From Egibacter sp. (GTDB taxonomy: Bacteria > Actinomycetota > Nitriliruptoria > Euzebyales > Egibacteraceae), in NCBI GenBank assembly GCA_003553795.1, contig PWFH01000054.1, positions 1-38,404 on the forward strand: a stretch of 38,404 nucleotides of DNA, given 5' to 3'. Below are positions 1-38,404 of this stretch, piece by piece. The first letter of the stretch is position 1, and the number at the start of each line of letters is the position of its first letter. The notes beneath the pieces are model-generated. The model did no database searches. It saw only the letters and a program-made list of their open reading frames with translations, and had not been told where the DNA came from. The position numbers and the translations under genes are program-made.

Positions 1-121
1 CGACGTAGCCGCGAGCGTCGCTGAGTCCGCGCTCTTGTAGGGTCGGGTCCCCGGGGTGGCGCAGGATCTGATCGACCCCGCGGCCGAGCATCACGTCACC
101 GCACAGCAGGAGCCTGACCAC
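1..121 (-). CDS. CapA-family protein, 5' part only (runs off left edge)
   Basis: This open frame has no stop and leaves the window at base 1, so only about 40 N-terminal residues are visible. They read VVRLLLCGDVMLGRGVDQIL, then HPGDP and DARGYV. A GDVMLGRGVDQIL start followed by HPGDP and a DAR-YV motif is characteristic of the CapA / PGA_cap family, calcineurin-like metallophosphoesterase-fold proteins linked to poly-gamma-glutamate capsule export and widespread in actinobacteria. The start is taken as GTG at 121; GTG at 139 in the same frame is an alternative, and neither has a good ribosome-binding site. The gene is divergent from the c-di-GMP gene. The enzymatic role cannot be judged from this fragment. 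Confidence 0.8.
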   Translation of the reverse strand, partial: MVRLLLCGDVMLGRGVDQILRHPGDPTLQERGLSDARGYV

Positions 122-369
122 GCCGTCACCCGGTGCCACCGTGTCGCGGGCCTGCGAGTGCGCGCCGGGGGATGCAGCCGACCGTCCGCGCACCGCGCTC
201 TCGCCCACCGACACGCTCCCGAGGGGAGCGTATCCCCGATCGACACCGCCCCGCTTCGCCCGCTCCGCCACCGTGGGAGGCCGGGTCGGCCGACGGGCCA
301 AGCCACCCGAGGCCTTCCACGCTGGACGGCGGTCGTGGGTTACGTTAGGTGAGGAGAAGGGGGTGGTTG

Positions 370-3300
370 GTGGTCGAGGAGGCGGCGGCGTCCGGGCCTG
401 GTGGGCGCGGGCCGTCGGAGCGCGCAGACGAGGGGAAGATCGCGCGCGCGGCGATGGTCATGGTCGTCGAGGGTGACGAGGCGTTGCGCTCGATGATCGC
501 GTTGGTGCTCGAGCGGCACGGCTACCGTGTGGCTGCGGTGGTGCTGGGCGAGGCCGCGGCCGGCGCTGCGTTGCGGACCGCCCCGGAGCTCGTCGTCCTC
601 GGCGTCCGGCTGCCGGACCTCGACGGGGTGGAGGTCTGTCGTGGGCTCCGCGAGCTCGACGGGCTCGGCGAGGTGCCGGTCGTCTTCGTCGGCCCGGCCG
701 AGGATGCCGAGGCCCGCGCCCGCGTCTTCGGTGAGGGGATGACCGACTACCTCGCGCAGCCGTTCAGCGAGGGGGAGCTGCGCGCGCGCGTCGAGACCCA
801 TCTTGGTGCGCACCGTGTGCGTCGGTGGCTGCGTCAGCGCGGTCTGGAGCTGGAGTCGCTGGCGGCGCGCACCGCGCTGCACGTGGCCTCGGGTGGCGTT
901 GGGCTCGAGCATGCGGCGGCGCAGCTGTCCGCGCTGCTGGCGACGCTGCCCGACTTCGTGAGCTTCAAGGACGCTGAGGGGCGCTACCTCGGCTGCAACG
1001 CGCCGTTCGAACGGCTGCTGGAGCGCCGACGCCCCGAGATCCTCGGCCGCACCGACGCTGAGCTCTACGACGCCGACGTCGCTGCGGCGCTCGAGCGCGC
1101 TGACGCGCGGGCGATCGCCGCGGGGCGCCCCTGCACCTGCTGGGAGTGGGTGCGAGACCGCGAGGGCAACGACCTCCTCGTCGAGGTGGTCACGAGCCCG
1201 GTCCACAGCGCCGACGGGCAGTTGCTCGGCGTGCTCGGCGTCGCGCGCGACATCACGCAAGTGGAGGCTGAGCGGCGTCGACTCGCCCGCTCGCAGGCCG
1301 ATCTCGCCGACTCGCAGGCGGTCGCCGGGGTCGGCAGCTGGCGCATGGACCTGCGCACCGGACAGCTGGAATGGTCGGTGGAGAGCCACCGGCTCTACGG
1401 CGTCGACCCTGAGGTCGCGCCGAGCGTGGAGCTGGCCACGTCGCTGCTGCACCCCAATGACCGCGACGCGGTGCTCGCGGCGTGGGAGGCGGCCCTGGAG
1501 GAGGGCCGCGGCGAGATCGAGCACCGTCTGCTCGTCGACGGGCAGACGCGGTGGGTGCACGCGCGGTGGCAGGTCGAGCACGACAGGCAGGGCAATCCCG
1601 CCCGCGCGGTCGGCACGATGCTCGACATCACCGAGCGCAAGACCTCCGAGAGGCGGCTGGCCGCTGAGCAGGCCCGCCTGCACGACGCGGTCGAGGCGGC
1701 GCAGGCCGCGACGTGGCAGTGGCAATGGCAGGACCCGGCCGGTGAGGTCGCCGTCGACGACCGCTGGGAGCGGCTGCTCGGCTATGGCCCCGGCGAGCTC
1801 GGCAGGCTGTCGAGCATGGCCTGGGCCGAGCTGGTCCACCCCGACGACACCGCGGCGGCGCGTCGTGCGTGGGCGCAGTTGCTGGCCGGCACCCGGGGAC
1901 GCTACGAGGCGGAGTACCGGCTGCGTCACCGCGACGGCCGGTGGGTGTGGTTGCGTGACCTCGGTCGGGTCCTCGTGCGTGGCGGGACCGGCCAGCCGGT
2001 GCACGTGTGGGGCCTCGCCCTCGACATCAGCGCTGGCAAGGCGCAGCAGGAGCTCATCGACTTCGTCGCCCAACACGACGAGCTCACCGGCTTGTTCAAC
2101 CGTGAGCGCTTCACCCGCCAGCTCCGCGACGAGCTGCTCGCCGCTGAGGAGGACGGCTCGAGCCTCACGCTGGCCTGCCTCGACCTCGACGCCCTCGCCG
2201 CGCTCAACGATGTGCACGGTCGCACCGCCGGCAACGAGGCGCTCGTGGCCGTGGCCGACCGGCTGCTCGGCCTCGTCGACGACCGCCGATGCGTCGGCCG
2301 CGTCGACGGTGACGAGTTCGCGGTGCTGCTCCGCGACGACGCGCCACGCCCCGACGTCGAGCAGCGCCTCGAGGAGCTGCGCATGCTCGTCGAGCAGCCG
2401 CTGGCCATCGCGGGCGCCCGGCTGGCGGTCACCGGCAGCATCGGCGCGACGGTCTACCCGCAGGGCGCCAAGGTCGACGCCGAGCAGCTGCTGCGCCAAG
2501 CCGAGCAGGCGGTCTACCGGGCCAAGCTGGCCGGCAAGAACCGCTACCACCTCTTCGACGTCGACGCCGACGAGTGGCACCGCGCGCGCTACGGGCGCAT
2601 CGACGCGGTGCGGGTCGCCCTCGAGCGCGGCGAGTTCGTGCTGCACTACCAGCCGCAGGTCAACATGCGCACCGGCGAGGTCCTCGGCGTCGAGGCGCTC
2701 ATCCGCTGGGCGCATCCCGAGCGCGGCCTGCTGCCCCCCTCGGCGTTCCTGCCCGACCTCGACGGGCACCCCCTCACGATCGCCATCGGCGACTGGGTCA
2801 TCGACGAGGCGCTGTCCCAAGTCGCCGCGTGGACCGCCCGGGGGCTGGTCTTCGCCGTCAACGTCAACGTCGACACGCTGCAGCTGCACGACCCCGGCTT
2901 CCTCGAGCGGCTCGAGGGCCAGCTCGCCCGCCAGCCCAGCATCGCCGCCGAGCGGCTCAACCTCGAGGTCCTCGAGACCGGCGCCCTGGTAGACCTCGAC
3001 CACGTCTCGCGGCTCTCCCGCCGCCTCAGCGAGCTCGGCGTCGGCCTCGCCCTCGACGACTTCGGCACCGGCTACTCCTCGCTGGCACTGCTCAAGGAGC
3101 TCTCAGCGCGGATCGTCAAGATCGACCGCAGCTTCGTGCTCGACCTGCTCGACGACCCCGAGCACGCGGTCATCGTCACCAGCATCATCGACCTCGGACG
3201 CAACTTCGACCGGCAGGTCTTCGCCGAAGGGGTCGAGACCGTGCCCCACGGCCAACTGCTCCTCGAGCTCGGCTGCGAGCTCGCGCAGGGCTACGCCATC

Positions 3301-3729
3301 GCCCGGCCGATGCCGCCCGAGCGCCTCCCCGACTGGATGGCCTCCTGGCAGCCCCCGCCGGCCTGGCAGGCCGCCGCGCCAGCCACCCAGGAGCGCATGT
3401 CGGCGCTCGTGGCCGAACTCGCCCACGACGCATGGCGCAACAGTCTCAAGGCCTACGCCCGAGGCCAGCGCGCCCAGCCGCCAGAGCTCGACCCCGCCGC
3501 CTGCAGGCTCGGGCGCTGGATCCGCCGCCGAGAGGCGCAACTCGCCGCAAACCCCCTCGCGAGCGTCCGCGCAGCCCACGAAGCCGCCCACGAGGGCGCC
3601 CGGCGCCTCGTCGCCGCGCAGCAGGCCGGAGACCGCGACGCGGCTGCGGCCGCGCTCAACGCCGTCGAGGCCGCCAGCGACGACCTCGACCGCGCCCTCG
3701 CTGACTGGCGACGGGATCTCACGACATGA
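370..3729 (+). CDS. Receiver-PAS-PAS-PAS-GGDEF-EAL-CZB cyclic-di-GMP protein
   Basis: Predicted cytosolic c-di-GMP enzyme of 1119 residues. Start: AGGAGAAGG at 352-360 places initiation at GTG 370; the frame is open from GTG 349, and ATG 454 is a later option. Domains: receiver ~29-145, PAS ~188-300, ~320-420 and ~444-557, GGDEF ~564-730, EAL ~741-990, CZB ~1009-1119. The receiver looks dead: the phospho-acceptor position is Gly78 (VVLGVRLPDLDG) and the usual Lys of KPF is Gln. The GGDEF signature reads DGDEF (646-650), so cyclase activity is doubtful. The EAL domain keeps EALIRW (775-), DDFGTGYSS, VKIDRS and FAEGVET, so phosphodiesterase activity is likely. The C-terminus carries His1019 (HDAW), Cys1045 (CRLGRW) and His1070/His1074 (HEAAH), the zinc ligands of the CZB family. 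Confidence 0.93.
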   Translation: MVEEAAASGPGGRGPSERADEGKIARAAMVMVVEGDEALRSMIALVLERHGYRVAAVVLGEAAAGAALRTAPELVVLGVRLPDLDGVEVCRGLRELDGLGEVPVVFVGPAEDAEARARVFGEGMTDYLAQPFSEGELRARVETHLGAHRVRRWLRQRGLELESLAARTALHVASGGVGLEHAAAQLSALLATLPDFVSFKDAEGRYLGCNAPFERLLERRRPEILGRTDAELYDADVAAALERADARAIAAGRPCTCWEWVRDREGNDLLVEVVTSPVHSADGQLLGVLGVARDITQVEAERRRLARSQADLADSQAVAGVGSWRMDLRTGQLEWSVESHRLYGVDPEVAPSVELATSLLHPNDRDAVLAAWEAALEEGRGEIEHRLLVDGQTRWVHARWQVEHDRQGNPARAVGTMLDITERKTSERRLAAEQARLHDAVEAAQAATWQWQWQDPAGEVAVDDRWERLLGYGPGELGRLSSMAWAELVHPDDTAAARRAWAQLLAGTRGRYEAEYRLRHRDGRWVWLRDLGRVLVRGGTGQPVHVWGLALDISAGKAQQELIDFVAQHDELTGLFNRERFTRQLRDELLAAEEDGSSLTLACLDLDALAALNDVHGRTAGNEALVAVADRLLGLVDDRRCVGRVDGDEFAVLLRDDAPRPDVEQRLEELRMLVEQPLAIAGARLAVTGSIGATVYPQGAKVDAEQLLRQAEQAVYRAKLAGKNRYHLFDVDADEWHRARYGRIDAVRVALERGEFVLHYQPQVNMRTGEVLGVEALIRWAHPERGLLPPSAFLPDLDGHPLTIAIGDWVIDEALSQVAAWTARGLVFAVNVNVDTLQLHDPGFLERLEGQLARQPSIAAERLNLEVLETGALVDLDHVSRLSRRLSELGVGLALDDFGTGYSSLALLKELSARIVKIDRSFVLDLLDDPEHAVIVTSIIDLGRNFDRQVFAEGVETVPHGQLLLELGCELAQGYAIARPMPPERLPDWMASWQPPPAWQAAAPATQERMSALVAELAHDAWRNSLKAYARGQRAQPPELDPAACRLGRWIRRREAQLAANPLASVRAAHEAAHEGARRLVAAQQAGDRDAAAAALNAVEAASDDLDRALADWRRDLTT

Positions 3730-4589
3730 CAGCCGCCTCGACCTCAGCGGTCGCCCACGCCCGCGCGGCAACGAAGGGAGACCACCTCCCGGAGTTCCAC
3801 GCCAAGGGCGACATCCTCGACGACGCCGCCTCGCAGACTCAGCGAACCACGGTCGCCTCCCCCCAGCACCCCCGCGCAGCCGCCCCGGCCCGCCCGAACA
3901 CGGCGTTGCGAGCGTCGGGGGCGCTTCCGCGATGATCACGCCCGTCCGGCCGACCGGGACAATCCGGATCCACGGTCGCATCCCGCCACGCAGACACTGT
4001 GGTGCACGGGGGAGATGCGCCGTCCGTGACCACACCACGCGTACCCGCCGGCTGGTAGCCCGACCTGGCCCTGCTCACCGGCCTGGGCGGCTGTCGGCGT
4101 GGTCGTCCCGGATGGAGGCGAGTTGGCGTCGCCCGCGACGGAGGGCGCCGACGACGATGGGCTCGTCGGTCCGCTCGACCACCTGCCCTGTCAAGAGACT
4201 CAAGGCCACCCGCCGTTTCGCGTGGTCGGCGCCCTCGGCCGTGCCTGGCAGGCGAGCAGCCACCCGCGTCCCGAACCCGGCGCATCACCGCTTGCTGATG
4301 GTCCACCGAGCGCAGAGCACCCAGCCCTGGGCACTCTGGGATGGCTGCCCCCGGAGCGGCGTTCATGCGGTACGGACCTGACCTTGGCCGACCCGATCTC
4401 GCTGCTCCTGCGAGCCGCTGGCTTGCCGCTGCTGAGGACGGCCCTCGCCTCACCCTGGGGCTCGCTGCCGGTTGACCGGGCGACGTCGCCAATCGGCCGG
4501 TCGCCGCCGATCCGGCCTGGAGGGCGATCGAGCCGCCCTGCCCAGCGCAGGAAGCACCGTCGCCGCCCGTCGGTGACGGGCCCACCGGG
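3730..4589. other. 860-base stretch with no recognisable gene
   Basis: Open frames exist on both strands, but none has a recognisable domain or convincing start, and their composition is Arg/Pro/Ala-rich as expected of chance frames in GC-rich DNA. A 69-codon frame (3726-3935, plus) overlaps the preceding stop by ATGA, but its sequence is low-complexity and resembles nothing known to me. A minus frame around 4075-4263 has a slightly more protein-like stretch (DEPIVVGALRRGRRQLASIR) and could be a scrap of a decayed gene. No strong terminator hairpin with a T-run was seen. Confidence 0.4.
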
Positions 4590-5723
4590 CTACTCCACGA
4601 CATGGACGTTCTGCAGCTCCGGGACGACATCGAGCGAGGACCCGAGCGCGTCAACGAGCTGCTCGGCGCTCTCCCTCGGCGAGTCGGGACCCACCGAGAT
4701 CGTGAACGACCCGTCGCGGAGGCCCTGCCCGCACGCAACCTGCGGGCCCATCGCAGGCGCGCCCACCAGCCTCGATCCGACCGACAACGCCATCCTCCCA
4801 GACCGACCCGCGTCACGCTCGCAGGCGATCTCCGCGGTGAGCTCCGTGAACCGCTCGAGGTCGGCGTCCGCGAGGTCGACGTTCACCCCGACGACACCGA
4901 GCTCATCGTGCTCGGCGAGCTCCACCGCTGACGGGCTGCGCATCGGCAACCGCGTGTCGAGCAGGTGGGCGGTCTCCTCGTCGTCCTCACACACCCACTC
5001 CGGCTCATCGCCATCCGCCTCGACGCAACCGGGCCAGTCGTCATGATCCACGGTTCTGGTCTCGAGCACCGCCGCAACCGACAGCACCGACTCGCCGATC
5101 AGCAACTCGCCCGCCGCGGCGTCAGCCACACCCGGCAGCGTGACCGTGAGCTGATCACCGTCGAGGTCGACGGACGCCCCGGAAGCGACCGCCTGAGCGC
5201 GCGCCGCGAGCGTGTCAGCGGCGGCCTCACGCTCCTGCTCCGACGACCCGGCCGGCAGCGCCAGCTCCACCACCGTCCACGTCGTCGCGACACCGTCGGA
5301 AGGGGACGGCGCCGGGTCCCCCTCGCCCGGCGCGCCAGCCGCCTCGTCCTCACCCTCGGTCTGCCCGGCGTCAGCCTGCCCCTCGCCCGCTTCAGCAGAC
5401 GCCCGATCTGCGGAGCCTTCTCCAGCCTCGTCGGATGATGAGCCCCCGCCAGCGGCGATCACCGCGGCCGTGACGCCACCCGCCGCCGCGAGCGCGACGA
5501 TCGCCGCGGCGGCCAGCAGCCAGCGGCTCCAGCCTCGCGACCCTTCAGGCCGACCGGCGCGGTCCGGCTGCCCGGCGTCGTGCTCGGCAGTGGCCTGGCC
5601 CGCGGCGGCCTCGTCGCTACCGCGCACCGCCTCGGTCCACTGCTGCCCGTCCCACCAGCGCCACCGGCCAGCGACCCCAGCAGGATCGGCATACCACCCC
5701 GGTGGGACTGATCCCCCAGCCAT
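4590..5723 (-). CDS. DUF2510 membrane protein with SecD-P1-like extracytoplasmic domain
   Basis: Predicted 377-residue single-pass membrane protein. The start is ATG 5723 (MAGGSVPPGWYADP), with a purine-rich stretch (AAGGGACGGGGG) just upstream; the frame stays open to 5900, but that extension looks non-coding. Residues ~4-33 form a DUF2510 module (PPGWYADP ... WRWWDGQQW), usual at the cytosolic N-terminus of actinobacterial membrane proteins. A transmembrane helix spans ~68-92, followed by an acidic Ser/Glu/Gly linker to ~145. Residues ~150-377 resemble the SecD P1 periplasmic domain: DTLAARAQAV, then LTVTLPGV, GESVLSVAAVLETR, FTELTAEIA, and MALSVGSRLVGAPAM at the position of SecD's DGEVISAP-type segment. 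The twelve-helix RND body of SecDF is absent. Function is unknown; a role outside secretion is possible. Confidence 0.8.
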   Translation of the reverse strand: MAGGSVPPGWYADPAGVAGRWRWWDGQQWTEAVRGSDEAAAGQATAEHDAGQPDRAGRPEGSRGWSRWLLAAAAIVALAAAGGVTAAVIAAGGGSSSDEAGEGSADRASAEAGEGQADAGQTEGEDEAAGAPGEGDPAPSPSDGVATTWTVVELALPAGSSEQEREAAADTLAARAQAVASGASVDLDGDQLTVTLPGVADAAAGELLIGESVLSVAAVLETRTVDHDDWPGCVEADGDEPEWVCEDDEETAHLLDTRLPMRSPSAVELAEHDELGVVGVNVDLADADLERFTELTAEIACERDAGRSGRMALSVGSRLVGAPAMGPQVACGQGLRDGSFTISVGPDSPRESAEQLVDALGSSLDVVPELQNVHVVE

Positions 5724-6201
5724 GCCCCCGTCCCTTGTCGTCAGATGCCCTCGGACCGGGCACCGCAGGCTACCCGTTGTCGGGTGAGCGACGGGAGCCC
5801 GCGGTTGGGGCGCGGCGACCCACCACGACACGGAGGCGCCGCACGCGCGGGGGCAGTCCCAGACGCCCCACGCCGGGCGGTGCGTCGACAACCGCACCAC
5901 GCCAGCCGCATCGCAGGTTCAGCGTCCCTCGCCTCCGCGCCCGCGGAGGCGACGAGCAGAGCAGGCAGCCCGCCGCCGCAGGCCGATTCCGTCCACGAGT
6001 CTCCCACACGGATCTGCTACTGTGGCCGCTGCCCGGCGATCATGTCCGAGCATCCGTCCGGGCCGAGCCTCGGACACACTTGGGCAAGAGCACGTGGCAG
6101 CTCACGGCAACTGACCCAGCGCTACCGGGTCACGGCATGGGCCGCCTCTGCGAGGAGAACCGCTGGTCAGACCCTGAAAGAAGGGAGCCGGCGCGCAATA
6201 C
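5724..6201. other. Intergenic region between DUF2510 gene and tRNA-Arg
   Basis: No gene seen in about 480 bases. Frames here are short and have chance-like composition. It must hold the promoter of the leftward DUF2510 gene (a TAGCCT -10-like hexamer lies on the minus strand near 5770) and that of the rightward tRNA, but neither can be fixed with confidence. Confidence 0.4.
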
Positions 6202-6277
6202 GCCCGCGTAGCTCAGGGGATAGAGCGACTGCCTCCGGAGCAGTAGGCCGCAGGTTCGAATCCTGCCGCGGGTACCA
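6202..6277 (+). tRNA. tRNA-Arg (anticodon CCG)
   Basis: Complete cloverleaf. The acceptor 5' strand GCCCGCG pairs with CGCGGGT (6267-6273; the first pair is G-U), followed by discriminator A6274 and an encoded CCA (6275-6277). The D arm contains GCTCAGGGGATAGAGC. The anticodon stem ACTGC/GCAGT encloses loop CTCCGGA, giving anticodon CCG, which reads CGG arginine codons. The T arm is GCAGG-TTCGAAT-CCTGC. No intron and no large variable arm. Confidence 0.97.
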
Positions 6278-6325
6278 CCACCAGCGCCGCCGCCCCCCGC
6301 GGCGCCCCTTGCGCGGGCTTGGCGG

Positions 6326-6739
6326 TCAGGCCCGCCCGCGCCGACGCAGCTCGATCGCGGGGCAGCGGTCCATGACGACGTCGAGTCCCGCCTCGAGCGC
6401 CCTCGCCGCGGCCTCCTCGTCGACGACGCCGAGCTGCAGCCACACCGCCTTGGCGCCGGCGGCGATCGCCTCGTCGACGTGGACGCCGGCGCGATCGGAG
6501 CGGCGGAAGACGTCGACGACGTCGATCGGGCGCGGCACGTCGGCCACCGACGGGTAGGCGGTGCGGCCGCGGACCTCCTCCTCGCCGGGGCGGACCGGAT
6601 GGACCTCATAGCCGTGCTCCTCGAGCACGCCCATGACCTGATGGCTCGGTCGCCCCGGGCTCGGCGAGGCCCCCACGACGGCGAAGACCTTCGCGGTGTC
6701 GAGGATGCGGTCGATGACCTCGCGCTGCGCGTCGCCCAC
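6326..6739 (-). CDS. CoA-binding domain protein (YccU-like)
   Basis: Small cytosolic protein of 137 residues made of a single Rossmann-type CoA-binding domain, as in the succinyl-CoA synthetase alpha N-terminus and the YccU family. The nucleotide loop reads VVGASPSPGRPSHQV near residue 20, followed by LEEHGYEVHPVRPG, the DVFRRSDRAG segment and the AVWLQLGVVDEEAAARA helix-strand that ends this fold. Start is GTG 6739, with GAGAGGG about nine bases upstream; the frame is open further, to 6862, but the extension is not conserved-looking. Ligand and role of the family are poorly defined. It converges with the tRNA-Arg gene. Confidence 0.85.
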   Translation of the reverse strand: MGDAQREVIDRILDTAKVFAVVGASPSPGRPSHQVMGVLEEHGYEVHPVRPGEEEVRGRTAYPSVADVPRPIDVVDVFRRSDRAGVHVDEAIAAGAKAVWLQLGVVDEEAAARALEAGLDVVMDRCPAIELRRRGRA

Positions 6740-6941
6740 GGCTTCGCCCTCTCGTCGTCGCTCGCCGGGGCCAACAGCGCACGAGGCCCCGGTGTTCCCC
6801 GCGCGGGTGCGCCACCGACCATGGTCCCCACCGCAGGGTCCGCTCGTCCCGCCCGCTACCATGCCGTGGCCGCCGGCACGCGCTCATCCGAACCCGAGCC
6901 CCGACGCCAAGGCGGCGAGCACCCGAGCCTGGAGGCCCGCT

Positions 6942-7307
6942 GTGAACCTCATCGTCCGCATCGTCGTGACCGGCGTGGCCCTATGGGTGGCCACCGCGCT
7001 CGTACCCGGCGTCGAGGTCGGCGGCGAGGGCACCGACCAGGCCATCACCCTCGGTCTCGTCGCCGTCGTCTTCGGCGTCGTCAACGCGGTCATCGCGCCC
7101 ATCCTCAAAACCCTCGCGCTGCCGCTCTACGTGCTGACCTTCGGCCTCTTCGCGCTCATCGTCAACGCCGTGCTCTTCCAGCTCGTCGGCTGGATCGCCG
7201 CCCAGCTCGCCCTCGACTTCGTCGTCGAGGACTTCCTCGCCGCGCTGCTCGGCGCCGTCGTCGTCGGGCTCGTGAGCTGGGCGGTGGGGCTGCTCGCCCG
7301 CGATTGA
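6942..7307 (+). CDS. Phage-holin-like four-helix membrane protein (M4TM family)
   Basis: Integral membrane protein of 121 residues consisting almost entirely of four hydrophobic helices: ~3-22, ~34-54, ~58-85 and ~92-117. It matches the family called phage holin family / mycobacterial 4-TMS holin, with the typical NLIVRIVVTGVALWVATALV opening, the GLVAVVFGVVNAVI segment and PLYVLTFGLFALIVNA. Start is GTG 6942, six bases after GGAGG (6931-6935). Despite the name, these chromosomal proteins are not known to be lytic; function is open. No phage genes surround it. Confidence 0.88.
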   Translation: MNLIVRIVVTGVALWVATALVPGVEVGGEGTDQAITLGLVAVVFGVVNAVIAPILKTLALPLYVLTFGLFALIVNAVLFQLVGWIAAQLALDFVVEDFLAALLGAVVVGLVSWAVGLLARD

Positions 7308-7441
7308 GGGCCGGCGCGGCGGCCTGGGCCGTGAGGGCGCCCACGGGGGCCTGGGCCGTCGGGGCCCGCGGGATGACGTGGACGGCGGGGGTCCCCCGCG
7401 CTACCGTCTGAGGGACACGGACGCATCCGCGGCCGTGCGTG
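7308..7441 (+). promoter_or_regulatory. Leader region upstream of the thiamine riboswitch
   Basis: This short gap should hold the thi operon promoter. A TACCGT -10-like hexamer lies at 7402-7407, about 35 bases before the riboswitch P1 stem. No clear -35 at normal spacing was found. A near-continuous palindrome GCGGGGG-T-CCCCCGC occupies 7385-7399, just upstream of that hexamer. Confidence 0.3.
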
Positions 7442-7559
7442 CGACACCCGGGGAGCTCGGGGAGGCCGAGCTGAGAGGGTGACCGCGACGGGCCATGCCC
7501 GCCGTCCGTCACCGACCCGTGGAACCTGAGCTGGGTAATGCCAGCGGAGGGAGGTGGCG
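7442..7559 (+). promoter_or_regulatory. TPP riboswitch (THI element)
   Basis: The conserved thi-box blocks are present in order: CGGGGAGC (7449-7456), GAGCTGAGAGGG (7468-7479), GAACCTGAGCTGGGTAATG (7522-7540) and CCAGCGGAGGGA (7541-7552). The 5' end (CACC, 7445-7448) can pair with GGTG (7553-7556) to close P1, with further C-G/G-C pairs 7442/7559 and 7443/7558. The 3' strand of P1 overlaps the ribosome-binding site of the next gene (GGAGGGAGG, 7546-7554) and ends one base before its ATG. This indicates translational repression when thiamine pyrophosphate is bound. Confidence 0.95.
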
Positions 7560-8243
7560 ATGATCGAGCGCTCCGCTCACCGCGAGGTCCTCGTCCTCGC
7601 GGGCGGCGACCCGGTGCCCGCCTCGCTCGCCTCGGCGCTGCCGCGCCCCGACCGCGTCATCGCCGCGGACTCCGGGCTGGCCGCCGCCGAGCGCCTCGGC
7701 CTCGCCGTCGACCTCGTCGTCGGCGACATGGACTCCGTCGACCCGGCCCTGCTCGCCCGGGCCGAGGCCGACGGCGCCCGCATCGAGCGCCACCCGTCCG
7801 CGAAGGAAGCCACCGACCTCGCGCTCGCGCTCGACGCGGCGTGCGAGCACGCCCCGGCGAGGGTCACCGTCGTCGGCGGCCATGGCGGTCGCCTCGACCA
7901 CCTCCTCGCCGGCGCGCTGCTGCTGGCCTCGGAGCGCTACGCCGCGCTCGAGGTCGGCGCGCTCATGGGCACGGCGACGGTCACCGTCGTGCGCGAGCGC
8001 GCGGTGCTCACCGGGGAGGACGGCGAGGTCGTCTCGCTGCTCGCCGCCGGTGGGCCCGCCCGCGGCGTGGAGACCGACGGCCTGGCCTACCCGCTCGCCG
8101 GCGAGACCCTCTGGCCGGGCTCGACCCGCGGGGTGAGCAACGCCCTCGCCGGCAGCCAGGCCACCGTCACGCTGCGCGAGGGCGTCCTCCTCGCGATCCA
8201 GCCGGGTGCGCACAGCCCCGACCCCACCACTGCTGGAGGATGA
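7560..8243 (+). CDS. thiN: Thiamine pyrophosphokinase
   Basis: Cytosolic enzyme of 227 residues that transfers pyrophosphate from ATP to thiamine, giving thiamine pyrophosphate. Family motifs are clear: IAADSG, VVGDMDSVDP (Asp-rich metal/ATP site), HPSAKEATDLALAL, VVGGHGGRLDHLLA, and the C-terminal strand with GVSNAL and the TVTLREG end. Length is normal for the family. ATG 7560 is chosen because GGAGGGAGG (7546-7554) sits just upstream; GTG 7554 overlaps that site. It is the first gene after the TPP riboswitch, and its stop overlaps the upstream ATG of the binding-protein gene, so imported thiamine is converted to the cofactor by the same operon. Confidence 0.93.
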   Translation: MIERSAHREVLVLAGGDPVPASLASALPRPDRVIAADSGLAAAERLGLAVDLVVGDMDSVDPALLARAEADGARIERHPSAKEATDLALALDAACEHAPARVTVVGGHGGRLDHLLAGALLLASERYAALEVGALMGTATVTVVRERAVLTGEDGEVVSLLAAGGPARGVETDGLAYPLAGETLWPGSTRGVSNALAGSQATVTLREGVLLAIQPGAHSPDPTTAGG

Positions 8244-8245
8244 CG

Positions 8246-9424
8246 ATGACCCGCACGACCCTGTCCCGCCCCCGGGCGGCGCACCTGCCGCTCGCGCTCG
8301 CCGCGCTGCTGCTCGCCCTCGCCCTGGCCCTCGCGGCCTGCGCCGAGGACGAGCCCGCCGAGGAGGTCGACGACGACGTCGACGAGGAGGTCGACGAGCC
8401 CGACGACGAGCCCGACGAGGAACCCGACGACGAGCCCGAGGAGGACGCCGAGGCCGACGAGCCGCGCGAGCTCACCCTGCTCACGCACGACTCCTTCGAG
8501 GTCAGCGAGGACGTGCTCGCGTCGTTCACCGAGCAGACCGGCATCGAGGTCAGCGTCGCGCCGTCCGGTGACGCCGGCACCGCGCTGAACCAGGCGATCC
8601 TCACCCAGGACGCCCCGCAGGGCGACCTGCTCTTCGGCGTCGACAACACCTTCCTGTCCCGCGCGCTCGACGAGGACCTCTTCGTGCCCTACACCTCGCC
8701 GCTGCTCGACGACGTCGACGACGCGCTCATCCTCGACGAGGAGCATCGCGCGACCCCGATCGACTACGGCGACGTCTGCCTCAACTACGACCGCGGCTGG
8801 TTCGACGAGCACGACGTCGACGTGCCCACCGACCTCGACGACCTCACCGACGAGGCCTACGACGGCCTGCTCGCGGTGACGAACCCCGCGACCTCCTCCC
8901 CCGGGCTCGCGTTCCTCCTCGCCAGCGTCGAGCGCTTCGGCGACGGCGAGCACCTCGCGTTCTGGGAGGGCCTCGTCGACAACGACGTCGTCGTCACCGA
9001 CGGCTGGTCGGAGGCCTACTACGACGAGTTCAGCGGCACCGGCGGCGGGGACCGCCCGCTCGTCGTCTCCTACGCCTCGAGCCCGCCCGCCGAGGTCCTC
9101 TTCGCCGACCCCCAGCCCGACGAGGCGCCCACCGGCGTCATCGAGGAGAGCTGCTTCCGCCAGATCGAGCACGTCGGCATCCTCGCCGGCACCGACGCCG
9201 AGGCCGAGGCGCAGGAGCTCATCGACTTCATGCTCGACGTGCCGTTCCAGGAGGACATGCCGCTGAACATGTTCGTCTTCCCCGTCAACGAGCGCGCCGA
9301 GTTGCCGGAGGTCTACGTCGAGCACGCCGTCGTGCCCGACGACCCGTTCGAGATCGCCCCCGAGGAGATCGGTGAGCGGCGCGAGGAGTGGATCGACGAG
9401 TGGACGGCGACGGTCCTGCGCTGA
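8246..9424 (+). CDS. thiB: Thiamine ABC transporter substrate-binding lipoprotein
   Basis: Extracytoplasmic thiamine-binding lipoprotein of 392 residues. It has an N-terminal signal with hydrophobic core and lipobox (LALAAC), then a very acidic low-complexity linker of about 40 Asp/Glu/Pro residues, then the ThiB/TbpA-type binding fold: LTLLTHDSF opening, DLLFGVDNTFLSRAL, PIDYGDVCLNYD, NPATSSPGLAFL, DGWSEAYYDEFSG and a late PLNMFVFPVN. ATG 8246 is preferred, six bases after GGAGG (8235-8239); ATG 8240 touches that site. The acidic linker is unusually long. It sits between thiN and the permease, with overlap on both sides. Confidence 0.93.
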   Translation: MTRTTLSRPRAAHLPLALAALLLALALALAACAEDEPAEEVDDDVDEEVDEPDDEPDEEPDDEPEEDAEADEPRELTLLTHDSFEVSEDVLASFTEQTGIEVSVAPSGDAGTALNQAILTQDAPQGDLLFGVDNTFLSRALDEDLFVPYTSPLLDDVDDALILDEEHRATPIDYGDVCLNYDRGWFDEHDVDVPTDLDDLTDEAYDGLLAVTNPATSSPGLAFLLASVERFGDGEHLAFWEGLVDNDVVVTDGWSEAYYDEFSGTGGGDRPLVVSYASSPPAEVLFADPQPDEAPTGVIEESCFRQIEHVGILAGTDAEAEAQELIDFMLDVPFQEDMPLNMFVFPVNERAELPEVYVEHAVVPDDPFEIAPEEIGERREEWIDEWTATVLR

Positions 9425-11124
9425 GCGCACCCGAGGCGGCGCCCGCCGCCCCGCCGGCCGCACGCCGGCGACGGTGGGTGCCGCTCGCTCTGCTCGCGCT
9501 GCCTGCGGCCTTCCTCGCGGCGTTCTTCCTCCACCCGCTCGCGCGGATCGTCGGGCTGGGCCTCGCGCCCGAGGGCTCCCTCGAGCTCGGGGTCCTCGGG
9601 CGGGTGCTCACCGACGAGAGCGTCCGCTCCGTCGCGTGGTTCACCCTCTGGCAGGCCGTCGTCTCGACGCTGCTGACCCTCGCGGTCGCCCTGCCGGGCG
9701 CCTACGCGGTCAGCCGCATGGACTTCCCCGGGCGCTCGCTCGTGCGCGCCGCGGCCACGGTGCCCTTCGTCCTGCCGACCGTCGTCGTCGGCTCGGCGTT
9801 CCTCGCGCTGCTCGGGCCCCGCAGCCCGATCAACGCCGCCCTCGAGGCGGTGCTCGGCTCGGGCGCGCCGACCCTCGACCTGCGGCGCACCGTCACCGCG
9901 ATCCTCATCGCCCACGTCTTCTTCAACTACGCCGTCGTCCTGCGCACCGTCGGTGGGCTGTGGTCGCACCTCGACCCGCGCCTCGAGGACGCCGCCCGGG
10001 TCCTCGGCGCGTCGCGCTGGCAGGCCTTCCGCGAGGTGAGCCTGCCGCTGCTGCGCCCGGCGATCGCCTCCTCGGCGGCGATCGTCTTCCTCTTCACCCT
10101 CACCTCCTTCGGCGTCGTGCTCATCCTCGGCGGACCGGGACGGGCCACGATCGAGGTGGAGATCCACCGCGCGACGACCCAGCTGCTCGACCTGCCGCTG
10201 GCCTCCGCGCTCGCGCTGCTCCAGCTCGCCGCCGTCCTCGCCGCGCTCGCGGTCTACGGCCGGCTGCAGCGCCGGGCGACCCGGCAGCGCCTCGTCGCCG
10301 CCGCGCACGCCGCCCGCCCACCGACCAGCCGCGGCGAGCGTGCGTTCCTCGCCGCGAACCTCGCCGTCGTCGCGCTGCTGCTGCTCGCCCCGCTGCTCGT
10401 GCTCGTCGAGCGCTCCTTCGCCGGGCCCGACGGCTACACCCTCGCGGCCTGGCAGGGGCTCTTCGACACGCGCGACACCGTGCTCGCCGTCGCCCCGGGC
10501 GAGGCGGTGCGCAACTCGCTGCTCTTCGGGGCCAGCGCGACCGTGCTCGCCCTGCTGGTCGGCGGGCTCGCCGCCTCGGCCGCCGCGCTCGGCGACGGGC
10601 GCGCCTCCCGACTCGTCGACCGGGCGCTCATGCTGCCGCTCGGCACCTCCGCGGTGACGCTCGGCTTCGGCTTCCTCATCGCCCTCGACACCCCGCCGCT
10701 CGACCTGCGCGGCTCGCCGCTGCTCGTGCCGATCGCCCAGGCGCTCATCGCCACCCCGTTCGTCGTGCGCACGCTCCTGCCGGTGCTGCGCTCGATCGAC
10801 GCGCGGCTGCGCGAGGCCGCCGCGGTCCTCGGCGCGCGGCCGCTGCGGGTGTGGGCCGAGGTCGACCTGCCGATCGTCGGGCGCGCCCTGCTCGTCGCCG
10901 CGGGGTTCGCGTTCGCGATCGCCGTGGGAGAGTTCGGGGCGACGGTGTTCGTCGCCCGCGCGGAGCTGCCGACGATGCCGGTGGCGATCTTCCGGCTGCT
11001 CGGACGGCCGGGCGTGGCGAACTTCGGGGAGGCGATGGCGATGTCGACACTGCTCGCGGCGATCACCGCGGCGGCGATCGTCATGATCGACCGCATCCGC
11101 GTCGGCCAGATCGGACGGTTCTGA
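9400..11124 (+). CDS. thiP: Thiamine ABC transporter permease, fused two-domain
   Basis: Inner-membrane permease of 574 residues made of two tandem binding-protein-dependent permease domains, as in ThiP. The first ends near residue 290 and the second covers ~310-570. Each has its EAA-type cytoplasmic loop for docking the ATPase: DAARVLGASRWQAFREVSLP in the first half and EAAAVLGARPLRVWAEVDLP in the second. About twelve hydrophobic helices are visible. GTG 9400 lies 11 bases after GAGGAG (9383-9388); GTG 9388 in the same frame is the alternative. The start overlaps the end of thiB, and the stop overlaps the ATG of the ATPase gene (TGATG), indicating translational coupling. Confidence 0.93.
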   Translation: MDGDGPALSAPEAAPAAPPAARRRRWVPLALLALPAAFLAAFFLHPLARIVGLGLAPEGSLELGVLGRVLTDESVRSVAWFTLWQAVVSTLLTLAVALPGAYAVSRMDFPGRSLVRAAATVPFVLPTVVVGSAFLALLGPRSPINAALEAVLGSGAPTLDLRRTVTAILIAHVFFNYAVVLRTVGGLWSHLDPRLEDAARVLGASRWQAFREVSLPLLRPAIASSAAIVFLFTLTSFGVVLILGGPGRATIEVEIHRATTQLLDLPLASALALLQLAAVLAALAVYGRLQRRATRQRLVAAAHAARPPTSRGERAFLAANLAVVALLLLAPLLVLVERSFAGPDGYTLAAWQGLFDTRDTVLAVAPGEAVRNSLLFGASATVLALLVGGLAASAAALGDGRASRLVDRALMLPLGTSAVTLGFGFLIALDTPPLDLRGSPLLVPIAQALIATPFVVRTLLPVLRSIDARLREAAAVLGARPLRVWAEVDLPIVGRALLVAAGFAFAIAVGEFGATVFVARAELPTMPVAIFRLLGRPGVANFGEAMAMSTLLAAITAAAIVMIDRIRVGQIGRF

Positions 11125-12167
11125 TGCTCGAGGTCACCGGACTGACCGTCGCCTACGGCGCCCACGTCGCCGTCGACAACGTCGACCTCGACGCCGCCCG
11201 GGGCGAGGTCGTCTGCGTCCTCGGGCCCTCGGGCTGCGGCAAGTCGACGCTGCTGCGCGCGATCGCCGGCCTCGAGCCGCCGGTGGCCGGGCGCATCGCC
11301 CTCGGCGGCCAGGACGTCACCGCCGCGCGCCCCGACGAGCGCCACGTCGGGCTCATGTTCCAGGACCACGCCCTGTTCCCCCACCGCAGCGTCGGCGAGA
11401 ACGTCGCCTTCGGCCCGCGGATGCGCGGTGCCGCCGCCGCGGACATCGAGCGGGCGGTGCGCGACTCCCTCGCCCTCGTCGACCTCGAGGGCTTCGCCGA
11501 CCGGCCCGTCGCCGAGATCTCCGGCGGTGAGCAGCAGCGCGTCGCCCTGGCCCGCGCGATCGCGCCGCGCCCGCGCCTGCTCATGCTCGACGAGCCGCTC
11601 GGCTCCCTCGACCGGGCGCTGCGCGACCGGCTGCTCACCGAGCTGCCGCGACTGTTCGCCGCGGTCGGCACGACGGTGCTCTACGTCACCCACGACCAGG
11701 AGGAGGCACTGAGCCTCGCCGACCGCGTCGCGGTCATGCGCGACGGGCGCTTCGCGCAGATCGGCGCACCCGAGGCGGTGTGGCGCGCGCCCGCCGACGG
11801 CTTCGTCGCGCGCTTCCTCGGCCACGAGCCGATCCTCGCTGCGACGGTGCGCGGCGGCGTCGCCGCCACCGCCCTCGCCGACGTGCCCGTCGAGGCCGCC
11901 GACGGCGAGGCGCTGCTCGTCGTCCTGCCCGGCGCGGTGAGCCTCGCCGCCGACGCCGGGGACCCCGCCGGGCCGAAGGTGTCGGGTGAGGTCACCGCCC
12001 GGCGCTTCGCCGGCGACCACCTCGCCCTCGTCGTGGCGACCGACGCCGGGGTCGAGCTCACCGTCGGGGTGTGGCGCGCGCCGGCGCCCGAGCCCGGCGA
12101 GCGCGTCGACCTCGCGATCGACCCCGCCGAGGTCACCGTCCTGCCGGCGGGCGACCGCGCCTCCTGA
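11124..12167 (+). CDS. thiQ: Thiamine ABC transporter ATP-binding protein
   Basis: Cytosolic ATPase of 347 residues that drives the importer. Walker A is GPSGCGKST near residue 37, the Q-loop is LMFQDHALFPH, the signature is ISGGEQQRVALARA, Walker B is LLMLDEPLGSLD and the switch His lies in YVTHDQEEA. A C-terminal regulatory region (~240-347) of TOBE-like beta strands makes it longer than the E. coli ThiQ subunit and closer to the CysA/PotA-type architecture. The ATG overlaps the permease stop. It is the last gene of the riboswitch-controlled operon and converges with a toxin remnant whose stop is only 11 bases beyond its end. Confidence 0.92.
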   Translation: MLEVTGLTVAYGAHVAVDNVDLDAARGEVVCVLGPSGCGKSTLLRAIAGLEPPVAGRIALGGQDVTAARPDERHVGLMFQDHALFPHRSVGENVAFGPRMRGAAAADIERAVRDSLALVDLEGFADRPVAEISGGEQQRVALARAIAPRPRLLMLDEPLGSLDRALRDRLLTELPRLFAAVGTTVLYVTHDQEEALSLADRVAVMRDGRFAQIGAPEAVWRAPADGFVARFLGHEPILAATVRGGVAATALADVPVEAADGEALLVVLPGAVSLAADAGDPAGPKVSGEVTARRFAGDHLALVVATDAGVELTVGVWRAPAPEPGERVDLAIDPAEVTVLPAGDRAS

Positions 12168-12178
12168 CCGGGCAGGGC

Positions 12179-12286
12179 TCAGGAGCCGCCGAGGCCGACC
12201 TGGGTGACGTGGGCAGCGTCGTGACCGGCCTCATGGAGCATCCTCACGACCCGGGGTGAGAGGTTCTCGTCGAGTAGGAGTCTCAT
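12179..12286 (-). pseudogene. Truncated DUF5615 (PIN-like) toxin remnant
   Basis: Thirty-five codons from ATG 12286 to TGA 12179 read MRLLLDENLSPRVVRMLHEA, then GHDAAHVTQVGLGG. This is the standard N-terminus of DUF5615 PIN-like toxins (DENLSPR, AGHD, VGLGG), which normally run to about 110-130 residues with further acidic catalytic residues. Here the frame stops right after VGLGGS, and the DNA beyond it is the 3' end of the thiamine ATPase gene, so the rest of the toxin is lost. The ATG overlaps the stop of the DUF433 gene (ATGA), the usual arrangement of this antitoxin-toxin pair. It is most likely inactive. Confidence 0.75.
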
Positions 12287-12513
12287 CCCGCAGGGGTCAG
12301 TGGGATCTCACGCTCACGGGTGGCTGCCGCGGCGTACTCGAGCGCGCCGAGCACGTCAGCATGGTCGAGTTGGGGGTAGTGCTCGAGGACCTCATCGACC
12401 GAGCGGCCCGCAGCGAGCTGTCCCACGATCGCGCTTGCGGTGACAGGCGTCCCCCGGATGCACGGCAGTCCCTGCATCCGGTCGGCGTCGATGGAGATCC
12501 GCTCGAAGCTCAT
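12283..12513 (-). CDS. DUF433 antitoxin-like protein
   Basis: Small protein of 76 residues from ATG 12513 with the DUF433 pattern: FERISIDADRMQGLPCIRGT, then PVTASAIVGQLAAG, SVDEVLEHYPQLDHADVLGALEYAA. DUF433 proteins are winged-helix antitoxins, usually translated together with a DUF5615 PIN-like toxin. Here the partner immediately downstream is cut short, so this is an orphan antitoxin-like gene. No good ribosome-binding site precedes the ATG, and the upstream in-frame extension to 12627 is not conserved-looking. The 188 bases up to the M42 peptidase gene show nothing recognisable. Confidence 0.85.
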   Translation of the reverse strand: MSFERISIDADRMQGLPCIRGTPVTASAIVGQLAAGRSVDEVLEHYPQLDHADVLGALEYAAAATREREIPLTPAG

Positions 12514-12701
12514 GGGGACAGGCTGCGTGATGACGCGCCGACGGGGTGACGCATCGACGAGCTCGACGGCCATCCGCTGCGCGCAGGGCAGGGTCGGGCG
12601 CATCCCGGCTCCCCGCCATCGCGACACCAGAGCACGCGCCGCCCGCCGCGCAGCGCCTCAGTTCCGGGAGCGACGCCCCGTGGCCCCAGCGCGCCGCGGA
12701 C

Positions 12702-13844
12702 TCAGTAGCCGCCGAGGTCGGACTCGGCGTCCTGCTCGGGGAAGTCCTCGAGCGCCCCGCGGGGTCGCTCGTCCCAGGCGAACATCAGCGGGGTCTGGAG
12801 GTAGGCCACGAGCAGCTCGGCGACGTTGCGGATGCCGTCGAGGTGGGTGCGCTCCCAGCCGTGGCTCGCGTCGACGCCGCAGCCGATGAGCGCCGCGCGG
12901 GTCTCCGCCCCGGCGCCGAGCGCCGAGGAGATGTCGGAGCGGTAGAAGTTGAAGACGTCGCGCTGGGCGGGGATGCCGACGTCGCGGCAGAGCCTGAGCA
13001 GCTTGCGGGTGAGGTGGTAGTCGAACGGGCCGATCTCGTCCTTCATCGCGACGTTGACGCCGGTCTCGCGGGAGTACTGCCCCGGCGCGACGACGGCGTT
13101 GTCGACCGAGACCATCTCGGCGACGTCGCCGTCGAGGCCGTGGCTCGCGCCCTGGCCGACCTCCTCGGCGATCGTCACGAGCAGGTGGGCGGTCACCGGC
13201 AGGGCGACGCGGTGGTCGACGAGGCACTTGAACGCGCCGAGCGCGGCGGCGAGGCCCGCCTTGTCGTCGAGGTGGCGGGAGTTGACGAAGCCCGCCCGGG
13301 TGATGACCGGCGCAGCGTCGAGGGCGACGAAGTCCCCGGCGCGGATGCCGAGCCCCTCGGTCTGCTCGGCGGTGTCGACGAACTCGTCGATGCGGACCTC
13401 GACGTGGGCCCAGCTCGTCGGCTGGTCGTCGACGGCGTCGCCGAAGGTGTGCCCGGAGGCGAGCAGCGGCAGGACGGTGCCGGTGTAGGCGGTGTCGCTG
13501 TCGTCGGTGAAGACCCGCACCCGCGCGCCCTCGGCGAAGCGCGGGCTGAACGTGCCGACGGGGCTGAGCTGGAGCCGGCCGTTGTCGCGGATGCGCTTGA
13601 CGACGCAGCCGATGACGTCGGAGTGCACGACGACGGCGCGGTCGGGGCGCTCCTGAGCGCCCTTGAGCTCGGCGACGAGGCTGCCGAGGCGGGTGAGGTA
13701 GAAGCCGACGCCGATCGCCTCGAGCTCCTCGCCGATGAGGTGCATGACCTCGTCGGTGCGCCCGGTCGGGCTCGGGGTGCGCAGCAGGCGCAGGAGCACG
13801 TCGCGGACGTAGTCCATGTCGATCGGCAGGAGCTTCGCGCTCAA
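12702..13844 (-). CDS. M42-family metallopeptidase of the NAGGN-system type
   Basis: Cytosolic metallopeptidase of 380 residues. Its motifs follow the M42 proteins of N-acetylglutaminylglutamine amide (NAGGN) loci: LLRTPSPTGRTDEVM, VVVHSDVIG (metal His/Asp; the usual HLDTLG Leu is Ser), GTFSPRFAEGARVRVFTDD, SGHTFGDAVDDQPTSWAHVE, SRHLDDKAG (bridging Asp), TIAEEVGQGA (catalytic Glu), DVAEMVSVDN, GPFDYHLTRKLLRL and GVDASHGWERTH. The start is TTG 13844: GAGGTGG lies just upstream and TTGA overlaps the previous stop. ATG 13817 lacks a ribosome-binding site. It is the last gene of the ten-gene operon. In Pseudomonas the homologue is adjacent to the two NAGGN synthesis genes; here those are about 12 kb away. 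Confidence 0.9.
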   Translation of the reverse strand: MSAKLLPIDMDYVRDVLLRLLRTPSPTGRTDEVMHLIGEELEAIGVGFYLTRLGSLVAELKGAQERPDRAVVVHSDVIGCVVKRIRDNGRLQLSPVGTFSPRFAEGARVRVFTDDSDTAYTGTVLPLLASGHTFGDAVDDQPTSWAHVEVRIDEFVDTAEQTEGLGIRAGDFVALDAAPVITRAGFVNSRHLDDKAGLAAALGAFKCLVDHRVALPVTAHLLVTIAEEVGQGASHGLDGDVAEMVSVDNAVVAPGQYSRETGVNVAMKDEIGPFDYHLTRKLLRLCRDVGIPAQRDVFNFYRSDISSALGAGAETRAALIGCGVDASHGWERTHLDGIRNVAELLVAYLQTPLMFAWDERPRGALEDFPEQDAESDLGGY

Positions 13845-14692
13845 CGGGACACCACCTCGGTCGGCTCGGCGGCAGCGTAGCCGTCGGGGCGGCGCTCGCG
13901 CGGCGGGGCGACCGCGGCGGGGCGCGCGGTCGCCGGGGGGCCGGCGGCGGCCCCCGCGCACCCGGCGGCCTCGGCGCGCTCCACGCCGCCTGCGGGCCCG
14001 GCGGCCCCCGCGGACCCCGCGGCAGCCTCGACGAGCGCCCGCCACAGCGGACGGCCGAGGGCGCCGCCGCTGAGCTCGGGATGCCACTGCACGCCGACCT
14101 CGAAGCGCGCCGGGTCGGCGATCGCCTCGATCGTGCCGTCGCCCGCGCGGGCGACGACGGCGAGGCGGCCGGGGTCGGCGACGGCGAAGCGGTGCAGCGA
14201 CGGCACGACGCCGACGGTGGCCCCGAGACGGTGCGCGACCCACGAGGCCGCCTCGAGGCGCACCCGGTGGCGACCCATCGGCCCTCCCGGCGGCGGGGCG
14301 TGGCCGTCGACCCGCGCGAGCGCGCCCCCGCTGCGCACCGCGAGGAGCTGGACCCCCCGGCACACCCCGAGGACCGGCAGGCCCTGCGCCCGGGCGGCGG
14401 CGAGCAGGGCGGCGTCGCTGGCGTCGCGAACGGGGTCGCCCTGGCCGGGGGGCTCGCCGAGGGCCGGGTCGGTGACGTCGTCGCCGCCGGTGAGCACGAG
14501 CGCGTCGGCACGCGCGAGGACCGCGACGGCGCGACGCCCGCGCACCCCGAAGGGCAGCACGACGGGGATGCCGCCGGCACGCGCGACCGCGCGCTCGTAG
14601 GCGACGTTCGTGCCGACGAGCCGCTCCTTGCGGCCGTCGTAGCGCGCGCGCACCGACGCCGATGACAGGGCGATCACCGGCGGCGCGACCAT
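13841..14692 (-). CDS. Class I glutamine amidotransferase-like hydrolase (peptidase C26)
   Basis: Cytosolic protein of 283 residues related to gamma-glutamyl-GABA hydrolase (PuuD) and other C26 gamma-glutamyl hydrolases. The nucleophile elbow is LGVCRGVQLLAV near residue 110, the His-Glu pair is VGVQWHPEL near residue 205, and the substrate-side GGDDVTDPALGEPP segment matches the family's GGxDxxPxxYG region. The last ~60 residues are an Ala/Pro/Gly-rich tail without homology. The ATG overlaps the RpiR stop (ATGA) and its own stop overlaps the M42 start. It probably cleaves a gamma-linked glutamyl or amide bond of the operon's substrate; the substrate is not known. Confidence 0.87.
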   Translation of the reverse strand: MVAPPVIALSSASVRARYDGRKERLVGTNVAYERAVARAGGIPVVLPFGVRGRRAVAVLARADALVLTGGDDVTDPALGEPPGQGDPVRDASDAALLAAARAQGLPVLGVCRGVQLLAVRSGGALARVDGHAPPPGGPMGRHRVRLEAASWVAHRLGATVGVVPSLHRFAVADPGRLAVVARAGDGTIEAIADPARFEVGVQWHPELSGGALGRPLWRALVEAAAGSAGAAGPAGGVERAEAAGCAGAAAGPPATARPAAVAPPRERRPDGYAAAEPTEVVSR

Positions 14693-15564
14693 CAGGGCTC
14701 GCCGTGGCGGGTGACGAAGGTCGCGAAGCGCTCGTGCTCGCGCTCGAGGGCGGTGAGCCGGCGCTGCGCAGGGGCACCGAGACGGTTCGTCGTGGCGGTG
14801 AAGAGGACGTTGATGAGGCTCATCGGGGCGACGAAGCTGTCGACGACGCCGACGCCGTCGGTCGCGCAGGCCAGGTGCACGAGCGCCCGGCGGCTCGCGG
14901 GGTTGGGGTAGCGGTCGCCGATCGTCACGAGCGGCACGCCGAGGTCGAGGCAGGCCGCCGAGAGCCGGTCATGCTCGGTCTGGGCACGACGGAACGGGAA
15001 CATCACGACGAGGTCGTCGGCGCCGAGATCGAGCAGCCCGTCGCCCGCGCCGGTGCCGGCGACCGGCAGGACCCGCACGTCGGCGCGCACGACGTTGAAG
15101 AGCGCCCCGGCGTAGGCCGCGAGCGTGTGCTGCTTGCGGAAGTCGGCGAAGGCCACGCGGCGGGCGGCCACGAGCCGGTCGACGACCGCGGCGAGGTCGG
15201 CCTCGTCGAGGCCGGCGTAGGTGCGCTCGAGGTTGGCGACGTCGGCGGCCCACGTCTCGGCGACGGTGTGGCCGAGCTCGCCCTCGGTGGCGTCGAGGCC
15301 GCGGGCGAGGAGGTCGAGCGGGGAGCCGTTGGGCACGCGCAGCGACGCGCGGGCAGCGGTGCGGAACGCCGCGAAGCCGTCGAGGCCGAGCTTGGCGACG
15401 AAGCGCGTCACCGTCGGCTTGGAGACCCCGGCGGTCTCGGCGAGCTCGGTGGCGGTGAAGCCGACGAGGAGGTCGGGCGAGGCGAGCACGACGTCGGCGA
15501 CCCGGCACTCCGACGGGCTGAGGCTGTCGTAGGCCTCGCGGATCTGCGCGGCGAGGTCGCTCAC
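14692..15564 (-). CDS. RpiR-family transcriptional regulator (HTH + SIS)
   Basis: Predicted DNA-binding regulator of 290 residues. The N-terminal RpiR helix-turn-helix covers ~1-80 (LSPSECRVADVVL, TATELAETAGVSKPTVTRFVAKLGLDGFAAFR). The C-terminal SIS-type ligand domain covers ~120-260 (LVAARRVAFADFRKQHTLAA, ADDLVVMFPFRRAQTEH, LGVPLVTIGDR); its phosphosugar loop is atypical, so the ligand may not be a sugar phosphate. Start is GTG 15564 (GTGA overlap with the upstream stop). As the eighth gene of the operon it is the likely local regulator, and a perfect 14-bp palindrome at the operon promoter (23261-23274) is a candidate operator. Confidence 0.9.
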   Translation of the reverse strand: MSDLAAQIREAYDSLSPSECRVADVVLASPDLLVGFTATELAETAGVSKPTVTRFVAKLGLDGFAAFRTAARASLRVPNGSPLDLLARGLDATEGELGHTVAETWAADVANLERTYAGLDEADLAAVVDRLVAARRVAFADFRKQHTLAAYAGALFNVVRADVRVLPVAGTGAGDGLLDLGADDLVVMFPFRRAQTEHDRLSAACLDLGVPLVTIGDRYPNPASRRALVHLACATDGVGVVDSFVAPMSLINVLFTATTNRLGAPAQRRLTALEREHERFATFVTRHGEP

Positions 15565-16301
15565 GCCCGGCCCCCCTCGCCGGGCCTCCCATCGGCCGGG
15601 GCGCCCCCCGCGTCGAGCGCGTCGAGCAGCGTCGCGGCGGTCGTGAGCTCGGCATAGCTCTGGCCGAGGTCGCGCATCGCCATGTCGTGGCGGTCGGCCT
15701 CGACTGCCGCGCAGCCGTCCTCGACGACGCGGACGACGAAGCCGAGATCGGCGGCGTGACGGACGGTGCTCTCCACGCACTCGTGGCTGAGCACCCCGCA
15801 GACCGCGAGGTGGGTCACCCCGAGGTTGCGCAGGAGGTACTCGAGGTTCGTGCCGATGAACGCATCGGAGGCGGTCTTGGCGACGACGAGGTCGTCGGGC
15901 TCGGGCGCGAGCGCCGGCAGGATCTCCCCGTCGGCGTCGCCGGGGGGCACGTGGAGGCCGAGCGCGCGGTGGCAGCCCGAGCGCTCCGCGCCGGTCGGCG
16001 TCAGCGACTCGATCTTCGTGAAGACCACCGGCACGCCGCGCCGGCGCGCCGCGGCGGCGAGCGCGGCGGTGTGGGGCACGACGACGTCGGTGAGGCGTCG
16101 GCGGTAGGGCTCGAGGAGGTCGGGGCGGCCGAGCTCGGCGGCGGCGGCGAACATCCCCCGGTCGGGGGCGGCGCAGAGCAACTGGAGGTCGATGACGAGC
16201 AGGGCGAGGCGCTCGACGTCGAGCGGCGGCCACGACGCCTGGGGGTAGACCGCCGCGAGGAGCTCGCGGTCGCTCGGCCGGTCCCCCGCACCGGCGCTCA
16301 T
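15561..16301 (-). CDS. Isochorismatase-family cysteine hydrolase
   Basis: Cytosolic hydrolase of 246 residues with the Asp-Lys-Cys triad of the family: ALLVIDLQ (Asp near residue 38), VVAKTASDAFIGTNL (Lys) and CGVLSHECVESTVRHAADLG (Cys). Members act on amides and ureido compounds, for example N-carbamoylsarcosine amidase, ureidoacrylate amidase and nicotinamidase. Placement next to an M20 carbamoylase-like enzyme suggests an N-carbamoyl, ureido or amide substrate. Start is ATG 16301, overlapping the M20 stop (ATGA); its own stop overlaps the RpiR GTG. The true isochorismatase reaction is unlikely because no siderophore genes are nearby. Confidence 0.88.
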   Translation of the reverse strand: MSAGAGDRPSDRELLAAVYPQASWPPLDVERLALLVIDLQLLCAAPDRGMFAAAAELGRPDLLEPYRRRLTDVVVPHTAALAAAARRRGVPVVFTKIESLTPTGAERSGCHRALGLHVPPGDADGEILPALAPEPDDLVVAKTASDAFIGTNLEYLLRNLGVTHLAVCGVLSHECVESTVRHAADLGFVVRVVEDGCAAVEADRHDMAMRDLGQSYAELTTAATLLDALDAGGAPADGRPGEGGRA

Positions 16302-17530
16302 GCGTCCTCGGTGGCGAGCCGGCGCACGGCGCCGCGCAGGACCGTCGCCCCGGCGACGAGGTCGTCGGGCTCGGTGCGCTCGAGCGGGGAGTGGCTGCGC
16401 CCGTCGATGCTCGGCACGAAGACCATCGCCGTGGGCACGTGGGGGGCGACGACCTGGGCGTCGTGCCCCGCGCCGGAGGGCATGCGCCGCGCCTCGAGGC
16501 CCGCCTCGGCGGCGGACTCGGCGGTGAGGTCGACGAGGCGGCCGTCGAGCGGGGTCGGGTCGGTGAGGCTCTCGCGGGTCAGCGACACCTCGAGGTCGTG
16601 GGCCTCGGCGGCAGCCTCGGCGTGGGCGCCCACGGCGCGCTCGAGCGCCTCGATGACCGCGCGGTCGCGGTCGCGCATGTCGAGGTGCAGCGTGGCCCGG
16701 CCGGGCACGATGTTGTCCGCCCCGGGCGCGAGGGCGAGGCGCCCGCAGGTCACGACGGCGTCGGCGGCGCCGACCTCGGCGGGCAGGCCCGGGAGCGCGG
16801 CGAGGAGGTCGGCGGCACCGCGGGCGGCGTCACGACGCAGGTGCATCGGCGTCGTGCCGGCGTGGTCGGCGCGGCCGACGAACTCCACGGTCACCCGGCC
16901 GACCCCGACGATGTGGGTGACGACGCCGACGGGGATGCGGGCCTCGTGGAGGATCGCGCCCTGCTCGATGTGCATCTCGAGGTAGGCGGCCACGGCGGCG
17001 GGGTCGACGGCGGCCGAGCCGATCGCGGTGGGGTCGTAGCCGGCGGCGCGCATCGCCTCGACGAGCGGCGTGCCGTCACGGCCCTCGATGCCCTCGAGGT
17101 CGGCGGCGGCCAGCCCGCCCATCGCGGCCTTCGAGCCGAGGAAGCCGGTGTAGGCGCCCTCCTCGTCGGTGAAGGAGACCGCCTCGACGGGCCGGGAGAG
17201 CGCGACGCCCTCCTCGGCGAGGCTGCGCACGACCTCGAGGGCGGCGATGACCCCGAGCGCGCCGTCGAGCGGCCCGCCGTTGGGGACGCTGTCGAGGTGG
17301 CTGCCGACCCACACCGGGGGCCCGGGCGGGCCGTCGAGGCGCATGAAGACGTTGCCGGCGGCGTCCTCGCGGTAGCCCAGCCCGGCCTCCTCGCAGCGGC
17401 GGGCGAGCCACGCCCGCGCCTCGCCGTCGGCGGCGGAGAACGACGGGCGGCTCACGCCGCCGTCGCCGTCGGCACCGAAGCCGGCGAGGGTGTCGAGGTC
17501 GGCGAGGAAGCGCTCGGCATCGAGGGTCAT
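16298..17530 (-). CDS. M20-family amidohydrolase (N-carbamoyl amino acid hydrolase / allantoate amidohydrolase type)
   Basis: Cytosolic di-metal amidohydrolase of 410 residues of the HyuC/AllC/beta-ureidopropionase branch. Metal-site motifs: VGSHLDSVPNGGPLDGALG (His, Asp), SFTDEEGAYTGFLGSKA (Glu-Glu), EMHIEQGAIL (His) and the late GRSHSPLERTE (His). The lid domain has FVGRADHAGTTPMHLRRDA, and MPSGAGHDAQV precedes the last ligand. Length is typical. These enzymes open N-carbamoyl or ureido amino acids or remove acyl groups; the substrate cannot be chosen from sequence alone. It follows the importer ATPase gene with an ATGA overlap, so it probably acts on what the importer brings in. Confidence 0.92.
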   Translation of the reverse strand: MTLDAERFLADLDTLAGFGADGDGGVSRPSFSAADGEARAWLARRCEEAGLGYREDAAGNVFMRLDGPPGPPVWVGSHLDSVPNGGPLDGALGVIAALEVVRSLAEEGVALSRPVEAVSFTDEEGAYTGFLGSKAAMGGLAAADLEGIEGRDGTPLVEAMRAAGYDPTAIGSAAVDPAAVAAYLEMHIEQGAILHEARIPVGVVTHIVGVGRVTVEFVGRADHAGTTPMHLRRDAARGAADLLAALPGLPAEVGAADAVVTCGRLALAPGADNIVPGRATLHLDMRDRDRAVIEALERAVGAHAEAAAEAHDLEVSLTRESLTDPTPLDGRLVDLTAESAAEAGLEARRMPSGAGHDAQVVAPHVPTAMVFVPSIDGRSHSPLERTEPDDLVAGATVLRGAVRRLATEDA

Positions 17531-18519
17531 CCAGCGTGCTCCTTGGGATCGGTGTCGGAGGCGAAATGGCAGGCCACGGGATGGCCGACGGCGGCGTCGT
17601 CGAGCGGCGGCAGCTCCTCGCGGCAGCGCGGCTCGGCGCGGTAGCAGCGGGGCGCGAAGGCGCAGCCGACGCCCTCGTCGGTGAGCCCGGAGGCGTCACC
17701 GGGAGCGACGAGGCGCAGCCGCTGCCCGCGCGCCTGCCCGGGGACGGGCACCGCGGAGAGCAGCGTGTGGGTGTAGGGGTGACGCGGCTCGCGGAAGAGC
17801 ACCTCGCGGGGCGCCTGCTCGACGATGCGCCCGAGGTACATCACCGCGACCTCGTCGCAGAGGTTCTCCACGACGGCGAGGTCGTGGGCGATGAAGAGGT
17901 ACGTCAGCCCGAGCTCGCGCTGGAGCTTGCGCAGGAGGTTGAGCACCTGCGCCTGGACGCTGACGTCGAGCGCGCTGACCGGCTCGTCGAGCAGGAGGAC
18001 GTCGGCGCTCGCGGCGAGCGCCCGGGCGATGCCGATGCGCTGACGCTGCCCACCCGAGAACTCGTGGGGGTAGCGCCCGGCGAACTCCGGGCGTAGGCCG
18101 ACGAGGTCGAGGAGCTCGGCGGCGCGCTCCTCGCGCGCGGGCGCGTCGAGGCCGGCGAGGTGGCGCATCGGCGCGTCGAGGGTCTGACGCACGGTCTTGC
18201 GCGGGTTGAGCGAGGAGTAGGGGTCCTGGAAGACGAACTGCACCCGGCTCGCGAACTCCTTGCGGGGGATGTCGCGGACGTCGCGGCCGTCGAGGAGGAC
18301 CTCCCCGCCGGTGGGCTCGTGCAGGCCCATGATCGTCTTCGCGAGCGTCGACTTGCCGCAGCCGCTCTCCCCGACGACGCCGAGGGCGTTGCCGGCCTGC
18401 AGCGAGAACGAGACGAGCTGGACGGCCTTGAGCGCCGGGGCGGTCGCGCCGAAGAGGCGCCGCCGGCCGAGGAAGTGCTTCTCGAGCCCGCGGACCTCGA
18501 GCACCGGGGTCGCCCTCAT
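17527..18519 (-). CDS. Peptide-type ABC transporter ATP-binding protein (DppF/OppF)
   Basis: Cytosolic ATPase of 330 residues, the second of the pair needed by Dpp/Opp importers. Walker A is GVVGESGCGKST, the Q-loop is FVFQDPYSSLNPR, the signature is EFSGGQRQRIGIARAL, Walker B is VLLLDEPVSALD and the switch is FIAHDLAVVE. The C-terminal oligopeptide-transporter extension has the conserved cysteines GCAFAPRCYRAEPRC plus a late Cys (VACHFAS), likely the Fe-S site reported for this family. ATG 18519 overlaps the stop of the partner ATPase gene (ATGA), and its own stop overlaps the M20 start. Confidence 0.93.
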   Translation of the reverse strand: MRATPVLEVRGLEKHFLGRRRLFGATAPALKAVQLVSFSLQAGNALGVVGESGCGKSTLAKTIMGLHEPTGGEVLLDGRDVRDIPRKEFASRVQFVFQDPYSSLNPRKTVRQTLDAPMRHLAGLDAPAREERAAELLDLVGLRPEFAGRYPHEFSGGQRQRIGIARALAASADVLLLDEPVSALDVSVQAQVLNLLRKLQRELGLTYLFIAHDLAVVENLCDEVAVMYLGRIVEQAPREVLFREPRHPYTHTLLSAVPVPGQARGQRLRLVAPGDASGLTDEGVGCAFAPRCYRAEPRCREELPPLDDAAVGHPVACHFASDTDPKEHAG

Positions 18520-19520
18520 GGCCGCGCTCCCGGCTTGATGCAGCGGGCCGCGATGCCGTCGCCGAGGGGCCGCAGCGCGATCTCGCCGCGCCGGCAGGCC
18601 TCCTCGACGACGTCGCAGCGCGGGGCGAACGCGCAGCCGTCCGGCAGACGGTTGAGCGCCGGCGGCAGCCCCGGGATGACCTCGAGCTCGCGCGCTCCCT
18701 GCCCGAGGGCGGGCACGCAGTCGATGAGCCGGCGGGTGTAGGGGTGGCGGGGGTCCTCGAAGACACGGTCGACGGGGGCCTCCTCGACGACCTTGCCGGC
18801 GTACATCACGACGACGCGGTCGCAGAGCTCGGAGATCACCCCGAAGTCGTGGGTGATGAAGAGCAGCGCCATGCCGAGGCGCTCGCGCAGCTCGATGAAG
18901 AGGTCGAGGATCTCGGCCTGCACGGTGACGTCGAGGGCGGTCGTGGGCTCGTCGGCGATGAGCAGCTCGGGATCGTTGGCGAGCGCCATCGCGATGACGA
19001 CGCGCTGGCGCATGCCCCCGGACAGCTCGTGGGGGAACTCGTCGAGGCGGCGCTCCGGCTTGGGGATGTGGACGGCCTCGAGGAGCTCGCGGGCGCGCCC
19101 GCGCGCGGCCTTGCGCGAGAGGTCCTGGTGGCGGCGGATCATCTCGACGATCTGCTCGCCGATCGACAGTACCGGGTTGAGCGTCGTCAGCGGGTCCTGG
19201 AAGACGCAGGCCACACGGTTGCCGCGGACGTCGCGCAGCACCAGGTCGGAGGCGGTGACGAGGTCGGTGCCCTCGAGCTCGATCGAGCCGTCGACGATGC
19301 GCCCGGGCGGGTCGGGGATGAGCTGGAGGACCGACATCGCGGTGACGGTCTTGCCCGAGCCCGACTCGCCGACGAGGCCGACGGCCTCGCCGCGGGCGAC
19401 GTCGAGGTCGACGCCGTCGACGGCGCGGAAGACCTCGCCCTCGACGGTGAAGTGCGTCGCGAGCCCGCGGACGGCGAGCAGCGGGTCGCCGGCCCGGCCA
19501 GCGTGGATGTCGGTGGTCAT
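18516..19520 (-). CDS. Peptide-type ABC transporter ATP-binding protein (DppD/OppD)
   Basis: Cytosolic ATPase of 334 residues, partner of the DppF-type subunit. Walker A is GLVGESGSGKTVTA, the Q-loop is CVFQDPLTTLNPVL, the signature is ELSGGMRQRVVIAMAL, Walker B is LLIADEPTTALD and the switch is FITHDFGVIS. The C-terminal extension has CAFAPRCDVVEEAC and a final Cys (AARCIKPG). Start is ATG 19520, 11 bases after the stop of the permease gene. Together with the genes around it, it forms a complete five-subunit importer. Confidence 0.93.
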   Translation of the reverse strand: MTTDIHAGRAGDPLLAVRGLATHFTVEGEVFRAVDGVDLDVARGEAVGLVGESGSGKTVTAMSVLQLIPDPPGRIVDGSIELEGTDLVTASDLVLRDVRGNRVACVFQDPLTTLNPVLSIGEQIVEMIRRHQDLSRKAARGRARELLEAVHIPKPERRLDEFPHELSGGMRQRVVIAMALANDPELLIADEPTTALDVTVQAEILDLFIELRERLGMALLFITHDFGVISELCDRVVVMYAGKVVEEAPVDRVFEDPRHPYTRRLIDCVPALGQGARELEVIPGLPPALNRLPDGCAFAPRCDVVEEACRRGEIALRPLGDGIAARCIKPGARP

Positions 19521-19531
19521 CGGCTCGGGTC

Positions 19532-20407
19532 TCACTTCAGCTTGGGGTCGAGCGCGTCGCGGAGGCCGTCGCCGACGAAGTTCAGCGAGATGACGACGAG
19601 GAAGATCGCTGCGCCGGGGACGATGGACACGTGCGGCGCGCGGGTGATGAAGTCGCGGCCGGCGCCGAGCATCGTGCCCCAGTCCGACGTCGGCGGCTGC
19701 GCGCCGAGACCGAGGAACGACAGCCCCGCGGTCTCGGTGATCATCCAGCCGACCGTCGTCGACATCGTGACGATGATGACCGGCAGGACGTTGGGCAGGA
19801 CCTCGCGGAAGAGGATCCGCATGCGCGAGAAGGCGAGCGCGCGGGCGGCGTCGACGTACTCCGAGGAGACGAGCGTGACGGTCGCGCCGCGCACCGCGCG
19901 GGCGAAGAAGGGGATGTTGACGACCGAGATCGCGATCATCGCGTTGATGAGGCCGGGGCCGAGCACCGCGACGAGGCCGATGGCGAGCAGGAGGTAGGGG
20001 AAGGCCATGAGGACGTCGACGCTGCGCATGAGCGCGCTGTCGACGATGCGGCCGTAGAAGCCGGCGAAGAGGCCGATGAGCGAGCCGATGAAGGCGGCGA
20101 TGAGCGTGGCGAAGACGCCGACGGCGAGGCTCACGCGCGCGCCCCACACGAGGCGGGAGAGCATGTCGCGGCCGAGGTGGTCGGTGCCCAGCGGGGCGCC
20201 GGGGCTGCCCACGCCCTCGAGGCGCCGGCTCGCGTCGACGGTGTCGGGGTCGGGCAGCGGCAGCAGCGGCGCGATCGTCGCGACGAGCAGGACGAAGGCG
20301 AGGACGACGAGGCCGGCGGCGGCGAGGCGGTTGCGGACGAGGCGCTTCCACGTGCCCGCGCCCGGCGCGGCGGTCGTCTCGATGGGGGTCGGGTCGACGG
20401 CGCTCAT
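19532..20407 (-). CDS. Peptide-type ABC transporter permease (DppC)
   Basis: Inner-membrane permease of 291 residues. An N-terminal helix (~30-50) precedes the DppC-type extracytoplasmic segment with HxLGTDxLGRD (APLGTDHLGRDMLSRLVWGA), then five to six helices. The EAA loop for ATPase docking is EYVDAARALAFSRMRILFRE, followed by VLPNVLPVIIV. It ends with FVGDGLRDALDPKLK, the standard end of DppC proteins. The ATG overlaps the stop of the DppB-type gene (ATGA), so the two permeases are coupled. Confidence 0.94.
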   Translation of the reverse strand: MSAVDPTPIETTAAPGAGTWKRLVRNRLAAAGLVVLAFVLLVATIAPLLPLPDPDTVDASRRLEGVGSPGAPLGTDHLGRDMLSRLVWGARVSLAVGVFATLIAAFIGSLIGLFAGFYGRIVDSALMRSVDVLMAFPYLLLAIGLVAVLGPGLINAMIAISVVNIPFFARAVRGATVTLVSSEYVDAARALAFSRMRILFREVLPNVLPVIIVTMSTTVGWMITETAGLSFLGLGAQPPTSDWGTMLGAGRDFITRAPHVSIVPGAAIFLVVISLNFVGDGLRDALDPKLK

Positions 20408-21354
20408 TCGACGCGGATCCGTGGGTCGAGGACTGCCTGGAGGATGTCGGCGGCGAGGTTGATGAGGACGTAGCTCGTGGCGACGAGCAGCACCCCGCCC
20501 TGCACGAGGAGGATGTCGCGGGTGCCGATGGCGTTGACGAGCATGCGCCCGATGCCCGGCCAGCCGAAGACCGTCTCGATGTAGACCGCGCCACCGAGCA
20601 GGAAGCCGATCTGCACGCCGATGACCGGCACGATCGCGACGATGGCGTTGCGGAAGGCGTGGCGCATCACGACCCAGCGGCTGGCGAGCCCCTTCGACTG
20701 GGCGGTGCGGACGTAGTCGGCGCGCAGCACCTCGAGCATGTTCGAGCGCGTGATCCTCGCGATGACGCCGGAGGCGACGAGCGCGAGGGCGGTCGCGGGC
20801 AGGACGAGGTGGTGGGCGATGTCGAGCGGTCCCCCACCGCCGAACGCCGAGCGCATCCCGCTCGTGGGGAACCAGCCGAGGTTGAGGGCGAAGACGACGA
20901 TGAAGATGAGCCCGAGCCAGAAGGAGGGCATCGACAGACCGACGAGGGCGCCGATGGTGAACGCGCGGTCCTGCCATTTGTGCTGCTTGACCGCGGCGAC
21001 GATGCCCGCGGTGAGCCCGAGCAGGACGACGATGACGAGCGCGGTGCCGGCGAGCAGCAGCGTGGCGGTGAAGCGCTCGGTGATCTCGTCGAAGACGGGG
21101 CGGTTGAGGGAGTAGGACCGCCCGAAGTCGCCCTGGGCGACGTTGGTGATCCACGAGACGTACTGCATGTGCACGGGCTGGTCGAGCGCGAGGTCGGCCT
21201 CGAGCGCGGCGACGTTCTCGGGGGTGGCGTAGGACCCGAGGATGGCCCTGGCGGGATCACCGGGAATGAGGACCATCATCCCGAAGACGAGCAGCGAGAC
21301 GCCGAAGAGCACCGGCACGACCTGCAGGAGCCGCCGGATGAGGTAGGCGCGCAC
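20404..21354 (-). CDS. Peptide-type ABC transporter permease (DppB)
   Basis: Inner-membrane permease of 316 residues. It opens with YLIRRLLQVVPVLFGVSLLV and IPGDPA as in DppB, carries GDFGRSY in the first outer loop, has about six helices, and shows the EAA loop ADYVRTAQSKGLASRWVV followed by RHAFRNA. It ends in LQAVLDPRIRVE, typical of the family. Start is GTG 21354. It lies 143 bases after the binding-protein stop; that gap holds a strong hairpin and a 9-bp triplicate repeat (listed separately). Confidence 0.94.
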   Translation of the reverse strand: MRAYLIRRLLQVVPVLFGVSLLVFGMMVLIPGDPARAILGSYATPENVAALEADLALDQPVHMQYVSWITNVAQGDFGRSYSLNRPVFDEITERFTATLLLAGTALVIVVLLGLTAGIVAAVKQHKWQDRAFTIGALVGLSMPSFWLGLIFIVVFALNLGWFPTSGMRSAFGGGGPLDIAHHLVLPATALALVASGVIARITRSNMLEVLRADYVRTAQSKGLASRWVVMRHAFRNAIVAIVPVIGVQIGFLLGGAVYIETVFGWPGIGRMLVNAIGTRDILLVQGGVLLVATSYVLINLAADILQAVLDPRIRVE

Positions 21355-21370
21355 GACTCGCCTTTCGCTC

Positions 21371-21397
21371 GGGTCGGTCGGGTCGGTCGGGTCGGTC
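21371..21397. repeat. Three perfect tandem copies of GGGTCGGTC
   Basis: The 9-base unit GGGTCGGTC repeats three times without change at 21371-21379, 21380-21388 and 21389-21397, directly upstream of the DppB-type start (on the transcribed strand GACCGACCC). It lies in the longest gap of the operon. It may be a slippage product or, together with the nearby hairpin, part of a processing or attenuation site. Confidence 0.9.
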
Positions 21398-21424
21398 GGG
21401 GTGGGTGCGGGGCGCCGGCCGGCG

Positions 21425-21463
21425 GGCGGGGCGCGCAGTGGGGTTCGTACCGCGCGCCCCGCC
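21425..21463 (-). terminator. Intercistronic hairpin between binding-protein and permease genes
   Basis: A perfect 12-bp inverted repeat (GGCGGGGCGCGC at 21425-21436, GCGCGCCCCGCC at 21452-21463) encloses a 15-base loop, 35 bases past the binding-protein stop. No T-run follows on the transcribed strand, so it is unlikely to be a full intrinsic terminator. In ABC-importer operons such hairpins often protect the binding-protein mRNA 3' end and lower permease expression relative to it. Confidence 0.55.
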
Positions 21464-21497
21464 GCCGGTCAGGCGGTGGGCGTCGTGCGAGGCCCGC

Positions 21498-23189
21498 CTA
21501 GCGGGAGACGTCCCCGAGTCGCAGCAGGAACGAGGGATGCAGCTCGAAGCCCTCGATGTCGGGGGCCATGGCCACGTTCTGCTTCCAGCTCGCGACGAAC
21601 ACCCACGGGGCGTCCTCCACGACGATCTCCTGCATGTCGCGGTAGAGCTGGGCGCGAGCCTCCTCGTCGGTCTCGCGCTGGGCGGCCTCGATGAGCTCGT
21701 CGACCTCGGGGTTGGAGTAGTAGCCGGAGTTGAAGCCGCCCTCCTCGGGCCAGGCGTCGGTGCGCAGCGTGAGGAACGGCAGCGTGTCGGGGTCGGCGGT
21801 CATCCAGGCCATCTGGGCCATGTCGGCCTTGCCTTCGATGCCAGCGTTGACCTCGTCGAGGAAGGTGTTCCACTCGTAGGTCTCGATCTCGGCGTTGATG
21901 CCGACCTCGGCGAGGTTGGCCTGCATGAACTCGCCCATCGGGACCGGCTCGAGCATCCCCGAGCCGCCCTCGGTGACGTAGAAGGTCACGTCGACGCCGT
22001 CGCCGTAGCCGGCCTCCTCCATGAGCTCACGGGCCCGGTCGGGGTCGTACTCGTAGGGCTCGAGGTCGGGGTTGTACGCCGCACCGAAGGCCTCGGCGAT
22101 CGGGCCGTCGGCGACAGTCGCGGTGCCCTGGAGGACGTCGTTGACGAGCGACTCCCGGTCGATGGCGTGGTTGATCGCCTGACGCATCAGCACGTCGTCG
22201 AAGGGCTCCTCGGCGAGGTTGAGGATGAGGAACCACACGTGCGGCCCGGCCTGCTCCTGCACCTCGACGTCGGGGTCGTCGCGCAGGGCGGCGACGTCGT
22301 CGGGCGGCACCTCGACGATCATGTCGGCGTTGCCGGCCAGCAGCTCGGTCACGCGGGTCTGGGACTCCTCGACGGGGCGGAAGACGAGGCCGGGCACGCC
22401 GGGTGCGCCGTCCCAGTAGTCGGCGTTCTGTTCGAGGGTCACGCGCTCGTTGCCGAGCCACTCGACGAAGGTGTAGGGGCCGGTGCCGGCGGGGTTACGG
22501 CCGACGTCCTCGCCGTGCTCCTCGACGGCCTGCGGGGAGATGAGCAGCCCCGTGGGGTAGGCGAGGTTGGAGAGGAACGGCGCGAACGGCTCGCTGAGGG
22601 TGAACTCGACGGTGTAGTCGTCGAGGACCTCGACCTGGTCGACCTGGCCGAAGAACTGGTCGGCGAGCGGGAAGGGGCCGGTGTCGGCGTAGGGGTGGTC
22701 CTCGTCGAGCATGCGCTCGAAGTTGAACTGCACGGCCTCGGCGTCGAACGGCGCGCCGTCGTGGAACTCGACGTCGTCGCGCAGCTCGAAGGTGTAGGTG
22801 AGGCCGTCGTCGCTGATCTCCCAGTCGGTCGCCAGGGCGGGCTCCACCTCGAGGGAGTCGTCGTCGTAGCGCACGAGGCCGTCGTAGAGGTTGACGTTGA
22901 TGCGGAAGTCGTTGACCGCCGTCACCGCGTGCGGGTCGAGCGACGCCGGCTCGGCGACCTGGCCGATGACGAGCGGGTCACCGTCGAGGTCCTCGGCGAC
23001 CTCGTCGAGGTCGTCATCGGTGTCGTCGACGTCGTCGGCGACCTCATCGGTGTCGTCATCGGGGTCGGCGACGTCCTCGCCGTTCTCGTCGGGCAGGCTG
23101 CAGGCCGCCGCGACGAGCGCGAGGACGAGCAGCAGGAGGAGGAACCGGGATCTCGCGAGCAATGAGCGGGTGAGAGATGATCTGCGCAT
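21498..23189 (-). CDS. Peptide-type ABC transporter substrate-binding lipoprotein (DppA/OppA family)
   Basis: Extracytoplasmic binding lipoprotein of 563 residues, first gene of the ten-gene operon. It has a signal peptide with hydrophobic core (FLLLLLVLALVAAAC) and lipid-attachment Cys, then an acidic Asp-rich linker of about 40 residues, then the SBP_bac_5 fold: GQVAEPASLDPH, LYDGLVRYD, ALATDWEISDDGLTYTFELR, VEFHDGAPFDAEAVQFNFER, PYTFVEWLGNERVTLEQNAD, RQAINHAIDRE and PDRARELMEEAGY. ATG 23189 is chosen because GGAAGGGA sits at 23202-23195; GTG 23210 is an in-frame alternative. The family binds peptides but also opines, glutathione and other compounds, so the ligand is open. Confidence 0.94.
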   Translation of the reverse strand: MRRSSLTRSLLARSRFLLLLLVLALVAAACSLPDENGEDVADPDDDTDEVADDVDDTDDDLDEVAEDLDGDPLVIGQVAEPASLDPHAVTAVNDFRINVNLYDGLVRYDDDSLEVEPALATDWEISDDGLTYTFELRDDVEFHDGAPFDAEAVQFNFERMLDEDHPYADTGPFPLADQFFGQVDQVEVLDDYTVEFTLSEPFAPFLSNLAYPTGLLISPQAVEEHGEDVGRNPAGTGPYTFVEWLGNERVTLEQNADYWDGAPGVPGLVFRPVEESQTRVTELLAGNADMIVEVPPDDVAALRDDPDVEVQEQAGPHVWFLILNLAEEPFDDVLMRQAINHAIDRESLVNDVLQGTATVADGPIAEAFGAAYNPDLEPYEYDPDRARELMEEAGYGDGVDVTFYVTEGGSGMLEPVPMGEFMQANLAEVGINAEIETYEWNTFLDEVNAGIEGKADMAQMAWMTADPDTLPFLTLRTDAWPEEGGFNSGYYSNPEVDELIEAAQRETDEEARAQLYRDMQEIVVEDAPWVFVASWKQNVAMAPDIEGFELHPSFLLRLGDVSR

Positions 23190-23194
23190 GGCCG

Positions 23195-23274
23195 TCCCTT
23201 CCGGGTACACCTCGCCCCCGACCGAGGCGAGGTGGAGAACAATTCTTACGGAATGCAGTAATCGTTGTAACGAT
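23195..23274 (-). promoter_or_regulatory. Operon promoter, palindromic operator candidate and 5' hairpin
   Basis: On the minus strand, TTACAA (23270-23265), a 16-base spacer and TAAGAA (23248-23243) resemble a sigma-70 promoter in an unusually AT-rich patch. A perfect 14-bp palindrome, ATCGTTGTAACGAT (23261-23274), overlaps the -35 and is a candidate site for the operon's RpiR protein. Downstream, ACCTCGCC (23209-23216) and GGCGAGGT (23226-23233) form an 8-bp hairpin close to the expected transcript start. The ribosome-binding site GGAAGGGA (23202-23195) follows. Confidence 0.55.
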
Positions 23275-23507
23275 CGTTCGGCCCGCCGTCAAGAGCGACG
23301 CGGGCGCTGGCCCGTGACCTGCGGCGACGCCCGCCTGGGCTCGTCGCCGTGCGCGGTCGCCACGGCGCGGAGTTGGCGGGGACACGGACGGGCACGCCGC
23401 CGGGACGCCCGACACCGGCGATGAGGCGACGCCTGCCGTGCAGGGGGTCCCCGACAGCCCCACGCAGGCCGAGGCCCCGACCGGGCCGGTCGGTTCCTGG
23501 GGCGGGG
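23275..23507. other. Intergenic region between HNH gene and importer operon
   Basis: No gene seen. The DNA is GC-rich, with only chance frames. It lies between the HNH gene's stop and the promoter of the next operon on the same strand; no convincing terminator with a T-run was found. Confidence 0.4.
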
Positions 23508-25163
23508 TCATCGTCGGTACCGGTCGGGCGCACGTTGGCCTGCAGTGGGTGCGCCCTCCGGTCCCGCGCCTCGCGGCGGCCCACCGGGTGGCGCGCCGCA
23601 CCCCCGTCCGCGACGGCCCCTCGGGCGATCGACCCGGTAGGTCTCACCCTCGCGTTCGACGGTCCAACCGCGGTGGTGGATCCCGTGGTGACACGACGCA
23701 CAGACGAGCACGAGATTGTCGAGATCGGTGGGCCCGCCGTGCCGCCACCACAGGACGTGGTGGATCTGGCAGCGGGACGCGGGGGCCCCACAGCCGACAC
23801 ACCGGCGGTCCCGGGCGATGACCGCCTGGCGCTGGCGGCGGGTGGGCCGCCGCTCGGTGCGGCCGATGTCGAGGATCTCGCCGTTGCGCCCCTTGAGGAC
23901 CGGGGTGATGTCGGCGTCGCAGACGAGCTCGCGGGCGGTCGCCGAGCCGACGGGCCCGTAGCCGTCGAGCTCCGAGGCGAGCGCCCCCTCGAGGCCTTCG
24001 AGCGCCTCGAGGCTCGTGATGAGCAGGACGTGCGGGCGCTGGGCGGCGACCTCGGGTAGCTCGCCGGCGTCGAGGAGCTGCTTTGCGGCCAGCGCGAGCG
24101 CGTCGGCCTGACGTTGCCCGGGGTCGCGCTCGTCGTCGGCGCCGTCGCGTCGACCGAGCGAGTCGAGCAGCGCCCTGACGTGGGCGGCGGTGACCGGATC
24201 GAGCTCGCCGCTGAGGCGCGCCATCCCGTCGGGGCCCTGCGCGGCCCCGAGCCGCAGCCACCGACGCTCGTGGGCGCGGGCCTCCTTGGCCTCCTGGCTG
24301 TCGGTGGAGCGCTGGGCGTGCCAGTCGGCGACGCGGCGGGAGAGCTCGTGGGGCAGCTCGCCTGCCCCGTGCTCGGCGACGAGGTCGTCGAGCTCGGCGC
24401 GGGCGCGTCGATGGGCCTCGGGGTCCTTCGACAGGGCCGGGTCGCAGCCGAGCTCCCTGCTCGCCCGGACGGCGACGTCGAGGTGGCGGCGCTCAAGGTC
24501 GCCTGCGGCCAGTGCGCTCGCCGTCCGCGGCAGGAACTCGAGCTTGGCCGCGGCGGTGACGTCACGCTTGGCCTGCCCGAAGGAGGTCTGCCCGCGGTCG
24601 GCGAGCAACCCGGCGGTGGAGCTCGCCCCGTGCTCGAGGCAGACCTGCCGCTCATCGAGCGCGCCCACGCGCCGCAGGCGCTCCGCCGCGCAGCGTCGCT
24701 GGAGCCGCTCGAGCTCGTCGACCGAGTCGAGGAGACTCCATGCGGACACCGGCTCACCGACGGGAGGACCCGCGGAGGCGTCGGCACCCGGGGTCCCGGT
24801 CCGCCCATCCTCGTCGCCCTCTACGAGCTCGGCGCCGAGATGATCGAGGAGCAGGCCCGCCGCGGCGAGCACGTCCTCGGTCGCGATCGCGGAGCCTGGG
24901 GCACCGTGCAGCGCACGACCGACGAGGCCGACGAGCCCCCCGCCGTCAGTGGCCGCACCCGTCGACGTCGACTCTCCCACCGGCGCGCGCTCCGTCGGGG
25001 CCCCGGCGCCGAAGGATCCCCGCGCCGAACGCTCGCTCGCGACACGCCCGGCGAGCCCGTGCACGACGCCCCGCCCGGGGGAACGACGCCAGCCCCGGCG
25101 TGGTGCGGCACCGCCCGCCTCATAGGAGGCGGGGGCCTCGCGCGCGATCGGTATCGAACTCAT
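23508..25163 (-). CDS. DUF222 / HNH endonuclease-domain protein (13E12-repeat family)
   Basis: Protein of 551 residues. A central DUF222 region (~125-400) includes ERLQRRCAAERLRRV, AKRDVTAAAKL, RHLDVAVRASREL and GMARLSGELDPVTAAHVRALL. A C-terminal HNH nuclease domain (~455-510) reads CVGCGAPASRCQIHHVLWW, GGPTDLDNLVLVCASCHHGI, with CxxC...HH...N...CxxCH metal and catalytic residues intact. Such proteins are abundant in actinobacteria (mycobacterial 13E12 family). ATG 25163 lies inside a LexA box and 7 bases after a -10, so the mRNA is probably leaderless; GTG 25199 is upstream of that promoter and unlikely. Damage induction is expected. The nuclease role is unproven. Confidence 0.9.
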   Translation of the reverse strand: MSSIPIAREAPASYEAGGAAPRRGWRRSPGRGVVHGLAGRVASERSARGSFGAGAPTERAPVGESTSTGAATDGGGLVGLVGRALHGAPGSAIATEDVLAAAGLLLDHLGAELVEGDEDGRTGTPGADASAGPPVGEPVSAWSLLDSVDELERLQRRCAAERLRRVGALDERQVCLEHGASSTAGLLADRGQTSFGQAKRDVTAAAKLEFLPRTASALAAGDLERRHLDVAVRASRELGCDPALSKDPEAHRRARAELDDLVAEHGAGELPHELSRRVADWHAQRSTDSQEAKEARAHERRWLRLGAAQGPDGMARLSGELDPVTAAHVRALLDSLGRRDGADDERDPGQRQADALALAAKQLLDAGELPEVAAQRPHVLLITSLEALEGLEGALASELDGYGPVGSATARELVCDADITPVLKGRNGEILDIGRTERRPTRRQRQAVIARDRRCVGCGAPASRCQIHHVLWWRHGGPTDLDNLVLVCASCHHGIHHRGWTVEREGETYRVDRPRGRRGRGCGAPPGGPPRGAGPEGAPTAGQRAPDRYRR

Positions 25164-25199
25164 GTTCGAGAGTATGCCACGCAGCGCATGCCGCGTCAA
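25154..25199 (-). promoter_or_regulatory. LexA (SOS) box and leaderless promoter of the HNH gene
   Basis: TCGAACTCATGTTCGA at 25154-25169 is a perfect match to the actinobacterial LexA consensus TCGAAC-N4-GTTCGA. On the minus strand a -35 TTGACG (25199-25194), a 17-base spacer and a -10 CATACT (25176-25171) precede it. The expected transcription start falls at the ATG (25163), which lies within the four central bases of the box. LexA bound here would cover both the transcription start and the start codon. Confidence 0.85.
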
Positions 25200-25285
25200 C
25201 GGGTATGCACAGAAAATCCTGAAGAGATCGAGATGAGCTCAGCAACCGTGTGAGGCGCGACAGGACGGTGGGTACACCGACTCGC

Positions 25286-25401
25286 CACCGCGGCCGAACG
25301 GTGAAGGCGACGGCCACGCACCGCGGCCGAACGGTGAAGGCGACGGCCCCCCACCGCGGCCGAACGGTGGAGGCGACGACTCGCTACCGCGGCGGACCGG
25401 T
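25286..25401. repeat. 33-bp tandem repeat, about 3.5 copies
   Basis: Copies begin at 25286, 25319, 25352 and 25385 (last one partial and diverged), each starting CACCGCGGCCGAACGGTG and continuing with GAAGGCGACG. The period is exactly 33 bases. The block lies between the LexA-controlled promoter and the stop of the NAGGN synthetase gene, outside any supported gene. The repeat contains CCGCGG and a GAACGGT element. The period is a multiple of three, so all frames stay open across it, but no start or domain supports translation. Confidence 0.9.
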
Positions 25402-25500
25402 CGACGCCGAGGCCAGCGGCCGCCCGTGCGCTGCGCTCGACCCGACACCCGCCGCGCGTCGGACCCCCAGAGGCCACCTCCCCGGGGCGCGCCCCGGCGC

Positions 25501-27249
25501 CTACGCCCGCGTGGCCCGGCGGTTGCGCGTGAGCGGGAAGAGCAGGTCGACGAAGCGCTCGACGACCGGCTGCGGCTCGTGGTTGGCGAGCCCCGGGCGC
25601 TCGTTGGCCTCGACGATGACGTAGTCGGGCCCGGCGACGTCGGGCACGAGGAGGTCGACGCCGACGACGGGGATGCCGATGGCCTGCGCGGTGCGCACCG
25701 CGGCCTCGGCGAGCGCGGGGTGCAGGTCGGCGGTGACGTCGTGGATCGTCCCGCCGGTGTGGAGGTTCGCGGTCTTGCGGACGGTGAGCGCCGCGCCCTC
25801 GGGCAGGACGTCGTCGAGGTCGTAGCCGGCCTCGCGCACCGTCTGGCGGGTGTGGGCGTCGACGGGGATCGTCGACTCGCCGTGGGTGACCGCCGCGCGC
25901 CGGCGGCTCTGCTTCTCGATGAGCTCGGCGATCGTGTGCTGGCCGTTGCCGAGGATCTCGGGCGGCCGGCGCACCGCCGCGGCGACGACCTCGTCGTCGA
26001 TGACGACGACCCGCAGGTCGTCGCCGGGTGTGAACGCCTCGATGAGGACCTCCGGGCAGAAGCTCCGCGCGTGGGCGACGGCGTCGGCGAGGTCGGCGGG
26101 GTCGGTGATGCCGACGGTCACGCCGTTGCCCTGCTCGCCCCGCGCCGGCTTGACGACGGCCTCGCCGACCTCCTCGAGGAAGGCGACGTCGTCGCCGTCG
26201 CCGGTGGCCGCGCGCCCGCGTGGCACCGCGAGGCCGACCTTGCCGAGCAGCCGCCGCGTCACCCCCTTGTCGTCGCAGCGGCTCATCGCCACGGCATTGG
26301 TGAGCTCGGAGAGCGCCTGGCGCGTGACGATCTCGCGGCCGCCGTGGGACAGCACCATCTCGCCCCACTCGCCGTCGAGGACGCTCACGCTGATGCCCCG
26401 GCGCATCGCCTCCTCGGCGATGATCCGCGCGTAGGGGTTGAGGTCGTCGGGTGGCGGCGCGGCGGTGAAGAGCGGCTCGTTGATGGGGTTCTTGCGCTTG
26501 ACGCAGAACACCGGCACGCGCTCGAAGCCGAGCTTCTCGTAGAGGCGGATCGCCGCGGCGTTGTCGTGGAGGACCGAGAGGTCGAGGTAGGCGCGGGCGC
26601 GCGCCTGGTAGCGCTCGGCGAGGGTGCGCACGAGCGCCTCGCCGACCCCGGGCTTGCGCGCCTGGGGGTCGACCGCGAGGCACCACAGGCTCGCGCCGGA
26701 CTCGGGGTCGCCGAAGGCGAAGGCGTGGTCGACGCCGGTGACGGTGCCGATGACGTCCCCGGTGTCGGCGTCCTCGGCGACGAGGTAGGTGAACGTCGGC
26801 GTGAGCTGGTTGCGCCACATGACCTGGGGGTCGGCGGCGACCATGCCGTTGCGCTGGTAGAGGCGGTTCGTCGCGCGGGCGTCCTCCTCGGTGCGCATCT
26901 TGCGCACGACGACCCCGCGCACCGGCTGCCGGGCGGGGCGGTAGGCGTGCATCCACAGCCGGTAGGTGTAGGAGGGGTCGATGAAGAGCTCGTCGGGGGT
27001 GTGGGCGACGAGGACGTGGGGGTCGCGGAGATACAGGGCGACGTCGCGCTGGTTTGGGGCCTCGCGGCGCAGCTGCTCGGCGAGCGCGCCGTGGTCGTCG
27101 TAGGTCTGCCCGAAGAGCAGGCGCCCCCACCCGCAGTCGACGGCGACGTCGTGCTCGATGACGCTCGAGGCGTGCGACGGGCGCTGCTCCCAGGTCTTCG
27201 TCGACAGGGTGTCGCCGCGGTTGACGCGGTGGTCGTAGCCCTTGCTCAT
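25501..27249 (-). CDS. ngg: N-acetylglutaminylglutamine synthetase (GNAT + ATP-grasp)
   Basis: Cytosolic two-domain enzyme of 582 residues. An N-terminal GNAT acetyltransferase domain (~100-265) has LWCLAVDPQARKPGVGEALV (acetyl-CoA loop) and YLDLSVLHDNAAAIRLYEKL. The C-terminal ATP-grasp domain resembles cyanophycin-synthetase modules: DDKGVTRRLLGKVGLAVPRG, VVKPARGEQGNGV, LIEAFTPGDDLRVVVIDDEV, RKTANLHTGGTIHDVT, VGVDLLV and VIVEANERPGL (metal-binding Glu/Asn). This fusion makes N-acetylglutaminylglutamine, precursor of the osmolyte NAGGN. Start is ATG 27249, with AAGGAG eight bases upstream. It follows the amidotransferase gene on the same strand with a 31-base gap. Confidence 0.92.
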   Translation of the reverse strand: MSKGYDHRVNRGDTLSTKTWEQRPSHASSVIEHDVAVDCGWGRLLFGQTYDDHGALAEQLRREAPNQRDVALYLRDPHVLVAHTPDELFIDPSYTYRLWMHAYRPARQPVRGVVVRKMRTEEDARATNRLYQRNGMVAADPQVMWRNQLTPTFTYLVAEDADTGDVIGTVTGVDHAFAFGDPESGASLWCLAVDPQARKPGVGEALVRTLAERYQARARAYLDLSVLHDNAAAIRLYEKLGFERVPVFCVKRKNPINEPLFTAAPPPDDLNPYARIIAEEAMRRGISVSVLDGEWGEMVLSHGGREIVTRQALSELTNAVAMSRCDDKGVTRRLLGKVGLAVPRGRAATGDGDDVAFLEEVGEAVVKPARGEQGNGVTVGITDPADLADAVAHARSFCPEVLIEAFTPGDDLRVVVIDDEVVAAAVRRPPEILGNGQHTIAELIEKQSRRRAAVTHGESTIPVDAHTRQTVREAGYDLDDVLPEGAALTVRKTANLHTGGTIHDVTADLHPALAEAAVRTAQAIGIPVVGVDLLVPDVAGPDYVIVEANERPGLANHEPQPVVERFVDLLFPLTRNRRATRA

Positions 27250-27280
27250 GCGGGCGCTCCTTGGCGCGGGAGAGGCGGGC

Positions 27281-29083
27281 TCACAGGCCCTGGGACTGGA
27301 GCCACAACTCGAGCAGCCCGAGCTGGTAGAGCTTGTTGCCGCGCAGCGGGGTGAGGTGGCGGGGGTCGGTGCCGCCGCCGTCGCGCTCGTGCCCGGCGAT
27401 GAGGCCGTCGACGTAGTCGGGGTCGAATAGCCCCCGGTCGCGGGCGCGCTCCGAGCGCAGCGCCCCGGCGACGAGCTCGAGGTAGGGGCCCTGGAGGTAC
27501 TTCAGGGCCGGGACGGGGAAGTAGCCCTTCGGGCGGTCGATGACCTCGTGGGGGATGACCCGCCGGGCCGCCTCCTTGAGGACGCCCTTGCCGTCCTGGG
27601 CGGTCTTGAGCTCCGGTGGGCACTGCGCGGCGAGCTCGACGAGCTCGTGGTCGAGGAACGGCACCCGCGCCTCGAGGCCCCAGGCCATCGTCATGTTGTC
27701 GACCCGCTTGACGGGGTCGTCGACGAGCATGACCTCGGTGTCGAGCCGCAGGGCGCGGTCGGAGGCCGTCGCGGCGTGCGGTCGGGCGAAGTGCGCCTCG
27801 ACGAGGTCGCGGGAGGCGTCGCGCCCGAGGCGGTAGGCCGGCGCGACGACCTCGTCCATCTCGGCGTGGGTGCGGTCGAAGAACGCCTCGGCGTAGGCGT
27901 CGACGCCGAGGCCGGAGGCGTGGGCCATCGGGGGGTACCAGTGGTAGCCGGCGAAGACCTCGTCGGCGCCCTGGCCGGACTGCACGACCTTGATGGTCTT
28001 GGCGACCTCCTGGCTGAGGAGGTAGAAACCGACGGCGTCGTGGCTGACCATCGGCTCCGACATCGCCGCGATCGTCTCCGACAGCGCCGGCAGCATCTGC
28101 TCGGTGGGGATCCGCAGCTGGTGGTGGTCGGTGGCAAAGCGCTCGGCGACGACGTCGGAGTACTTGAACTCGTCGCCCTCCTCGCCGCCGACCGACTCGA
28201 AGCCCACCGAGTACGTCGCGAGGCCGGTCTGGCCCTCCTCGGCGAGCAGGCCGACGATGAGGCTCGAGTCGAGCCCGCCGGAGAGCAGGACCCCGACGGG
28301 CACGTCGGCGACGAGCCGGCGGCGCACCGCGGTGCGCAGGGCCTCGAGGACGGCCTCCTCCCAGTCGCGGGCGTCCCAGTCGGCCTTGCCGGGATCGCGC
28401 TCGTAGCGCGGCTCCCAGTAGCGCCGCTCGTGGCGGCGGCCGTCCGGCTCGATCGCGAGCGTCGTCGCCGGCGCGAGCTTGCGCACGCCGTTGAGGATCG
28501 TGTGCGGCGCGGGCACGACGGCGTGGAAGCTGAGGTAGTGGTGCAGCGCGACGGGGTCGACGCTGGTGTCGACGCCGCCTCCGGCGAGGATGGCCGGCAG
28601 CGTCGAGGCGAAGCGCAGGGTCCCGGAGGACTCCGCGAGGTAGAGCGGCTTGATGCCGAGGCGGTCGCGGGCGAGGAGCACCCGACCGCTGTCGCGCTCG
28701 GACAGCGCGAAGGCGAACATCCCGTGGAAGCGCTCGACGCAGGCGTCGCCCCAGCGGTGGTAGGCCTTGAGGACGACCTCGGTGTCGCCGCTGGAGAAGA
28801 AGCGGTAGCCGGCCGCCTCGAGCTCGGCGCGCAGCTCGGGGTAGTTGTAGATGCAGCCGTTGAAGGCGATCGACAGACCGAGCTCGGCGTCGACCATCGG
28901 CTGGGCGGCCCGCTCGGAGAGGTCGATGATCTTCAGGCGCCGGTGCCCGAGCGCGACGCCGCCCTGGGCGTGGAGCCCGGCCCCGTCGGGTCCGCGGGCG
29001 CCCATCGTCGAGGCCATCCGCGCCACCGCGTCGGCGTTGGCCATGCCGCCGTCGAGGCGCACCTCACCACTGAATCCGCACAT
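27281..29083 (-). CDS. asnO: N-acetylglutaminylglutamine amidotransferase (asparagine synthase family)
   Basis: Cytosolic glutamine-dependent amidotransferase of 600 residues that amidates the C-terminus of N-acetylglutaminylglutamine to give NAGGN. An N-terminal Ntn glutaminase domain starts with MCGFSGEV, so Cys2 is the nucleophile; this fixes ATG 29083 (GTG 29095 would bury the Cys). Further motifs are GARGPDGAGLHA, GHRRLKIIDLSERAAQPM and FNGCIYNYPELRAEL. The C-terminal synthetase domain has the ATP loop VGVLLSGGLDSSLIVGLL near residue 260 and SGQGADEVFAGYHWY. A neighbouring Ngg-type synthetase gene identifies the subfamily over ordinary AsnB. GGAAGG lies upstream of the start. Confidence 0.92.
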   Translation of the reverse strand: MCGFSGEVRLDGGMANADAVARMASTMGARGPDGAGLHAQGGVALGHRRLKIIDLSERAAQPMVDAELGLSIAFNGCIYNYPELRAELEAAGYRFFSSGDTEVVLKAYHRWGDACVERFHGMFAFALSERDSGRVLLARDRLGIKPLYLAESSGTLRFASTLPAILAGGGVDTSVDPVALHHYLSFHAVVPAPHTILNGVRKLAPATTLAIEPDGRRHERRYWEPRYERDPGKADWDARDWEEAVLEALRTAVRRRLVADVPVGVLLSGGLDSSLIVGLLAEEGQTGLATYSVGFESVGGEEGDEFKYSDVVAERFATDHHQLRIPTEQMLPALSETIAAMSEPMVSHDAVGFYLLSQEVAKTIKVVQSGQGADEVFAGYHWYPPMAHASGLGVDAYAEAFFDRTHAEMDEVVAPAYRLGRDASRDLVEAHFARPHAATASDRALRLDTEVMLVDDPVKRVDNMTMAWGLEARVPFLDHELVELAAQCPPELKTAQDGKGVLKEAARRVIPHEVIDRPKGYFPVPALKYLQGPYLELVAGALRSERARDRGLFDPDYVDGLIAGHERDGGGTDPRHLTPLRGNKLYQLGLLELWLQSQGL

Positions 29084-29397
29084 GCGCGTGCCCACCTTCC
29101 CTGAGGTCGGTCGTCGCGGTCCGGGGCGCGCGTGTGCGTCGGCCCCCGCCGCGCGCCCTCTCCAGGCCTACCCATCCTGCGCAGCGGCGATCCCTGCTCG
29201 GGAGCGCGCCCGGTGGCCCTGGGGACGCCCCCTCGACGCGCTGCTCGCGGAGCCCGCGCCGGGGCGACCCTGCAGCAACGGACCCCAGGCTAGGCTGCGC
29301 GTCGACGTGAGGCGAACGCGTGGCGGCGCGAGCCGACCCGACGCGACGGTCGCGGCGGCGCCGGCACGGTGCCGCGCACCCCGGGAGGAGGCCAGGC
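29084..29397. other. Divergent intergenic region (NAGGN genes / cold-shock gene)
   Basis: About 310 bases with no gene. It should contain two divergent promoters. On the plus strand a TAGGCT hexamer at 29291-29296 is a plausible -10 for the cold-shock gene, leaving a leader of about 95 bases; no good -35 is visible. On the minus strand TAGGCC near 29164-29169 is a weak -10 candidate for the NAGGN genes. No osmotic-response element could be recognised. Confidence 0.35.
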
Positions 29398-29604
29398 GTG
29401 GCCGAGGGCACGGTGAAGTGGTTCAGCGGCGACAAGGGCTACGGGTTCATCGCCCGACAGGGCGAGGAGGACGTCTTCGTCCACTACTCGGCGATCGTCT
29501 CCGACCGGGCCTTCAAGACCCTGCCGGAGGGGGCGGCGGTGCGCTTCACCGTAATCGCCACCGAGAGCGGGCCGGAGGCGGCCGACGTCACCGTCGTCGA
29601 GTGA
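29398..29604 (+). CDS. Cold-shock domain protein (CspA family)
   Basis: Cytosolic single-stranded nucleic-acid-binding protein of 68 residues, one complete cold-shock domain. RNP1 is KGYGFI and RNP2 is VFVHYSAI; the opening EGTVKWFSGDKG is typical. Start is GTG 29398, with GGAGGAGG (29384-29391) six bases upstream. The C-terminal half (FTVIATESGPEAADVTVVE) is within normal variation. It acts as an RNA chaperone or antiterminator. It converges with the Nei-type gene, leaving 64 bases between the stops. Confidence 0.95.
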   Translation: MAEGTVKWFSGDKGYGFIARQGEEDVFVHYSAIVSDRAFKTLPEGAAVRFTVIATESGPEAADVTVVE

Positions 29605-29668
29605 CGGCGGGGCGGCACGCTGAGCACGGCCATCGTCGCGGCGCCCACCGCGGCCGTCGACCCGACCC

Positions 29669-30487
29669 TCAGCGCGGCCCCGGACCCTGGCAGCGCGGGC
29701 ACCAGAACGTCACGCGGGCCTGGCTGCCCTGGCGGGCCACGGCGATCGGCGTCTGACAGCGCGGGCAGGGCCGGCGGGCCTTGCCGTAGACGAAGAGGCG
29801 GTCGCCGGGGCCCTCGAAGGCCCCGGTCGTCACCCTGCGCGGCGACCCCGAGGCGATGTTGTCCTTGAGGAGGCGCTCGGCGGTGACGAGGACCTCCCGG
29901 CGCGTCCCCGCGTCGAGGTCGGCCACGCTCGTCCAGGGGTCGAGGCCGTGGATGAAGAGGATCTCGCAGCGGTAGACGTTGCCGACGCCCGCGAGGATGC
30001 GCTGGTCGAGGAGGGCCTCGCCGATCGCGGTCCGACCGGCGCGCTCGAGGCGGCGCGCCGCCTCGTCGAGGTCGGTGTCGTCGTCGAGCGCGTCGGGTCC
30101 CAGCCCGGCGAGGCCCGGATGCGCCGCGACCTGGCGGCGGTCGAGCAGGGCGACGACCGGCGCGGAGAAGCACACCGCGCGCCAGTCAGCGACGTCGAGG
30201 ACGACGCGGGCCAGGCGCGCGGGCTTGCGCCAGCGCTCGCCGTGGCGGTAGAGGGGCCACGACCCCGACATGCGCATGTGGCTGTGCAGCGCGAGGTCGC
30301 TCGGCGCGAACCAGACGAGGAGATGCTTGCCGCGCGGCTCGACGGCCCCGACGACCTGCCCGACGAGGCGCTGCGGGCCGAGCGCGCGCACCTGCCCGAC
30401 GGTCGTCGAGACGCCGGTGACCTCGGCGCCCTCGAGGGCACGCCGCAGGGTCGCGGCGGTGCGGAAGATCGTGTCGCCCTCGGGCAT
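29669..30487 (-). CDS. Fpg/Nei-family DNA glycosylase (Nei2-like)
   Basis: Base-excision-repair glycosylase/AP-lyase of 272 residues. The catalytic N-terminus is MPEGDTIFRTAATLRRAL, so Pro2 is the nucleophile and Glu3 the partner; the PEGDT form is that of actinobacterial Nei2. Further motifs are GKHLLVWF, LHSHMRMSGSW, the H2TH region with LLDQRILAGVGNVYRCEIL, and a C-terminal zinc finger (CPRCQ ... FWCPRCQ). Start is ATG 30487; a TACCGT -10 hexamer ends seven bases before it, so the mRNA may be leaderless. Nei2 is often next to lhr in actinobacteria; here lhr lies about 5 kb away with other genes between. Confidence 0.93.
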   Translation of the reverse strand: MPEGDTIFRTAATLRRALEGAEVTGVSTTVGQVRALGPQRLVGQVVGAVEPRGKHLLVWFAPSDLALHSHMRMSGSWPLYRHGERWRKPARLARVVLDVADWRAVCFSAPVVALLDRRQVAAHPGLAGLGPDALDDDTDLDEAARRLERAGRTAIGEALLDQRILAGVGNVYRCEILFIHGLDPWTSVADLDAGTRREVLVTAERLLKDNIASGSPRRVTTGAFEGPGDRLFVYGKARRPCPRCQTPIAVARQGSQARVTFWCPRCQGPGPR

Positions 30488-30490
30488 GGC

Positions 30491-30513
30491 CCCGACGGTA
30501 CGCCGCCGTCGGG
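30491..30513 (-). promoter_or_regulatory. Inverted repeat over the Nei-type gene's promoter
   Basis: CCCGACGG (30491-30498) and CCGTCGGG (30506-30513) form perfect 8-base arms around a 7-base centre. A minus-strand -10 candidate, TACCGT (30500-30495), overlaps the repeat, and the ATG follows seven bases later. It could be an operator or simply a stable 5' structure. Confidence 0.4.
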
Positions 30514-30587
30514 CGTGCGGCCGGGCCCCGAGGGGCGCAAGCCGCGGAAGGGCGCCGCCGCCGCGGCGCCCCCGACGGCGACGGCGC

Positions 30588-31157
30588 CTAGCCCTGCTTG
30601 ACCGCCTGGACGGTCAGCTCGATCCTGACCTCCTTGCCGACGAGCCAGCCGCCGGTCTCGAGCGCCTGGTTCCAGGTGAGGCCGAAGTCCTCGCGGTTGA
30701 TCCTCGTCTCGGCGTTGAAGCCGACGCGCTCGTAGCCCCAAGGGTCGCGCGCGCCGCCCTCGAACTCGACCTCGAGGGTCACCGGCTTGGAGGCACCGGA
30801 GATCGTGAGGTCGCCGTCGACGAGCCAGCGGTCGCCGTCCCGGCGCACGCCGGTGCTGTGGAACTCGAGGGTCGGGTGGGTCTCGACGTCGAGGAAGTCG
30901 CCGCTGCGCAGGTGCCCGTCCCGGTCGGCCTCGCCGGTGTCGATGCTGTCGGCCTGCATCGTGACGTCGACGCGCGAGTCGCTGACGTCCTCGGCGACGG
31001 TGATCGCGCCCTCGAACGTCGCGAAGCGCCCGCGGACCTTCGCGAGGCCGAGATGGCGCACGACGAACTCGACGGCGCTGTGGGAGGGGTCGATCGCGTA
31101 GGTGCCCTGCTCGGGGACGGTGCTGCCGGCGACGGTGCGGGTGGCGGTGTCAGTCAT
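30588..31157 (-). CDS. YceI-family lipid-binding-fold protein
   Basis: Protein of 189 residues with one YceI domain, a lipocalin-like barrel that binds isoprenoid or other apolar molecules. Motifs: GTYAIDPSHSAVEFVVRHLG, VRGRFATFEGAI, SGDFLDVETHPTLEFHST, DLTISGASKPVTLEVEF and GFNAETRINREDFGLTWN. No signal peptide is seen, so the protein is probably cytosolic, unlike E. coli YceI. Start is ATG 31157, with GAGGAG about nine bases upstream; the in-frame GTG 31232 would overlap the promoter. It is divergent from a MarR gene with operator-like repeats between, implying control by that regulator. Confidence 0.93.
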   Translation of the reverse strand: MTDTATRTVAGSTVPEQGTYAIDPSHSAVEFVVRHLGLAKVRGRFATFEGAITVAEDVSDSRVDVTMQADSIDTGEADRDGHLRSGDFLDVETHPTLEFHSTGVRRDGDRWLVDGDLTISGASKPVTLEVEFEGGARDPWGYERVGFNAETRINREDFGLTWNQALETGGWLVGKEVRIELTVQAVKQG

Positions 31158-31217
31158 GGGGCGTGCTCCTCGGGGGTCGGAGGGGACGGGGCGGAGCTTC
31201 CCACCCCGGTCACAATG

Positions 31218-31298
31218 TTGTTCAGTGTTCAACTACTAGCGACAATCTTACCCACTGCCGTTCAACGCTCAACCATTGCGATCGCCACCGGGTAGGCT
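31218..31298. promoter_or_regulatory. Divergent YceI/MarR promoters with two operator-like repeats
   Basis: Two near-identical 14-mers, GTTCAGTGTTCAAC (31220-31233) and GTTCAACGCTCAAC (31260-31273), lie 40 bases apart in an AT-richer patch. For YceI (minus) TTGAGC (31272-31267), a 16-base spacer and TAAGAT (31250-31245) form a promoter overlapping the second copy. For MarR (plus) TAGGCT (31293-31298) sits six bases before the ATG, suggesting a leaderless mRNA. A MarR dimer bound at both copies could shut off both genes. Confidence 0.6.
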
Positions 31299-31304
31299 GG
31301 GGCC

Positions 31305-31817
31305 ATGGCCGACACACGCTGGCTCGATGCCGAGGAGCAGGCGACATGGCGCGCCTTCCTCGGCGCGTCGCGGGCGATCTTCGAGGAGCTCGACCGCCAG
31401 CTCCTGCGGGATGCGGGCATGCCCCTGACGTACTACGAGGTGCTCGTGCGCCTCTCCGAGGCCGAGGGACGCCAGCTGCGGATGCACGAGCTCGCGCGGC
31501 TCAGCGGGACCTCGCGCAGCCGGCTCTCCCACGCGGTCACCCGGCTCGAGGAGCAGGGCTGGGTCGCGCGCCGGGACTGCCCCGAGGACGGCCGTGGCGC
31601 CTACGCCACCCTCACCGAAGACGGCTTCGAGGCCTTGCGCGAGGCCGCCCCCGGCCACGTCGAGGCAGTCCGCACGCTGCTCTTCGACCCGCTCACCGCC
31701 GAGCAGGTCGCCACGCTGGGGACCATCAGCGAGCAGGTCCTGCGCGCCGCGCGACCCGACCTCGCCCCTCCCCCGCCGGCGCGCCCGCGGCCGCCGACGA
31801 CGGGCACGACCGGCTGA
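31305..31817 (+). CDS. MarR-family transcriptional regulator
   Basis: Dimeric winged-helix regulator of 170 residues. The N-terminal dimerisation helices (TWRAFLGASRAIFEELDRQL) are followed by the winged helix: LTYYEVLVRLSEAEG, LRMHELARLSGTSRSRLSHA, VTRLEEQGWVARR, then the wing DCPEDGRGAYATLTEDG. The last ~25 residues are a Pro/Ala-rich tail. ATG 31305 has no clear ribosome-binding site but lies six bases after a TAGGCT hexamer. It is divergent from YceI; autoregulation and YceI control are likely. The ligand is unknown. Confidence 0.93.
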   Translation: MADTRWLDAEEQATWRAFLGASRAIFEELDRQLLRDAGMPLTYYEVLVRLSEAEGRQLRMHELARLSGTSRSRLSHAVTRLEEQGWVARRDCPEDGRGAYATLTEDGFEALREAAPGHVEAVRTLLFDPLTAEQVATLGTISEQVLRAARPDLAPPPPARPRPPTTGTTG

Positions 31818-31835
31818 GCACCGGACCGCCGCCGC

Positions 31836-32171
31836 TCAGCCGCCGATCGTGCAGCTCCGGGCGGCCATTGCCGCCTCGCCGGCGTCGACGGTGAGCCGCG
31901 TGCGCCACCAGCGGCGGGTCGCGCCGAGGGTGAGCTCGTGGGTCTGGCGCGCGAGCGCCGGGGAGACCCACACGGTGACGTCGCCGTCGGGGTGCACCGC
32001 GCGGTGGTAGCCGCTCGTGTCCTTGCCGACGAGGTGGGTGTCGAAGGCGATCTCGGGGGTCTTGCCGCAGCCGGCCGGGGCGATGTAGTCGACGGCGACG
32101 ACGCCGCCGCGGGCACGGAGGTGCTCGGCGGCCTCATCGGTCACGTGAACCTGCAGCGTCGGTGTCGTCAT
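31836..32171 (-). CDS. Small hypothetical protein, possibly HesB/IscA-like
   Basis: Protein of 111 residues without a firm family assignment. It starts LQVHVTDEAAEHLRARGGVV, then VDYIAPAGCGKTPEIAFDT, HPDGDVTVWVSPALARQ and LTLGATRRWWRTRLTV. The opening (TDEAAEHL, then a glycine-rich strand and a GCG turn) is weakly like HesB/IscA-type proteins, but the three-cysteine cluster-binding motif is missing; only two Cys are present. Start is ATG 32171, with GAGGGA about five bases upstream. It converges with the MarR gene. Codon use and an intact frame argue for a real gene. Confidence 0.7.
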   Translation of the reverse strand: MTTPTLQVHVTDEAAEHLRARGGVVAVDYIAPAGCGKTPEIAFDTHLVGKDTSGYHRAVHPDGDVTVWVSPALARQTHELTLGATRRWWRTRLTVDAGEAAMAARSCTIGG

Positions 32172-32331
32172 CGGTCCCTCGATCCTGCGGGGGCGGGCCG
32201 CCGGCCCCGTGGGCCTGCCTGCTCGAGGCCGGTCCCCGAGCGCGGGCCGCGCCGGTCGGTGCGTCGCCTGCTGGTCCCTGCAACGCCGCGCGCGGGCCGA
32301 CCCTTCCCGGTCGCGCGCTGGGCGGCCACGC

Positions 32332-34101
32332 TCAACGGTAGAGCGCGGCGACCTCGTCGGCGAAGTTCTCCGCGATCTGCCCCCGGCGCGGCTTCATCGT
32401 GGGGGTGAGCTCGTCGAGGGAATGGCGGAAGTCGCGCTCGAGGATGCGGAACTCACGGATGGACTCGGCCCGCGAGACCGTCGCGTTGGCGGCCTCGACC
32501 GCACCGGCGACCTCCTCGCGCACCCGCTCGTGGCCCCGCAGGTCAGCCTCGTCGCCGGCGAGCCCCTCCTCCTCGGCGAAGGCGGCCAGCGCGTCGTCGT
32601 CGAGGGTGACGAGGGCGCCGATGAAGGGCCGGTCGTCGCCGACGACCACGGCCTGGGAGACGAGCGGGTGGGCGCGGATCGCCTCCTCGAGGGGCTCGGG
32701 GGCCACGTTCTTGCCGCCGGCGGTGACGATGAGCTCCTTCTTGCGCCCGGTGATCCACAGCGACCCGTCCTCGTCGAGCTCACCGAGGTCGCCGGTGCGC
32801 AGCCAGCCGTCCTCGTCGAGGATCTCCCGGGTCGCCTCGGGATCGCGGTGGTAGCCGGCGAAGACGTTCTCGCCGCGGACGAGGATCTCGCCATCGCCGG
32901 CGATGACGATCTCCACGCCCGGCAGTGGCGTGCCGACGGTGCCCGGTGTCGGATCGTCGGGCCGGTCGAAGGTGCAGGCCGGGCTCGTCTCGGTGAGCCC
33001 ATAGCCCTGCCCGACGACGATGCCCGCGGCGAGGAAGAAGTGCGACAGCCGCTCACCGAGGGGTGAGCCGCCCGAGACGACGACCTCGAGGCGGCCACCG
33101 ACGGCCTCCCGCAGGCGCCGGTAGACGAGCGCGTCGGCCAGACGCAGCCGCAGGCGCAGCAGCGGCCCGATCTCCGAGGAGGTACCCGCCTCGACCGCCG
33201 CACGGTCGGCGGCGTCGAAGACGACGCGGCGCCAGCCGCTCGCCTGGGCGCGGGCGCCGTCGTAGAGCTTCTCGAGCACGCGCGGCACGGTGAGCAGGAA
33301 CGTCGGCTGCAGCGCCGGGAGGTCCTCCCGCAGCGACGACAGCGAGCGCGCGTAGGCCACGGTCGCCCCCTGCTCGAGGCAGCCGAACTGCACGAGGCGG
33401 GTGAAGACGTGCGCGAGCGGCAGGAAGAGCACCGTCGAGGCCTCGGGGTTGCGGAAGGCCGCCTCGATCGCGACGAGTGACTGCCGGACGTTCCACAGGA
33501 GGTTGCGGTGGGTGAGCACGCAGCCCTTCGATGTCCCCGTCGTGCCGGAGGTGTAGACGATCGAGGCAACGTCGTCGGCGCCGATCGCCGCACGGCGGCG
33601 CTCGACCTCCTCGCGGTCGGTGTCGCTGGCGCGCTCGGCGAGCCGCTCGAGCGCGCCGTCGTCGATGACGAGGACCTCGCCGTCCCAGGCGACGTGCTCG
33701 CGGGCCTCGGCGACGCGCCCGGCGAGCTCGTCGTGCTCGACGAGGACGAGCGCGACCTCGGCGTCGTCGAGGATGCGGGCGCAGCGCCGCGGGGAGTCGG
33801 TCTCGTAGATCGGCACGGTGACCGCCCCGACCGAGAGGATCGCGAGGTCGACGACGGTCCAGTCGAGGCGCGTCGAGCTCATGATGCCGACCGAGGTGCC
33901 CGGCGCGATCCCGCGGGCGACGAGCCCGGCGGCGACCGCGGCGACGCGATCGGCGAGCTCGCGCCAGGTGACGCTCGTCCAGTGGCGGCCGTCGTGGTGG
34001 ACGGCGATCTCGGCGTCCTCGCCGGCCCGGCGCCAGAGGGTCGCGGTCAGGTGCTCCCCCGGCCCGACGGGCACGGGCTCGGCGCCGCTGACCCGCTGCA
34101 T
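32332..34101 (-). CDS. Long-chain acyl-CoA synthetase (FadD15-like, AMP-forming)
   Basis: Peripheral or cytosolic ligase of 589 residues that activates fatty acids with ATP and CoA. ANL-superfamily motifs in order: SIVYTSGTTGTSKGCVLTHR (P-loop, A3), FLPLAHVFTRLVQ, VVSGGSPLG, GYGLTETSPACT (A5), GTPLPGVEIVI, GWLRTGDLGELDEDG (A7), ITGRKKELIVTAGGKNVAPE (A8) and the catalytic Lys near the end (LTPTMKPRRG). The FTRL and LTPTMK motifs place it with the bacterial long-chain branch. Start is ATG 34101, with GAGGACGAGG upstream. No fatty-acid genes adjoin it. Confidence 0.94.
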   Translation of the reverse strand: MQRVSGAEPVPVGPGEHLTATLWRRAGEDAEIAVHHDGRHWTSVTWRELADRVAAVAAGLVARGIAPGTSVGIMSSTRLDWTVVDLAILSVGAVTVPIYETDSPRRCARILDDAEVALVLVEHDELAGRVAEAREHVAWDGEVLVIDDGALERLAERASDTDREEVERRRAAIGADDVASIVYTSGTTGTSKGCVLTHRNLLWNVRQSLVAIEAAFRNPEASTVLFLPLAHVFTRLVQFGCLEQGATVAYARSLSSLREDLPALQPTFLLTVPRVLEKLYDGARAQASGWRRVVFDAADRAAVEAGTSSEIGPLLRLRLRLADALVYRRLREAVGGRLEVVVSGGSPLGERLSHFFLAAGIVVGQGYGLTETSPACTFDRPDDPTPGTVGTPLPGVEIVIAGDGEILVRGENVFAGYHRDPEATREILDEDGWLRTGDLGELDEDGSLWITGRKKELIVTAGGKNVAPEPLEEAIRAHPLVSQAVVVGDDRPFIGALVTLDDDALAAFAEEEGLAGDEADLRGHERVREEVAGAVEAANATVSRAESIREFRILERDFRHSLDELTPTMKPRRGQIAENFADEVAALYR

Positions 34102-34162
34102 GCCTCGTCCTCACTGCCACCGTCCCGTGGGTGGCGCGTCGCGTGCACTCGGCGCTCTGACC

Positions 34163-34354
34163 CTAGCGCCTGTACCGACGGTGTGGTGGCGGGAGCGTCT
34201 CGACCCTCGCGCTGCCCGGCTCGCGGCCCACCTGCTTGGCGTCGTACATGCTCGCGTCGGCCGCGGCGACGAGGGCGTCGGCAGCGATGCTGCCGCAGGG
34301 CGAGGTCGCCGCGCCGACGGTCTCGGGCCGGGCGTCCGCCGCCGCGGTCGCCTC
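34163..34354 (-). pseudogene. Remnant of a GGDEF domain (C-terminal end)
   Basis: A minus frame ending at TAG 34163 reads ETVGAATSP, CGSIAADALVAA, ADASMYDAKQVGRE. This is the end of a GGDEF domain (usual SIGVA...ADALL..AD.AMY.AK..GR). The upstream part, including the catalytic loop, is missing: the frame runs into the unrelated glycosyltransferase-partner gene, whose stop (34353) overlaps it. It is therefore the tail of a former diguanylate-cyclase-type gene. The remaining bases up to the FadD start show nothing else. Confidence 0.7.
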
Positions 34355-34841
34355 AGCCGTCGCCCGGCGGGTCGAGGGTCTGTCCCGGGCGCAGCCGCAC
34401 GGTGCGCGATGGGCGGTAGAGCTCGGCGATCTCGGCGAGGCGGCCGGCGAGGAAGGCCTCGTAGCGCCCGCCGGCGGCCGCCTCCCAGTCCGCCCGCGAC
34501 GGCACGGACTCGAAGAGCAGGCCCTCGCGTCGCAGGAGGTCGAAGGCGTCGCTGTCGGTGACGACGATCGCCTGCGGCCGGTGCGCGGCTGCCGCGCTCG
34601 CGGTCTCGCCGAGTGCGGTGTCGTCGGCGCCGAGCGCGACGACGAGCAGCGGACGGCGCCAACGCCCGCCGGGCAGCTCGACGACGGGCGGGTCGCCGCG
34701 GTGGACGAGCCACCGCCAGCGCCAGCGCAGCCGGACGTGGAGGCGGCGCACCCGGTACTGCGCCTGAGGACCGAGGCGCGTGAGCGCGGCGTCGGCCGCC
34801 CGGCGCAGCCGTCCCTGCCCCGCGGCCTGCGGCGCGCTCAC
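34353..34841 (-). CDS. Hypothetical protein coupled to the MurG-like glycosyltransferase
   Basis: Protein of 162 residues with no family I can name. A basic, Trp-rich N-terminus (RVRRLHVRLRWRWRWLVHRG, ~29-48) could bind membrane or nucleic acid. It is followed by an alternating strand-helix part: RRPLLVVALGADDTALGETA, RPQAIVVTDSDAFDLLRREG, LLFESVPSRADWE, and FLAGRLAEIAELYRPSRTV. GTG 34841 overlaps the glycosyltransferase stop (GTGA), so the two are co-translated and probably act together in glycan synthesis. The pattern resembles half of a Rossmann-like domain. The stop lies at the junction with a GGDEF remnant. Confidence 0.75.
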   Translation of the reverse strand: MSAPQAAGQGRLRRAADAALTRLGPQAQYRVRRLHVRLRWRWRWLVHRGDPPVVELPGGRWRRPLLVVALGADDTALGETASAAAAHRPQAIVVTDSDAFDLLRREGLLFESVPSRADWEAAAGGRYEAFLAGRLAEIAELYRPSRTVRLRPGQTLDPPGDG

Positions 34842-35926
34842 CGGACAGCCCCGGCGAGCCCGGCGAGCAGGTGCGCGGCCTGCCCGGCGCCGTTGGGGAA
34901 CGCCGCGGCGGCGAGCCGCCCGGCGACCGCCGCACGGCGCTCGGGGGTGGCGAGGCGGGCGAGGTGGGCCTCGAAGGCCGCGCGGGTCGGCTCCTGCCAG
35001 CAGCGCGCCATGCCCTCGGCCTCGAGGTAGCGGGCGCGGGCGACCTGGTCGTCGAGGTGGGAGGTCGCGATCGGCGACAGGATCGTCGGCAGCGCGGCGA
35101 CGCAGACCTCGTGGACGATGTTGTAGCCGGCGGCGGTCACCGCGAGGTCGAAGGCCTTGAGGTAGCGCGCGAGGGGGTAGACCTCGATGCCGGTCGCGCC
35201 CGGCGGCAGGGCGGTGCGCTGACGCGCGATCGTCGACTCGACGAAGGCGAGGCGCACCCCGATCGCGCTCAGGGCGGCCGCGGCGATGCCGAGCCGACTC
35301 GCGGGGTCGGCCAGCGCGCCGGTGCCGAGTTGGACGAGCGCCCACGTCGCGTCGCGGTCGAGCCCGAGCGCGTCGCGGGCGGCGTCACGGTCGAGGAGCT
35401 CGTCGGCGTCGAGCAGGGTGATGGGGTCGACGACGACGGCCTCGTCGCGCCGCTCGGCCGACAGCCCGCGGTCGGCGGCCTCGGCGACGTCGCCGGGCTC
35501 GAGGACGACGTCGAAGAAGCGGCCGCGGTCGATGGCCTGCCCGCCCTTGCCGGGCTGCCACAGCCCCCGGCGCGACCACACGAAGCGGCGGTGACGGTGC
35601 GCTGAGGACGTCGCGACGTCGAGGAGTCCGAGGTAGGGGTGCACGCCGTCGAAGAGGACGACCGCGGGGTCGTAGGTCGCGAGGAGGCTCTCGAGGCGGC
35701 GGCGGTAGGCAAGGTTCCAGTCGGGCTTGCTCGTGCCCGCGGTGCCCGCGGCGTGGAAGTACTCGGTGAGGAATCCCTGCCGGCGGGCCACCGGCGCGGC
35801 CTGGCTCAGCGTGAAGAGCACGGCCGCGAGGCCCTCGGGCAGCCGCCGCCCGATGGCCATGCCCCGGGTGAGGTGGCCCATCCCGGTGCCGTTCGTCGTG
35901 CAGATGAGCACGCGGTCGCCAGACAT
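34838..35926 (-). CDS. MurG-like (GT28/GT-B fold) glycosyltransferase
   Basis: Protein of 362 residues with a GT-B layout. The N-terminal glycine-rich loop is CTTNGTGMGHLTRGMAIGRR; VLFDGVHPYLGLL lies in the middle. The C-terminal nucleotide-sugar-binding half has WALVQLGTGALADP, YPLARYLKAFDLAVTAAGYN and a HEVCVAALPTILSP-type donor site. This resembles MurG and UDP-GlcNAc-dependent lipid or polysaccharide glycosyltransferases, but donor and acceptor are unknown. ATG 35926 has no ribosome-binding site; a TATCAT -10 hexamer (35941-35936) is nine bases upstream, suggesting a very short leader. It is translationally coupled to the downstream unknown gene. Confidence 0.83.
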   Translation of the reverse strand: MSGDRVLICTTNGTGMGHLTRGMAIGRRLPEGLAAVLFTLSQAAPVARRQGFLTEYFHAAGTAGTSKPDWNLAYRRRLESLLATYDPAVVLFDGVHPYLGLLDVATSSAHRHRRFVWSRRGLWQPGKGGQAIDRGRFFDVVLEPGDVAEAADRGLSAERRDEAVVVDPITLLDADELLDRDAARDALGLDRDATWALVQLGTGALADPASRLGIAAAALSAIGVRLAFVESTIARQRTALPPGATGIEVYPLARYLKAFDLAVTAAGYNIVHEVCVAALPTILSPIATSHLDDQVARARYLEAEGMARCWQEPTRAAFEAHLARLATPERRAAVAGRLAAAAFPNGAGQAAHLLAGLAGAVR

Positions 35927-35954
35927 CGCCCGCGGATGATAGACCCCGCGCCCC

Positions 35955-38404
35955 TCACCGTCCCCGCAGCACGAGGCCCTGCGGGTGGTCGGCGAAGCCG
36001 ACCTCGCGCAGCGCCGCGACGAGCGGGTGCGCGCCCGGCTCGGCGCCGTCGAGCCGGGCGAGGCGCAGCTGCGCGAGCCGGCCGGAGGCCACGAGCCCGG
36101 CGAGGCCGTCGGCGATCGCCGCGGCGCGGGCCGGCGCGGCGGCGAGGTCGCCGAAGGTCAGCAGCGAGCGCCCGCCCCGCTCGAGGTAGGCGAGGAGCTC
36201 GCCGTCGGCGAGCAGGACGTGCGCGCCGGCGACCCGGCGGGGGGTGTGGGCGCCCTCGCCCGCCGGCGTCGGCCAGGCCAGCGCGGCGCCGTAGGCGTTC
36301 GCGGGATCGGTCGCGGCGAGCGCGACGACCGTGCCCTCGCCGTCGCCCTCCCGCAGCGCCCGCAGCCGGTCAACGGCGCCGGGCATCGCGAACTGCGCGC
36401 CGCCGAGGCCCTCGACGAAGTAGCCGCGCCGGGCCCGGCCGGACTCCTCCATCGCCTTGAGCACGCCGTAGACCGCGCCGAAGCCGCCGGGCAGCTGCTC
36501 GACGCCGACGCCGTCGCGGGTGACGACCGCGTGGCGGTCGAGGAGCTGGGCGGCCAGCGCCGCCGCCCGCTCGGTGCCGGCGGGCGGGGTGTCGCCGAGG
36601 ACCTCGGCGACGAGCGACCAGCGGCCCGAGGCCGCCGGCGGGCTCGAGCGCTCGAGCGCCCGCGGGGCGCGGCGCCGGCGGCTGCGCCCGGGCGCGCGCC
36701 TGGCGCCCTGGCCGACCCTCGCGCGCAGCGGCGCGAGGCCGTCGTTGGTGACGAGCCCCGCCCAGACGAGGTCCCAGAGGGCGTCGAGCACGGCCGTGGG
36801 CTCCCCGCCGCCCGCCGCGCGGTGCAGCTCCGGCCAGAACGCCGCGCCGCGGCGCTCGAGCTCGGCGAGCAGGGCCTCGTGGGCCGGCCCGGCCTGCTCC
36901 CCGAGCGCGGCGTCGGCGTCGCGCGGCGGGGCGAGCAGCGCGGCCTGCTCGCGGAGGTAGAGCGCGACGAGCCCGTCGCCGGTCCCGAGGGTGCCGCGGC
37001 CGGTCCACACGACCTCCCCGGCGGTGGTGAGCTCGTCGAGCCAGGCGGGGGTGTAGTCGCGCACGCGGACGGCGAGCAGGTCGGGCTCGAGGACGCTCGC
37101 CGGCAGCGGCGCGCCCTGGAGCTGCTCGACGGCCTCGAAGGTGCGGTCGACCCCGCGGATCGCCGAGCCGACGCCGTGCCAGCCGGGCAGCAGCCGGGCT
37201 AGCGCGACCGGCGCGACCGGCTCGACCTCGCGGCGCAGCGCGGCGAGGGAGGCCCGGCGGATGCGCCGCAGCACCTCGGCGTCGCACCACTCCCGGCTCG
37301 TGCCGCCGGGGCGGAACTCGCCGGCGACGACCCGACCCTCGGCCTCGAGGGCGCCGAGCGCCATCTGCACCGCGTCGAGCGGCAGGCCGAGCCGCCCGGC
37401 GACGTCGGCGGCGTGGAACGGCCCGTGGGTGCGGGCGTAGCGCGCGACGAGGTCGACGAGCGGGCGCTCGACGGGCTCGAGGAAGGCGTCGGGCAGCCCG
37501 GAGACCGGTGGGGCGCCGAGCCCGTCGCGGAAGCGTGCGGCGTCCTCGGCGGCGGCCCAGCGCTGCTCGCCGGCGATGCGCAGGCGGTAGGCCCGGCGCT
37601 GCGCCTCGAGCTCGGCGAGCCAGCCCTCGGCGTCGCCGTCGGTCCGCGCGACGACCTCGTCGGCGCGCAGGTCGCCGACCTCGCGCAAGAGGTCGGCGAC
37701 CTCGTCGAGGTTGCGGGCGCGCCGGCCGTCGGCGAGGCGCTGGGCGGACGCCTCGATCGCCTCGAGGGCGTCGGGGTCGACGAGCTCGCGCAGCTCCTCG
37801 GAGCCGAGCAGCTCGGCGAGGAGCTCGCGGTCGAGCGAGAGCGCCTGCGCGCGGCGCTCGGCCAGCGGCGCGTCACCGTCGTAGAGGTAGCCGGCGACGT
37901 AGTCGAAGAGCAGCGAGGAGGCGAACGGGCTCGCCGCGTCGGTCTCGACGTGGGCGACGCGCACCCGCCGCGAGGCCACCCCGCGCAGGAGCTCCTCGAG
38001 CCCGGCGACGTCGAAGACATCACCGAGGACCTCGCGGTAGGTCTCGAGCAGGATCGGGAACTGGCCGTAGGAGGCGGCCACCGCGAGGAGGTCGGCCGCA
38101 CGCTGGCGCTGCTGCCACAGCGGCGTGCGGCGCATCCCGTCGCGCCCGCCGACCCGCCGGGGCAGCAGCAGCGCCCGGGCGGCGCACTCACGGAAGCGCG
38201 CGGCGAAGAGCGCGGAGTCGGCGACCTCGGCGACGACGAGGTCGCGGACCTCCTCGGGGTCGAGGAGGATCGCCTCGACGACTGCGGCGGCGTCGTCCCC
38301 GCCGGCCTCGGGCAGGCGCAGGACGATGCCGTCGTCGGCGTGGATGGCCTGCACCTCGAGGCCGAGCCGCTGGCGGACCCGCCCGGCGATCGCGAGCGCC
38401 CACG
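35955..38404 (-). CDS. lhr: Lhr-type ATP-dependent helicase, C-terminal part (5' end beyond right edge)
   Basis: The frame is open to the last base of the window, so the gene begins outside; about 815 residues are visible of a family usually near 1500. The helicase core motifs I-VI are mostly beyond the edge. The visible part is the Lhr winged-helix and C-terminal region: FRECAARALLLPRR, TPLWQQRQRAADLLAVA, FPILLETYREVLGDVFD, SLLFDYVAGYLYDGDAPLAE, ALSLDRELLAELLG, LLAVRVRDYTPAWLDEL, GEVVWTGRGTLGTGDG and a final HPQGLVLRGR. Lhr is a 3'-5' helicase/translocase tied to DNA repair in actinobacteria. GTG 38354 is an internal codon, not the start. Confidence 0.93.
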   Translation of the reverse strand, partial: WALAIAGRVRQRLGLEVQAIHADDGIVLRLPEAGGDDAAAVVEAILLDPEEVRDLVVAEVADSALFAARFRECAARALLLPRRVGGRDGMRRTPLWQQRQRAADLLAVAASYGQFPILLETYREVLGDVFDVAGLEELLRGVASRRVRVAHVETDAASPFASSLLFDYVAGYLYDGDAPLAERRAQALSLDRELLAELLGSEELRELVDPDALEAIEASAQRLADGRRARNLDEVADLLREVGDLRADEVVARTDGDAEGWLAELEAQRRAYRLRIAGEQRWAAAEDAARFRDGLGAPPVSGLPDAFLEPVERPLVDLVARYARTHGPFHAADVAGRLGLPLDAVQMALGALEAEGRVVAGEFRPGGTSREWCDAEVLRRIRRASLAALRREVEPVAPVALARLLPGWHGVGSAIRGVDRTFEAVEQLQGAPLPASVLEPDLLAVRVRDYTPAWLDELTTAGEVVWTGRGTLGTGDGLVALYLREQAALLAPPRDADAALGEQAGPAHEALLAELERRGAAFWPELHRAAGGGEPTAVLDALWDLVWAGLVTNDGLAPLRARVGQGARRAPGRSRRRRAPRALERSSPPAASGRWSLVAEVLGDTPPAGTERAAALAAQLLDRHAVVTRDGVGVEQLPGGFGAVYGVLKAMEESGRARRGYFVEGLGGAQFAMPGAVDRLRALREGDGEGTVVALAATDPANAYGAALAWPTPAGEGAHTPRRVAGAHVLLADGELLAYLERGGRSLLTFGDLAAAPARAAAIADGLAGLVASGRLAQLRLARLDGAEPGAHPLVAALREVGFADHPQGLVLRGR

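Follow-up and report, generated by a model that had tools for sequence, protein, structure and literature searches.

The closest described relatives of the gene studied here are the 13E12 genes of Mycobacterium tuberculosis. HNH genes of this family are discussed as LexA targets in the reconstructed regulon of that species (PMC4181829). Likewise, five putative HNH endonucleases appear among 24 M. tuberculosis genes that are near-silent without mitomycin C and that this drug induces in a RecA-dependent manner (PMC8151990). Another source writes REP13E12, HNH endonuclease and DUF222 as one category (PMC10589994). LexA control of 13E12 genes is already known. An HNH nuclease of M. smegmatis is described as lethal on overexpression (PMC9416677), and the lexA gene of M. 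tuberculosis as leaderless (PMC2897130). For Streptomyces, the positions of boxes with respect to start codons have been tabulated (PMC9380542). The published PafBC motif consists of TGTCGG, TGTCAG or TGTCAC, ten bases, TA, three bases and T (PMC8151990), and recA P1 depends on PafBC (PMC5656591). In the titles, abstract openings and passages of the literature searched, no description was found of an operator laid over the start codon, of dual motifs or of a ParB-like fold of DUF222. A paper on DUF2220 (PMC10123090), retrieved as a match for DUF222, proved to be unrelated.

We analysed one stretch of 38,404 nucleotides, hereafter the window. A gene of 551 codons plus stop lies on its minus strand (23508-25163). 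By its open reading frame and Pfam domains, it encodes a putative endonuclease of the 13E12 type. It shares with REP13E12 a DUF222/HNH protein, several copies per genome and an SOS box, the RecA-dependent induction being that of M. tuberculosis (PMC4181829, PMC8151990). The difference, compared by description, is that the passages on M. tuberculosis place the SOS boxes in front of the genes and mention neither an overlap with the start codon nor PafBC motifs. The lexA gene of M. tuberculosis resembles the window gene as an SOS gene whose translation start is also the transcription start, a coincidence that we infer for the window gene.

Our main reading, to which we give a probability of about 0.79, is that LexA would repress the window gene, which would be leaderless and encode a DNA-binding DUF222/HNH endonuclease of the 13E12 type. 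Operator, predicted transcription start and start codon are fused repeatedly in leaderless genes of the DUF222 family, and this seems new. So do the PafBC motif at many of these genes and the likely ParB/Noc-like fold of DUF222.

Box, promoter and start codon of the window gene

The plus strand of the window reads TCGAACTCATGTTCGA at positions 25154-25169, an exact TCGAAC-N4-GTTCGA palindrome. On the minus strand, this putative LexA (SOS) box is TCGAAC-ATGA-GTTCGA and would span -6 to +10 of the transcript. The ATG start codon (25163-25161) forms the first three bases of the four-base spacer. Upstream of it, on the same strand, lie a candidate -10 element, CATACT (25171-25176), and a candidate -35 element, TTGACG (25194-25199). 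The promoter therefore runs TTGACG, 17 bases, CATACT, 7 bases, ATG. The 7 bases between the end of the -10 element and the start codon, a spacing shared by relatives, fall within the 6-8 bases of a leaderless gene, and transcription would begin at the ATG itself. The original prediction had described a perfect palindrome with the ATG in its central spacer, which is exactly what these positions hold. It had also proposed a -35/-10 pair with 17-base spacing that puts the start at the ATG, and the predicted promoter elements agree with it.

A chance palindrome at 25154-25169 was rejected. From base composition, 0.0004 exact boxes would be expected for the window and 0.04 for the whole genome of 3.13 Mb; the genome has 4, against 0 for the backward control pattern. 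With up to two mismatches the window contains 8 boxes, seven of them two-mismatch sites. The mean of shuffled sequences is 1.5, and none of 100 shuffles reached 8. The whole genome has 300 boxes at this level against 157 for the backward control, so that loose matches prove little singly.

The nearest upstream in-frame start is a TTG at codon -11, within the -35 element. Downstream, in-frame GTGs stand at codons 34, 62, 98 and 139. Codons 1-50 show no clear bias of GC between codon positions (0.76/0.76/0.78). The case for coding from the ATG is therefore made by promoter geometry and relatives, not by codon bias in this gene. Because of this missing bias, and since residues 1-75 are modelled as disordered, the start could lie further downstream.

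Between the promoter of this gene and the 3' end of an ORF on the same strand (25501-27249), there is a 33-base tandem repeat of 3.5 copies (25286-25401). The ORF presumably resembles a GNAT/ATP-grasp protein.

The layout in the same genome and in the phylum

Besides the window gene, exact boxes precede the lexA gene of the same genome and a DUF6504 gene. Counted from the first base of each box, the lexA ATG follows at 100 bases and the DUF6504 gene at 120. The fourth lies upstream of a DUF222 gene on contig C117 (L035, 1395-1410). A DnaE-type polymerase gene, taken as dnaE2, is preceded by a one-mismatch box. The lexA, DUF6504 and polymerase genes have no start codon inside their boxes. The exact box at lexA and at the DUF6504 gene, with the one-mismatch box at the polymerase gene, points to this sequence as the LexA site of the organism. 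The window box is the same as that of lexA, as in a LexA/SOS regulon. The spacing is another matter: an operator placed as at lexA is ruled out for the window gene, with the box on the ATG against 100 bases. As far as sequence can indicate, the SOS reading of the window gene is well supported.

By eye, the exact box of the C117 gene seems to lie between the -35 and -10 elements, and the ATG beyond this promoter meets a stop after two codons.

A profile search of the genome returned 8 DUF222 matches on 7 contigs, so the family is present in several copies. Two of these matches are pieces of one gene on C3, and the one on C70 is under the cut-off. Among the one-mismatch boxes, 12 read TCGAACATGTATTCGA, and each opens a frame that begins with MYSTT. 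These twelve starts read CATACT-TCGAAC-ATG-TATTCGA, which places the box at the start codon in a second DUF222 family. Their promoter consists of TTGACA, 17 or 18 bases (by eye) and CATACT immediately before the box, the hexamer being identical to that of the window gene. In 10 of 10 distinct upstream sequences, positions -13 to -1 are invariant and several spacer positions vary. Seven partial MYSTT ORFs were tested. Four, of 173 aa or more, match the DUF222 profile (E 1.3e-12 or better); the 143-aa one has E 0.23, and two shorter ones have no match to this profile. Pfam alone gives 18.6 bits, under its cut-off, for one truncated copy. The MYSTT ORFs end at contig ends, ahead of any HNH part. 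The C70 match is one of these copies.

The MYSTT starts are on C31, C57, C59, C61, C70, C86, C97, C100, C118, C134, C182 and C203. They lie near contig ends, which suggests that near-identical copies broke the assembly.

A third family, MRSTT, has three starts. Read by eye, they show TGTCGGAG-N8-CATGAT-N6-ATG-TCG-AAC-ATG, that is, a PafBC-type promoter, its motif included, with an ATG just before the box. The 99-aa visible part has no DUF222 profile match, and the assignment to DUF222 rests on likeness, by eye, to the DUF222 gene on C220. The genome also encodes, on C178, a tandem pair of WYL proteins resembling PafB-PafC. Motif positions and spacings in MYSTT, MRSTT, L035, L337 and L338 were counted by eye from the sequence.

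These results answer two further points of the original prediction. It had asked whether other DUF222/HNH genes of the genome have the same layout; the twelve MYSTT starts carry the box at the start codon, with the HNH parts outside the visible ORFs. Its proposal of SOS control gains support from the exact box before lexA and the one-mismatch box before the polymerase gene. Mycobacterial 13E12 genes with LexA sites, on which it had drawn, are discussed in PMC4181829.

DUF222 is present in 109 of 296 genomes drawn from Actinomycetota. We took 89 DUF222 loci, 29 automatically and 60 by hand among the matches listed, before promoters were read. The hand-picked loci were limited to four per genome, and matches near the domain start were preferred. 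After excluding L131 (no upstream sequence), L098 (short) and three at contig edges, 84 genes from 51 genomes were compared. The lexA and recA genes came from 30 of the sampled genomes, with the recA loci L187 and L192 excluded.

The best box has at most one mismatch in 38 of the 84 DUF222 genes and at most two in 55, against 0 and 1 for the backward pattern; the remaining 29 have none at two mismatches. In the relatives, a box with up to two mismatches precedes 28 of 30 lexA genes and 27 of 28 recA genes. At this level, an in-frame ATG lies inside the box in 20 of 55 DUF222 genes and is absent from it in 35. This separates them from the sampled lexA genes, with 1 in 28, and from recA, with 0 in 27. 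With at most one mismatch, the counts are 17/38 for DUF222, 1/23 for lexA and 0/21 for recA. When ATG, GTG and TTG are all counted (up to two mismatches), they become 21/55, 7/28 and 1/27. An ATG in any frame occurs in 28 of 38 DUF222 boxes with at most one mismatch (lexA 6/23, recA 3/21). Since only 17 of those 28 are in frame, some in-box ATGs stem from the base preference of LexA.

Aligned on the 20 in-box ATGs, positions -13 to -8 resemble TAnnnT (T in 15, A in 12, T in 15). In two of the 20, L047 and L079, the -10 element points to an ATG 15 bases downstream, which is the likelier start and leaves the box over the -10. L064, L066, L067 and L119 have an in-frame start 28 bases beyond the first base of the box; the ATG within the box is in another frame. 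Other DUF222 genes carry the box over the -10 element or upstream of the start, not on the ATG. The operator thus takes several positions in this family, and it often, not always, overlaps the start codon. Two deposited homologues are annotated as starting at the very codon that promoter geometry predicts, 6-8 bases past the -10 element (counted by eye). The observation made in the window is real and more general than first thought.

Upstream of the -10, the alignment of the 20 ATGs also shows TGTCR. The motif TGTCR-N11-[TC]AnnnT, of the RecA-independent PafBC type, occurs at 40 of 84 DUF222 genes, 24 of 28 recA genes and none of 30 lexA genes. At twelve other spacings, from 5 to 17, it is found in 0 to 6 of the 84 DUF222 genes. 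In this the family resembles the RecA-NDp/PafBC promoters of the recA P1 type. It differs from them in that an in-frame ATG, GTG or TTG follows the PafBC-type -10 by 6-8 bases in 28 of 84 DUF222 genes against 2 of 28 recA genes. The window gene differs too: reading its upstream sequence by eye, we did not find the motif. Among the 28 leaderless DUF222 genes with a PafBC promoter, 15 have a box with up to two mismatches (8 over the start, 4 over the -10 and 3 elsewhere). The corresponding figure for genes without such a promoter is 40 of 56. Genes with the PafBC promoter have the box no more often, which speaks against a general link between the two elements. Two-key control was rejected as a general rule on these counts, and the odds of the two-key reading were lowered accordingly.

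About 85,000 species were scanned with a pattern that names no gene, TGTCR-N11-TANNNTCGAACNNATGTTCGA, which joins the PafBC motif, the box and the ATG. It gave at least 118 sites in at least 117 stretches, against 0.02-0.23 expected from composition. We take the 80 listed titles to be from Actinomycetota, save one saying only 'bacterium'. Among the matches listed, 102 had enough sequence for a comparison of frames: that of the boxed ATG runs open for at least 150 codons in 84, and the two others do so in 3 and 13. Of the 118 ORFs, the locus end truncates 14 before they reach 150 aa, and 8 meet a stop at less than 60 aa. Of these 84 long ORFs among the matches listed, 72 are DUF222 by our own HMM, built from the separate phylum sample. 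Pfam adds 4 over its cut-off, in a re-scan of 8 of the 12 long non-matches (all save L251, L257, L291 and L299). Among the listed ORFs of 60 aa or more, 76 of 105 match the DUF222 HMM. With a register-6 pattern, 24 sites turned up in 15 of 396 genomes; among the matches listed, the control had 0. DUF222 accounts for 15 of its 17 ORFs of 150 aa or more, and 5 of the 24 sites open frames under 60 aa. Both patterns require TA in the -10 element and so miss the window gene and the MYSTT copies, which have CATACT.

The protein and its resemblance to ParB/Noc

Pfam assigns residues 147-452 of the window protein (23808-24725, minus strand) to DUF222 (PF02720, E 2.7e-35, 122.6 bits against a cut-off of 24.4). 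An HNH match follows (PF01844, E 2.7e-9, 37.5 bits against 21.4). The HNH nuclease motif covers residues 455-498 (23670-23801, minus strand) according to Pfam, alignment and structure comparison. Its residues C455, C458, H469 and C488 are invariant across 46 aligned sequences. The model of the whole protein has a pLDDT of 73, and its HNH part resembles the nucleases TagI, McrA and IscB (Z 7-8). By sequence, the HNH part matches IscB with E 7e-6.

Several other assignments were tried and rejected. The NCBIfam models for IscB (35.8 of 175 bits) and for restriction of PT-DNA (16.6 of 180 bits) are far under their cut-offs, both on the HNH part. As a known defence family, the only candidate is a weak DpdF match from PADLOC over the same part (E 6.4e-4). 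Phage cargo was rejected because P0001 matched 1 of 50,697 phage records, the match covering 20% of its length. Plasmid cargo was rejected too: among 72,556 plasmid records, a mycobacterial member had matches in 3, two of which we judge chromosomal-looking from their neighbours.

Inside DUF222, residues about 154-284 (24312-24704, minus strand) resemble ParB/Noc in profile and, with less certainty, in predicted fold. The model of residues 138-305 has a pLDDT of 94. When this model was compared with solved structures, the best 9 rows of 221 aligned chains were ParB, Noc or Spo0J (Z 9.5-7.0), and the best unrelated row had 6.9. The rmsd of these rows is 2.1-2.9 in eight and 7.7 in one. For residues 154-284, Z reaches 9.5, with rmsd 2.5 over 101 residues. 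These values are to be read with the warning of the structure tool that helical models with Z under about 13 may share only a common arrangement. Searches of the PDB with Foldseek alone, made with the whole model and with the domain, yielded nothing at E 0.001 or better, and ParB/Noc structures rank there at E 3.3 and worse.

A separate comparison used profiles. With hhalign, a DUF222 profile of 87 domains matches the ParB HTH profile from the same genomes with E 3.8e-5 and probability 71. A second DUF222-ParB alignment gave E 4.9e-4 and 6.3e-4, with probabilities 32 and 28. The controls (lexA, recA, reversed and 10 shuffled) ranged from E 0.17 to 0.77. The likeness to ParB/Noc consists of the profile-profile match and, less firmly, the predicted fold of residues 154-284. 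The difference is that Pfam gives the window protein DUF222 and then an HNH motif, without a ParB domain. That part of DUF222 is a ParB/Noc-like domain is likely, not proven, with the fold match less conclusive than the profile match.

Proposed mechanism, alternatives and wider use of the layout

The box, its geometry, its recurrence and the DUF222 and HNH domains are read directly from the sequences, and they carry the main reading. For the behaviour of LexA and polymerase, induction, strength of repression, DNA binding and cutting, we infer the following course. A sigma-70-type RNA polymerase would use TTGACG-17-CATACT and start at the A of the ATG. In the undamaged cell, a LexA dimer on -6 to +10 would obstruct the polymerase right where transcription begins. 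Once DNA is damaged, RecA filaments would trigger self-cleavage of LexA. An mRNA without a 5' untranslated region would then be made and translated at once. A leaderless transcript offers no space between promoter and coding sequence in which an operator could sit, so that the operator would have merged with the first codons. This merging would explain why many proteins of the family begin with MFD or MFE (ATG at box offset 8) or with MxS (offset 6). Part of the relatives also have a PafBC motif upstream. The protein probably binds DNA by the ParB/Noc-like domain and cuts it by the HNH domain.

The alternative closest to this course keeps the box as a real LexA operator over the transcription start and gives the gene a leader, with translation from the GTG at codon 34, 62, 98 or 139. 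It would fit the lack of codon-position bias in codons 1-50, the disorder modelled for residues 1-75 and the start 28 bases past the first base of the box in L064, L066, L067 and L119. Against this, the ATG stands exactly 7 bases past the -10, and so it does in relatives. L071, L102 and L125 have no upstream in-frame start, and for L125 no in-frame start other than the boxed ATG is listed ahead of the domain. The open frames of the gene-blind matches listed (84 of 102 against 3 and 13) also speak for the boxed ATG. We consider a leader unlikely. The same open-frame bias weighs against the idea that the in-box ATG is a coincidence, spelled by the spacers that LexA prefers while the gene merely starts nearby. 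The ATGs found in any frame, 28 against 17 in frame for DUF222 boxes with at most one mismatch, and those in lexA and recA boxes lend it substance. However, the excess of in-frame ATGs over lexA and recA and the fixed distance of the -10 hexamer make it very improbable.

The palindrome might instead be read by a regulator other than LexA, such as a repressor of the ArsR type whose site is similar. The ArsR consensus of E. coli is described as resembling the mycobacterial SOS box (PMC8151990), and an ArsR regulator is reported to act on an HNH nuclease gene of M. smegmatis (PMC9416677). With the identical box before the genome's own lexA, the near-identical one before its polymerase gene and the boxes before nearly all lexA and recA genes of relatives, we hold this to be extremely improbable. 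From the reading as a leaderless gene under LexA follows a compact rule, open to test, of the way in which an SOS operator could act on genes without a 5' untranslated region. This reading may also explain the extended SOS motif of M. tuberculosis, MKWM-TCGAAM..., whose published form (PMC4181829) reads like a partial -10 hexamer fused to the box.

A broader scheme is speculative, and we regard it as rather doubtful. Actinomycetota would possess a large chromosomal set of HNH nucleases with a ParB/Noc fold and compact damage-switch promoters. Some of these would be two-key, with PafBC activating from the -35 side and LexA leaving the +1 and start codon before a leaderless mRNA is made. The nucleases would cut at particular sites and be set free by DNA damage alone. 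They would act on repeated loci of the cell itself (gene conversion, spread of copies), or serve last-resort self-cutting or defence against elements. The window gene would belong to a LexA-only branch. The findings also provide an abundant family of unknown function with a promoter code for the damage response and with a fold that may bind DNA, and its role (repair, self-cutting or mobility) becomes directly testable.

The layout is not exclusive to DUF222. The scans also found it at an ImuA' gene (L223), at an IrrE-like peptidase (L238) and at proteins of unnamed families (L200, L231 and L255). The ImuA' gene (L223:4965-5597, minus strand, NCBIfam 3.9e-38) starts inside a LexA box behind a PafBC-type promoter. 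A second ORF (L316:1513-2349), with an ImuA' match below the cut-off, has the register-6 layout. The mutasome may share the layout. The L255 protein, which has no NCBIfam match, is a small one of 111-115 aa that begins with MFEHWPE (L255:2372-2704, also in L293 and L212). It shows the full layout of PafBC motif, LexA box and in-box ATG, and the titles of L255 and L212 name Nocardia.
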